The notes beneath the pieces were generated by a model. The model worked only from the letters and a program-made list of their open reading frames with translations. It had not been told where the DNA came from and ran no database searches. 38,632 bases of DNA from a virus: positions 1-38,632 of the IMG/VR virus record IMGVR_UViG_3300031977_002346. One strand, written 5' to 3'. Positions within the stretch are counted from its first letter, which is position 1. Each line of letters opens with the position of its first letter. Made by a program: the position numbers and the translations under genes. Positions 1 through 38,632 of the stretch are shown here, piece by piece.

Positions 1-51
1 ATTTCCTAATGTTTATGCTCTTATTATGACAGATGTTTCGGGGAATGTCAA
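1..51 (-). promoter_or_regulatory. sigma70 promoter plus conserved leader for a gene beyond the left edge
   Basis: Minus strand: TTGACA (46-51), 17 bp, CATAAT (23-28), six bases, then the conserved leader ATAAACATTAGGAAAT (1-16). The same leader follows other promoters of this array at the same distance, so transcription probably starts at its first A. The gene it drives lies outside the window. Confidence 0.8.
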
Positions 52-82
52 CAATAAAAACACTTTTTTTTCATCCTTATGT

Positions 83-103
83 CGTTTTTTGTGTAAACCC
101 TTA
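83..103 (-). repeat. 3' cassette element (TAAGGGTTT..CACAAAAAA)
   Basis: Minus-strand copy of TAAGGGTTTACACAAAAAACG; its first three bases are the stop codon of the 43-aa gene. The same element follows most genes between 1 and 2900 and recurs near 10.2 kb. Confidence 0.75.
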
Positions 104-232
104 AAGCATCGCCATCCAATAAAGGCCAACACCAGTTAGATAACAGATCGTTGAGATCATAATATTTCGGAACGCAAGATCCTTTTCCATCATTTTGTCA
201 TATTCGTGTTGTGTGTAGTATCTGTTTTTCAT
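101..232 (-). CDS. 43-aa membrane-anchored orphan protein (leaderless)
   Basis: Small ORF beginning MKNRYYTQHEY, with a charged N-terminal half and one hydrophobic segment at about residues 24-43 that could span the membrane. Its ATG lies exactly 6 nt after the -10 box of its own promoter, so the mRNA would start at the A of the ATG without a Shine-Dalgarno sequence. The stop TAA is the first codon of the conserved 3' element TAAGGGTTT. I do not recognise a family. Promoter, start, stop and 3' element together make it a real gene rather than chance. Confidence 0.65.
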   Translation of the reverse strand: MKNRYYTQHEYDKMMEKDLAFRNIMISTICYLTGVGLYWMAML

Positions 233-238
233 GCTCTT

Positions 239-267
239 ATAATACCTCAATGCTTAGTCAATGTCAA
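239..267 (-). promoter_or_regulatory. sigma70 promoter, leaderless type
   Basis: TTGACA (262-267), 17 bp, TATTAT (239-244), then six bases to the ATG of the 43-aa gene at 232. Confidence 0.85.
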
Positions 268-299
268 CAAAAAATGATCTTTTTTTTATCTTTTATTCA

Positions 300-319
300 C
301 TTTTTTGTGTAAACCCTTA
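300..319 (-). repeat. 3' cassette element
   Basis: TAAGGGTTTACACAAAAAAG; TAA at 317-319 is the stop of the preceding 63-aa gene. Confidence 0.75.
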
Positions 320-508
320 AAGGGCGTCTTCAATGGATCCGATCAATCCTTTGTCATCAAATGCAATTGAACACATTCGGATCGGATATCCAATGATCGT
401 TCTTTTGACAATCGCGCATTTGAAATCGGCAATGTCAAGCAATTGATTGTCGAACACATAAAGAAACGACAAGACGAATAGGCCAAAAATGATCAAGTAT
501 TTTTTCAT
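317..508 (-). CDS. 63-aa small secreted or membrane protein
   Basis: Starts MKKYLIIFGLFVLSFLYVF: a lysine pair followed by a 16-residue hydrophobic run, so either an uncleaved membrane anchor or a Sec signal peptide. The rest is short and carries two cysteines (in DFKCAIV and RMCSIAF) that could form a disulfide outside the cytoplasm. The start has a good Shine-Dalgarno (AAGGAGATTAAAACATG). It lies 14 bp after the 98-aa gene at 523-819 and shares its promoter. Family not recognised. Confidence 0.7.
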   Translation of the reverse strand: MKKYLIIFGLFVLSFLYVFDNQLLDIADFKCAIVKRTIIGYPIRMCSIAFDDKGLIGSIEDAL

Positions 509-522
509 GTTTTAATCTCCTT

Positions 523-819
523 CTAAAACTGATATACGCCTACGGGTAATCCCGCTTTCTTTAGGCCGCTTGCATAAGTTAATCCTGAGCTATCTTGAAT
601 AACGATAAACTCACGGGACAGTGGATACCTGTATGTGCATCCATTGCCAATGTTCTTGCAACGAGCGAGGGTTTTCGATACTCCGTATGAATAATCGCCT
701 TCGCAATCAAAACCGTCAAACACGGTTATTTTTTCAATTACTTTGAAGATCTGTTTTGGATCTTCTGGATCGCAGATGACCGATCCTTTTTCAATGTTTT
801 CTAATTTCTTAACTGGCAT
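523..819 (-). CDS. 98-aa orphan phage protein
   Basis: Soluble, mixed-charge protein with four cysteines (VICDP, FDCEG, ARCKN, NGCTY); the spacing is not a standard zinc motif. First gene of a two-gene operon with the 63-aa gene. The start follows the conserved leader with TTAGGAGATT as ribosome site. A GGGACAGTG repeat word lies inside the coding region at 615-623, read on this strand as CACTGTCCC in the codons for PLS. No family recognised. Confidence 0.7.
   Translation of the reverse strand: MPVKKLENIEKGSVICDPEDPKQIFKVIEKITVFDGFDCEGDYSYGVSKTLARCKNIGNGCTYRYPLSREFIVIQDSSGLTYASGLKKAGLPVGVYQF
615..623. repeat. GGGACAGTG repeat word inside coding sequence
   Basis: One of nine copies of GGGACAGTG or its complement within 1-4300. 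This is the only copy clearly inside a gene. Confidence 0.5.
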
Positions 820-834
820 TTTTTAATCTCCTAA

Positions 835-884
835 TTTCCTAATGTTTATGTATGTATTATCTCTTATCCGCTCGAAAAAGTCAA
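835..884 (-). promoter_or_regulatory. sigma70 promoter plus conserved leader
   Basis: TTGACT (879-884), 17 bp, GATAAT (856-861), ACATAC, then the leader ATAAACATTAGGAAATTAGGAG running into the ribosome site of the 98-aa gene. Confidence 0.85.
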
Positions 885-905
885 TAAAAAAAACGCTCGT
901 TATGT

Positions 906-964
906 CGTTTTCTGTGGAAACCCTGACATCCTATCAAGGCTCCACAGGGACAGTGAAACCCTTA
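906..964 (-). repeat. doubled 3' cassette element with GGGACAGTG word
   Basis: TAAGGGTTTCAC (953-964) begins at the stop of the 90-aa gene and runs directly into TGTCCC of a repeat word (947-955). A second element copy, GGGTTTCCACAGAAAACG, follows at 906-923. This looks like an element duplicated or split by insertion of the repeat. Confidence 0.6.
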
Positions 965-1234
965 GTCGTTCTTGCACCACCACTTAGGGAAACCATATTG
1001 GTCAGTGTCAAGGGTCATAACCTCTTCAGAATGAGCACCATAAGTATAGCCAGTGTAAACCACTAGCTGGCCAAGATTGTCAGTCTCAACCTGAGCATTA
1101 CCTTTGAACAGATGGCGCATAACCATTTTAAGATCGTCAACATTGGCTCGTGTTTCAAGCACTTCGCGAAGCTTGGTAACAGCATCGACAACATCGACGG
1201 TTTGTTGGTTCCAGTTTTTGTTTAGTTCAGTCAT
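962..1234 (-). CDS. 90-aa orphan phage protein
   Basis: Begins MTELNKNWNQQ. The N-terminal half, about residues 8-45, is predicted helical (VVDAVTKLREVLETRANVDDLK) and the C-terminal half is richer in aromatic residues. I chose the ATG at 1234 because it follows the leader and a ribosome site (TTAGGAGAATTTATG). The open frame extends 21 codons further, but those codons overlap the leader and promoter. Single-gene cassette with its own promoter. No family recognised. Confidence 0.75.
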   Translation of the reverse strand: MTELNKNWNQQTVDVVDAVTKLREVLETRANVDDLKMVMRHLFKGNAQVETDNLGQLVVYTGYTYGAHSEEVMTLDTDQYGFPKWWCKND

Positions 1235-1237
1235 AAA

Positions 1238-1297
1238 TTCTCCTAATTTCCTAATGTTTATGTTATGTATTATCTCACAAGGGACAGTGATTGTCAA
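1238..1297 (-). promoter_or_regulatory. sigma70 promoter plus conserved leader
   Basis: TTGACA (1292-1297), 17 bp, GATAAT (1269-1274), then the leader ATAAACATTAGGAAATTAGGAGA. The spacer contains a CACTGTCCC word (1281-1289), so this repeat sits between the -35 and -10 boxes. Confidence 0.85.
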
Positions 1298-1319
1298 TAA
1301 AAAAAATCACTTTTTTTAT

Positions 1320-1339
1320 CTTTTTCGTTAAAACCCTTA
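1320..1339 (-). repeat. 3' cassette element
   Basis: TAAGGGTTTTAACGAAAAAG; TAA at 1337-1339 is the stop of the 55-aa gene. Confidence 0.7.
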
Positions 1340-1504
1340 TGCCAAAATGCCTGAGCTTCTGCCTACTTTAACCTTGGGTAACAGGTGAACGAATTTACCA
1401 CGACGAGTCCAGAACAAAAGGATCGCCCAAGTATTGAACAGAATGATTTCAGAGTATTTTGGATTTCGGTTTGCTTTGTATGCCTTATTCCTAATCTTTA
1501 ACAT
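1337..1504 (-). CDS. 55-aa basic orphan protein (leaderless)
   Basis: Begins MLKIRNKAYKANRNPKY and is strongly basic, with a central hydrophobic stretch (about residues 19-31, IILFNTWAILLFW) and a basic tail. It could be a membrane-associated small effector. The ATG is exactly 6 nt after the -10 box, so translation is probably leaderless. The stop is fused to the 3' cassette element. No family recognised. Confidence 0.6.
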   Translation of the reverse strand: MLKIRNKAYKANRNPKYSEIILFNTWAILLFWTRRGKFVHLLPKVKVGRSSGILA

Positions 1505-1510
1505 GCTCTT

Positions 1511-1539
1511 ATTATCTCCTATCCTACTCGAATTGTCAA
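1511..1539 (-). promoter_or_regulatory. sigma70 promoter, leaderless type
   Basis: TTGACA (1534-1539), 17 bp, GATAAT (1511-1516), six bases, ATG at 1504. Confidence 0.85.
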
Positions 1540-1561
1540 CAAATAAATTAACCTTTATTTA

Positions 1562-1579
1562 CTTTTTTGTGGATACCCT
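1562..1579 (-). repeat. 3' cassette element
   Basis: TAGGGTATCCACAAAAAAG, a diverged copy. It is separated from the 53-aa gene by the inverted GGGACAGTG pair. Confidence 0.6.
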
Positions 1580-1583
1580 AATA

Positions 1584-1637
1584 CGGGACAGTGATGGCGA
1601 GGGTATATATTTGTGTGTGGCCTGGTTCACTGTCCCG
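1584..1637. repeat. REP-like inverted pair (11-bp stem)
   Basis: CGGGACAGTGA (1584-1594) and TCACTGTCCCG (1627-1637) form a perfect 11-bp stem around a 32-nt loop in the 3' region of the 53-aa gene. No U-run follows on the minus strand, so it is not a classical terminator. Confidence 0.65.
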
Positions 1638-1673
1638 CTAGGGGATCTACTCATCGTCATCGACGACTACTGT

Positions 1674-1835
1674 TTACATGACAGGTGTGAGAAAAAACTG
1701 ATAACCTGGTCCATATTGGTCCTGAAGTTTTTTGACCAACGAAAGCATCTTGTATTTGCAGGATCGTCGTTCAATGTTAATTGGTGGATTAAAAATTTTT
1801 CCGTTTGGTCCCATGCAAGCAATGTCAAAAATCAT
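1674..1835 (-). CDS. 53-aa orphan protein
   Basis: Begins MIFDIACMGPNGKIF and ends GYQFFLTPVM. The short N-terminal strand and turn (MGPNGK) look like a small beta fold. The start is supported by AAAGGAGATAATATG, the same ribosome-site string used by the 56-aa gene at 2884-3054. Its promoter and leader lie at 1845-1902. Beyond the stop the frame continues with an acidic TVVVDDDE string, so it may once have been longer. No family recognised. Confidence 0.65.
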   Translation of the reverse strand: MIFDIACMGPNGKIFNPPINIERRSCKYKMLSLVKKLQDQYGPGYQFFLTPVM

Positions 1836-1844
1836 ATTATCTCC

Positions 1845-1902
1845 TTTGTTGATTTCCTAATGTTTATGTATGTATTATGACATGAAGGCGAAAGAAAGTC
1901 AA
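1845..1902 (-). promoter_or_regulatory. sigma70 promoter plus conserved leader
   Basis: TTGACT (1897-1902), 17 bp, CATAAT (1874-1879), then the leader ATAAACATTAGGAAATC. Confidence 0.85.
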
Positions 1903-1924
1903 TAAAAAAATCGACCTTCATTCA

Positions 1925-1942
1925 CTTTTTTGTTAAAACCCT
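1925..1942 (-). repeat. 3' cassette element
   Basis: TAGGGTTTTAACAAAAAAG. The upstream gene reads through GGGTTT and stops at the TAA inside the element (1933-1935). Confidence 0.65.
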
Positions 1943-2247
1943 ACTTTCCTTACTGCTGCGTCTTCGTCACCAGTAATGGTCTGAACGGCTTTTTTCAGCT
2001 TGACAGACTGATCACATAGACCCTCACGAACGCATTTGTAATCATACTCACGAGTAGAATCCAACCATTGATTGTCTTTAAGGATGGCTACAGCATGTTT
2101 AATGTATCCATCTTCGACACACAATGTCAAGTCACGGTCAATGAGATCGTCAACCAAGAGTCCAAGAGCTTGGATCAGAAGACCATTTTGTTTTTCCAGA
2201 TCGGCCATCTTAGCGTCATGTTGTTTGATTGTTTCTAGTAAGCTCAT
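1933..2247 (-). CDS. 104-aa coiled-coil orphan protein
   Basis: Residues 1-30 (MSLLETIKQHDAKMADLEKQ onward) have coiled-coil character and suggest self-association. The rest is mixed helical and rich in charge. The start has a strong ribosome site (AAGGAGATTATATG) after the conserved leader. The C-terminus (RKVGF) is encoded by the 3' cassette element itself, showing that the element overlaps coding sequence. No family recognised. Confidence 0.7.
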   Translation of the reverse strand: MSLLETIKQHDAKMADLEKQNGLLIQALGLLVDDLIDRDLTLCVEDGYIKHAVAILKDNQWLDSTREYDYKCVREGLCDQSVKLKKAVQTITGDEDAAVRKVGF

Positions 2248-2256
2248 ATAATCTCC

Positions 2257-2312
2257 TTATGATTTCCTAATGTTTATGTTTGTATTGTCTCACAATGGGG
2301 AATGATTGTCAA
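2257..2312 (-). promoter_or_regulatory. sigma70 promoter plus conserved leader
   Basis: TTGACA (2307-2312), 17 bp, GACAAT (2284-2289), then a leader of the ATAAACATTAGGAAATC type. Confidence 0.85.
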
Positions 2313-2334
2313 TACTTTTTTTAATCTTTTTTAA

Positions 2335-2354
2335 CTTTTTTGTGAGAACCCTTA
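2335..2354 (-). repeat. 3' cassette element
   Basis: TAAGGGTTCTCACAAAAAAG; TAA at 2352-2354 is the stop of the 60-aa gene. Confidence 0.75.
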
Positions 2355-2534
2355 GTTCTCTGGCAGTCTGTCCAAGTTTGTGTAAAGGACAATCTGATCA
2401 TTTAGGTCCGTGGCAATGTCGCCTTCTGGAAGGATCTCCTGAAGCAAATAACAAATGTCATTAACATCTGTCACGAGATCTTGGATTTCTCCAACAAGAG
2501 CACTAATTTTTTCAAGTCGTTGTTCTTTATTCAT
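2352..2534 (-). CDS. 60-aa acidic helical protein (leaderless)
   Basis: Begins MNKEQRLEKISALVGEIQDL. The heptad-like spacing of I, L and V over residues 6-35 suggests a helical hairpin or coiled coil, and overall charge is negative. The ATG is exactly 6 nt after the -10 box and no Shine-Dalgarno is possible on an mRNA starting there. The stop is fused to the 3' element. Acidic helical phage proteins of this size are sometimes inhibitors of host enzymes, but nothing here shows that. Confidence 0.65.
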   Translation of the reverse strand: MNKEQRLEKISALVGEIQDLVTDVNDICYLLQEILPEGDIATDLNDQIVLYTNLDRLPEN

Positions 2535-2540
2535 GTTCGT

Positions 2541-2569
2541 ATTATCTCCTATCTTATCCTAAATGTCAA
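2541..2569 (-). promoter_or_regulatory. sigma70 promoter, leaderless type
   Basis: TTGACA (2564-2569), 17 bp, GATAAT (2541-2546), ACGAAC, ATG at 2534. Confidence 0.88.
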
Positions 2570-2591
2570 TACTTTTTTTAATCTTTTTTTA

Positions 2592-2611
2592 TTTTTTTGT
2601 GCAAACCCTTA
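2592..2611 (-). repeat. 3' cassette element
   Basis: TAAGGGTTTGCACAAAAAAA; TAA at 2609-2611 is the stop of the 61-aa gene. Confidence 0.75.
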
Positions 2612-2794
2612 TTCGGGCAAGTCCTCCATCTTCTCCGCGTTCTTTCGGATTTGTTCGCTGGCCCATTGGTCCATGATCCGTAGAGCGTGTTCTTTGTCTT
2701 TCTCTGGAATGTCATCATAATTGCTTGTGCCTTCCATGACATTGCTGAGTGCTTCGTAAAGTCTGTATTCCCATGTATCTCTGTAACTGTTCAT
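2609..2794 (-). CDS. 61-aa protein, paralogue of the 64-aa gene at 3747-3941 (leaderless)
   Basis: The segment DTWEYRLYEALSNVME resembles DTMEYKLFKMLDDLVY of the gene at 3747-3941. Both then have an acidic middle and a C-terminal helix with an EQ[IM][RK]K core, so the two are probably diverged copies of one family. The start is the ATG at 2794, exactly 6 nt after the -10 box. Function unknown. The many charged residues suggest a soluble helical protein. Confidence 0.65.
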   Translation of the reverse strand: MNSYRDTWEYRLYEALSNVMEGTSNYDDIPEKDKEHALRIMDQWASEQIRKNAEKMEDLPE

Positions 2795-2800
2795 ATATGT

Positions 2801-2829
2801 ATTATCTCCTATTTTACCTTGAATGTCAA
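2801..2829 (-). promoter_or_regulatory. sigma70 promoter, leaderless type
   Basis: TTGACA (2824-2829), 17 bp, GATAAT (2801-2806), ACATAT, ATG at 2794. Confidence 0.88.
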
Positions 2830-2851
2830 CAATTAAATTAATCTTTATTCA

Positions 2852-2883
2852 CTTTTCTGTGAGAACCCTTAAACGGGACAGTG
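2852..2883 (-). repeat. 3' cassette element plus GGGACAGTG word
   Basis: CACTGTCCC (2875-2883) followed by TAAGGGTTCTCACAGAAAAG (2852-2871), directly after the TAG stop of the 56-aa gene. Confidence 0.65.
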
Positions 2884-3054
2884 CTACATCTGAGCAATCA
2901 CATTGCCATTGCAATCAACCAAACGAACAATGTTCTGTGGTGATTGTGATTTCCAGAATTGCAAAGCCTGGTTTGCATTAGGAGCAGAAGCCCCAACAGA
3001 TGCAAGTGTTACCCAAAGCCCACCATATACCAATTTTTGAATTGTAAAGCTCAT
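2884..3054 (-). CDS. 56-aa small membrane or secreted protein
   Basis: Begins MSFTIQKLVYGGLWVTLASV. The hydrophobic stretch at about residues 8-24 ending ASVGASA could be a signal peptide with an AxA-type site or a membrane anchor. The remaining ~30 residues are soluble and end NVIAQM. The start has a strong ribosome site (AAGGAGATAATATG). Second gene after the 49-aa basic gene, sharing its promoter at 3241-3269. Family not recognised. Confidence 0.6.
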   Translation of the reverse strand: MSFTIQKLVYGGLWVTLASVGASAPNANQALQFWKSQSPQNIVRLVDCNGNVIAQM

Positions 3055-3065
3055 ATTATCTCCTT

Positions 3066-3215
3066 CTAATATTCTGAAAGAACCTTTTCGATTCTTTTGG
3101 CCTTCTGCCTGGTTTTGTTTCTTTTGTTTAATCTATGTTCATGGGATCCTGCTTTTCGTTTGAATATCTGACAGAAGTCAGAACCGAGTGCAGGAATCTT
3201 TGTTTTCTTTCTCAT
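3066..3215 (-). CDS. 49-aa very basic protein
   Basis: Begins MRKKTKIPALGSDFCQIF. Lys and Arg dominate, especially the tail (KRNKTRQKAKRIEK), which suggests nucleic-acid or ribosome binding. Two longer in-frame starts exist at 3272 and 3242, but the first lies upstream of the promoter and the second ATG is inside the -10 box (GATAATGGG). The ATG at 3215, preceded by AAAGGTTGAGAG, is therefore the likely start. No family recognised. Confidence 0.55.
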   Translation of the reverse strand: MRKKTKIPALGSDFCQIFKRKAGSHEHRLNKRNKTRQKAKRIEKVLSEY

Positions 3216-3240
3216 ATCTCTCAACCTTTTTTCTATACCC

Positions 3241-3269
3241 ATTATCTCATAAAGATTAATGAATGTCAA
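3241..3269 (-). promoter_or_regulatory. sigma70 promoter
   Basis: TTGACA (3264-3269), 17 bp, GATAAT (3241-3246). It drives the 49-aa and 56-aa genes. Confidence 0.85.
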
Positions 3270-3290
3270 CAAAAAAGATCAATAAATAAA

Positions 3291-3373
3291 GAAAAAAACG
3301 GGACAGTGAAAGCCATTACTATTATAGGAGGAGATAAAGGAGATTATTGAAGGAAGTGACCTTCACTGTCCCG
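3291..3373 (-). terminator. REP-like inverted pair with U-tract, probable terminator
   Basis: CGGGACAGTGAA (3299-3310) and TTCACTGTCCCG (3362-3373) form a perfect 12-bp stem. On the minus strand the second arm is followed by TTTTTTTC (3291-3298), so it can act as an intrinsic terminator for the operon ending at 3401, despite a 51-nt loop. The loop holds purine-rich ribosome-site-like strings on the plus strand, but I find no ORF behind them. Confidence 0.55.
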
Positions 3374-3400
3374 CCAGGATGGGGGTTTTCGATTAGAGGG

Positions 3401-3574
3401 TTATTCGGGCTGGTAACAGATACCTTCGTCAATTAATGATTGAGCAGTCCGGCCATAATGACCTTGCAATTGCCAAGCCATGCCAGAATTGATCAGCTCT
3501 TGAAAAAAATCGATCATTCTTTCTTCTGACATTTGACCTGCTTCATATTCTATGATATCGTTAATATCTACCAT
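3401..3574 (-). CDS. 57-aa small phage protein of a widespread family
   Basis: Begins MVDINDIIEYEAGQMSEE, with a core close to FFQELINSGMAWQLQGHYGR. This N-terminal DIIxYExG plus SGxAWxLQGxYGRxA pattern is common in small proteins of many tailed phages; the function is unknown. It overlaps the upstream gene by 7 nt (the stop of that gene lies within ATGGTAG), so translation is coupled. Last gene of the operon 3941-3401, followed by the hairpin at 3291-3373. Confidence 0.85.
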   Translation of the reverse strand: MVDINDIIEYEAGQMSEERMIDFFQELINSGMAWQLQGHYGRTAQSLIDEGICYQPE

Positions 3575-3750
3575 TCGACACCTTCAGCTGTTCCAAAAGA
3601 CTTGTTAATCTTCATCACTTCAATGGTCCAGTCCCGTCCGAATGCTGTTTGGTATTCATAGGCGAGTCTTTGAGCTTCGTCAAGTTCTAACTCTTGCTCA
3701 AGTGTTTCGATTGTTCCGTTATAGGTTCCCCAGATTTCGTAATTGTTCAT
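3568..3750 (-). CDS. 60-aa orphan protein
   Basis: Begins MNNYEIWGTYNGTIE, probably a small alpha/beta protein with an acidic helix (ETLEQELELDEAQRLAYEY). Its start overlaps the upstream stop as ATGA and its stop overlaps the next start, so it sits in a coupled three-gene operon. No family recognised with confidence. Confidence 0.75.
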   Translation of the reverse strand: MNNYEIWGTYNGTIETLEQELELDEAQRLAYEYQTAFGRDWTIEVMKINKSFGTAEGVEW

Positions 3751-3941
3751 ACTGCTAGTGTCTCCTCATCCATTTTTTTCATTTGTTCAACAGCGTATTT
3801 ATCCAAGAGATCATTTGCATCATTGAAAAGTTCTGCATCAACAGGGCAAACAGTTCCTTCACAATATCTCTCGGAAATGTTATACACAAGATCGTCAAGC
3901 ATTTTAAAGAGTTTGTATTCCATAGTGTCCTTATCAATCAT
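3747..3941 (-). CDS. 64-aa protein, paralogue of the 61-aa gene at 2609-2794 (leaderless)
   Basis: I start it at MIDKDTMEYK (3941) because that ATG is exactly 6 nt after a -10 box; a start 6 codons upstream would overlap the promoter. The core DTMEYKLFKMLDDLVY matches DTWEYRLYEALSNVME of the gene at 2609-2794, and both end with a helix containing [KR]xAxEQM or ASEQI. Two cysteines (CEGTVC) are present only in this copy. Head of the operon 3941-3401. Function unknown. Confidence 0.7.
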   Translation of the reverse strand: MIDKDTMEYKLFKMLDDLVYNISERYCEGTVCPVDAELFNDANDLLDKYAVEQMKKMDEETLAV

Positions 3942-3947
3942 AATCTT

Positions 3948-3976
3948 ATTATCTACCATCCTTCCCCATTTGTCAA
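3948..3976 (-). promoter_or_regulatory. sigma70 promoter inside the 3' end of the 73-aa gene, leaderless type
   Basis: TTGACA (3971-3976), 17 bp, GATAAT (3948-3953), AAGATT, ATG at 3941. The promoter overlaps the last codons of the upstream gene. Confidence 0.85.
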
Positions 3977-4174
3977 CAATTTTGTTAATCTTTTTTCGTT
4001 TTGGTCAAGCAAACGATTGTATGTCTGAACTTGCTCTTGAATATGAGCAGCAATATTTCTATGCTTTACAACTTCACGAAAGAGTTGTGCTCTTTCTTCG
4101 TTGATTGCAAGCAACAATTCGTCGCTAACTTCTTTATTTAATAAATCAAACACTTCATTTCTCGACAACTTCAT
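3953..4174 (-). CDS. 73-aa coiled-coil orphan protein (leaderless)
   Basis: Begins MKLSRNEVFDLLNKEVSDEL. Residues 20-65 have a long heptad-like helix (LLAINEERAQLFREV, then QVQTYNRLLDQNEKRL) indicating a coiled coil. The ATG lies exactly 6 nt after its -10 box. The 3' end is overlapped by the promoter of the next operon, so the final residues (LTNGEGW) are constrained by promoter sequence. No family recognised. Confidence 0.7.
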   Translation of the reverse strand: MKLSRNEVFDLLNKEVSDELLLAINEERAQLFREVVKHRNIAAHIQEQVQTYNRLLDQNEKRLTKLLTNGEGW

Positions 4175-4180
4175 GATGGT

Positions 4181-4209
4181 ATTGTCTCATAGAGCGATCC
4201 TTTTGTCAA
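4181..4209 (-). promoter_or_regulatory. sigma70 promoter, leaderless type
   Basis: TTGACA (4204-4209), 17 bp, GACAAT (4181-4186), ACCATC, ATG at 4174. Confidence 0.85.
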
Positions 4210-4262
4210 CTATTATTTTAATCTTTTTTGACCTCCGCAAAAGGGCGAAAAACGGGACAGTG

Positions 4263-4292
4263 ATTATACACCATCGGTCATGAGCTTGTCAA
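4263..4292 (-). promoter_or_regulatory. orphan sigma70 promoter with no gene behind it
   Basis: TTGACA (4287-4292), 18 bp, TATAAT (4263-4268), then CACTGTCCCG. No ORF follows before the next promoter at 4209. Possibly a cassette whose gene was lost. Confidence 0.55.
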
Positions 4293-4595
4293 CAAAAAAA
4301 TGAACAATTTATCCCATAGGGATTCCCTAGCCTTCCCAATAAATCGTCAATTAATGGTCGATTTTGCTTGACAATTATTGGCAAATATGCTATGGAAAAT
4401 GGCTTAACATGAGCTATTCTTTGTAAGTTATTGATATTAAAAGGAATATTGAGAGAGGGTCAAATACACCCCCACAAACTCCCATTATCCCCATAATCTC
4501 ACTCATTTTCCTGTCAAATAATCTCAGCCAATAGGACTAACATGGATCATTCAAGCTATCCCACCGATCCCCATTCATCCCCATTTACCACCACA

Positions 4596-5177
4596 CTAAT
4601 CCACTTTTGTTTCATTCTCAATTATAGACAAGTATTCATCTTTATTTTGTGGAAAGTTCAACCTTGCAAATGGCTTGTGCTTTAGCACAGCAAGATCTCT
4701 TGCATAAGCTGCCTCTTCTTCAGTTGGATAGTAACCACTAAAAACTTGTTTCTTTCCGCAAGGAATATAAACATCTTTAATTCTTACCTCTGTTCTCCAA
4801 GGATTCTTTTTGTTGACCTTTGTTCTATAAACTCCAATGAACTTGCTTGTGGCTTCTTCAAATCCTTTCTTATTTTGCATATTCTCTGCCTGGGTCAGAA
4901 CACGAAGATTCTCTCTTCTATTGTCAAGTGGATCTCCATTGATATGATCTGTTACCATTCCTTTTGGAGTCTTAGCAATCTGTTGATGAAGGAAAATCAT
5001 GCTTGATCCTGGACCATCTGATATTTTTCTCTTTCTTTTAACATAAAACTTGTCTTTTTTACATTTGTATTCCTTCTGCACATGCCAGTTATGATCTTTA
5101 GCCCATTCATAATCTTCATCATCTAATTTGACACGGAATGTTCCATGCACTCTGCTCTCAATAATAATCTCTTTCAT
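4596..5177 (-). CDS. homing-type HNH endonuclease with AP2 DNA-binding domain
   Basis: A 193-residue protein. Residues 1-60 are an NUMOD-like N-terminal part. Residues 77-101 carry an HNH motif (TDHINGDPLDNRRENLRVLT: His78, Asn86, Asn90). Residues 112-175 are an AP2-type domain (SKFIGVYRTK...W...GYYPTEEEAAYARD...ARLNFP). This order is typical of free-standing homing endonucleases of phages, which nick or cut DNA and spread by copying into the break. A ribosome site lies somewhat far upstream. No disrupted target gene or intron is visible next to it. Confidence 0.9.
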   Translation of the reverse strand: MKEIIIESRVHGTFRVKLDDEDYEWAKDHNWHVQKEYKCKKDKFYVKRKRKISDGPGSSMIFLHQQIAKTPKGMVTDHINGDPLDNRRENLRVLTQAENMQNKKGFEEATSKFIGVYRTKVNKKNPWRTEVRIKDVYIPCGKKQVFSGYYPTEEEAAYARDLAVLKHKPFARLNFPQNKDEYLSIIENETKVD

Positions 5178-5207
5178 TTCTTTTTTATTTTGTTCTCCTT
5201 CAAAATT

Positions 5208-5426
5208 TTAATACACTGGCCAATCTTCAGGAAAGTTTAATCTTCCAAACATATGACCATATAACTCCATTGCTTTCTTATCATATGCTTTAGCTGCTGT
5301 GATTGGGTCTTCATATTCTCCTATAAAGATGTTCTCTTTTTCATATATGATATTGGCTTTCCAAATTGATTTATTATTTATTTTTTCTTCTTTGATTCCG
5401 ATAAAGTCATTAGTCTTTTTTTTCAT
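5208..5426 (-). CDS. 72-aa single AP2-domain protein
   Basis: Nearly the whole protein is one AP2 domain: DFIGI...W.A.I....IFIGEYEDPITAAKAYD.KAMELYG..FGRLNFPED. It lacks the HNH part of its neighbour at 4596-5177, whose AP2 domain ends in the same [AG]RLNFP motif. It is either an AP2 DNA-binding protein or a nuclease remnant. Its start lies within the 3' end of the 45-aa membrane-protein gene (17-nt overlap), so translation is coupled. Confidence 0.8.
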   Translation of the reverse strand: MKKKTNDFIGIKEEKINNKSIWKANIIYEKENIFIGEYEDPITAAKAYDKKAMELYGHMFGRLNFPEDWPVY

Positions 5427-5547
5427 ATTCGTTTATAGCCCAAATTGTAAGAGCCAATACTGAACCCCATAAAACAACGAATCCAATTAATTCTAATGCT
5501 CCTTTCATTTCAATCAATAGCATCTCTGCTTGTAATGCTGAATCCAT
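5410..5547 (-). CDS. 45-aa single-pass membrane protein
   Basis: MDSALQAEMLLIEMKGALEL followed by a hydrophobic segment (about residues 21-38, GFVVLWGSVLALTIWA) and a charged tail (NEYEKKD). This is one membrane helix with the lysines on the C-terminal side. It overlaps the downstream AP2 gene. Size and shape would fit a small phage membrane effector, but no family is recognised. Confidence 0.6.
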   Translation of the reverse strand: MDSALQAEMLLIEMKGALELIGFVVLWGSVLALTIWAINEYEKKD

Positions 5548-5645
5548 TTCTAATATTCCTTATTGTATTAATCGAAAGAATTGAAAACGCTATTATGTAA
5601 AAGGAACCTTTCAATAAAGTTTTTTTTATTCTTTCTCTTTTGCGA

Positions 5646-5753
5646 TCAATCAAAATCACCTTTATAATAACTCCACATAATAGTGATCACCGCTGTTGGA
5701 AGAACAAACATTAATCCAAACATGAATACATCAAATAAATCATACGCTATCAT
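5646..5753 (-). CDS. 35-aa small membrane protein
   Basis: MIAYDLFDVFMFGLMFVLPT onward is mostly hydrophobic (residues 9-27) with a short charged tail (YYKGDFD). The ATG lies within the 3' end of the 70-aa gene (GAAAATGATAGCG), a coupled start. Too short for family assignment. The coupling and clean transmembrane segment support it moderately. Confidence 0.5.
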   Translation of the reverse strand: MIAYDLFDVFMFGLMFVLPTAVITIMWSYYKGDFD

Positions 5754-5952
5754 TTTCTTCTTTCTCCTTTAGCTTCTCGATAAACCTTTGAATGTTTCTA
5801 TAACCTTTTCGATTTTCTTTTCTTTGTTCCTCGGAAAACTCATTGTAGAAATGGTAATGAACTTTCTCTTGGAATTCATGAAGAGCATTAATCTTATTTT
5901 CTTTTTCTCTCTTTCTTTTTTCTTTAACGAAATCTACGATGTTTTCTGACAT
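5740..5952 (-). CDS. 70-aa charged helical orphan protein
   Basis: Begins MSENIVDFVKEKRKREKEN. Highly charged, with long helices and several aromatic residues in the middle (VHYHFYNEF). Its 5' end overlaps the 65-aa gene by 29 nt and its 3' end overlaps the 35-aa membrane protein, so it is embedded in an operon. Family not recognised. Confidence 0.65.
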   Translation of the reverse strand: MSENIVDFVKEKRKREKENKINALHEFQEKVHYHFYNEFSEEQRKENRKGYRNIQRFIEKLKEKEENDSV

Positions 5953-6121
5953 CTTCCTTTTTCCTTATTACATGTTTTTCTGTCCAATTCGATGTGTCGT
6001 CTGGAAACTTTATAAGAACCCATTGTGATTCTTTTGATGACCAATAATAATCATCAACCTGAATTGGCTCGCCAAGTTTTAAATATTCATATCCTTCTGG
6101 AAGGAACTTCTTTTCTCTCAC
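5924..6121 (-). CDS. 65-aa orphan protein (GTG start)
   Basis: Starts at GTG (6121) behind AAAGGGGATTTGG, a good ribosome site. The core LPEGYEYLKLGEPIQVDDYYW looks like a small beta-rich domain, of a kind often seen as short phage proteins of unknown role. The tail is basic (RKKEDVRKHRRFR). Overlaps the next gene by 29 nt. Confidence 0.7.
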   Translation of the reverse strand: MREKKFLPEGYEYLKLGEPIQVDDYYWSSKESQWVLIKFPDDTSNWTEKHVIRKKEDVRKHRRFR

Positions 6122-6143
6122 CCCAAATCCCCTTTATAATTTT

Positions 6144-6305
6144 TTATTGTTTTTCTTTTTTGCTGCTGAATAGTTCGTCAATCTTCTCTACATCGAATGT
6201 AAGAATCCCGCCTTTATAAAAAAGCAAAAAGAGGGTTATTGCACCCAATCCGGCCAATCCTGAAATTCCTGATAAAACGATTGCTTTTGCTACTTCAAAT
6301 CCCAT
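6144..6305 (-). CDS. 53-aa membrane protein
   Basis: Begins MGFEVAKAIVLSGISGLAGL. One long hydrophobic segment (about residues 8-30) with small residues GxxGxxG is followed by a charged cytoplasm-like tail (KIDELFSSKKEKQ). The glycine-zipper pattern would suit helix packing. Strong ribosome site (AAGGAGAAAATTAAAATG). It lies 1 bp after the 133-aa gene. It could be a holin-like protein, but nothing decides that. Confidence 0.6.
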   Translation of the reverse strand: MGFEVAKAIVLSGISGLAGLGAITLFLLFYKGGILTFDVEKIDELFSSKKEKQ

Positions 6306-6306
6306 T

Positions 6307-6708
6307 TTAATTTTCTCCTTGTTTTAAACTTGCGCCTTCTGAAATGAAAGCAATATCCCATTCATCTGTTTCTTGTTCTTTGATAATGTCTGTTGTTTCG
6401 ACATCTTCAAAAATGTATTTTTCTTCCTTATTGAACAAAAGAGGCTCGTCACCTCCTGCTGCTGCATTATGAAGAGCTGTATAAATAACGATCTCTGATT
6501 CGTAGAATGTCTCATCAACTTCACAACCTGGAAAGAATGTGTGAGCGATTCGAGTTACATCATCAAAGTCGAATACGGTTAAATCTTCCGCAATTCTTTG
6601 AGCAAGCATCGTTCGATCATTGGGATCATCTGTGCAATATGACCGATGCCTTTCTAAAATATCCAAGAACAGTTCTTTTATTTTTTCGTTTGCTTTTGGC
6701 TGAACCAT
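6307..6708 (-). CDS. 133-aa acidic orphan protein
   Basis: Begins MVQPKANEKIKELFLDILER. Soluble, with an acidic C-terminal half (EDVETTDIIKEQETDEWD). The central part (RIAEDLTVFDFDDVTRIAHTFFPG) looks helical. The start overlaps the upstream stop as TAATG. No family recognised. Confidence 0.7.
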   Translation of the reverse strand: MVQPKANEKIKELFLDILERHRSYCTDDPNDRTMLAQRIAEDLTVFDFDDVTRIAHTFFPGCEVDETFYESEIVIYTALHNAAAGGDEPLLFNKEEKYIFEDVETTDIIKEQETDEWDIAFISEGASLKQGEN

Positions 6709-6854
6709 TATTCTTTATCCTTTAATTCTGACAAGACCATTTCCAATGCTCGAATATATCCAAGATAGTATTGCATAATTGGAAATGCTTTATTTTGTTT
6801 TAGATTTTCTCTTGCTTTTTCTAATTTGTTCTTTAGTGTCTTCTTTAAGTTCAT
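6708..6854 (-). CDS. 48-aa basic helical protein
   Basis: Begins MNLKKTLKNKLEKARENLKQ; basic and helical with a hydrophobic C-terminal half (YYLGYIRALEMVLSEL). A longer TTG-initiated version (6899) is possible, but the first ATG is at 6854. It lies mostly inside the 3' end of the AT-hook gene in another frame, and its stop is coupled to the next gene by TAATG. Coding status is moderately certain. Confidence 0.5.
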   Translation of the reverse strand: MNLKKTLKNKLEKARENLKQNKAFPIMQYYLGYIRALEMVLSELKDKE

Positions 6855-7110
6855 CTTGATATGCTTTGTGGGCCTCTTCGGGTGTTTTAAAATAACCAAT
6901 CACTTGATTGTCAACAACTGCAACCCAACGATGAGTATCTGACTGTGGACCTGGAATGCGTTTTGTGAGCGAAACTCCTTCAAAATTTGCAAACTTTTTG
7001 GACCCAATTGGATTCTTGCGTGGTCTACCCCTCTTCTTGGGTGTTGTGTCAATTTTTGGCTTATTTTTGGAACCTTTTGGCCTACCTCTACCTCTTTTGA
7101 CTGTTGTCAT
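6790..7110 (-). CDS. AT-hook protein with AP2-like domain (106 aa)
   Basis: Two AT-hook motifs near the N-terminus (KRGRGRPKGSK at about 5-15 and KKRGRPRKNP at about 25-35) should bind the minor groove of AT-rich DNA. Residues 60-92 (HRWVAVVDNQVIGYF, then TPEEAHKAYQDEL) have the W...GYF.T.EEA..AY pattern of an AP2 domain. The tail is basic (KSKRKSKTK). Coupled to its upstream neighbour by TAATG. AT-hook proteins are unusual in phages; a role in binding phage or host DNA is inferred. Confidence 0.75.
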   Translation of the reverse strand: MTTVKRGRGRPKGSKNKPKIDTTPKKRGRPRKNPIGSKKFANFEGVSLTKRIPGPQSDTHRWVAVVDNQVIGYFKTPEEAHKAYQDELKEDTKEQIRKSKRKSKTK

Positions 7111-7421
7111 TAATCATCCTTATTGTCTGGGAAAATTTCCCGCGAAACTTTGGGACTGAATCCGAGTCTTCTGCCCCGTTTGAACTCTGGAACGAAGTGC
7201 CCCTCTTTGCGTAGGTTCGAGGCTTTTACTGTGGCACATGCTGTGCTAATACCGAGTTCTTCTGAGAGAGTCTTGAGTGAACCCGTAACCACATGCTTCT
7301 TCCAAGCATCGATAAACTCTTGTGGCGTGTGCTTTGCTGGGCGACCTCTTTTCTTCGGCTGAGACTTCCTTGCTACTCCTTGGCTTTTTAGCTCTTGTGC
7401 GATAAATTGGGCGAGTGACAT
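7110..7421 (-). CDS. AT-hook protein with HTH-like domain (103 aa)
   Basis: One AT-hook (KKRGRPAKHT, about residues 23-32) is followed by a likely helix-turn-helix region (TLSEELGISTACATVKASNL, about 54-73) and a basic C-terminal stretch (EFKRGRRLGF). This suggests a DNA-binding regulator or nucleoid-type protein. It directly precedes the second AT-hook gene in the same operon. Confidence 0.75.
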   Translation of the reverse strand: MSLAQFIAQELKSQGVARKSQPKKRGRPAKHTPQEFIDAWKKHVVTGSLKTLSEELGISTACATVKASNLRKEGHFVPEFKRGRRLGFSPKVSREIFPDNKDD

Positions 7422-7422
7422 C

Positions 7423-7671
7423 TTAGTTAACCTCCTTGATGTTCGTCTTTGATATGTTTAACAGTGCAAGACTTAATCTTGCCTTCAATGCTTTAATTTC
7501 TGTTCGGGAACTGTCATTTATATCTGCCAATTCCAATAATAAATCTTCAATCTCTTTTTGTCCATATCTATCGGAAGCGTCGGCCAATACATCAGCAGAA
7601 CCCGCTATATCTCCATAATGGCTCAATAGAAGCATAGCCGCCTCAACATATGATATAGAATTTACATCCAT
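7423..7671 (-). CDS. 82-aa orphan protein
   Basis: Begins MDVNSISYVEAAMLLLSHYG. Helical and alanine-rich, with a second helix region (EIEDLLLELADIN, then EIKALKARLSLALL) suggesting a coiled coil. A longer TTG start at 7686 would overlap the VWA gene by 8 nt; I prefer the ATG at 7671. No clear ribosome site, so translation is probably coupled to the upstream gene. Family not recognised. Confidence 0.65.
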   Translation of the reverse strand: MDVNSISYVEAAMLLLSHYGDIAGSADVLADASDRYGQKEIEDLLLELADINDSSRTEIKALKARLSLALLNISKTNIKEVN

Positions 7672-7678
7672 CAATAAA

Positions 7679-8878
7679 CTAATCAAGAATCAATACCCTT
7701 TCGCCTACAGGCGTGAAATAAGTATGTCGAGCACCATATCCATCGGTCAACCACATTCTTTGACATTTTGAACGAATTGGTTTTGGGGCCAACATATCAG
7801 TTATAATAATATGTCCATCAAAATTTCTAGCATTTACATATTCTGTTGGAGCATTAAAGTCAGTTCCACCGGACAAGACTCTTTCTCTTGTTCTTCTCTC
7901 GCCCTTCTTCCAAACATAAACCTTCTCATCGAAGACCTCATGATCAAATGGAACAACCGTAAAGCTTGCAAACTTTGCAAATTCACTCAACCAATCAAAT
8001 ACTTTTCCTAATAGCTCATCTGAAACAGAACCAGATTGATCAATACTGATTGCAATGTTTGCTTTAGTTTGTTTCTTTCTTCCAAACTTTGTTCCTGGCA
8101 ATCGTCGGCTTCTTCTGGTCACAGAAGTTACCTTGTCAGTTTTAACGCTAGCCTTTACAAAACTCGCAAGCACTTGCTTTGGGTCAAGTTTAAATCTATT
8201 CTGGACAGACTCTCTAATTTGCTTTTGAACCTTCCATGAAACAGAACCCCAACCTCTAGCTTTGGCTCCATCGGATGTGCCAGCATCACATTCACGAACT
8301 GCCTTGGACAATGCTTCTTCCATTTTCTTGGAAGCAATCTGACGACCTGATTGATCATCATCGCTTGCAGTCTGTCCAAAGTCATCGTGATCATCAAATT
8401 GGCCATCACCAGAAAACTTGTCTGGATTCTCTTTCATTTCTTTCTTGATCCAATTTGCATACCATTCAGAGGCCATTCCAAACATTGTCAGTTCTTTAAA
8501 CTGATCACGACCTGGCATTAGAACAAAATCAGGAGCACCTCTTCTCATGTTGTCAAGAGAATTAATCGCCAAGTCCATTGACATGTTGGCCACTTGTCGG
8601 CTTACATCTTCCAATGTTCTATGTTCAGTATGACCGAATGATGCGTGATAAAGCTCGTGCATCAAAACCCATTTCTTGTGGTCATTTGATAATGATTCAA
8701 AAAAGGATGGATTGTAAAGCAATTCATACGACAGTCGTTTTTTATTGAATTTAATTCCTGCTGTTGGAATTGCTTCTGTTGGTCTTTTATCCAATTGCCT
8801 TGACAAAGCAGCGAAGAATGGCTCATCACGCAATAGCTGGAATATATCTTTTTCTAATTGATACTTCTTCTCACTCAT
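7679..8878 (-). CDS. VWA-like metallopeptidase-type protein, partner of the MoxR ATPase
   Basis: A 399-residue protein of the DUF2201 type. The N-terminal part holds a zincin-like motif HELYH (His74, Glu75, His78). The C-terminal part (about 270-399) is a von Willebrand A-like domain with the metal-site motif DQSGS (AISIDQSGSVS) and later TDxxAPKP. Such proteins are usually encoded beside a MoxR/CobS-like AAA+ ATPase, as here, and act together as an ATP-driven chaperone or metal-insertion machine. The target is not known. The ATG lies 7 nt after a -10 box, so initiation is nearly leaderless. Confidence 0.85.
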   Translation of the reverse strand: MSEKKYQLEKDIFQLLRDEPFFAALSRQLDKRPTEAIPTAGIKFNKKRLSYELLYNPSFFESLSNDHKKWVLMHELYHASFGHTEHRTLEDVSRQVANMSMDLAINSLDNMRRGAPDFVLMPGRDQFKELTMFGMASEWYANWIKKEMKENPDKFSGDGQFDDHDDFGQTASDDDQSGRQIASKKMEEALSKAVRECDAGTSDGAKARGWGSVSWKVQKQIRESVQNRFKLDPKQVLASFVKASVKTDKVTSVTRRSRRLPGTKFGRKKQTKANIAISIDQSGSVSDELLGKVFDWLSEFAKFASFTVVPFDHEVFDEKVYVWKKGERRTRERVLSGGTDFNAPTEYVNARNFDGHIIITDMLAPKPIRSKCQRMWLTDGYGARHTYFTPVGERVLILD

Positions 8879-8885
8879 GATATGT

Positions 8886-8914
8886 ATTCTCCCATATATT
8901 TAATCTTTTGTCAA
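8886..8914 (-). promoter_or_regulatory. sigma70 promoter, near-leaderless type
   Basis: TTGACA (8909-8914), 17 bp, GAGAAT (8886-8891), seven bases, ATG at 8878. Confidence 0.8.
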
Positions 8915-8918
8915 GTAT

Positions 8919-10082
8919 TTATTTAGTTTTATTTTCTGGGTTGCCGACAATGCTTGCAATGTAAGAGCCAAAGGTTTCTCCATTGGATAGCTTAACGCTC
9001 CACATTTTAGCAATCGAATCACCATTTGCACGAGTTAGTGCTTCCCATGCCTTCATCGTAAGCTCTGGTGTGATGTTAATCACAAACTCTGCGATGTTGG
9101 TTAGTTGGTCAAGCGGTAATTCACCCTTGAACTCTTCAGACGATGACACCTTGTCAATCATAGCGTTAGCATCATTGATGCTGAAACCTTTAACAATATC
9201 TTGTCTTTTGCCCTCAAGAATATCTTGAACAGTAACTTGGATATCCAACTTCTCAACGAAATCACGGAATACGATTGCAGCCTCTTGGCCGACAAAACCT
9301 TCCGCAATGAAATATAATTCCATTGGAACTTCTTCTTCGTCATCCCTTTTAAGCAACTCGTAATCAGTGAGCGCAAGACATTTGTCAAAGTGCGCCCATG
9401 AACGACGCGAAGGATAAACTTTGTGTGGCTCGAACTCGCCCTCATGCTCAAGATGTTTTTGGTTATGGCGAATGAAATCCACAACAATTGGATTAAGCTT
9501 GCCATCAGCCCAATTGGTCCAATCATCTACAGTTGGCTCAAGATTGACATGCCACCAACGATCATGCTCGGCTGGATCAAGCTCAGATACTTGATAGGAA
9601 TTGTTGCTATCATGTGAGCCACCGTTAACCATTGCAATCACAATTGTATCAGGATGCAATGTATGACCAGCAATCTTTCGAGAGTCTGTCAACTCCATCA
9701 ATGATTGACGAACATCATTTGCAGCACGATCAACCTCATCGAAGAAAAGAATGCAAGGTTCAGTGCAAGCACGAGCAAACCAACCCATTGGAGCGAACTG
9801 AGTTATGCGACCATATTCAGTGTCCTTTGGCTCAGGAACACCAATAACATCACCAGTATCGGCCATTTGACTAGCACGACGCTCGATGACTGGAAAAACA
9901 TAATCATTTCCATACTTCGACACAAAATCATTGCCAAGGATATTGGCTAGCTTGTCAGCCAACTGATAAACTAATTCTGATTTACCAATGCCATGCGGCC
10001 CATGACCCATGATAGGTTTACGGGAGCGAATAATGTATGGTGCGATTTTTGTGAATTGTGCAAATGAAATACCTTGTGTCAT
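8919..10082 (-). CDS. MoxR/CobS-type AAA+ ATPase
   Basis: A 387-residue AAA+ protein. Walker A is GPHGIGKS (residues 28-35), Walker B is CILFFDEVDRA (110-120), sensor 1 lies near VIAMVNGG, and a DSRKIAGHTLHPD-type insert follows as in MoxR/CobS proteins. It hydrolyses ATP as a ring and normally remodels targets together with a VWA protein; the VWA gene follows within 40 bp. CobS-like ATPases are known from T4-like cyanophages. It has its own promoter and a ribosome site (AAGGAGTTAAACAACTATG). Confidence 0.9.
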   Translation of the reverse strand: MTQGISFAQFTKIAPYIIRSRKPIMGHGPHGIGKSELVYQLADKLANILGNDFVSKYGNDYVFPVIERRASQMADTGDVIGVPEPKDTEYGRITQFAPMGWFARACTEPCILFFDEVDRAANDVRQSLMELTDSRKIAGHTLHPDTIVIAMVNGGSHDSNNSYQVSELDPAEHDRWWHVNLEPTVDDWTNWADGKLNPIVVDFIRHNQKHLEHEGEFEPHKVYPSRRSWAHFDKCLALTDYELLKRDDEEEVPMELYFIAEGFVGQEAAIVFRDFVEKLDIQVTVQDILEGKRQDIVKGFSINDANAMIDKVSSSEEFKGELPLDQLTNIAEFVINITPELTMKAWEALTRANGDSIAKMWSVKLSNGETFGSYIASIVGNPENKTK

Positions 10083-10100
10083 AGTTGTTTAACTCCTTAT

Positions 10101-10144
10101 CTTTTTTGTAAACCTATTCTCTCATAGTATCTATCTTTTGTCAA
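10101..10144 (-). promoter_or_regulatory. sigma70 promoter and leader of the MoxR gene
   Basis: TTGACA (10139-10144), 17 bp, GAGAAT (10116-10121). The leader carries AGGTTTACAAAAAAG, a partial copy of the 3' cassette element. Confidence 0.8.
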
Positions 10145-10166
10145 CAGGAAAAAGATAAATATTTAT

Positions 10167-10186
10167 TTTTTTTGTGGAAACCCTTA
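10167..10186 (-). repeat. 3' cassette element
   Basis: TAAGGGTTTCCACAAAAAAA; TAA at 10184-10186 is the stop of the zinc-knuckle gene. It shows that the element is not limited to the first 3 kb. Confidence 0.75.
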
Positions 10187-10819
10187 TGCGTATAAGAAAT
10201 AATCTGGACTGTCTAATCCGAGTAACCAATCATTATTAACAGAATTAATAAATGCACTCTTCTTTGTTTTGCCCGCAATCGTTATTAGCGAAGCAGCAAA
10301 GCTATCTACGATAGATGAGAATTCTACTGGCAATGTATACCATTTGGTGCTACCATTTGGAAATCTCACCTGAACGCATTGAGTGTATCTTGTGATTTGT
10401 CTGTGATCTAATTCTCTATTTCTAAAACCGACAACAATACCATACCAACCATTATGATCAATCTCTGCTAGAGTTCGACTCCTACGCCAATTATTATCTA
10501 TTTTGTCTGGTTCTACAAACTTAACCAAAGAACCAACACCAAAGCCATAGTCGTCACACAGCGTAATAAACTGTGCTCTCCATTCAGATGACTTTTGTGC
10601 AACTGCTTTCCTATCTAGCTTTAGCTTTTCACAAGTGCGCTTTGTATGGCCTGGAGTGGAGCAATAGCTACATTTCCTTTTGGTCTTGTTTGCATTTTTA
10701 ATTTTTTCTCGTTCGGCCCAAAAGCCATTGGGATTGTCACGAATTTCTTTTTTAAGCTCTTGACAATTTCTACGATTGTGACCTCTTTGGCCGCACCATC
10801 CACATCTTCTACTTGGCAT
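10184..10819 (-). CDS. zinc-knuckle protein (two CCHC motifs)
   Basis: 211 residues. Two CCHC zinc knuckles of the form C-x2-C-x4-H-x4-C lie near the N-terminus (CGWCGQRGHNRRNC and CSYCSTPGHTKRTC), separated by a charged linker, so single-stranded RNA or DNA binding is likely. The C-terminal half (about 95-170) looks like a beta-rich SH3-like domain (GSLVKFVEPD, then GWYGIVVGFRNREL). I start at MPSRRCGWC because AAAGGAG sits 7 nt upstream; an in-frame TTG further up overlaps the -10 box. CCHC knuckles are rare outside eukaryotes and retroelements but occur in phage proteins. Confidence 0.8.
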   Translation of the reverse strand: MPSRRCGWCGQRGHNRRNCQELKKEIRDNPNGFWAEREKIKNANKTKRKCSYCSTPGHTKRTCEKLKLDRKAVAQKSSEWRAQFITLCDDYGFGVGSLVKFVEPDKIDNNWRRSRTLAEIDHNGWYGIVVGFRNRELDHRQITRYTQCVQVRFPNGSTKWYTLPVEFSSIVDSFAASLITIAGKTKKSAFINSVNNDWLLGLDSPDYFLYA

Positions 10820-10834
10820 TAAAGTCTCCTTTGC

Positions 10835-10880
10835 TAATTGTTTATGTGCCAATAATAACTTATCTTAATCTATTTGTCAA
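10835..10880 (-). promoter_or_regulatory. sigma70 promoter plus short leader
   Basis: TTGACA (10875-10880), 17 bp, TATTAT (10852-10857), six bases, then ATAAACAATTAGC, a version of the conserved leader start. Confidence 0.85.
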
Positions 10881-10955
10881 CTCTTTTTTAATCTTTTTGC
10901 ATTTTCGTGGGTCAAACCCTGCAAGGTCTGGATTATTCGACACCCACTCTTTATT
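10862..10955 (-). pseudogene. duplicated 3' fragment of the 94-aa gene at 11765-12049
   Basis: Minus-strand translation KEWVSNNPDLAGFDPRKCKK is identical to the C-terminal region of the 94-aa protein, then diverges (IKKELTNRLR) and stops. About 55 bp are nearly identical in DNA. No start or remaining body is present, so it is a tail fragment. The TTGACA of the next promoter lies in the diverged part. The homology includes GGGTTTGACCCACGAAAA, which resembles the 3' cassette element. Confidence 0.75.
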
Positions 10956-10967
10956 CTCCTTATAAAA

Positions 10968-11186
10968 TCAATCATAATCGCTCATACAATAAATCATATG
11001 ATGTTCGCCATTTTCGTTTTTACCTTCTTTTGGGGCATAAATCTTGAAGCGTGGGATATTCATTTCGGTAGCCCAACTTACAAAGCTCTCCAAAGAATCA
11101 AACTCCACCGCCTTTTCAGGGTATTCAACAAATCCATCTTCGGTGTAATAACCACAGTCGTCTCTATCTGTAATGATAAACTTCAT
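10968..11186 (-). CDS. 72-aa orphan protein
   Basis: Begins MKFIITDRDDCGYYTEDGF. Small acidic alpha/beta protein with a helix (SLESFVSWATEM) followed by a strand (RFKIYAPKEG). Its start overlaps the upstream stop as ATGA; it is the last of three tightly coupled genes (11607-10968). Function unknown. Confidence 0.75.
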   Translation of the reverse strand: MKFIITDRDDCGYYTEDGFVEYPEKAVEFDSLESFVSWATEMNIPRFKIYAPKEGKNENGEHHMIYCMSDYD

Positions 11187-11386
11187 TCTTTATTCTCCGC
11201 TAGTTTCTCAACATAACTATCTGGTTCCAAAGTTGTCTCCCCGTGTGCCCAGTGAATAATCAATCGGTCTTCAAAGTAATCATTATAAGTTTTGAAAAAG
11301 TTTTCTTTTACTTTTAGCACTATCCCAATCACTACTTCGTTGTTAGAGTATTTGTGCTTTAGCATTACCAAGTCACCGACTTTCAT
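11183..11386 (-). CDS. 67-aa SH3-like small protein
   Basis: Begins MKVGDLVMLKHKYSNNEVVIG. The pattern V-G-D-L-V..., G-I-V-L-K-V, then L-I-I-H-W and S-Y-V-E-K-L is typical of the short KOW/SH3-like phage proteins often annotated as hypothetical. Coupled by ATGA on both sides. The partner is unknown. Confidence 0.75.
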   Translation of the reverse strand: MKVGDLVMLKHKYSNNEVVIGIVLKVKENFFKTYNDYFEDRLIIHWAHGETTLEPDSYVEKLAENKE

Positions 11387-11607
11387 TCTTCGCTCTCCGC
11401 AAGTTTCTCAAATGCTTCTTTGTGCTGCTCTGCGATGAGCGACTTCAACCTAATGATTTCCTTTTTTAACTCTCGCTGATAATCAAGTCGTTCTTGTGGA
11501 ACGCCAGTATCAAGAAAATTATGAACTGACAACTCTCGTTGTAGTTCTGTATTCTCTTTTTTGAGTTCTTCTACTTGCTTTTTGAGTTCTTTGATTTCGT
11601 CAGTCAT
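11383..11607 (-). CDS. 74-aa coiled-coil protein
   Basis: MTDEIKELKKQVEELKKENT begins a near-perfect leucine-zipper-like coiled coil (residues 4-30); a second helix (YQRELKKEIIRLKSLIAEQ) follows. Likely dimeric. First gene of the three-gene operon. A terminator-like hairpin lies 17 nt upstream, so expression may be controlled by read-through. Confidence 0.75.
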   Translation of the reverse strand: MTDEIKELKKQVEELKKENTELQRELSVHNFLDTGVPQERLDYQRELKKEIIRLKSLIAEQHKEAFEKLAESEE

Positions 11608-11623
11608 TCTTTGTTTTCCCTAT

Positions 11624-11699
11624 AAAAAAATGTTAGGCAACCAACCCACCTAACTGACTGTTTCCAGTCCCACCCGCTACAATCGGGGTAACTTCATTT
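11624..11699 (-). ncRNA. candidate structured RNA or attenuator leader
   Basis: Behind a promoter, the minus strand can form three stem-loops: CCCG/CGGG with a 7-nt loop, GACTG-GAAA-CAGTC (a perfect 5-bp stem with a GNRA tetraloop), and GTTAGG/CCTAAC followed by ATTTTTTT. The last is a terminator-like hairpin 17 nt before the ATG at 11607. It is either a ~76-nt small RNA or a regulatory leader of the downstream operon. A 6-codon ORF (MKLPRL) lies at its 5' end. I cannot match it to a known riboswitch class. Confidence 0.5.
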
Positions 11700-11705
11700 G
11701 ATACA

Positions 11706-11734
11706 ATTATACTCCACTTGGAATCAGGTGTAAA
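11706..11734 (-). promoter_or_regulatory. sigma70 promoter of the structured RNA and downstream operon
   Basis: TTTACA (11729-11734), 17 bp, TATAAT (11706-11711). Confidence 0.7.
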
Positions 11735-11744
11735 CCTTTTGGAT

Positions 11745-11783
11745 AAAAAAGCCCTCACTTGTCTCTAACTGGGGAGCTTTTTA
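11745..11783 (-). terminator. intrinsic terminator overlapping the end of the 94-aa gene
   Basis: AAAAAGCTCCCCAGTTAG pairs, with one internal mismatch, with TGAGGGCTTTTTT, ending in a U-run on the minus strand. The A-rich 5' arm also makes it usable on the other strand. Confidence 0.65.
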
Positions 11784-12049
11784 ACCTTTTTACATTTTCG
11801 TGGATCAAACCCTGCAAGGTCTGGATTATTCGACACCCACTCTTTATCAATCGCCCATCTATGGCCCCACAATCTTTTACGAACTGAATCAATACGGAAT
11901 GGGTTATCTGTATAAACCGCTTGATTCTTTTGATCGTGATTTAAATCACATTTGTATTTTTTGGCTAATTGGAATAATTCCTCGAATTCGTCTTCCTGAA
12001 CGAATCCAAGAAAAAACCAATCTTGTTCAAATCGTGGCATATCAGACAT
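11765..12049 (-). CDS. 94-aa orphan protein
   Basis: Begins MSDMPRFEQDWFFLGFVQED. Aromatic-rich N-terminus, then helices (EFEELFQLAKKYKCD) and a C-terminal KEWVSNNPDLAGFDP block duplicated as a fragment at 10862-10955. Start chosen at 12049 for its ribosome site (GAGGAGAATAATATG); an upstream ATG at 12076 is possible but lacks one. The basic tail (KCKKVKKLPS) is encoded across the terminator. Function unknown. Confidence 0.75.
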   Translation of the reverse strand: MSDMPRFEQDWFFLGFVQEDEFEELFQLAKKYKCDLNHDQKNQAVYTDNPFRIDSVRKRLWGHRWAIDKEWVSNNPDLAGFDPRKCKKVKKLPS

Positions 12050-12094
12050 ATTATTCTCCTCGTGCTTGTTCATCATTGTGGTAGTAGTGCGAGA

Positions 12095-12607
12095 TCATAA
12101 ATGCTCTTTTTTCAACTTTTCAAGAATCTTCTTTCTTGCCTTTTCTTTTTCTTCCCATGACTCCCAAGGCAACGGGCGCATCTTATATTCTTTTATATCG
12201 AGATGGTGATCTGGCAACTCAAGTGCGAGATCATATCTATAGAAGTAAGTTTTATCATTCCATTTTTTGAACTCCTCCTCTTTCATCTCTTCGGCGATCT
12301 TTACTCTTGCTCTTTCAAGTTCTTCCATAGTTGGCCAACAATCCTCATTACCCCAATTGAATAACTCATAAACACGATGCCTGATTCGGTGATTAATCCA
12401 GCCAGCGTAGTGCTGGTCGAGTTCCTCTTCTTGTTCTTTAGTGACATGCCTTGGTGGCTCTTCTTTATACAAGAAGCCACCTCCACCACCACCTGAACTA
12501 CCCACTGAGTATCCATCATCCTGGTCATCACCACGAGAAGAATAATATCTTTCGTTGTTTGGATTTAATTGCATAGAGCGATTATCATCTGAAGTGTATT
12601 TACCCAT
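12095..12607 (-). CDS. 170-aa low-complexity/charged protein
   Basis: The N-terminus is polar and acidic (MGKYTSDDNRSMQLN), followed by a glycine run (SSGGGGGGFLY, about residues 37-47) and a long charged helical C-terminal half rich in Glu, Lys and Trp (EEMKEEEFKKWNDKT, LPWESWEEKEKARKK). The disordered head plus helical body suggests a linker or scaffold role; no family is recognised. It has its own promoter and a ribosome site (AAAGGAGAAAACTAATG). Confidence 0.7.
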   Translation of the reverse strand: MGKYTSDDNRSMQLNPNNERYYSSRGDDQDDGYSVGSSGGGGGGFLYKEEPPRHVTKEQEEELDQHYAGWINHRIRHRVYELFNWGNEDCWPTMEELERARVKIAEEMKEEEFKKWNDKTYFYRYDLALELPDHHLDIKEYKMRPLPWESWEEKEKARKKILEKLKKEHL

Positions 12608-12648
12608 TAGTTTTCTCCTTTAAACGGTTTGTTCATCATTATGTTAGC

Positions 12649-12677
12649 ATTGTCTCACAATAGATTAAGAAAGTCAA
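12649..12677 (-). promoter_or_regulatory. sigma70 promoter
   Basis: TTGACT (12672-12677), 17 bp, GACAAT (12649-12654), then a ~35-nt leader to the 170-aa gene. Confidence 0.8.
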
Positions 12678-12693
12678 GATAAAAATTAATCAT

Positions 12694-12780
12694 TTACCAA
12701 TTATCTTTAATATCTTTTACGGACACCCATATGACAAAGGCCAAAACAACGATGACTGGGATCATGTTATAGAATGTCAT
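12694..12780 (-). CDS. 28-aa single-pass membrane peptide
   Basis: MTFYNMIPVIVVLAFVIWVS with a short charged tail (KDIKDNW). Almost the entire peptide is one membrane helix. It overlaps the upstream 35-aa acidic gene as TAATG, and GAGGAAAATAAATAATG gives a ribosome site. Very short, but the organisation supports it. Confidence 0.5.
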   Translation of the reverse strand: MTFYNMIPVIVVLAFVIWVSVKDIKDNW

Positions 12781-12887
12781 TATTTATTTTCCTCGTCATT
12801 GATTGGATTTTCTGCAATAATGTCCAGATAATCCAATTCTTCATCGGTCAGAGGCTTCTCTAAATCTATATCATCAAAGTCAATCAT
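12780..12887 (-). CDS. 35-aa acidic protein (leaderless)
   Basis: MIDFDDIDLEKPLTDEELDY onward; strongly acidic. The ATG lies exactly 6 nt after its -10 box, as in the small-gene array at 1-4200. Followed in an overlapping manner by a membrane peptide. Small acidic phage proteins often mimic DNA or bind host enzymes, but this is not shown here. Confidence 0.55.
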   Translation of the reverse strand: MIDFDDIDLEKPLTDEELDYLDIIAENPINDEENK

Positions 12888-12893
12888 GTTCGT

Positions 12894-12922
12894 ATTATTT
12901 CATAATGTTAACCTTTTGTCAA
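12894..12922 (-). promoter_or_regulatory. sigma70 promoter, leaderless type
   Basis: TTGACA (12917-12922), 17 bp, AATAAT (12894-12899), ACGAAC, ATG at 12887. Confidence 0.82.
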
Positions 12923-12923
12923 T

Positions 12924-12959
12924 AAAAAAAACGCCTGATGTTTATCACACCAAGCGTTT
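12924..12959 (-). terminator. intrinsic terminator
   Basis: AAACGCTTGGTG and its complement form a ~12-bp stem including G-T pairs, followed by TTTTTTT on the minus strand. It ends the operon 14127-12986. Confidence 0.85.
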
Positions 12960-12985
12960 CCTTAATAAAAACAGTAAGTTATAGA

Positions 12986-13312
12986 CTATTTTTTATTTGT
13001 TTTTCTGATGATGTCTGCCGTGACTTCAAACTCTTCACCAGAGAAATCATATTTTGGGCTGGTATCGTGAGCATCATCACTGATGCCAACTCCATCAATT
13101 GAAGCAATGTTGGTCACACCAGATTCAACTTTTGGATATAATTTTGCTGCCCATTCATTGTGTTGCCTGTATGGATCCTTGTCAGCATCAATATGATGTT
13201 GGCCACACCCACACATAATTTGTGTCTGAATATCTAAATCCAATTCGATGGTTTCGTCATCGTCTTCTGCAAACTCTCCTTGTCTGTTTATTAAATTAAT
13301 GTAATAGTCCAT
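12986..13312 (-). CDS. 108-aa orphan protein with CGCGxHH motif
   Basis: Begins MDYYINLINRQGEFAEDDDE. A CGCGQHHIDAD cluster (about residues 34-44) could bind a metal. The rest is acidic (SISDDAHDT-like stretches) with a basic end (RKTNKK). I use the ATG at 13312 with GAGGATTTAAAATG; an in-frame ATG 6 codons upstream overlaps the previous gene. Last gene before the terminator. Family not recognised. Confidence 0.7.
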   Translation of the reverse strand: MDYYINLINRQGEFAEDDDETIELDLDIQTQIMCGCGQHHIDADKDPYRQHNEWAAKLYPKVESGVTNIASIDGVGISDDAHDTSPKYDFSGEEFEVTADIIRKTNKK

Positions 13313-13313
13313 T

Positions 13314-13862
13314 TTAAATCCTCGGCTCATATATTTCTTTTATTGATTCTATCATATATCTGTAATGGCTATGAAGAATTTGTTTTCTTTCTCTAACCTT
13401 TGCTTCATATCTTTTTATCTTTTCTATATTTTTTGATCTTGGCCATCCTGGTCCACCGTTATAGCATCGATATCCCAAGTTGCCCTTGCAATGATTATAT
13501 CTTTTTCTATATGAAGTTAAAATATGAATTGCAGCATCAATATTCTTTGATGGATTCATCATATCTTCTTTGCATGATTTCATGCTGTCATATTTAAACT
13601 TCTTATACCACCACTTGCAATTAACCTGGAACAGTCCTGAATCTTTTGTTCTGGAATATGCCTTTGGATTCAAGGATGATTCTGTAATTGCTATTGCTAA
13701 AAGCTCATAAACATCTTGATTTGTTTTTGAAGCCTTTTTTATTATGTTGTGGACTTGCTGCTTCTTATGTTCTTTCTTCAGACCATAAGGATCTTTTGCA
13801 GCCACAAAAGAAGTTAAAAGCATTACACTGATAGATATTTTCATTACTTTACTCGTATTCAT
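13314..13862 (-). CDS. exported lytic transglycosylase (SLT domain)
   Basis: 182 residues. An N-terminal Sec-type signal (MKISISVMLLTSFVAA, about residues 7-22) is followed by a soluble lytic transglycosylase domain. The catalytic glutamate is in AIAITESSLNP (Glu61) and the typical SGLFQVN motif follows at about 75-81; the GYRCYNGGPGW stretch matches the later part of the fold. It cleaves peptidoglycan between MurNAc and GlcNAc, so it serves lysis, injection or wall remodelling. The signal peptide argues for a periplasmic product rather than a virion-only enzyme. Confidence 0.85.
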   Translation of the reverse strand: MNTSKVMKISISVMLLTSFVAAKDPYGLKKEHKKQQVHNIIKKASKTNQDVYELLAIAITESSLNPKAYSRTKDSGLFQVNCKWWYKKFKYDSMKSCKEDMMNPSKNIDAAIHILTSYRKRYNHCKGNLGYRCYNGGPGWPRSKNIEKIKRYEAKVRERKQILHSHYRYMIESIKEIYEPRI

Positions 13863-14127
13863 TTCTGAAAGCTGTCTCTATAACTGAATTTTTATATTCA
13901 CAGTCATTTTGATTATCGAAAAAGCTTTCTAGGTCAACATCATCGACATCGCATTCTTCAATAAGCTCATTGTCAATTAAAAACTCTGAGATTGTTGCCC
14001 TAATCTCATATGTTTTCTCGTCTGAGATTGATTCTCTCATGTCTTCGAGAAGGTTCCACAATTCTGAAATTGTGATATCGCCTGATTGAAAGTCTTCAAT
14101 CATTTGATCGATTATGAAATCATTCAC
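13849..14127 (-). CDS. 92-aa acidic orphan protein (GTG start)
   Basis: Starts at GTG (14127) 6 nt after AGGAGG. Sequence VNDFIIDQMIEDFQSGDIT onward; helical and acidic (ECDVDDVDLESFFDNQND). It overlaps the lytic transglycosylase gene by 14 nt. First gene of the operon. No family recognised. Confidence 0.7.
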   Translation of the reverse strand: MNDFIIDQMIEDFQSGDITISELWNLLEDMRESISDEKTYEIRATISEFLIDNELIEECDVDDVDLESFFDNQNDCEYKNSVIETAFRNEYE

Positions 14128-14150
14128 ATATATCCTCCTAAGACTTCTGA

Positions 14151-14179
14151 ATTGTAACAAATGTTACCAAGTCTGTCAA
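14151..14179 (-). promoter_or_regulatory. sigma70 promoter
   Basis: TTGACA (14174-14179), 17 bp, TACAAT (14151-14156), leading to the AGGAGG and GTG of the 92-aa gene. Confidence 0.82.
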
Positions 14180-14182
14180 GAA

Positions 14183-16099
14183 TTAAATACAAATATTTTG
14201 GAAGATATTCCTTAATAATTGAGTATATCTTGTTGGATCTGGTGGATAAATGTCAATTAGTCTATCTAAATCACCATTTACAATGTCATCCCACATGTAA
14301 AAATAGACTGGAGATGTGATAATATGTGTCTCGTATGCATCTCCAGGCTGGCAGTCTCCGACTTGACAATTTAGATTATTTGATTGGACTTGCGGTTCCT
14401 GTAGATTGATCCATGATTGAGCAGCTTCATCAGTGATTACAACTATATACGGATATGCATCCGATCTCCAACCAATCCCAACTGGATCTCCTGAATCTGT
14501 GAGAGCGTTAAGGACATCATAGCTTGGCTCGTTTGGTGCTCCATTACAACCTAAGCTTGCGAGAACTGAACTGAATGTTGCAACATCAACAAGCGATGGG
14601 TTTGTTCTTAGCTCATAAAGAAGGTTTGGATTTACTGCATACTGACCTGGATATGACACAAGCGCAAACCTATGTTCTGTGTTTTGAAACTGGCTAACAT
14701 ATTGTGTAATGCCTTGGGCAAGAGCTTGAATGTATGGACACATTGATCCCGATATATCAATTGCAAACACCATATCAACTTTGTCATGCGGATTTAAATC
14801 TTCATCGACCAAACCATCACAATCATTATCTAATTGATCACATATCTCTGCTTGTGGTGCTACAGCTCCTGCACAATCTGACCAAACTCCTGCTGTGCAT
14901 GAACTTGTTCCAACTCGACATTCGCCAATTCCAGCTTGAGGAATTGAGCCACAAGTATCGACCATTCCATCAACGATGCCGTCACAATCGTCATCCCAAT
15001 TATTGCATTGTTCTGGTTGCGTATTATAATAATAACATGGCCCCCAATTACCGAACTCATCACAAAGTTCAATACCAACACCACAATTAATTGGTTGATT
15101 TGTTTGTGGATCTAGAATATTACTATTGCATAATCTTGCTGCGCCGAGAATACAACTGCATCCCTCATCAACTTCACCGTCGCAATCATTATCTAATCCG
15201 TCACACAATTCTGGTTCTGGTTTTGGTGCATCACAATTGGCCCAACCACCAGCACTACATTCTTCAACACCATTGCCGCAAGCTGTGGAGCATCTTCTAA
15301 TTAAACCTTCGTCAACTGCTCCATCGCAATCGTTGTCAGCACCATCACAAGTTTCTGCTTGTGGATAAATTGCGTCGATACACTTCGCTTCGCCATCTGT
15401 GCAAATAACTCTTCCATATTCGCATATGCCAACTGCTCTTGATGGCCCACAATTTGTTAATCTAATATTGTCAACTAAGCCATCACAGTCATCATCAAAG
15501 TCATTGCATGTCTCTCTGGCTGGCAAGACTTGGCCATTGCATGGCCCCCATTTGCCAGATACGCAGAATTGTTGGCCTTTTTTACAGGTTGCTGTATCGT
15601 CTGTTACAGCATTAGGATCTCCTGTCCAACATGCTAATGGCTCAATATCATCATCAACTTTATCATTACAATCATTGTCAAAGCCATCACATATTTCTTT
15701 TGCATCGGGATTAACTCCGCCATGCCTATCGTTGCAGTCGCCATTGCATGTGGTGAAGCCATCGAAGTCAAGATCAAATGGCTCATCAACTGAGCCATTA
15801 CAATCATTATCGATTCCATCACAAATTTCATCTGTTGGGCCAACAAAGCCAACACAGACTTCTTTGCCATCGTCATCACACTCGAACTTGCCAAACTGAC
15901 AAGCTCCGATGCTATACATTGAATTGTTTTTGAATTCTTCTGAAGAGATGTGGTTGCCACCTGGAGTGATTCCACAAGGATAATTAAGGCGACAATAGTT
16001 GGATATACCGCTGTCATCGCAACCTCCGCATCCTGCTAAGAGAGTCGCAACCGCGATTGAAAAAAAGGGGATTAAATTTTGGGAAACCCGAACTCCCAT
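14183..16099 (-). CDS. lipoprotein with MopE-type metal-binding repeats and VWA domain
   Basis: 638 residues. The N-terminus is a lipoprotein signal with lipobox LLAGC (Cys24). Seven repeats of the type E-x-C-[DN]-x-x-D-[DN]-D-C-[DN]-G-x-V-D follow (for example ETCDGADNDCDGAVDEG), as in MopE and related surface proteins where the Asp-rich loops bind Ca or Cu. The C-terminal ~190 residues form a von Willebrand A domain with an intact MIDAS (DISGSM). This architecture is frequent in Myxococcota and Bdellovibrionota and unexpected in a phage. It may coat the infected cell surface (exclusion, adhesion) or be acquired cargo. Confidence 0.85.
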   Translation of the reverse strand: MGVRVSQNLIPFFSIAVATLLAGCGGCDDSGISNYCRLNYPCGITPGGNHISSEEFKNNSMYSIGACQFGKFECDDDGKEVCVGFVGPTDEICDGIDNDCNGSVDEPFDLDFDGFTTCNGDCNDRHGGVNPDAKEICDGFDNDCNDKVDDDIEPLACWTGDPNAVTDDTATCKKGQQFCVSGKWGPCNGQVLPARETCNDFDDDCDGLVDNIRLTNCGPSRAVGICEYGRVICTDGEAKCIDAIYPQAETCDGADNDCDGAVDEGLIRRCSTACGNGVEECSAGGWANCDAPKPEPELCDGLDNDCDGEVDEGCSCILGAARLCNSNILDPQTNQPINCGVGIELCDEFGNWGPCYYYNTQPEQCNNWDDDCDGIVDGMVDTCGSIPQAGIGECRVGTSSCTAGVWSDCAGAVAPQAEICDQLDNDCDGLVDEDLNPHDKVDMVFAIDISGSMCPYIQALAQGITQYVSQFQNTEHRFALVSYPGQYAVNPNLLYELRTNPSLVDVATFSSVLASLGCNGAPNEPSYDVLNALTDSGDPVGIGWRSDAYPYIVVITDEAAQSWINLQEPQVQSNNLNCQVGDCQPGDAYETHIITSPVYFYMWDDIVNGDLDRLIDIYPPDPTRYTQLLRNIFQNICI

Positions 16100-16136
16100 A
16101 CTAATACATATTACTCCGAATCACAAAACACCATTA

Positions 16137-16721
16137 TCAAAACCCAAAAGATTTCAATTCTTTAATGGCTTGCTGTGTGTTTTTGTAAAGAACTGTAAGG
16201 CCACCGTTACCACTAAACTTACTTGTGTTACTCTCAAAATCATCAATCAAGATACCAATCTTTCCTTCATATTTTGCATAAGGAGATTTATCATATCTGA
16301 TCTGGACTCTTTCTTTTGGAAGCGCAAGATGATCTTTAACCCATTTCTTTTTGCCAATGACAGCTTGCAAGTCTGTCGGCTTTGAAAGAATAACTGGATC
16401 ATATTTTTCAATGAAGCTCCACAACTCTTTTCCTTCTGGAAGCCACTTCAAGTTAATCCAGAATTGTCGGTTATCTCTCAACACTCTATACAAAAAATTC
16501 CTTGATTCTTTGACAAAATTTGGATGAGTCTTGTCAAGATGCTCTGGTGTTAGAGTGGCACCGTTTAGTTTATTTCTTGCAGAAATTTGAGCTTTTTTGT
16601 AGTTCTCAGAGGCATCCTTTGGAGGTTCTGAATACAAAGCTTCATTAACTCCTCCAACCAGATCAACCAAGACACCATCCATGTCACAAAAGATTTGATA
16701 TTTTTCTTTTACTTGAACCAT
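16137..16721 (-). CDS. HAD-superfamily phosphatase (nucleotidase-like)
   Basis: 194 residues. Motif I is FCDMDGVLVDL (nucleophile Asp and general-acid Asp in DxD). Motif II is PVILSKP, and motif IV is near GILIDDFESNT. The long cap insertion between motifs I and II resembles 5'(3')-deoxyribonucleotidases encoded by many large phages, which suggests a role in nucleotide pools; another phosphatase role is possible. Start taken as the ATG at 16721 with GGAG 6 nt upstream; two more ATGs lie just before. It overlaps the end of the HExxH gene. Confidence 0.75.
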   Translation of the reverse strand: MVQVKEKYQIFCDMDGVLVDLVGGVNEALYSEPPKDASENYKKAQISARNKLNGATLTPEHLDKTHPNFVKESRNFLYRVLRDNRQFWINLKWLPEGKELWSFIEKYDPVILSKPTDLQAVIGKKKWVKDHLALPKERVQIRYDKSPYAKYEGKIGILIDDFESNTSKFSGNGGLTVLYKNTQQAIKELKSFGF

Positions 16722-17062
16722 ATCCATCTCCATCTTGGACGAGTCTGTAAATAATCTTCATCCTCGTCATTCTGATATGCTTCTTTTTCTGCTCGAATAT
16801 TGTAATAGGCCAACTGACCATCTCGAAAGGTTATGTAATTCTTAATATAGTCATAGTAATACAGGATTGGGAACCCGATAAAGAATGTTTCTAAGAATTG
16901 TTGGAAGTGAATTGTTTCATGTCGTTTTGTCCTTTCAGAGATCTCTCCTCTAGAAAAGACAATAAATCCCAATGTGATTGCTCCTATTTCGATTGGGGCA
17001 ATCTTTGAAAGCCATATAGGGATCTTACTATTTTCAACGAATATTGGTTTCCAATTACGCAT
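16709..17062 (-). CDS. membrane protein with HExxH motif (leaderless)
   Basis: 117 residues. A hydrophobic segment (about 23-36), then RHETIHFQQ with an HExxH zinc-protease signature (His-Glu-Thr-Ile-His, about 48-52), a second hydrophobic segment (about 60-72), and a Trp/Arg-rich tail. A small membrane-associated peptidase is possible, though the third zinc ligand is not obvious. The ATG lies exactly 6 nt after its -10 box. Confidence 0.7.
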   Translation of the reverse strand: MRNWKPIFVENSKIPIWLSKIAPIEIGAITLGFIVFSRGEISERTKRHETIHFQQFLETFFIGFPILYYYDYIKNYITFRDGQLAYYNIRAEKEAYQNDEDEDYLQTRPRWRWIWFK

Positions 17063-17068
17063 ATTTAC

Positions 17069-17097
17069 ATAGTATCATATGATAATTGGCTTGTCAA
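17069..17097 (-). promoter_or_regulatory. sigma70 promoter, leaderless type
   Basis: TTGACA (17092-17097), 17 bp, TACTAT (17069-17074), GTAAAT, ATG at 17062. Confidence 0.82.
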
Positions 17098-17106
17098 GAA
17101 AAAAAA

Positions 17107-17817
17107 TTAATTAGTTGTAACTTTTCCTGTCTCGAAGTCAATCCTTACAACTTCGATTTCTGGAGCATTATTTTCAATGTTTTTCCATTCGCGGGGATCA
17201 TTGTCATAATGTTTAATGCTGTTTAGATCATTTAGCTTTTTGGATTTGCGGTCTTGGTTTGTAAAATGAATGCCTTTGATGTTCAATTCATTTTCTTTCA
17301 CAAAGTCTTCAATCTCTTTTCTATTTTCTGGCGTGTCTTTTCTGCTCGTGACAATATGAACTGGCTTTGTTTCTTTTTTGATTTGATTGATGACAATTGG
17401 ATTGGCTGTGCCTGAGTCTTCCATCTTTAATGTGTTGTCAAAATCAACTGTCACAATTTCTGGCTTGTCTGATTTGCCTGCGAAAGGATCTTCCAGTCTT
17501 GTTCTTTTGTCGAGAGCAATGAGTGTCTCAACTTTATCGAGATTATCTTTGTCTTTCAGCCTTAAGAGTGCTTTCATTGTATCTGCATCGATACCTTTTG
17601 GTGCGACAAACTCTTTACCTGGCTTCATGTCTGCAACTTGTTGAACTGCTTGAACCATTGGCTTGCTCAAAGTTTTATATGTCTTTTGAGCTTGAGCAGG
17701 AGATGCCATGATTCCTAGTGCAGCCAGAGCTGCCAAGAATGTTTCTTTCATGCCTTCGTCTAGCTGCTCCTCTTCCTCATTCAAGTAAGATCGCCAGCTT
17801 TCCATCAATATTTTCAT
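17107..17817 (-). CDS. tagged HAD-like protein with internal signal-like segment
   Basis: 236 residues in three parts. Residues 1-14 are the shared tag MKILMESWRSYLNE. Residues 23-44 look like a Sec signal (hydrophobic, ending SPAQAQ, an AxA-type site). Residues 115-236 are a HAD-like domain: VTVDFDNTL (motif I), HIVTSRK (motif II), then KHYDNDPREW near motif IV. A DFDNT motif fits phosphatases or polynucleotide-end phosphatase relatives. The tag suggests packaging in the head, and the second signal could then direct export. Start backed by AAGGA. Confidence 0.8.
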   Translation of the reverse strand: MKILMESWRSYLNEEEEQLDEGMKETFLAALAALGIMASPAQAQKTYKTLSKPMVQAVQQVADMKPGKEFVAPKGIDADTMKALLRLKDKDNLDKVETLIALDKRTRLEDPFAGKSDKPEIVTVDFDNTLKMEDSGTANPIVINQIKKETKPVHIVTSRKDTPENRKEIEDFVKENELNIKGIHFTNQDRKSKKLNDLNSIKHYDNDPREWKNIENNAPEIEVVRIDFETGKVTTN

Positions 17818-17862
17818 CTCATTCTTTCCTTATAATCACACGGATTACATTTGCTTATCTGG

Positions 17863-18111
17863 TCAGGTGTCTGGATTATCAATATAATCCATGACAGTCT
17901 TTAAATAATCATGTGCCTTTGTTATCTTTGATTCAACCCATTCTTCAAGATCGGTGTCGTCTGTAATCATATTGCGAGTAATCATTGCGAGCTTGGCAGT
18001 TCTGTATAGTTGATGTCTGGCCATTGAGCCTTCTCCGCGACCATCACCTTCAGATATCTTTTCCAACTCTTCTGCAATGATTGTTCTTAGTTTTTGTTTA
18101 CTCACTTTCAT
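17863..18111 (-). CDS. 82-aa protein with KLRxIIxEE N-terminal motif
   Basis: Begins MKVSKQKLRTIIAEELEKIS. This K-x-x-L-[RK]-x-I-I-x-E-E start is common in proteins of marine myoviruses and may be another head-targeting or maturation signal, ending in I-x-E. The remaining ~65 residues are helical and acidic (DTDLEEWVESKITKAHDYL). Start at 18111 with GGAAG upstream; the longer frame overlaps the previous gene. Function unknown. Confidence 0.7.
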   Translation of the reverse strand: MKVSKQKLRTIIAEELEKISEGDGRGEGSMARHQLYRTAKLAMITRNMITDDTDLEEWVESKITKAHDYLKTVMDYIDNPDT

Positions 18112-18433
18112 CTTTTTTGCTTCCGTTTTGTGGTAAAGTTTTCTCAAGATTGAGAGAACTTAACTTATCGTTTCTTATAATTAGTTTTCTTTCTGTATGA
18201 TAGATGTAAAATACTGTTTTTGTTAGGCCAGTTCGGATAATTCTTGCTTTTTTTGTGCCGTTAATATAAACAATGTCGTCTGCATTGTAATCATTTCCGA
18301 GAAAGAACATGACACCCTCGACAAGTCTTTGGATAATGTTTTTAAATGTTAAGACTGCAAAGCCGACAACAAACATCCACCCATATTGACCAAGGAGGTC
18401 GGAAACAATTCTTTCTACTTGTTGTTCCGTCAT
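18098..18433 (-). CDS. MscS-like mini-protein (one membrane segment plus beta domain)
   Basis: 111 residues. A short helix (QQVERIVSDLL), a hydrophobic segment (about 17-31), then a stretch DDIVYINGTKKARIIRTG, FYIYHTERKLIIRNDKL. This matches the pore-proximal and beta domain of small mechanosensitive channels (D-x-V-x-I-x-G-x...G-L...R-x-x-x-x-x-I-x-N-x-x-L). It lacks the full three-helix membrane part, so it could be a trimmed channel or a regulator. The start is coupled to the upstream stop (TAATG). Confidence 0.55.
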   Translation of the reverse strand: MTEQQVERIVSDLLGQYGWMFVVGFAVLTFKNIIQRLVEGVMFFLGNDYNADDIVYINGTKKARIIRTGLTKTVFYIYHTERKLIIRNDKLSSLNLEKTLPQNGSKKDESE

Positions 18434-19071
18434 TAAAACCACACAACTGGATCAAAATAATCCATCATACTAAATACATCTTCAATCTTCGTTCTGTCTT
18501 CTGAAGAGTAAGAACGATCATTTGCAAGGATAATTTTATCATTGCCTAATGCTTTCGCTCTCTTTTCGTTGTAAGCAACATAGCCAACAACTTTTAAGTT
18601 TTCATCGTCTTTGCTTGAAGAAGGAACAATAATAATATCCCATCCCATTCCATCTGCTGGATTGATTATGTCTGGGAACTCTCCGTAATCAAAGGGTAAT
18701 TTTATTTTTGTCTTTCCGCCGAACTTTTTGGTTGTGCCTTTTGGATTGTCTAAATGTATATCTAACTGTGGATTATCATTGATGAAATTAATAACATCTT
18801 TTCTTTTTCTGATTGTTATCTTTTCTTCTTCACCAAGCAATCCCCAATCAAAGTTATATGGAACAATCTTTGCTTTCTTAAAAAGCTTTTTCTTTTCCTT
18901 TATCTTTGGCTTTGGCCTGCAAATTGGTTCACCAAATTCATCCATTCCATTCTGTTCGTGATCTTGTGGACATGGAGAAGATGGTTTGCCTGCTGGTAAT
19001 GACACTCCACCAGCAATGCCAGTGTATCCTTCGTCCAAAAGGACTCGCCATTTATCCAGCAGGCTTTTCAT
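18433..19071 (-). CDS. tagged pyrophosphatase-like protein
   Basis: 212 residues. Residues 1-14 are the tag MKSLLDKWRVLLDE. A Pro/Cys-containing linker follows (about 20-55). Residues 105-200 contain DYGEFPDIINPADGMGWDII, VVGYVAYNEK and GNDKIILA, which recall the D-Y-G...D-G-x-x-x-D and G-D-x-K-I-I signatures of family I inorganic pyrophosphatases. Some catalytic acidic residues appear shifted, so activity is uncertain. It lies 1 bp downstream of the 360-aa tagged gene. Confidence 0.65.
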   Translation of the reverse strand: MKSLLDKWRVLLDEGYTGIAGGVSLPAGKPSSPCPQDHEQNGMDEFGEPICRPKPKIKEKKKLFKKAKIVPYNFDWGLLGEEEKITIRKRKDVINFINDNPQLDIHLDNPKGTTKKFGGKTKIKLPFDYGEFPDIINPADGMGWDIIIVPSSSKDDENLKVVGYVAYNEKRAKALGNDKIILANDRSYSSEDRTKIEDVFSMMDYFDPVVWF

Positions 19072-19072
19072 T

Positions 19073-20155
19073 TTAGTCTTCTGGAGCGATTTTCTTTGCT
19101 GATTTTACCAACATTTTGGCATCTTCAACAGCTTGTCTGCCTGATTTCTTAGAATTCCTGATTAGGTATGAGTTAACATTCTTTGATAACATATCAATGT
19201 AGTTGTATGTGTTTGTGACATCCTGACCTAATTGTTCAATGTAATTGCTAGCAACCCTTTTTAGATCTTCTGGTGAGCCAAATTTTAATGTCCCAATGCG
19301 ATCAATTTGTTTAGCTCTTGTGCCCGTTAAAACTGTTACGGGAATAGAAAACTCAGAACCTTTTACATAAGATCCGCCTTCTTTGTTGTCATCAATATTA
19401 AAATCTCCACCCATTCCCTCTGGAACACCTTCGGTAGCTCCAATAGTGAATTCGTAAAAGTCAATATTTCCAACATCATCTCCGGTTGCTCCTGGAGTTT
19501 TCATAGCAACAAGATATGGAATTGGCATACCATATTTATTAATGCTACCTCTCAAGTCTGCTGCGGAACCTTTGATTGCTTTGCTGCCGCCCTCTTTGAA
19601 AAACTTCAAGCTAACTGGATTTCCTTGATCATCTAAAATATCAGCAATGTCGCCAGTCTCTCCACCTGCTCTAGATTGAGATGCGATAATTTGTTGAGCA
19701 TTCTTACCCAACATTGCGGCCATGAAAGCTTCAAATAGAAATCCACCAGCGGAGGAATTAAAATCATATACAATCGCTGAAAGGATATCTAAGGCCATTA
19801 GCCTTGAGAGGATTGTAGAGACAGCATAATTTTTGCAGACTTCCATCCCTTTCTCGCCCTTACACCCTTCGATAAACTCGTTAACTTTGTTGATTTTATT
19901 TACAAACCCTGCTTGGCGTGGAGCAATTCTTGCAAGAATGGCTTCGATTTCTTTTCTATCTGCTGAATCTGGGAGGCCCCATGATTCTGATATTTTAGGA
20001 ATTGGCAAAACGATAGTTCTTTTCTCAGAACCTTTCTGGATTTTATCAGATTTGGCTTCTTTGAGCAAGCTCTTGTTGCTTTGCTCTTCTGGAGCAATCG
20101 ATTTCTTTTCTTCTTTTCTAAATTGCTTCCATTTGTGCATGTATAAATCAGTCAT
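19073..20155 (-). CDS. tagged protein with PD-(D/E)XK-nuclease-like core
   Basis: 360 residues. The N-terminus MTDLYMHKWKQFRKEE is a divergent form of the shared tag (W-K-x-F-x-x-E). The central region has GGFLFEAFMAAML (a conserved Glu), GETGDIADIL and VSLKFFKEG, an order like the Glu, D-x, and (D/E)xK positions of restriction-type nucleases. The C-terminal helices are of unknown role. If packaged, such an enzyme could attack host DNA at once. The nuclease call is inference from motif order. Confidence 0.55.
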   Translation of the reverse strand: MTDLYMHKWKQFRKEEKKSIAPEEQSNKSLLKEAKSDKIQKGSEKRTIVLPIPKISESWGLPDSADRKEIEAILARIAPRQAGFVNKINKVNEFIEGCKGEKGMEVCKNYAVSTILSRLMALDILSAIVYDFNSSAGGFLFEAFMAAMLGKNAQQIIASQSRAGGETGDIADILDDQGNPVSLKFFKEGGSKAIKGSAADLRGSINKYGMPIPYLVAMKTPGATGDDVGNIDFYEFTIGATEGVPEGMGGDFNIDDNKEGGSYVKGSEFSIPVTVLTGTRAKQIDRIGTLKFGSPEDLKRVASNYIEQLGQDVTNTYNYIDMLSKNVNSYLIRNSKKSGRQAVEDAKMLVKSAKKIAPED

Positions 20156-20167
20156 ATTTTTATCCTT

Positions 20168-22513
20168 CTATTTTCCTAAATATCTTTTCCAAGACTCAAA
20201 CAACATTTTATCAGATGTCTTTCCATTTTTTGATTCATTTGTTTGCTTTGTGAAAGGTTTTTCACCCTTTTCAGCATCCTTTAATAGATCATAATATGCA
20301 TAAGCAGATTGTCGATTCATTGCCATTTGATAAGAGCTTTTGTTAAACTCTTCCAGAAGTCTTGATGCCTTATACAAATCATCATCATCGAAATATAACA
20401 AATCAAAATCCATAATTGGATAAATTCCATCAAGCTCTGGTGACAGTCTTTGTCTTTCTTTCTTTACAACAAAGTTCTTGATAGGAAAGCCAACCATCTT
20501 GCGTATGAAGTTTAAGTTTTCGCGAAGGTCTGTTGTAAACTCTCTTGACCATAATGCCTTTAGAACTTTTTGGTTTTCTGCTGACATCTCCTTAAACTCT
20601 CTGATATCTTTTGTGATTGGAATTCTTTTCTTAAAGGTTACATTGATTTCGTTTCCGTCATCATTGATGACTGCTCTTACCTTGTCCAGATTTTTTAATA
20701 CTTCTGGAATATTTTCCATTCTATTTTTGATGACGCCTTTCTCTTCCAGTTGCTCTCTGACATCATTCATGATAATGTCAAATGAATCATCTGCATCTTC
20801 AAAGTTTCGCGCCCATCTTCTTAAGTCTCGAACATTATATTGGAAGTAATTGTAGTCTGGATAAATCTCTGTGCGATACATTCCATCGTTTCCAATTTTT
20901 GCACCACTTAGAACATCATATCCTGGTCCGAAATGATTCGCCAAAGCTCGCTTTGTTGCTTTTTCGATTTCTTTATCGTGGAGTGCCCAAGCACCTTTCC
21001 CCAGCGAAAATGGATTATCAGGATCAGGATCTGGATAGTCTCCAAACTCTTCTCTTGTGTCGAACGCAAACTCAGTCCGATACATTACCGGCGAGTCTTC
21101 GTTGGCTGGATCGATATCTGCATTAATTGTAAACCACTTCATCGAATTGTTTGCTGGGTCTACAATCTCTGCCACTTCTCTTTCAAATGGATCATCCATA
21201 TCTTGCTGGATACGCCTTTCATCTTCTGGACTCATGCCGATGTCTCCAGCTTGAGACATCAATTCGTCTTGTTCGACATTTGTTAAGTCTTTGAACATTG
21301 CAGCAAAGATTCCGCCATCTGATGTATCTCTGTATGTTCCGCCGTATCTTGTCCACCTTTCATCGGAAACATCATTTGCAAGCTTTTCAATGTCTCCATA
21401 AACTTTCTCTTGTGATTTAAGTGCCCAATCAACAACAGACTTTAGAAATCCTGGTGGAGCTTTCTTGTTATTTTGAGTATACGATCTTGTTTCAGGAACT
21501 GCTAACATTCTTCCATCTTCATCATGAACAAATTTACGCAAACGAACTCTTGAAAATGGGCGCAAGCCAGGAATGCCTCGATCATCATCAGCGAAAATCT
21601 CTTCGCCACCTTGATCTAAATCAACATCTTCTGCTTTTGTCTTGTCAAGATCCACATCAAAGTATTGCTCGAATTGATCGCGAGGAACTGAATAAGCAAT
21701 TGGGCCATGACCTCTTGACTCTGCAACTGCACATTGAAAGTATCCGCCTGTCCTTGAATGACAAGAGCGAATGTCTTCCATGTCTGACATTCTCACAACA
21801 TCAACTGGATGTCTTGAAAGAATTGTAACATATGGATCTTTCTTGGCAAATGCTGCATCAGGATTCTCACGATAGAATTGTGACTTCTCGTTCCAAAACT
21901 TTTTAAATCCTGGAAGCTGTGCTTGGATGGCTTCATAATATGGAGCAGACTCTGGAAGAACAGATGTTAATTTCTTCTCCATAGATTCTTTGTTGTCGAT
22001 TGCTTTTCTTAGTTTTTTATCTTCTGGATCAGTTGAGTCGAAGCCTGTGACAAGAGTTGCAACTTCGGCAGCATAACCACCAGCATCACTATATTCTTCT
22101 TTGGCTTTTTCGTATTGTTTGATTACATTTCCAATCATGTCAAACGCTTTACCAATACGAATCTTTTGTTTTTTTGTAACCTTTTCTCCTGCTCTTGGGC
22201 CTTTTGGAATTACTGTTGTTACATCTTTCTCAACTGTTGAATCATTAAAGTTAATTTTGTATCCGTTGTCTTCAAATAAACGAACAATATCTCCGATTGG
22301 GCCTTTGGCTGGAGATGGAGGAGGAGTGATTGCAATGCGCTTCTTTCCATTGAATAAGTTATTGAACGAATATGCTTCTTCTGGTGCTGAACGCATCCAG
22401 TTTTTAATATATTCATAATCATACTCAGAGATTTCACTAAGAATTTTCTTTCTTAAATCTTCAAGCTCTTGCTCTTGGAGATGCCCTCTCCAGTTTTCAA
22501 ATAAATCTTTCAC
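20168..22513 (-). CDS. large tagged protein (781 aa) with tag-like sequence at both ends
   Basis: Starts at GTG (22513) behind GAGGAATAATT. Residues 1-14 are MKDLFENWRGHLQE. The body is soluble and contains SDMEDIRSCHSRTGGYFQCA (about 245-264) with conserved-looking Cys and His, an acidic DLDQGGEEIFADDDRG stretch, and charged helices. It recalls long uncharacterised proteins of marine myoviruses. The last 12 residues (MLFESWKRYLGK) repeat the tag. No enzymatic family is certain. Packaged status is inferred from the tag. Confidence 0.8.
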   Translation of the reverse strand: MKDLFENWRGHLQEQELEDLRKKILSEISEYDYEYIKNWMRSAPEEAYSFNNLFNGKKRIAITPPPSPAKGPIGDIVRLFEDNGYKINFNDSTVEKDVTTVIPKGPRAGEKVTKKQKIRIGKAFDMIGNVIKQYEKAKEEYSDAGGYAAEVATLVTGFDSTDPEDKKLRKAIDNKESMEKKLTSVLPESAPYYEAIQAQLPGFKKFWNEKSQFYRENPDAAFAKKDPYVTILSRHPVDVVRMSDMEDIRSCHSRTGGYFQCAVAESRGHGPIAYSVPRDQFEQYFDVDLDKTKAEDVDLDQGGEEIFADDDRGIPGLRPFSRVRLRKFVHDEDGRMLAVPETRSYTQNNKKAPPGFLKSVVDWALKSQEKVYGDIEKLANDVSDERWTRYGGTYRDTSDGGIFAAMFKDLTNVEQDELMSQAGDIGMSPEDERRIQQDMDDPFEREVAEIVDPANNSMKWFTINADIDPANEDSPVMYRTEFAFDTREEFGDYPDPDPDNPFSLGKGAWALHDKEIEKATKRALANHFGPGYDVLSGAKIGNDGMYRTEIYPDYNYFQYNVRDLRRWARNFEDADDSFDIIMNDVREQLEEKGVIKNRMENIPEVLKNLDKVRAVINDDGNEINVTFKKRIPITKDIREFKEMSAENQKVLKALWSREFTTDLRENLNFIRKMVGFPIKNFVVKKERQRLSPELDGIYPIMDFDLLYFDDDDLYKASRLLEEFNKSSYQMAMNRQSAYAYYDLLKDAEKGEKPFTKQTNESKNGKTSDKMLFESWKRYLGK

Positions 22514-22515
22514 AA

Positions 22516-22971
22516 TTATTCCTCTGTTTTATTCTTTTCTTGCCATCCAATTGATATAAGGTCATCAGTGATTGGGCCACCCTTTGCCCATGTATCACAA
22601 GTTCTGAGCGAATGGCATTTAAAATGATGCATCCAGCAATATCCTAATTCGCCTTCGCCTTCTGAAACTTCACCTGGCATACACTCTTTCATTCTTGGGC
22701 TAATGTCAAAAGCAACACAATTTCCACACAAAGATTTCTTTGCTGCTTCTTCTGTTGTGTCCCATTTGTCTGCAATCTTTTCCCAATAATCTCCTGGCTC
22801 ATCAAAATTCAATGGACCATACATGTGATTCTCAATTGTAAGGTTTCGGTTTTTTGTGTTAAGTTCTACATCTTGTGTTGCCGGTGGGCATACCATTTCT
22901 TTAGCTTTTTCAATACTAATCTTGACAGCTTCATTAAGATATTTCTTCCATTGTTCTAATAGTATTTTCAT
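22516..22971 (-). CDS. tagged Cys-rich protein (151 aa)
   Basis: Tag MKILLEQWKKYLNE at residues 1-14. The body carries YGPLNFDEPGDYWEKIADKW followed by CGNCVAFDISPRM, GYCWMHHFKCHS and RTCDTW, a set of cysteines and histidines likely to bind zinc or an Fe-S cluster. This block (CGNCxAFDIS...GYCWMHHFKCHSxRTCDTW) is a recurrent phage family of unknown function. Start at 22971; the longer frame overlaps the cupin gene. Confidence 0.8.
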   Translation of the reverse strand: MKILLEQWKKYLNEAVKISIEKAKEMVCPPATQDVELNTKNRNLTIENHMYGPLNFDEPGDYWEKIADKWDTTEEAAKKSLCGNCVAFDISPRMKECMPGEVSEGEGELGYCWMHHFKCHSLRTCDTWAKGGPITDDLISIGWQEKNKTEE

Positions 22972-22972
22972 T

Positions 22973-23245
22973 TTATGTGCCCTTCTTTTCAACAATAATT
23001 TTTAAACTTGTGTCACCTTTTATGATCCTGTGCCAAGATTCTTTTGGTATGAAATATTTCTTTCCTTGTTCTAACATAATTGGCAGCTGATTGTCAAGCT
23101 GTAATTTCCAATTATTTCCTTCGACAAGAGTTATGATTCTATCTTCTCTGTCTCTGTGCCAAACCAATTCATCTCTCGAAACTGAGTCGGCAAACTCTCT
23201 AAGATAGTAATTCTCTTTTATTAATTCTTCTTTGAACGGCAACAT
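22973..23245 (-). CDS. cupin-like small protein (90 aa)
   Basis: Begins MLPFKEELIKENYYLREF. The pattern VWHRDREDRIITLVEG, WKLQLDNQLPIML, YFIPKESWHRIIKG is a short cupin-type beta barrel with H-x-D-x-E and a later His, widely found in large phages. Metal binding is likely; the reaction is unknown. The ATG at 23245 overlaps the stop region of the previous gene. Confidence 0.75.
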   Translation of the reverse strand: MLPFKEELIKENYYLREFADSVSRDELVWHRDREDRIITLVEGNNWKLQLDNQLPIMLEQGKKYFIPKESWHRIIKGDTSLKIIVEKKGT

Positions 23246-23247
23246 GA

Positions 23248-24495
23248 CTACCACCAGCCAGGTATATTTCTGCCAAACATCTTAGTTGCTCTACAGGACC
23301 AATAGCCTGGAGCTGTCTTGTCTTTCTTCTTTGCACAGTTGTGCCTGTCTCCAAAATTCTTTCTTCTTTTGCGAGCTTCTTCGCTATCGCCCATTGCATC
23401 TGGCATTGATGATCCAAAACTAATTTGCCTTACTTTTCCTGATTTTGGATCTCTCACATAAACTCTTGCTCTTCCGCCTTCTGTTCTTTGTGCGCCTGGT
23501 GCTCCAAGCTTAACTTCTCGACCTTTATATTTTGCTTCGTCCAATTCTTCTTCAAGCATTGGATAATCCAAAGGAACAATCTGTCCTTCATAAATTCCAT
23601 ATTCGCCAATGTCTAGCTCATTAATGAAATAGTCTTCGGCTTCATTCAATGTATATTGGCCTGTTCTGTAAAGCTCTCTGACTTCTTGGAAGAGATTAAA
23701 GTATTCATCACTTCCTGGTCTGAAGATGTTTTCTTCAATACCAATTCCATTATCTAAGTGATATTGCAAGCCTTCTGATTTCTTGCCCCATTTCGATCCT
23801 TTGCCTGGTGTGCCACAAGCTCCTGGTGTTGGCCTACAAGATGGATACTTTGCTCTCTTTTCGCCTTCTGCTCTTCCGCATGGCTTGCACTTCTTTCTTC
23901 CTGTTTTCTTATCTTTTCTGCAAGTATTGCAATCAACCCATCCAGATGACTTTCCTTTTCCGCCTTGCCTTGAGAACCAGCCATGAAGACCTGACTTCTT
24001 TTCTTTTGAATAATCTGTTTTAGCTTTCTTCTTCTCTAAAATCTCGTCTTCAATTAATTGAAGTTCTTCGATTACGGCTTCTTCTGCTTGGATGTCTTCT
24101 TCTTTAAGATCTTTCCAAATCTTTCCTTGTCTACACTTTACAACTGCTCCTGAAGCATATGCAGATGGCCAAGTATCGTATTTTCTTTTTGCAATCCTTG
24201 TGCAGCGATCATCTTTCTTTTTCTTTTTGGCTTTTCTTTTCGCAACTTTGGCTGCTCTTTTTTTACCTTTTTGTTGCTTCTTCTTTTTCTTCTCAAGAAG
24301 ATCCGCTTCTGGAATGACTTTTGGTGTTGTAGCTCTTGTGGCAGTCTCAACAGACTCTTTTATCACCTGAACCATTTCTGGTTCGCCATTGTCTGAGCAG
24401 TAATCTGCCCAATCGTTTAACATCTTTTTAAAATCTGCGCCACCCACAACTATCTCAAGCTCCTCATCTGTTAATTCGCCGTCTTCTTTTGGCAT
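23248..24495 (-). CDS. 415-aa Lys/Cys-rich phage protein with GG-leader-like N-terminus
   Basis: Residues 1-19 (MPKEDGELTDEELEIVVGG) match the double-glycine leader pattern of exported peptides. Residues 22-34 (FKKMLNDWADYCSD) are a weak version of the shared tag. A Lys-rich segment (about 65-100) follows, then a DDRCTRIAKRKYDTWPSAY block, a GLHGWFSRQGGKGKSSGW and Cys-rich block (CNTCRKDKKT...CKPCGR), and a C-terminal block with YKGREVKLGAPG, ARKRRKNFGDRHNC and GYWSCRA. These blocks recur in proteins of T4-like marine phages. Function unknown; basic, possibly DNA-associated in the head. Confidence 0.8.
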   Translation of the reverse strand: MPKEDGELTDEELEIVVGGADFKKMLNDWADYCSDNGEPEMVQVIKESVETATRATTPKVIPEADLLEKKKKKQQKGKKRAAKVAKRKAKKKKKDDRCTRIAKRKYDTWPSAYASGAVVKCRQGKIWKDLKEEDIQAEEAVIEELQLIEDEILEKKKAKTDYSKEKKSGLHGWFSRQGGKGKSSGWVDCNTCRKDKKTGRKKCKPCGRAEGEKRAKYPSCRPTPGACGTPGKGSKWGKKSEGLQYHLDNGIGIEENIFRPGSDEYFNLFQEVRELYRTGQYTLNEAEDYFINELDIGEYGIYEGQIVPLDYPMLEEELDEAKYKGREVKLGAPGAQRTEGGRARVYVRDPKSGKVRQISFGSSMPDAMGDSEEARKRRKNFGDRHNCAKKKDKTAPGYWSCRATKMFGRNIPGWW

Positions 24496-24679
24496 AATCG
24501 TTCCACTTATTAATTAGTTCGCAAGTGTTTCTTAAGTCTATGCATTTTGGAACTTCACAGACAGGAAATAGCCCATGAAGAATAAAAACTATTCCTCTAA
24601 CAAGTAATTGTATGCCCATTGCACCAGCAAACTTAAGGTGGCTGAAATAAGTCTCATTGTTTTCTCTCAAATGTTTCAT
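24464..24679 (-). CDS. small membrane protein of the DUF6356 type (71 aa)
   Basis: MKHLRENNETYFSHLKFAGA followed by a hydrophobic region with IVFILHGLFPVC. The Y-F-x-H-L-x-F-A...G...I-x-H-G-L-F-P pattern is typical of a widespread small family of uncharacterised proteins found in phages and marine bacteria. The C-terminal tail is basic (YAKRRRRINR). It overlaps the neighbouring genes on both sides (ATGA at the 5' end, 32 nt at the 3' end). Confidence 0.8.
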   Translation of the reverse strand: MKHLRENNETYFSHLKFAGAMGIQLLVRGIVFILHGLFPVCEVPKCIDLRNTCELINKWNDYAKRRRRINR

Positions 24680-25053
24680 CTTTTCTCCAAACTACAGGGT
24701 GTTCGGTCTATCTTGATCACATTAATTCTTTTGGGGTCGAACATGACCCAATCATCATCTAAAGAAATGCTATCATATCCTGCATCTTCAATTTGCATCA
24801 GCGAAAGCTTATCGTATTCATCCCAGCCAGCAGAGTTATCGACAGACAATTCCACAGTCATTATCCATTTTGAAGAACACGCTCCGCTCTCGCCTCTGAG
24901 TATTTTATCTTTATCTTCCGAAAACCACATAACGCCTTGTGCGCCATAATCTCTGCTAAACTTTTTAATCGGAACATTGCTTCCGTGATAAGCAGTGATT
25001 GTTCTTTTATCTTCCGACAAAAAAGAACGCCAGTTTTCTATTAGAAGTTTCAT
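24676..25053 (-). CDS. tagged ADP-ribosyltransferase-like protein (125 aa)
   Basis: Tag MKLLIENWRSFLSE at residues 1-14, directly followed by TITAYHGSNVPIKKF, GVMWFSEDKDKI and, near the end, GYDSISLDDDWVMFDPKRI. The order Y-H-G-S (His), W-F-S-x-x...(middle strand) and a late acidic/D-P-x-x-I motif recalls small ADP-ribosyltransferase folds. In T4, the head-packaged ADP-ribosyltransferase Alt modifies host RNA polymerase on entry, so a similar role is attractive but unproven. Target unknown. Confidence 0.65.
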   Translation of the reverse strand: MKLLIENWRSFLSEDKRTITAYHGSNVPIKKFSRDYGAQGVMWFSEDKDKILRGESGACSSKWIMTVELSVDNSAGWDEYDKLSLMQIEDAGYDSISLDDDWVMFDPKRINVIKIDRTPCSLEKR

Positions 25054-25367
25054 TAGAATGTCTCCTGTTCTCCATCTTCATAGGTTATGATAGTTTTGTT
25101 TGACGGATGAGGTTGAATATGAACCTTAATAAAATCATCCATTGAATCAAAAACAGCAATACCGCCACGAGGAGGAGGATACAACCAGTGAATAATTGCT
25201 TGTCCAGTGGCCAACTTTGCGCCCTCAATAACAACGCCTTCACCAGAAACACCAGTCTCATCTGACTGTCTACAAACTGTAAATGTTCTGATTCCTCTTG
25301 GTGCTAGTTTTGGTAATGGCTTTGGCTTAAGATCCTCAACTTCTTGAGTTTTTTCTTCATCAGTCAT
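25053..25367 (-). CDS. 104-aa conserved phage protein
   Basis: Pro/Lys-rich start, then RTFTVCRQSDETGVSGEGVV, TGQAIIHWLYPPPRGGIAVF and FDSMDDFIKVHIQPHP. This RTFTxxRxxDExGVSGxGxVxEG...HWxxPPPRG pattern is common to many phage and mobile-element proteins of unknown function. Coupled to the kinase gene by TAATG. It carries no tag, unlike both neighbours. Confidence 0.8.
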   Translation of the reverse strand: MTDEEKTQEVEDLKPKPLPKLAPRGIRTFTVCRQSDETGVSGEGVVIEGAKLATGQAIIHWLYPPPRGGIAVFDSMDDFIKVHIQPHPSNKTIITYEDGEQETF

Positions 25368-26326
25368 TAGCTTCCTCCGAATCCAGGTGGAGCAGATTTT
25401 GATCTCTTCATCGAAGGATCCTTGTCAAATGGGGCTGCTTTAATTTTATTTCCGCCAGTTCCAATAATTCTTCTTTTCATCTTGGAATGACCTACTTTAA
25501 CATCATCTTGAAAATCCTCTGTCATGGCTCCAACAAAAGGAGCGACTTGAGATTTCAATTGAGCATCCACTTTTTCTCTGACTTCTTCACTGGATTCTGC
25601 GTCGTTCAAAAAATAAAAGAAATTGTCGCCAAACAAACCTTCATAAGGTTCTTTATTCTTTGAAACTGCACTCCAAGAACTTTCAACTGATTTAGGTGGC
25701 AATCTTCTTTCTCTAAATTTTTGCCTATCAATTGCTAGTTCTAGTGGGACATCAACAAAAATCATTGCTGTTTCATATCCCATGTCTTCATATTTCTTTT
25801 TGCTGTTTCTCATTTGACCGAAAGCTCCAGCAGTTCCATCAATTATAAATGACTTTCCTTGCTCAACAAGGTCTGCTAGCAAAGATGAAGACTTCTTTCT
25901 AGCAGCAGCAAATATCTTGCCTACTTGCACATTTTTTTCTCTTTTTTCGTCATATTCTGACTTTAAAACCTTTAGTTCGTCTGTTGGTCCCTTGTCCATT
26001 GCTTGGTCAAATAATTGCATTAATTCGTCATGTTTTACAGACTCTTCATCATCTTCCATTTCTAGGATAGAATAGATTTCTTTCTTGAGGTTATCTTTTG
26101 CAGTGCGAGTTTCTTCAAATGTCTTTTCAATATCAAGACTTAATCCGGCATCTTCTAAATCTTTTTCATAGAATTGGTCAGCATTAACAACTGGATAATC
26201 AATTCCTAATGCATCCAAGACTGTGGATTTGCCTGCACCAGGACCACCGGCCATAAATATAATCTTTTTGTTTGATGATTTTTGCTCAGTTAAAAACTTG
26301 CGCCAACTTTCAAATATTAGTTTCAT
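25367..26326 (-). CDS. tagged P-loop kinase, zeta-toxin-like (319 aa)
   Basis: Tag MKLIFESWRKFLTE at residues 1-14, then a P-loop GGPGAGKST (27-35) and a kinase-like fold with NADQFYEKDLED, FIIDGTAGAFG, and FVDVPLELAIDRQKFRERR as lid and base motifs. Similar to zeta-toxin/AAA33-type kinases that phosphorylate nucleotides, sugars or RNA ends. The C-terminal tail (~50 residues) is basic and Pro/Gly-rich. As a putative head-packaged kinase it could act early on the host. Substrate unknown. Confidence 0.8.
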   Translation of the reverse strand: MKLIFESWRKFLTEQKSSNKKIIFMAGGPGAGKSTVLDALGIDYPVVNADQFYEKDLEDAGLSLDIEKTFEETRTAKDNLKKEIYSILEMEDDEESVKHDELMQLFDQAMDKGPTDELKVLKSEYDEKREKNVQVGKIFAAARKKSSSLLADLVEQGKSFIIDGTAGAFGQMRNSKKKYEDMGYETAMIFVDVPLELAIDRQKFRERRLPPKSVESSWSAVSKNKEPYEGLFGDNFFYFLNDAESSEEVREKVDAQLKSQVAPFVGAMTEDFQDDVKVGHSKMKRRIIGTGGNKIKAAPFDKDPSMKRSKSAPPGFGGS

Positions 26327-26327
26327 A

Positions 26328-26543
26328 CTATTCCTCTTGAAAAGCTTTAATTAGTTCTTTCTTTTGTTCGTCCGTTAGCTTACTGGCCAATTCTTCTTTT
26401 ATCGTTTTGAAAGAGGCTTCTACAAAACACTTTCTATCAACATCACAATAAGGACAATTAACAAAAATACCTTTCCTTAAGCCTCCTAAGCACATTGAAC
26501 AGGTTACTTTTATGTATAAATCTAGTGGATTTTTTGCGCCCAT
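26328..26543 (-). CDS. 71-aa zinc-ribbon protein
   Basis: Two CxxC pairs (TCSMCLGG and NCPYCDVDRKC) make a small zinc ribbon in the first half. A helical C-terminus with DEQKKELIKAFQEE follows. It lies 1 bp upstream of the tagged kinase and lacks the tag. A TATTTATA-like sequence, a candidate late promoter, lies just before the start. Confidence 0.75.
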   Translation of the reverse strand: MGAKNPLDLYIKVTCSMCLGGLRKGIFVNCPYCDVDRKCFVEASFKTIKEELASKLTDEQKKELIKAFQEE

Positions 26544-26581
26544 TCAATATAAATAGTTGATTAAATTACATCTAGCATAAC

Positions 26582-26616
26582 AAAAGGGTGTCTCACGATT
26601 AAGCAAGACACCCTTT
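26582..26616 (-). terminator. intrinsic terminator after the heat-shock gene
   Basis: GGGTGTCT and AGACACCC form an 8-bp stem, extended by A-T pairs on both sides, with TTTTGTTA after it on the minus strand. The plus-strand side is also usable. Confidence 0.8.
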
Positions 26617-26643
26617 CTAATCATTTATACTGTATCACAATAT

Positions 26644-27042
26644 CTATTTAATGTCAATTGTTTTTGGTTTGGCTGCTTCAGATTTTGGCAAAGTAACAAC
26701 CATGACTCCGCTTTTGTATGAAGCTGAGATGGCATCAATATCACAATCATTTGGGATTGTATATGCTTTTGAATATTTAGTCGCGAATGCATAGCTTTCT
26801 TTTTTGTTGCTTGCGTCGTAACTGATTGTCAGTAGATTTCCCTCTACTGTGATATTGAAGTCTGATTTCTCAAGACCTGGTGCCGTAAGATAAATTTGAT
26901 ATTTATCTTCTTGTTCGTTAACTGATGGTCGATGCTGATCTGATACTTGTTTGACTGTTGGTGTTGTCCAAAAGTCATCATATCCAAAAAATCTGTCAAA
27001 GATATCAGTTGTTCTGTTGTTAAATAAAGTTAGTCCATTCAT
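26644..27042 (-). CDS. small heat-shock protein (Hsp20)
   Basis: 132 residues with an alpha-crystallin domain (about 35-125): DKYQIYLTAPGLEKSDFNIT, the LLTISYDA strand, and ...SGVMVVTLPK, the usual GVLxxxLPK motif. It is an ATP-independent holdase that protects unfolding proteins. Strong ribosome site (GGAGGTCATAATAATG). It lies in its own transcription unit, with a promoter (TTGACG, 16 bp, TAGAAT at 27064-27091) and its terminator. sHsps occur in several large phages, often with other chaperones as here. Confidence 0.93.
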   Translation of the reverse strand: MNGLTLFNNRTTDIFDRFFGYDDFWTTPTVKQVSDQHRPSVNEQEDKYQIYLTAPGLEKSDFNITVEGNLLTISYDASNKKESYAFATKYSKAYTIPNDCDIDAISASYKSGVMVVTLPKSEAAKPKTIDIK

Positions 27043-27063
27043 TATTATGACCTCCGTGATTAT

Positions 27064-27091
27064 ATTCTAAACACCGATAAATGAGCGTCAA
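27064..27091 (-). promoter_or_regulatory. weaker sigma70-like promoter of the Hsp20 gene
   Basis: TTGACG (27086-27091), 16 bp, TAGAAT (27064-27069). The -10 element could also be the overlapping TATAAT further on, but the spacing is then poor. Confidence 0.5.
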
Positions 27092-27100
27092 GTAAAAAAG

Positions 27101-27131
27101 AAAAAAAACGCACTGATTTTAGTCAGTGCGC
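27101..27131 (-). terminator. intrinsic terminator
   Basis: CGCACTGA / TCAGTGCG, a perfect 8-bp stem with a 6-nt loop, followed by TTTTTTTTC on the minus strand. It ends the ParB-like transcript plus the structured region behind it. Confidence 0.9.
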
Positions 27132-27194
27132 TGTATACTATTTCATTCTATTTGAGAACCTGATTATCTCTAGGCTTTATTATGTAAGAAAAGC

Positions 27195-27295
27195 GAATGA
27201 GAGGAAGGCTTTTGCATCGGGCTATATCGCTACAGTCGTTCAGTGCAAAAGCAAGCCGTCATCAATCGATGCGGGGGTTCGAGTCGCTCTCACTC
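27195..27295 (+). ncRNA. tRNA-like or structured RNA element
   Basis: A 101-nt segment closed by GAATGAGAG/CTCTCACTC (9 bp, one mismatch), with an internal stem GGCTTTTGCA (27207-27216) / TGCAAAAGC..GCC (27244-27257) and a T-loop-like GGTTCGAGTC (27276-27285). The T-stem would carry a G-G mismatch and no anticodon arm of normal size fits, so it is not a canonical tRNA. It lies in the only long non-coding gap of the right half. Strand given for the T-loop orientation; adjacent genes run the other way. Confidence 0.35.
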
Positions 27296-27319
27296 ACATG
27301 CTTCTCTATTTTCATTGTG

Positions 27320-28270
27320 CTAAATGATTGGAATCAATTTACCATTTTGGTATTCCAGTCGCTTAACACCTGCTCTAATCTCAGAGTCTTTTTGTGGAAG
27401 AATAACTCTTCTGTCAAAAGGCTTCAAATTATTGTTTGAAGCTTTTTCAATGTGATTTGAAAAGCTCATCTCCCTATCAAGCCACTTAATGCGATACTCA
27501 TCAATCTTAGCATCAGACAAGCCTTCCACAGTTCCCACATAAAAAACTCCACATGATTTAGCACCAGTGTTGTATTTCTGAACTAAGGAAGTTCCTGGCT
27601 TGATTGTTGCATCTGAATCTTGAGAGATGCATTGAACAATCCACCCCTTTGAAGACGACTTGATGCTGTTACCATCCCATGTATTATCCATGGCTGTCTT
27701 GATTGCATTGGTCAGTTGCGGAGTTGACTTAATATAAGACAGAGTGCCTCTTGAATGAGTGGTTGTGGACTGCTGTGCTAGTAATTTTTTAGCAATCGAA
27801 CGAATTGTGTTCGTTGGAAAGGAAGATGTTCTTCCCTTTGCCCACTTTACAACAGCATTCAAGTCATTAAGGGATGGAGTGGGACCAAATGTTTTATGAA
27901 CAAACAAGTGGCGGCGGATAAGCTTTTCTAATTCAGCTTTAGTGTTGCCCTTGCTTGGAGTATGTGCCTCGTTCTCATCAAACTGATAGTCTTCTTCCTC
28001 CTTTTGACTTGAGAAGGAAACAATGTGAGCATCAATATGAGTCCAACCCAAGACTTCAGCCGCATTAAAGCGATGATTACCAACAACAATCTTGTATAGA
28101 TTGGGGCCTTCTTTCTTGACCTCAATGCCATTCAATTGTCCATGTTTAGCCATATGAACAACAAGCCTATTTACTTGTTCTTGATCTGTTCCGCCGACAC
28201 GAAATTGTTCGCCAATGCTAGGTTTTACAATATCGCTTAATTTAATTTTTAATTTTTCAGTTTTAATCAT
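27320..28270 (-). CDS. ParB/Srx-like DNA-binding protein
   Basis: 316 residues. The N-terminal ParB/sulfiredoxin-like domain (about 1-90) contains VVGNHRFNAAEVLGW, the G-x-H-R-x-x-A motif of the nucleotide site. Residues 100-190 look like a helical DNA-binding part. The rest has no recognised family. Phage ParB-like proteins serve in partition, transcription control or nucleic-acid cleavage; none can be chosen. Own promoter and leader, ribosome site AAAGGAAAAC. Confidence 0.8.
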   Translation of the reverse strand: MIKTEKLKIKLSDIVKPSIGEQFRVGGTDQEQVNRLVVHMAKHGQLNGIEVKKEGPNLYKIVVGNHRFNAAEVLGWTHIDAHIVSFSSQKEEEDYQFDENEAHTPSKGNTKAELEKLIRRHLFVHKTFGPTPSLNDLNAVVKWAKGRTSSFPTNTIRSIAKKLLAQQSTTTHSRGTLSYIKSTPQLTNAIKTAMDNTWDGNSIKSSSKGWIVQCISQDSDATIKPGTSLVQKYNTGAKSCGVFYVGTVEGLSDAKIDEYRIKWLDREMSFSNHIEKASNNNLKPFDRRVILPQKDSEIRAGVKRLEYQNGKLIPII

Positions 28271-28347
28271 GGTTACTTTGTTTTCCTTTGCCCCTTATCT
28301 CTTTTTGTAAGAGCCTTGAGCAATCTATCAAACAACCTTTATTGATT

Positions 28348-28388
28348 GTTTATGTGTGTATTATGACATACTATTTCTCATATGTCAA
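28348..28388 (-). promoter_or_regulatory. sigma70 promoter plus conserved leader start
   Basis: TTGACA (28383-28388), 17 bp, CATAAT (28360-28365), six bases, ATAAACAATC. Confidence 0.85.
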
Positions 28389-28396
28389 GCAAAAAA

Positions 28397-28651
28397 TCAC
28401 CCATGAAGGACATTTTTTGCTTTTTGTCCAATTAATTCTGGAGTTCCAATAACAGTAATCTGTTTACCATTAGTGAATGTTACTCTCGAAAACTGTTGAG
28501 CATCATGCAAGCCCTCTGGAAGAAGACCAGAGGCATGAAGCCCAGCGGCTTTTGGATCTGCAACCATTGTCATAATGTGTGCAGAATTTACAACGATTTC
28601 TCGCAAATGATATTGGTCAGCATTTTTTACAACTTGAACTAACTTAACCAT
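28397..28651 (-). CDS. 84-aa conserved phage protein
   Basis: Begins MVKLVQVVKNADQYHLREIV. It ends with a beta-rich part (RVTFTNGKQITVIGTPELIG). The H-L-R-E-I-x-V-N and FTNGxQITVIGxPE motifs occur in small proteins of T4-like phages; the function is unknown. The start overlaps the upstream stop (AATGGTTAA). A longer frame starting at 28681 lies within the previous gene and is not needed. Confidence 0.75.
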   Translation of the reverse strand: MVKLVQVVKNADQYHLREIVVNSAHIMTMVADPKAAGLHASGLLPEGLHDAQQFSRVTFTNGKQITVIGTPELIGQKAKNVLHG

Positions 28652-29012
28652 TTTGTTCTTCGATTGTGGTGGATTCAACATTAAATTCGTCCTCTATTGC
28701 AAGAACATCCATTGGAGATACCTCTTGTGTAGATTGTGGCACTTCAACATATCTTGCGGTTGTTTCTCTGACATAGCCAGACAGAATGCTTGAACAGTCA
28801 AGCAACCTGACATCAATCTTCGCTAGTTCTTTACGAACATTGCCAATCTTCTCTAATGATTCTAGGATGTTTCCATTGTCAGCATCAGCAGCAGAAACAT
28901 GAATTTCTTCTAATAAGGATCTTAATTTTTCTTTTGTGTTCAAGATCAGTTCTGATACTGCGTTTGGAATGTCTTCTAATTCTGATTCGTAACTAACAAC
29001 AACTTTGGTCAT
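28644..29012 (-). CDS. 122-aa orphan protein
   Basis: Begins MTKVVVSYESELEDIPNAVS. A long central helix (about 20-75, ELILNTKEKLRSLLEEI and LESLEKIGNVRKELAKI) suggests a coiled coil. The C-terminal tail is acidic and polar (DVLAIEDEFNVESTT). Own promoter; ribosome site AAAGAGGATGACATG. Family not recognised. Confidence 0.7.
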   Translation of the reverse strand: MTKVVVSYESELEDIPNAVSELILNTKEKLRSLLEEIHVSAADADNGNILESLEKIGNVRKELAKIDVRLLDCSSILSGYVRETTARYVEVPQSTQEVSPMDVLAIEDEFNVESTTIEEQNG

Positions 29013-29034
29013 GTCATCCTCTTTTTGTTTGGTT

Positions 29035-29063
29035 ATTATATAATGCGATTATTGAAAAGTCAA
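29035..29063 (-). promoter_or_regulatory. sigma70 promoter
   Basis: TTGACT (29058-29063), 17 bp, TATAAT (29035-29040). Confidence 0.85.
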
Positions 29064-29716
29064 GATATTTTTTTTGCTTTCTTCAAAAATCTTTCATCAA
29101 TTTCGATTGTTCCTGAATGGCCCATTGGCAATACTTCATATCTTTTTCCGCCCTTAACAGCGTTCAATATTTCAAGATTATTCGCAATCACAAAACAGCG
29201 AACACCTTTAAGATCCTTATGTGTTTTATTTCTAAAATTGTTTCCATAAGTTTCACGAATCTTAACGAGTTCACCAATTTTAAATTGTGGTTCTTTAATT
29301 GTTTCAGTATAAACTTTCTGAGCATATTTATTGCTCATCATTTTATTATAATGCTTTCTTTCTGGAACAAAGTCTGGCTTGCTAATGATATTCCTTGCAA
29401 CAGTTGCATAATATCCAGCCTTCAAATAATACTTTGCAATGATTTTTGCCCTTTCATATTCTGTTTCAAAGTATTCTTTTTTCCATTCTTCCAGCTTGAT
29501 TCTCTGTTCTGGAGAATATCTTGACTCGATTCTTTCAAATGCAGATTGTTGTCTAGGGGTAAGCCCGCCTCTTGAGGCCAAGAAATCTTTAAGGGATTCT
29601 ACGAAATATCGACTGTCATCATTGAGTTCTTCTTTAAGAAGTTTGTCTATCCTATTGGAAAGATTAGACTTTTCGTCTATAGAAGAATCATTTGAATTAT
29701 CTGTTAAGTCTGTCAC
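29060..29716 (-). CDS. 218-aa conserved phage protein (GTG start)
   Basis: Starts at GTG (29716) behind GGAGGAG. The N-terminal ~75 residues are charged, with LTPRQQSAFERIESRYSPEQ as a compact helical motif. The C-terminal part (about 135-218) has KYAQKVYTE, FKIGELVKIRETYGNNF, then VEVLPMG-like strands, i.e. a KOW/SH3-like domain. The LTPRQ...FExIExRYS and KYAQKV...FxxGxLVxxR patterns recur in large phages. Function unknown. Confidence 0.75.
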   Translation of the reverse strand: MTDLTDNSNDSSIDEKSNLSNRIDKLLKEELNDDSRYFVESLKDFLASRGGLTPRQQSAFERIESRYSPEQRIKLEEWKKEYFETEYERAKIIAKYYLKAGYYATVARNIISKPDFVPERKHYNKMMSNKYAQKVYTETIKEPQFKIGELVKIRETYGNNFRNKTHKDLKGVRCFVIANNLEILNAVKGGKRYEVLPMGHSGTIEIDERFLKKAKKIS

Positions 29717-29736
29717 TTCTCCTCCACTTTTATATA

Positions 29737-29765
29737 AGTATAGCAGTTGTATGAGAGAATGTCAA
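29737..29765 (-). promoter_or_regulatory. sigma70 promoter
   Basis: TTGACA (29760-29765), 17 bp, TATACT (29737-29742), leading to the GTG of the 218-aa gene. Confidence 0.85.
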
Positions 29766-29774
29766 GAAAAAAGA

Positions 29775-30056
29775 TTATTGAATCACTGAGCCTATTACTG
29801 CCCCAATTGTTCCAATTAGAGCTGACACAATAAGCCAAATGAATTTTGATTGGGTCTTACGAGCATCTTCAACGGTTCTTAGTCTGGCATACAATCCTGT
29901 GTCTGGATCATACACTGCACTCTTAACCATGCTAATCTGAGAAGAGATATGTTTTTGATTCTCTTTCACATCTTCCAGAGAGTCAATAATCTTCTCTTCC
30001 AGGAAATTAACTCTAATTTCTAGCTTGGAGAGATCGTTTGCTGTGTTGCCACTCAT
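29775..30056 (-). CDS. 93-aa coiled-coil protein with C-terminal membrane anchor
   Basis: Residues 5-48 form a coiled coil (KLEIRVNFLEEKIIDSLEDV). Then YDPDTGLYARLRTVEDARKT and a C-terminal hydrophobic segment (about 70-93, IWLIVSALIGTIGAVIGSVI). The layout is like XhlA-type or BhlA-type phage membrane proteins, which assist lysis. The start at 30056 lacks a clear ribosome site; ACTATTTACAAG, a candidate late-promoter word, lies next to it. Confidence 0.7.
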   Translation of the reverse strand: MSGNTANDLSKLEIRVNFLEEKIIDSLEDVKENQKHISSQISMVKSAVYDPDTGLYARLRTVEDARKTQSKFIWLIVSALIGTIGAVIGSVIQ

Positions 30057-30082
30057 GCTTGTAAATAGTTTGAAGAGATGCC

Positions 30083-31654
30083 TTATTCTTCAACGATTGC
30101 ATAATCAGTCAACAAAAGAGTTGATGCTGCGCTTGCTGCATTCTGAAGAGCACAACGGACAACTTTCGTTGGGTCAATGATTCCATATGTATACATATTA
30201 ACAATCTCGCCTGTTGAAACATCTAGTCCTGACTCTGAGTTTGTATGATTTTTAACTTTCTCAAGCAACAATTCTGTTGGCAGGCCAGCGTTTGAGGTCA
30301 TCTTTCGGAATGGCTCTTCCAAAGCGTTGCGAACAATATCAACACCAACTTGTTGCTCTCTTGTCTCAGCATCAATATTTAATTTCTTTGCTGCTCGCAA
30401 AAGGCAAACTGATCCGCCTGGAATGATTCCTTCTTGTTGTGCAGACGATACAGCCTCAAGAGCATCCTCAACTCGATGCTTTCGCTCGACCATATCAACT
30501 TCTGTTGCTCCACCAACTTTAATGATTGCAACTGCTGAAGCTAGTCTTGTGATTCTTTCTTGAATGGCTTCACATTTCTGCATACTTGTTTCGCGTTCAA
30601 TCTCAGCCTTTAGAAGATTAACTCTTTCTTCAACCTTTTCATCGTCTTGATTGCCGCCAACAATAGTTGTGAAAGTCTTGTTTGACTCAACAGTCTCAGC
30701 AGTTCCAAGATGCTCAAGTTTAACAGATGTTAATTTAATTCCTGATTCACGAGAAACAAAAGTTCCGCCAACAGAGATGGCCAAATCAGAAAGAATATTT
30801 CTTCTCTCTTCGCCATATCTTGGTGCTTTAATTCCTGCGACTCTCATCGTGCCTTTCATTGCATTCATGATCATTGCTGCCAATGCTTGTCCAGAAATAT
30901 CTTCTGCAACAATAATAAGAGCACGGCCATCTCTTGAAGCAACTTCCAAAACTGGAAGGATGTCATCAATTGATGAAATGCTGTGGTCTGTAACAAGGAT
31001 CAGACAATCATCATGCTTCATTACACCTCTTCGCTCATCAGTGATGAATGGGTTGGCCAAAAGCCCTGAATCAAATCTAAAGCCTTCTGAAAGGACAAGA
31101 GATGTATCATTTGATTTCGCTTCTTGAATTGAAATTGCTCCATCTTTTCCAACTGCATCAACAGCTGAACCAATGATCTTTCCAATTCCTTTGTCACCAT
31201 TTGCTGAGATTGTTGCAATCTGTTCAATCTCTTCTCTTGAAGAAACTGGCTTTGCTCTTTCTTTTAATTCTGCAACAACATTTTCAACAGCCAAATCAAT
31301 TCCTCTCTTCATTTCGATTGGAGAAATGCCTGATACAAGATGTGATTGAGCCTTATCAAGAATGCCTCTTGCGAGAATTGTAGCTGTGGTTGTGCCATCG
31401 CCAGCAGATGTGTTTGTTTCTTCTGAAGCTTGTTTAATGACTTGTGCTCCCAAATTCTCAAATGGGTCTTCCAAATCAACAAACTTGGCAACTGTAACGC
31501 CATCCTTTGTGATGATTGGTTTCATCTTGTTTTGCTTGATGATTACATTTCGTCCTCGTGGACCAAGTGTTGTCCCAACTGCATCAGCAAGTTTGTTTAC
31601 GCCGTTCATAATCTTTTCGTTTAATTTACGGCTTGATTCATATTGTTTAGTCAT
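30083..31654 (-). CDS. groEL: phage-encoded GroEL-type chaperonin
   Basis: 523 residues, near full length. Equatorial motifs are TLGPRGRNV, ITKDGVTVAK, GDGTTTATILARGI (catalytic Asp in GDGTTT), and RVEDALEAVSSAQQEGIIPGG. The usual GGM-rich C-terminal tail is missing: it ends LLTDYAIVEE. It folds proteins in an ATP-driven ring; a GroES partner is not found in this window. The ATG at 31654 overlaps the HNH gene; a TTG two codons upstream is less likely. Phage GroELs are known from large myoviruses. Confidence 0.95.
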   Translation of the reverse strand: MTKQYESSRKLNEKIMNGVNKLADAVGTTLGPRGRNVIIKQNKMKPIITKDGVTVAKFVDLEDPFENLGAQVIKQASEETNTSAGDGTTTATILARGILDKAQSHLVSGISPIEMKRGIDLAVENVVAELKERAKPVSSREEIEQIATISANGDKGIGKIIGSAVDAVGKDGAISIQEAKSNDTSLVLSEGFRFDSGLLANPFITDERRGVMKHDDCLILVTDHSISSIDDILPVLEVASRDGRALIIVAEDISGQALAAMIMNAMKGTMRVAGIKAPRYGEERRNILSDLAISVGGTFVSRESGIKLTSVKLEHLGTAETVESNKTFTTIVGGNQDDEKVEERVNLLKAEIERETSMQKCEAIQERITRLASAVAIIKVGGATEVDMVERKHRVEDALEAVSSAQQEGIIPGGSVCLLRAAKKLNIDAETREQQVGVDIVRNALEEPFRKMTSNAGLPTELLLEKVKNHTNSESGLDVSTGEIVNMYTYGIIDPTKVVRCALQNAASAASTLLLTDYAIVEE

Positions 31655-32306
31655 TTCCAAATTTATCCTTTAAAATGTTGTAAAATTCTCTCAATTGTTG
31701 ATCATTGTGAGATAAAAGTCCGTCGATGGTCATATACTTTGGAAAGCCAAAACGATCAAAAATCCACTTATTTTTAGCAATTTTGTTACACCAATTGCAT
31801 TGTGGAATGATATTGTCGTCGGTCATCTCTTTTGATGGGTCCATGTGGCCTTTTTCTAATACAACCTTTTCATTTGTCCATTTGTGCAGAGTGTTTTCTT
31901 TTGCTCCGCAAGATGCACAAGAGTTTTTATATTCTCTTTTCTTGGATTCAAAATCCAATGATGATTCAATCCTTCTGGATTTGTTATAAAAATGATTTAC
32001 TTTGTTGAAGCCTTCAAAAACATACTCGCCTTTCTTAAGGGATCTGCCATTCCATTCGTTTCCATATTGCAAAACTGCAAATCCATCTTGCTTTCCAAGA
32101 TGACGAACCGACTGAATGTCAGAATGAATATTGAATTTTGTTGCAAAATGTTTTTGAACTTCTTGTTTTGTCACAAGTTTTCCTTTGTTCTTCCAAAAGT
32201 ATTCTAACATTCTTGACTTTTGTGTGCCAGAATTTGGAAACTTGATTCCTTCCTTTTTGCAAATTGATGAATCAAACTCCTGCTTCATACGAGAATAATC
32301 ATTCAT
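31647..32306 (-). CDS. HNH endonuclease, restriction-like (leaderless)
   Basis: 219 residues. The N-terminal half (about 25-75) includes a likely winged-helix (KLVTKQEVQKHFATKFN). The C-terminal part carries CASCGAKEN (zinc Cys pair), VVLEKGHMDPSKEMTDDNII and PQCNWCNKIAKNKW. The G-H-x-D...N-I-I-P-Q-C-x-x-C pattern is that of HNH-type restriction or defence nucleases. The ATG lies exactly 6 nt after a -10 box. It may act on host DNA or be a selfish element; no intron or intein is seen near it. Confidence 0.8.
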   Translation of the reverse strand: MNDYSRMKQEFDSSICKKEGIKFPNSGTQKSRMLEYFWKNKGKLVTKQEVQKHFATKFNIHSDIQSVRHLGKQDGFAVLQYGNEWNGRSLKKGEYVFEGFNKVNHFYNKSRRIESSLDFESKKREYKNSCASCGAKENTLHKWTNEKVVLEKGHMDPSKEMTDDNIIPQCNWCNKIAKNKWIFDRFGFPKYMTIDGLLSHNDQQLREFYNILKDKFGND

Positions 32307-32312
32307 GTTGTA

Positions 32313-32341
32313 ATATTAACACACGAAATGACAATCGTCAA
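32313..32341 (-). promoter_or_regulatory. sigma70 promoter, leaderless type
   Basis: TTGACG (32336-32341), 17 bp, TAATAT (32313-32318), TACAAC, ATG at 32306. Confidence 0.75.
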
Positions 32342-32345
32342 GCAA

Positions 32346-33290
32346 TTATTTTGATAAAAATTGTCTCCACTGCTCTTTTATGTTATCTATTGAAAACAGC
32401 TTTATAGCAGTTTCTCTACCTTTTTCTCCAATTTCTTTTGCGTATTCTATGTCGTTCAGAAGTTCATCACAAATCTCTCTTAACTCTTTCACATTATTTG
32501 AAATAAATCCATTAACTCCGTGAGTTATTATCGACCGCATCTCATTTAATGGATGGCCATTGTCGTAAACAACAACTGGTATGCCAGTCATTAAAGATTC
32601 TGCGAACCCTAAAGTGTATGATGCAGGTATTGTCCCAGCAGTCAAAAAGAGTCTGGAATTTGACAGCTCTCTTCGGAAATCATCATAAGATGGCTTAACA
32701 CAAAATTCACTAAAGTCATTGTTCAAGCCAAATATAATGTGTTCTTTTTTTTCAACAATGTCAAGCATTTTTGTCGATGAACACACATTTTCTCGCCTCA
32801 TCATATGATTGCAAGAAATGGCTATCCTTGGGATCTTCCCAGTATATCCATTATATTCTAACGGATCTATGCCAAACCTTATCAAGGCATCTTGGCCTGC
32901 ATAATTGCCCATAAGAGATTCTGTGGGAGAATATCTAATAAACTTTAATCCATGTTCTTCTTTTAGGCGGGCAAAATTCGCCTCCCAATTAGAATTGGAT
33001 TGTCCAATAAACCTCCAAAACAATTTTTTGCCACGAGCATATCTCTTTATTGAGTCCACCATTTGATGATGATGATAACACCAGATACAAGCATCTGCTT
33101 CTTCCAACTCAAAATAATCAAATTCAACATCTGGTCTCATATTCCCAGCTATTAGATTAGAAGAATTATAATAGAGAACCTCTTTTCCGCCGTTTGAGCA
33201 GGCTACCCTAACCTGATGTCCAAGCTCACGGAGCATTGTTACTTCATTAAATCCAAGGGTCTCGTGACACCTATAGTATACTATTTTCAT
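32346..33290 (-). CDS. GT-B glycosyltransferase (GT4-like)
   Basis: 314 residues. The N-terminal domain starts MKIVYYRCHETLGFNEV and has a Rossmann-like GHQVRVAC. The C-terminal donor-site motif is YTLGFAESLMTGIPVVVYD with HGVNGFISNNVKELREI, the usual pattern of GT4 enzymes. It transfers a sugar from a nucleotide-sugar to an unknown acceptor, such as virion surface, host polysaccharide or DNA. Start coupled to the amidase stop (TAATG). Confidence 0.8.
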   Translation of the reverse strand: MKIVYYRCHETLGFNEVTMLRELGHQVRVACSNGGKEVLYYNSSNLIAGNMRPDVEFDYFELEEADACIWCYHHHQMVDSIKRYARGKKLFWRFIGQSNSNWEANFARLKEEHGLKFIRYSPTESLMGNYAGQDALIRFGIDPLEYNGYTGKIPRIAISCNHMMRRENVCSSTKMLDIVEKKEHIIFGLNNDFSEFCVKPSYDDFRRELSNSRLFLTAGTIPASYTLGFAESLMTGIPVVVYDNGHPLNEMRSIITHGVNGFISNNVKELREICDELLNDIEYAKEIGEKGRETAIKLFSIDNIKEQWRQFLSK

Positions 33291-34066
33291 TATTTTTCCA
33301 ATATTTCTTTCAAGTTTAGGCCAGCACAATCAATTTTTCTTGATGTAATGTGATAGTGATTAACAAATCCATTATATTTTGCTGACGAAACTCTCTTATC
33401 AACAGTCGTAATTATACCATTATTTTCGGGAGTTTGTAAAGGAATGTTGTATCTTTCTGACACTGCTTTCATTAGTTTGCCCAATGCTTCGATTTGCACA
33501 GGATAGAATCCCAAATGTGGCTCAAGAGTTCTTCCGTGAACTTCTGAATCATCCCAAACAGGACGAGCACCAAAACCTTTGCTTTCATAGATTGGCTGAT
33601 ATTTTGGATAATAAGCGTTGGTTATCTCAACGCCAAGACTGACATTGTTAACTCTTCTATTGCCAGCATGATATCCAATATCGTTTGTGTCCATGATTTG
33701 ATGAATTGTCCCATCATTGTCGATTAGAAAATGCACCGATAGTTTGCGTTTTTTTAGCACATTAAAGCAACTTTTGGATGAAAGGCAGACATCCCAGTGA
33801 CATACGAACATGGATGGAATCCTTTCATTTTTTACTGTTTTATAGCAATTATTTGGCAATGAAAAGGCTCCCTCGTCATCGAATGTCTTTACCTTTTCCC
33901 AATCGATTGGAAATGGCTTTCCATTGCAAATAATATGATTCTTTGCTCCTGTTTCTTTCTTGATTAATTCTGCTTCGGCTTCCTTTTTTGCAAGCTCTCT
34001 GCGGATATCTCCACTAGGATCTTTAATCTTTACTAAAAAATCAATTGCGCTATTAAATAATTTCAT
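33290..34066 (-). CDS. N-acetylmuramoyl-L-alanine amidase (Amidase_2 type)
   Basis: 258 residues. A zinc-amidase fold: VCHWDV (His90, first zinc ligand), VHFLIDNDGTIHQIMDTNDI, GYHAGNRRVNNVSLGVEI, and NHYHITSRKIDCAGLN (second His and Cys ligands). It cuts between MurNAc and the stem peptide. About 80 N-terminal residues of charged helix precede it. No signal peptide, so it serves as endolysin or virion enzyme. Overlaps the protease gene by 14 nt. Confidence 0.9.
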   Translation of the reverse strand: MKLFNSAIDFLVKIKDPSGDIRRELAKKEAEAELIKKETGAKNHIICNGKPFPIDWEKVKTFDDEGAFSLPNNCYKTVKNERIPSMFVCHWDVCLSSKSCFNVLKKRKLSVHFLIDNDGTIHQIMDTNDIGYHAGNRRVNNVSLGVEITNAYYPKYQPIYESKGFGARPVWDDSEVHGRTLEPHLGFYPVQIEALGKLMKAVSERYNIPLQTPENNGIITTVDKRVSSAKYNGFVNHYHITSRKIDCAGLNLKEILEK

Positions 34067-34712
34067 CTGCTATGCCCCACTCAACAGCTTGTTGAGCGTC
34101 AAAGAATGTATCAGTTTTCTTCCTAAATAGTGATCTGATTTTTCTTTCGGACATGCCAGTTTCTTCAGCCAAACAAGCAATATATCTGGCCTGATACCAC
34201 TTGACTTCCTTAATATCGACTTCGAGTTCTTTAAGTGAGCCAAATTGACCACCGGAGATTGCATGAAGCATTAATCTACAGTTTTTTCCTACTTTTCGCT
34301 TGCCTTTTGTTCCAGATGCCAACAATAAGACACCAGCAGACATTACTTTGCCCATTCCGAACATTCCAATCTCAAAGTTTTGTCTGATGTCTCTAATGAC
34401 ATCATAAACTGAGAACATGTCTTGAACGCTTCCGCCTTCTGTCGAGATAATAAACTCAATTGGATCATAAGTGGTTGTTCTGATTGGATTCTCTGAATTT
34501 GCATTCTCGATTGTCTCGATGACACCAGTCTCTTTCAAATAATAAAGTGATGAAATAAGATCTCTACATTTCTCTTCATCAACTGTTCCATATAATCCTG
34601 TTGTTCTTGACTTATAGTCATCAGGAGTTGTCAAAATAATAGTATCGCTCTCAATCCCTTGGATTTCTGGGCTTTCTTCTTGCTCTGACTGGTTTGTCTT
34701 CTTTGGATTCAT
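34053..34712 (-). CDS. clpP: ClpP-family serine protease
   Basis: 219 residues. A ClpP fold: STEGGSVQDMFSVYDVIRDI, GKVMSAGVLLLASG (catalytic Ser), RLMLHAISGG (His), and TFFDAQQAVEWGIADEI (Asp region). Hexameric or heptameric proteolysis with a host or phage ATPase is possible. In phages, ClpP-like proteins can also act as prohead proteases, and the scaffold-like gene lies close by. No Clp ATPase is in the window. Ribosome site TTGAGGTAAAATATG despite a 62-nt overlap with the upstream gene. Confidence 0.85.
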   Translation of the reverse strand: MNPKKTNQSEQEESPEIQGIESDTIILTTPDDYKSRTTGLYGTVDEEKCRDLISSLYYLKETGVIETIENANSENPIRTTTYDPIEFIISTEGGSVQDMFSVYDVIRDIRQNFEIGMFGMGKVMSAGVLLLASGTKGKRKVGKNCRLMLHAISGGQFGSLKELEVDIKEVKWYQARYIACLAEETGMSERKIRSLFRKKTDTFFDAQQAVEWGIADEII

Positions 34713-34998
34713 ATTTTACCTCAAGCACTTCAAAGCTATCACCGTTCCATTTAATGTCAACGATACCAGCAATATATTGTGCAACAATTGATTTGTATTT
34801 GTCCCATTGTTTCCTGTTAATCTTTTTTGTAACTGCATTATCTAAACACCATTTTAAAACTGAGCTAACAACAAAAACTTTTGGAGCAAATATAACATTC
34901 TCATCTTGAGAAGTTAGATTTTTTTCTTTGATGAAATCCATAACATATTTTCTTTTCTTCTCTTCAAAAAGCTTATCTATGTTAGTGGAATCCGCCAT
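34651..34998 (-). CDS. 115-aa orphan protein
   Basis: Begins MADSTNIDKLFEEKKRKYVM. Helical middle (VFVVSSVLKWCLDNAV, then KKINRKQWDKYKSIV) and a C-terminus rich in Arg and Pro (VRARRKPRNPRD). The end overlaps the ClpP gene. TATTTATAAGGAG upstream is a candidate late promoter plus ribosome site. Family not recognised. Confidence 0.7.
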   Translation of the reverse strand: MADSTNIDKLFEEKKRKYVMDFIKEKNLTSQDENVIFAPKVFVVSSVLKWCLDNAVTKKINRKQWDKYKSIVAQYIAGIVDIKWNGDSFEVLEVKYESKEDKPVRARRKPRNPRD

Positions 34999-34999
34999 T

Positions 35000-35389
35000 T
35001 CATTTTCTGCTCTCCTTATAAATATTGTCTAGCTCGGCCATAACGCCATCCCAATCATGAATTTCCAGATGCCACTTGTAACTTTCAGGATAATCTTCTT
35101 TAAAGTCTTTCACAAATTGCTTCTTCCATTCAGCAAAATTTTGGTCAAATTGATTCTTATAGATCTTAACTTCTTCTGCATCAATCATCTTCTCTACAGC
35201 CAATAGACACATTTTATCAATAACTGCGACCTTATGAACACAAATGCCAATAAGCTTCATACATTCAGTTGCACACTGACTAACCATGTGTCCGTTCTGT
35301 GCATCAATGCTAGCATTAAATTTTATTGTTTTTGCAATATATCCAGCAAGAAAGGAAACTATTACAAGTAGGAGTGTGTGTTTTTCCAT
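35000..35389 (-). CDS. membrane-anchored orphan protein (129 aa, leaderless)
   Basis: MEKHTLLLVIVSFLAGYIAK is an N-terminal membrane anchor or signal. The rest is soluble and helical with six cysteines and Trp-rich helices (FAEWKKQFVKDFKEDY). The ATG lies exactly 6 nt after a perfect -10 box (TATAAT); a TTG 5 codons upstream overlaps that box. The topology would put most of the protein outside if the anchor is N-in. Confidence 0.7.
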   Translation of the reverse strand: MEKHTLLLVIVSFLAGYIAKTIKFNASIDAQNGHMVSQCATECMKLIGICVHKVAVIDKMCLLAVEKMIDAEEVKIYKNQFDQNFAEWKKQFVKDFKEDYPESYKWHLEIHDWDGVMAELDNIYKESRK

Positions 35390-35395
35390 ACAGAA

Positions 35396-35424
35396 ATTAT
35401 ACAACTATAATTCTGTGATGTCAA
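35396..35424 (-). promoter_or_regulatory. sigma70 promoter, leaderless type
   Basis: TTGACA (35419-35424), 17 bp, TATAAT (35396-35401), TTCTGT, ATG at 35389. It matches the sigma70 consensus fully. Its TTGACA includes the TGA stop of the upstream 38-aa gene. Confidence 0.9.
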
Positions 35425-35537
35425 CCACAATCTTGCATAAAAATGAGAATTATTGCGAGAGTGAATGCAACACCAACATGGAAGCCAAGCGAGAACTTGG
35501 CTAGAGATTCCATTAATGGTTTTTGTTTGTCATCCAT
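35421..35537 (-). CDS. 38-aa small membrane protein
   Basis: MDDKQKPLMESLAKFSLGFH followed by a hydrophobic segment (about residues 20-35, VGVAFTLAIILIFM). Its stop lies within the -35 box of the next promoter. The ribosome site is weak. It directly follows the terminator behind the scaffold-like gene, so it may have a promoter of its own that I cannot place. Confidence 0.5.
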   Translation of the reverse strand: MDDKQKPLMESLAKFSLGFHVGVAFTLAIILIFMQDCG

Positions 35538-35539
35538 AG

Positions 35540-35568
35540 AAAAAAAATGGCCTGACAAAGCAGGCCAT
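35540..35568 (-). terminator. intrinsic terminator
   Basis: TGGCCTG / CAGGCCA, a perfect 7-bp stem with a 6-nt loop, then TTTTTTTT on the minus strand. It ends the scaffold-like gene at 35611. Confidence 0.9.
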
Positions 35569-35610
35569 GAAGGAAAATAATTAATTTGGTATCTTAAAAG
35601 CTACAACTAC

Positions 35611-36222
35611 CTATTTCGATTTTGATTCTTTAATAAGTCTTCTAACAACTCTTTGGAAAATTGCTTTTTTGACTTCGTTAACCAATTCTTCTTTAGATTT
35701 TTGCTCGATGTCGATGTTAAGGCCAGAAAGAGCAGCTTCGTAAAGCTCTTCCATTACTTCTTCGCCTTCCATCAAGTCAGCGTCCATTGGAGGCATTTCT
35801 TCTTCTTCAGCCTCTTCTTCTTCGCCTTCTTCCGCAGCTTCTTCTTCAGCCTCTTCAGCTTCTGGTTCTTCGCCAGCCATTGCGTCTTCAAGTTTTGCAA
35901 CAACTTCATCAGCAGCATTGTGTGCATCGATTAGAGCTTCGGCTTCGTCGTCAGAAATAGTTACTTCTTCAGCAGCTTCGTCAGTTGGAGCTTCGTCTGG
36001 CATTTCGATTTCAGCTTCTTCAGCTTCCATCTCATCCTCTTGTTCTTCCATCTTGTCTGGGTGCATACCTTCTTTATAGTTGCCCATCTCGTTCATTTCT
36101 TCTTCTTCCATTTTGTAAGTTTCGTTTACGAAACCATCTGAAAGAGTGTCAATAGAAGCGAGCTTCATGAAACGGCGAACTGTGTTTTCGGCAAGAATTG
36201 GTTTTTTAGTGTTTTTGGACAT
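35611..36222 (-). CDS. acidic scaffold/core-like protein (203 aa)
   Basis: N-terminus KKPILAENTVRRFMKLASID, then a very acidic low-complexity middle (Glu/Ala/Pro runs, about 60-150), and a C-terminal helix with VVRRLIKESKSK. Proteins of this build, with the L-A-E-N-[TV]-x-R-R-F-M-K-L-A start, are common near capsid genes of T4-like phages and fit a prohead core or scaffold. Strong ribosome site (TTAAGGAGAAATAATC). The N-terminal LAEN..RRFM partly resembles the shared tag. Confidence 0.75.
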   Translation of the reverse strand: MSKNTKKPILAENTVRRFMKLASIDTLSDGFVNETYKMEEEEMNEMGNYKEGMHPDKMEEQEDEMEAEEAEIEMPDEAPTDEAAEEVTISDDEAEALIDAHNAADEVVAKLEDAMAGEEPEAEEAEEEAAEEGEEEEAEEEEMPPMDADLMEGEEVMEELYEAALSGLNIDIEQKSKEELVNEVKKAIFQRVVRRLIKESKSK

Positions 36223-36296
36223 TTTGATTATTTCTCCTTAATTTTAGCGTATCCTTACATAAATAGTGGGTAAATTTAGAAAAAGACAAGTAGTAT

Positions 36297-36578
36297 TTAG
36301 TCTGTTATTTGAATTATTCGATTAGTTATTTTCTTTATTGCTTCGTTTTGTATTTGCTTGATTCTTGAAGGCGTCAACTTAAGCCTATCGCCAATCTCTC
36401 TAAGAATCATTTTGTCATTTTTTTGAACTGCAATTTCTGTGCAATTTAGATCTTCTTCATAGTCAATCCACAACCTGCATGACTTCTCTTCGCAAGGCTT
36501 GTTCTGCCTTGCACAAACAGAATGGCATTTAATATTCTGCTGAATCACATTCAAAAATTTATCTTCATAATCTTTCAT
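36297..36578 (-). CDS. sigma region-4-like HTH protein with Cys cluster (93 aa)
   Basis: Residues 18-34 contain a cysteine set (KCHSVCARQNKPCEEKSCRL) and WIDYEEDLNC. The C-terminal half (about 55-85, MILREIGDRLKLTPSRIKQI) matches sigma70 region 4, the part that binds the -35 box. Such short proteins appear in many T4-like phages and may redirect host polymerase. ATGA overlap with the upstream gene. Confidence 0.8.
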   Translation of the reverse strand: MKDYEDKFLNVIQQNIKCHSVCARQNKPCEEKSCRLWIDYEEDLNCTEIAVQKNDKMILREIGDRLKLTPSRIKQIQNEAIKKITNRIIQITD

Positions 36579-36895
36579 AAGTCTGGATGCTCCTGTTCGA
36601 GGATATCAAATATATTTTCAACTTCGTCATCTGCAAGAGCAAATTTATTTTCAACTTTCTTGGCATTCTTAATATTATCTTTGATTCTTCTTCTTTGTTC
36701 TCCGCTTTGGATTCTCTTTTCTTTTTTGAAGTTACTAAGATAATCGTGCAAGACTGGATCCTTTCCGATATATCCATCAAGAATAGCATTAAAGAACTTG
36801 ACTTGTGTCATGCCATCATATTGAAGCTGTAATTTAAAATCAACTTTTGTTCTTTCTTTGACAGTGAAAATAATTTTTTTATTTGTATCCGCCAT
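36575..36895 (-). CDS. 106-aa conserved phage protein
   Basis: Begins MADTNKKIIFTVKERTKVDF. The central GMTQVKFFNAILDGYIGKDP and the ending ENIFDILEQEHPDL are typical of a T4-like family of unknown function. The order strand, helix, helix with T-Q-x-x-F-F is RHH-like, suggesting DNA binding. Coupled to the methyltransferase gene (TAATG) and to the next gene (ATGA). Confidence 0.75.
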   Translation of the reverse strand: MADTNKKIIFTVKERTKVDFKLQLQYDGMTQVKFFNAILDGYIGKDPVLHDYLSNFKKEKRIQSGEQRRRIKDNIKNAKKVENKFALADDEVENIFDILEQEHPDL

Positions 36896-37383
36896 TACCT
36901 CTCCATAGTTTTTAGTCTAATTCCTGGACTCCAACTGTATTCGCCGAACACAATTACGGCAGATGGGAATGGGGCAGAGTTTTTATTTTCTTTATTTGCA
37001 CTCTCAAACTTAACTCTTCCTTTAATAAAGTAAATTGTCGATGCAGATTCCATAATATAATCATGCCAGTATTTCGTATCTGTCCTGGACGGAATCAAAA
37101 GTGCAACTGTTGCTCCATTTTCTGTGGATTCATAATGAGCTTTCTTAACCCAATCTGCAATGTTGCTATATGGAGGATTAACAAATACTGACTCTCCAGC
37201 CCATGATTGACTTAATCCATCTTCTTCAATTGTATAATGCTTTTCACATTTTGCATTTGCATGAGTGCAACAAGGATCTAAAGTAAAATTATACTTTTTG
37301 TTAAGCTTGTCAAAGATTGATTGTGGAGTTGCCCATTCATCTGTTGCTGAACTAAACATCACTGATCTGGTCTTCCGATCCAT
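36895..37383 (-). CDS. DNA N6-adenine methyltransferase (phage Dam type)
   Basis: 162 residues, of usual family length. DEWATPQSIFDKLNKKYNFT, LDPCCTHANAKC, VFVNPPYSNI (catalytic D/N-P-P-Y), and the end FKGRVKFESAN...PSAVIVF are the marks of the small phage DNA-adenine methyltransferase family. It methylates adenine in DNA to evade restriction or mark phage DNA. The target site is unknown. Overlaps the zinc-ribbon gene by 32 nt. Confidence 0.9.
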   Translation of the reverse strand: MDRKTRSVMFSSATDEWATPQSIFDKLNKKYNFTLDPCCTHANAKCEKHYTIEEDGLSQSWAGESVFVNPPYSNIADWVKKAHYESTENGATVALLIPSRTDTKYWHDYIMESASTIYFIKGRVKFESANKENKNSAPFPSAVIVFGEYSWSPGIRLKTMER

Positions 37384-37630
37384 CTCTTGTTTCCTCCACT
37401 AATTTCTTTGCCATATCCCAGCAGTCAGGACAATAAAGTCTAACTGTTTCTGTTTCTTTTCTGACTACAACACTCCAAGACATTACCATATCTCTATCTT
37501 TCTTGTCGAAATCTTTATGACAAGCCAAGCAGTGATCTGGAATCTTGTTAAAGAGGCCAATCTTTTTTGACATCTCTTTTTTGGAGTCTTTTAGTTTATC
37601 TCTTTTTAGTTTTCTTCCTAAAGATGACAT
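37352..37630 (-). CDS. 92-aa zinc-ribbon protein
   Basis: Begins MSSLGRKLKRDKLKDSKKEM (basic), then HCLACHKDFDKKD and LYCPDCWDM, a CxxC...CxxC zinc ribbon with strands between. This type is frequent in phages and often called a putative zinc-binding protein. It sits between the methyltransferase and the IMPDH-like gene, coupled to the latter by TAATG. Confidence 0.75.
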   Translation of the reverse strand: MSSLGRKLKRDKLKDSKKEMSKKIGLFNKIPDHCLACHKDFDKKDRDMVMSWSVVVRKETETVRLYCPDCWDMAKKLVEETRDGSEDQISDV

Positions 37631-38632
37631 TAATTCCTCGATAAAATATGTGTTGCGCTTTCTTTTGAGCCTGCTCCAGTTTGCTGAATCATTGAAGAAA
37701 ACTGTTGAAGTTCTTTCAAGTCTCTTGCGCCACTATATGAAAATCCTGAACGGATTCCAACTGACAGCTCTTCAAGAATATCTTTTACAGAACCTTTGTA
37801 TGGTATGTGTGTTGATATGCCTTCTCGTGATGACACTTTGCCTTTCCAAGCTCTTTGTGCCTCTTTGGACGCCATTCCTCTGTAAGTTTTATATTTGCCT
37901 TGAGGAGTGTTGATAATGTCGCCTGGAGACTCTGTTGTTCCAGCCAATAATGAGCCAGCCATAACAAAGTCTGCTCCTGCTGCAAGAGCTTTAACCATAT
38001 CACCAGAATTTTTGATTCCACCGTCAGCAATCAATTTAACTTTCATATCTTTTGCTGCGCGAGCACAATCAATGACTGATTGCAAAGTTGGAACTCCATG
38101 TCCAGTTTGGATTCTGGTTGAGCAAATGCTTCCTCCTCCAATGCCAACACGAATACTATCAGCACCCCAATCGGCCAAGTCATAAAATGCTCTTTCAGTT
38201 GCAACATTGCCAGCCATAATATGAATATTTGAAGGAAGATGTTGCCTTAAGCTTGACAAAGCATTCTCGACTAAAACATGATGACCATGTGCAACATCAA
38301 GGCATATAACTTTTGCACCGTGATGGACAAGCTCTTCCGCTCTTTCAAGATAGTCGCCTTGTGTTCCAACAGCTGCTCCAACATCAAGATTGTAAACATA
38401 AGATACTTTTGTGATAATCTCACATTGCTCTTCGATTGTGTTGTATCGATGGACAATGCCCAATCCTCCAACAGTTCTAATTGCTATAGACATTCCATCT
38501 TCTGTGACCGTATCCATTGGAGCAGAAATAATTGGGCAATCAAGCTTAAGCGTATCCGACAAATCGTTGCCAATATTAATTTCTTTTCTTGATTTGATGT
38601 CACTATATTTTGGTTCCAACAGGACATCATCA
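37630..38632 (-). CDS. IMP dehydrogenase/GMP reductase-like enzyme, 5' end cut by the window
   Basis: The frame is open to the window edge (DDVLLEPKYSDI), so the start is missing. TIM-barrel motifs are present: SAPMDTVTE, VRVGIGGGSICSTR (catalytic Cys loop), LIADGGIKNSGD, and the flap end YKGSVKDILEELSVGIRSGF. The CBS pair normally found in IMPDH is absent: KVSYVYNLDVGAAVG runs straight on. That suggests GMP reductase or a CBS-less IMPDH. Role in purine nucleotide supply. Which reaction it runs cannot be told from this part. Confidence 0.85.
   Translation of the reverse strand, partial: DDVLLEPKYSDIKSRKEINIGNDLSDTLKLDCPIISAPMDTVTEDGMSIAIRTVGGLGIVHRYNTIEEQCEIITKVSYVYNLDVGAAVGTQGDYLERAEELVHHGAKVICLDVAHGHHVLVENALSSLRQHLPSNIHIMAGNVATERAFYDLADWGADSIRVGIGGGSICSTRIQTGHGVPTLQSVIDCARAAKDMKVKLIADGGIKNSGDMVKALAAGADFVMAGSLLAGTTESPGDIINTPQGKYKTYRGMASKEAQRAWKGKVSSREGISTHIPYKGSVKDILEELSVGIRSGFSYSGARDLKELQQFSSMIQQTGAGSKESATHILSRN

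Follow-up and report, generated by a model that had tools for sequence, protein, structure and literature searches.

In the window (the whole stretch of 38,632 nucleotides that was analysed, IMG/VR record IMGVR_UViG_3300031977_002346), six genes begin with a common 14-residue peptide of the consensus MK-h-h-h-[ED]-x-W-[RK]-x-[YFHL]-L-x-E, here called the W-tag. Judged from its sequence, the W-tag very probably directs its carrier proteins into the phage head during assembly and is removed afterwards. We consider it highly likely that a lineage of T4-superfamily phages uses the tag as a capsid-targeting propeptide, cut by a gp21-type protease, which would make it an analogue, specific to this lineage, of the T4 capsid-targeting sequence (CTS). 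The initial annotation had proposed such a T4-CTS-like, gp21-cleaved head-packaging signal. This reading is supported by the placement of [LI]xE and its specificity for E, the stop in conservation after residue 14, the co-occurrence of a gp21-type protease, the prohead-core positions adjoining the protease that are held by tagged genes, and the likeness of the tag to the propeptide cleavage site of the capsid protein itself.

Tagged genes in the window

The six carriers, as well as the additional copies described below, are all encoded on the minus strand. The initial annotation had reported six genes with a common N-terminal tag ending in L-x-E; all of these N-termini were found at the genes named, and their ends read LNE, LDE, LQE, LNE, LSE, and LTE. 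The looser motif M.{4,8}W[RK].[FYHL][LIVR].E was matched by 7 of the 634 candidate N-termini in the window, while residue-shuffled N-termini gave a mean of 0.026 matches.

The HAD-like protein (17107–17817) carries the tag MKILMESWRSYLNE (17776–17817) with a predicted cut after E14, and its orthologues carry MKLLLEKWKRFLNE (L005) and MKLLIETWRRFTNE (L004). The protein at 18433–19071, which has the core DYGEFPDxINPADGMGWDxII, begins with MKSLLDKWRVLLDE (19030–19071); the homologue of its body (L038/L246) begins with MKLLLENWRKFLNE and the L004 orthologue with MEHLLKKWHKYIIKE. The 781-aa protein (20168–22513) has a GTG start and the tag MKDLFENWRGHLQE (22472–22513). The Cys-rich protein (22516–22971) carries MKILLEQWKKYLNE (22930–22971); its start is the ATG at 22971, the ORF caller extends it to a TTG at 22995, and a tagless homologue is found in the head module of the actinophage DSL-LC01. 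The remaining two carriers are an ADP-ribosyltransferase-like protein (24676–25053, tag MKLLIENWRSFLSE at 25012–25053) and a P-loop kinase/zeta-toxin-like protein (25367–26326, tag MKLIFESWRKFLTE at 26285–26326; orthologue tag MKLLMESWRKYLNE).

Two less regular copies, described earlier as divergent (19073) and weak (23248), were both supported by comparison with orthologues. The divergent tag MTDLYMHKWKQFRKEE (20108–20155) on 19073–20155 keeps the W core when aligned with the two orthologues MNDYMNHKWKNFLVEE and MSDYSYKKWRGWLEQ, beyond which no relatives of this protein were found in IMG/VR. The weak copy FKKMLNDWADYCSD (24391–24432) is internal to 23248–24495 and located behind a double-glycine-leader-like N-terminus; at the same site, the L005 orthologue reads ILEGWRRHVNEEE and the L004 orthologue shows an IIxEE-like sequence. 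Since a scan of IMG/VR for the double-glycine leader pattern gave only two matches, both unrelated, the pattern appears to be confined to the W-tag phage group.

A second kind of tag was observed in 17863–18111, which begins with MKVSKQKLRTIIAEEL (tag MKVSKQKLRTIIAE(EL), 18070–18111). This type, MKhTKxxLKxIIKEEL (the IIxEE-tag), occurs in the same phages as the W-tag and is interchangeable with it; in relatives, the second-tag family adjoins the portal and protease.

The 781-aa protein has an additional, C-terminal copy, MLFESWKRYLGK (20171–20206), just before its stop and without the cleavage glutamate. The C-terminal W core is present in 20 of the 23 members of this family, mostly without glutamate, and given this usual lack, the C-terminal copy may have another role or be retained.

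Spread of the tag and the tagged proteins

The W-tag was found at a minimum of 120 loci in IMG/VR, with up to 11 matches in a single contig. Among 84,980 bacterial and archaeal genomes, there were two matches, both on phage-like sequence, which rules out a general bacterial N-terminal motif. No W-tag isolate was recognized, either in tblastn searches using a HAD-fusion query and a 20-aa tag query, the latter having low power, or when immuto, Mel-JY01, RM378, Melnitz-3, and T4 were scanned with the core pattern; the core pattern had two matches in RM378, and the same pattern reversed had one in Mel-JY01. Searches retrieved no virion proteomics for any W-tag phage and, within the literature collection covered, no paper containing the tag strings.

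The 296 distinct W-tagged proteins comprise 120 body families, i.e., one short N-terminal tag is carried by otherwise unrelated proteins, as is characteristic of a CTS. Pfam matches in the bodies included NUDIX, protein kinase, GNAT, GDSL lipase, M23, exonuclease, guanylate kinase, AAA_33, and HAD. The M23 peptidase and endolysin-like bodies are unexpected as head cargo. For the carriers in the window, the folds suggested initially were retained in part: the kinase (25367–26326) matched PF06414 (E 8e-13), HAD was recognized by motifs and weak profile matches, and the pyrophosphatase-like assignment was not confirmed. An ADP-ribosyltransferase-like fold is suggested for 24676–25053, the Foldseek matches of which were mostly ADP-ribosyltransferases and non-significant (best E 0.24). 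The AlphaFold models of 24676 (pLDDT 57) and 19073 (pLDDT 34) were too poor to be used as fold evidence.

Predicted cleavage motif and conservation

The position of the cleavage motif was determined in 147 tags chosen by residues 1–9 only; one match to these residues, a portal protein, looks like chance. The motif [LI]xE begins at residue 12 in 100 tags and at any other single start in 12 at most, and residue 14 is E in 113 tags and D in none. In the 47 tags lacking [LI]xE at 12–14, the motif is shifted by one in 12 and begins at other starts in 0–2; one-residue insertions re-create it one residue later. No [LIV]xE is present within residues 10–20 in 17 of the 147. The W-tag therefore ends, in 100 tags plus the 12 shifted ones, in the gp21 motif [LI]-x-E that marks a CTS. 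Hydrophobic or aromatic targeting positions, another mark of a CTS, correspond to W8 (95%) and Y/F11 (92%; leave-one-column-out counts), and their match to IPIII positions 4 and 7 depends on aligning both peptides at the glutamate.

It could be argued that the tag is a core-binding packaging signal that usually stays uncleaved, the conserved glutamate helping to form the binding surface. In T4, the residues for targeting can be separated from those for processing (PMC9026906), and the motif is missing from the C-terminal copies and the 17 N-terminal ones. We regard this as very unlikely: aspartate never replaces the glutamate, which moves with an insertion jointly with the [LI] two residues earlier, as a protease site should.

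The information in the nucleotide sequence is low upstream of the ATG, varies at synonymous sites within the tag, and drops after codon 14, and at the protein level conservation likewise stops at residue 14. These codon-level data led us to reject an explanation at the DNA level, in which the common 5′ sequence would be an element that moves or recombines, or that acts in translation initiation, and the encoded peptide would be functionless. Near-identical 26-nt tag DNA is indeed repeated in many genes of G010, G012, G019, and G021, but the codons vary synonymously while the residues are held, the upstream DNA is unconserved, and divergent tags retain the W core though their DNA and upstream residues differ. 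The probability left to this explanation is negligible.

The tag might also be a docking peptide that brings its carriers together on a different common partner, such as the host membrane, a complex for replication or takeover, or the tail or baseplate, its terminal LxE being incidental. It does look like a short amphipathic helix, some of the bodies resemble host-directed enzymes, and the C-terminal copies of the 781-aa family are conserved without glutamate, so that binding could be important even where no cleavage occurs. We find docking improbable, since it leaves unexplained the placement of [LI]xE, its E-specificity and its restoration after insertions, as well as the stop in conservation at residue 14 and the genomic evidence given below.

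Prohead protease and head module

Ten tagged contigs have the T4-type portal–protease interval intact, and Peptidase_S77 was detected in each of them (E 1e-24 to 1e-36), as well as in every tested tagged contig of at least 139 kb. The search for a gp21-like protease proposed in the initial annotation was thus positive in close relatives, where the gp21-family protease (PF03420) occurs in the same phage as the tag; the window itself is a fragment without the head module. The 14 tagged contigs without Peptidase_S77 initially seemed to speak against the co-occurrence. However, 12 are also without the T4 portal, and G017 and G019 have the portal so near the end of the contig that a protease gene would fall outside it. 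Four of the 14 have gp23. T4-type portal, gp23, and gp21-type protease all occur in W-tag phages.

In G010, one W-tagged gene is located between the portal and protease genes, and another directly after the protease. The genes for gp67 and gp68 are between portal and protease in T4. In the near-complete relative G002, the best window for the tag profile among untagged proteins is LLENQAKELLRE-A of the major capsid protein, a conserved predicted maturation site in its propeptide; in the control, 2 of 200 column-permuted profiles reached rank 1. Neither the genes adjoining portal and protease nor this best match in the capsid propeptide is accounted for by docking to another partner.

Proposed mechanism

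For the capsid-targeting propeptide, we infer core binding, cleavage, packaging, and ejection of the tagged proteins. The amphipathic N-terminal segment (L3/L4, W8, Y/F11) would attach to the prohead core, perhaps as a mimic of a part of the propeptide of the major capsid protein, and any carrier would thereby be incorporated into the prohead. The gp21-type (Peptidase_S77) protease would then cut after [LI]-x-E, normally at E14, freeing the cargo within the head and releasing a short peptide. With the core binding the tag and the protease cutting it, the phage could therefore load many unrelated enzymes by adding one and the same 14-residue tag to each of them; after infection, the cargo would pass into the host along with the DNA. 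The natural variety of tagged bodies is consistent with the tag sufficing to package a foreign protein.

More tentatively, and with somewhat less than even confidence, uncultured T4-superfamily phages may have a small repertoire of head-address peptides that can replace one another and work at either terminus, among them the W-tag, the IIxEE-tag, and further ones in related lineages. These would copy the section of the capsid propeptide that serves for core binding and cleavage. Dozens of effector enzymes would be swapped in and out of the ejected cargo; copies at the N-terminus would be cleaved, and those at the C-terminus would serve for binding only.

To our knowledge, the proteins that a phage carries into the cell are normally learned only when virions of cultured phages are analysed by proteomics. 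If the W-tag is a CTS, sequence would suffice to read the head cargo of a large group of T4-like phages that have not been cultured, and the 120 families, mostly of unknown function, would be candidate effectors of first-minute takeover or counter-defence, including kinase, NUDIX, ADP-ribosyltransferase-like, acetyltransferase, and exonuclease members. The W-tag would also offer a new short peptide with which to attempt the packaging of proteins into phage heads. Mimicry of the capsid propeptide is a concrete hypothesis for the action of such peptides.

Comparison with known systems

In SPN3US and phiKZ, head proteins have N-terminal propeptides that are cut C-terminal to Glu by the prohead protease, and identical 15-residue N-termini are found on diverged paralogues (PMC5694885), whereas the W-tag is on unrelated proteins. 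Several of those propeptides exceed 100 residues, and the cut is A-x-E in SPN3US and the motif S-x-E in phiKZ, unlike in the W-tag. Flavobacterium phage immuto is a cultured T4-superfamily relative, whose protease and the G002 protease are 52% identical. Four of its otherwise different proteins (FDLKKFLVENKLT) share the N-terminus FDLKKFLVENKLTxNSxxLKE, mostly ending in [LI]xE; this candidate, noticed in the present analysis, differs from the W-tag in being another sequence, longer and with fewer carriers. Kinase homologues of isolated T4-like phages start with MKTFAELQE-G and MIPFILKE-G, i.e., short leaders ending in LxE.

In the T4 CTS, MKTYQEFIAE, targeting lies with residues 4 and 7, while residues 8 and 10 govern processing, which Asp at position 10 blocks (PMC9026906); residues 4, 7, 8, and 10 line up with W8, Y/F11, L12, and E14 of the W-tag. 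The two peptides, too short for a homology test, have only the 7-residue pattern aromatic-x-x-aromatic-[IL]-x-E in common, which ends in the gp21 motif L/I-x-E. Unlike the T4 CTS, the W-tag has 14 rather than about 10 residues, W for Y and an extra LLxEN front part, is carried by many proteins per phage compared to four in T4, and has C-terminal copies and a second interchangeable tag type. Like the W-tag, the CTS of IPI, IPII, and IPIII and the Alt propeptide are short N-terminal peptides, their carriers in T4 being unrelated head-internal proteins, and Alt is an ADP-ribosyltransferase, as one tagged protein of the window may be.

Tag copies in the window

Six genes on the minus strand of the window (38,632 bases, IMG/VR virus record), located at 17107-26326, start with MK-h-h-h-[ED]-x-W-[RK]-x-[YFHL]-L-x-E, a peptide of 14 residues called here the W-tag; the start codon of one of them is GTG. 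This shared tag, reported in the initial annotation, was borne out; a looser motif matched 7 of the 634 candidate window N-termini against a mean of 0.026 expected from residue shuffling. The copies described there as divergent (19073) and weak (23248) are genuine, because the orthologues in related contigs have better versions, MNDYMNHKWKNFLVEE and ILEGWRRHVNEEE, respectively. Besides its N-terminal W-tag, a 781-aa window protein has MLFESWKRYLGK as its C-terminal end. The functional labels of 18433 and 19073, and that of 24676 as ADP-ribosyltransferase-like, are tentative and were not settled by structure prediction.

The N-terminus of 23248-24495 (window 24439-24495) resembles a double-glycine bacteriocin leader, GELTDEELEIVVGG, immediately ahead of the tag, with a weak NCBIfam CTB-bacteriocin match (E 0.023). 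Similar leaders were observed at 7658 in L005 and 7253 in L004, two loci with window orthologues. A cut after the GG of the 23248-24495 leader, if real, would make the tag the new N-terminus. This leader is apparently confined to this phage group.

Conservation of the tag

Among the matches of leave-one-column-out scans, retention was 95% for W8, 92% for Y/F11, 93% for L/I/V12, and 86% for E14, and residue 13 varied most. For an independent test of the cleavage motif, tags were chosen by a pattern on residues 1-9 only. [LI]xE was found at positions 12-14 in 100 of 147 tags (unbiased part of the scan), and no E14 to D substitution was seen among the tags selected this way. In 12 of the 47 other tags, one extra residue shifted [LI]xE to the next position, compared with 0-2 at other offsets. 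Nucleotide information was low ahead of the start codon and fell past codon 14, with synonymous change within the tag; conservation therefore ends at the predicted cut point of a protease of the type of T4 gp21, the prohead protease.

Spread of the tag and its protein bodies

A profile of the tag across related phages had been proposed as a check, and the tag does recur: scanning IMG/VR with a degenerate DNA pattern yielded at least 120 loci with at least 155 tagged ORFs, up to five per locus among the matches listed. The same pattern hit two places in 84,980 bacterial and archaeal genomes, both in phage-like sequence with more tag-like ORFs nearby. At L228 (CP070664.1, a WOR-3 MAG chromosome), a W-tagged gene lies beside a second tag-like ORF on the supposedly chromosomal contig, which points to a T4-like phage that is either integrated or mis-assembled there.

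At least 296 distinct tagged proteins fell into at least 120 families, a count that hinges on single linkage at E 1e-3. The annotated bodies, i.e., the parts behind the tag, include NUDIX, protein kinase, GNAT, GDSL lipase, M23 peptidase, RNase T-type exonuclease, guanylate kinase, AAA_33, and HAD; the majority of the tagged proteins are without annotation.

Orthologues of the tagged cluster were present in G001 and G002, contigs of 76 kb and 157 kb, respectively. G002 belongs to the T4 superfamily: its genes for the gp23-type major capsid protein, scaffold, gp21-type protease, portal, and large terminase follow the T4 order. The tagged bodies are built in modules; in the window, the 17107 HAD-like protein forms a single fusion, but in G001 and G002 it corresponds to two proteins, a W-tagged HAD and a separate domain carrying a second tag. 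Among 111 body homologues without the strict tag, 55 retained a divergent W core with the front part altered and 5 had the second tag type, the remainder having other leaders or none. In the 781-aa family, the C-terminal W core, with the glutamate absent, was found in 20 of 23 members, even in those with another N-terminus type.

The Cys-rich 22516 protein has a tagless homologue in the unrelated actinophage DSL-LC01 (L143 13051-13785), annotated as a 'high potential iron-sulfur protein'. Its gene is located just ahead of the capsid maturation protease genes and the major capsid protein, which suggests that it is also a head protein. Other products conserved in G002 were a 638-aa predicted lipoprotein with CDGxDNDCDGxVDE repeats ahead of a von Willebrand A-like region (window 14183-16099), a full-length GroEL-like chaperonin (30083-31660), and an Hsp20-like protein (26644-27042). 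Similar neighbouring proteins, with GNVGSYQVSG close to their N-terminus and a C-terminal NWSGSxGVG, are encoded between the scaffold and protease genes of G002 (69975-71229).

Other recurrent N-termini

The second tag, MKhTKxxLKxIIKEEL, is located at 17863-18111 in the window and is numerous in relatives, including genes flanking the portal and protease; in G002 it was found at 7476, 71897, 73555, 82029, and 86065. Among 117 N-termini from the collected loci, chosen by their first 12 residues only, position 14 held E in 112, and therefore [LIV]xE occupies the same 12-14 position as in the W-tag. About half had an additional [LIV]xE at 19-22 (longer form MKhTKxxLKxIIKEELxxxLxE). Homology (27% over 166 aa, E 6e-10) links a W-tagged protein of contig G010 to a protein of contig G004 that is encoded beside the protease and bears the second tag, and the two tags can thus replace each other. 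The second tag was also observed at C-termini, e.g., in the G004 protein ending ISKERLQEIIKEEIDNRKKMM.

A third pattern, [LI]L-x-E followed by RRMMxLAxI (e.g., PLLNEGTIRRMMRLAEI and QILSEQFRRMQKLAGIITE) and thus containing [LI]xE, was observed at 35611-36222 in the window, 25021-25632 in G002, and 25061 and 111675 in Flavobacterium phage immuto.

Link to head assembly

The gp21-like protease, for which a search had also been suggested, was present in tagged relatives: Peptidase_S77 (gp21 family) was detected in each of the 10 tagged contigs that include the interval from portal to protease, as well as in 8 of 8 pattern-selected contigs of at least 139 kb. In G010, one W-tagged gene occupies this interval, which gp67/gp68 fill in T4, and a second W-tagged gene immediately follows the protease gene.

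In seven tagged phages, LL[RK]E is conserved around residue 59 of the capsid protein. In T4, cutting of gp23 takes off a 65-residue propeptide (PMC9026906); the cut site is FLTE-A. We take LL[RK]E as its counterpart and predicted maturation site. When the whole of G002 was scanned with the tag profile, real tags ranked first. In untagged proteins, the highest-scoring window was LLENQAKELLRE-A of the major capsid protein, and a second window of its propeptide came ninth; with the columns of the profile permuted, rank 1 was reached in 2 of 200 trials. The predicted maturation site of the capsid protein is thus the nearest look-alike of the tag in this genome, and we infer that the W-tag mimics the capsid-protein propeptide.

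Comparison with T4 and cultured relatives

The initial reading of the W-tag as a gp21-cleaved head-packaging signal is well supported. The tag would work like the T4 capsid targeting sequence (CTS), with packaging, cleavage, and ejection predicted; the peptide is too short for homology with the T4 CTS to be demonstrated. T4 IPII and IPIII begin with MKTYQEFIAE. In CTS mutants, targeting depended mainly on residues 4 and 7 and processing on 8 and 10, where Asp at 10 blocked processing (summarised in PMC9026906). When aligned at the glutamate, CTS residues 4, 7, 8, and 10 correspond to W8, Y/F11, L12, and E14 of the W-tag.

In two isolated T4-like phages, Methylophilales phage Melnitz-3 and Pelagibacter phage HTVC008M, homologues of the 25367 kinase start with short leaders that end in LxE (MKTFAELQE-G and MIPFILKE-G, respectively), and the same P-loop domain follows. 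In the cultured relative immuto (L251-L258), four otherwise different proteins (genome positions 1803, 103806, 117631, and 118632) share the N-terminus FDLKKFLVENKLTxNSxxLKE, possibly a capsid-targeting tag of its own. These leaders and the immuto N-terminus raise the possibility that T4-superfamily phages commonly have capsid-targeting peptides specific to their lineage.
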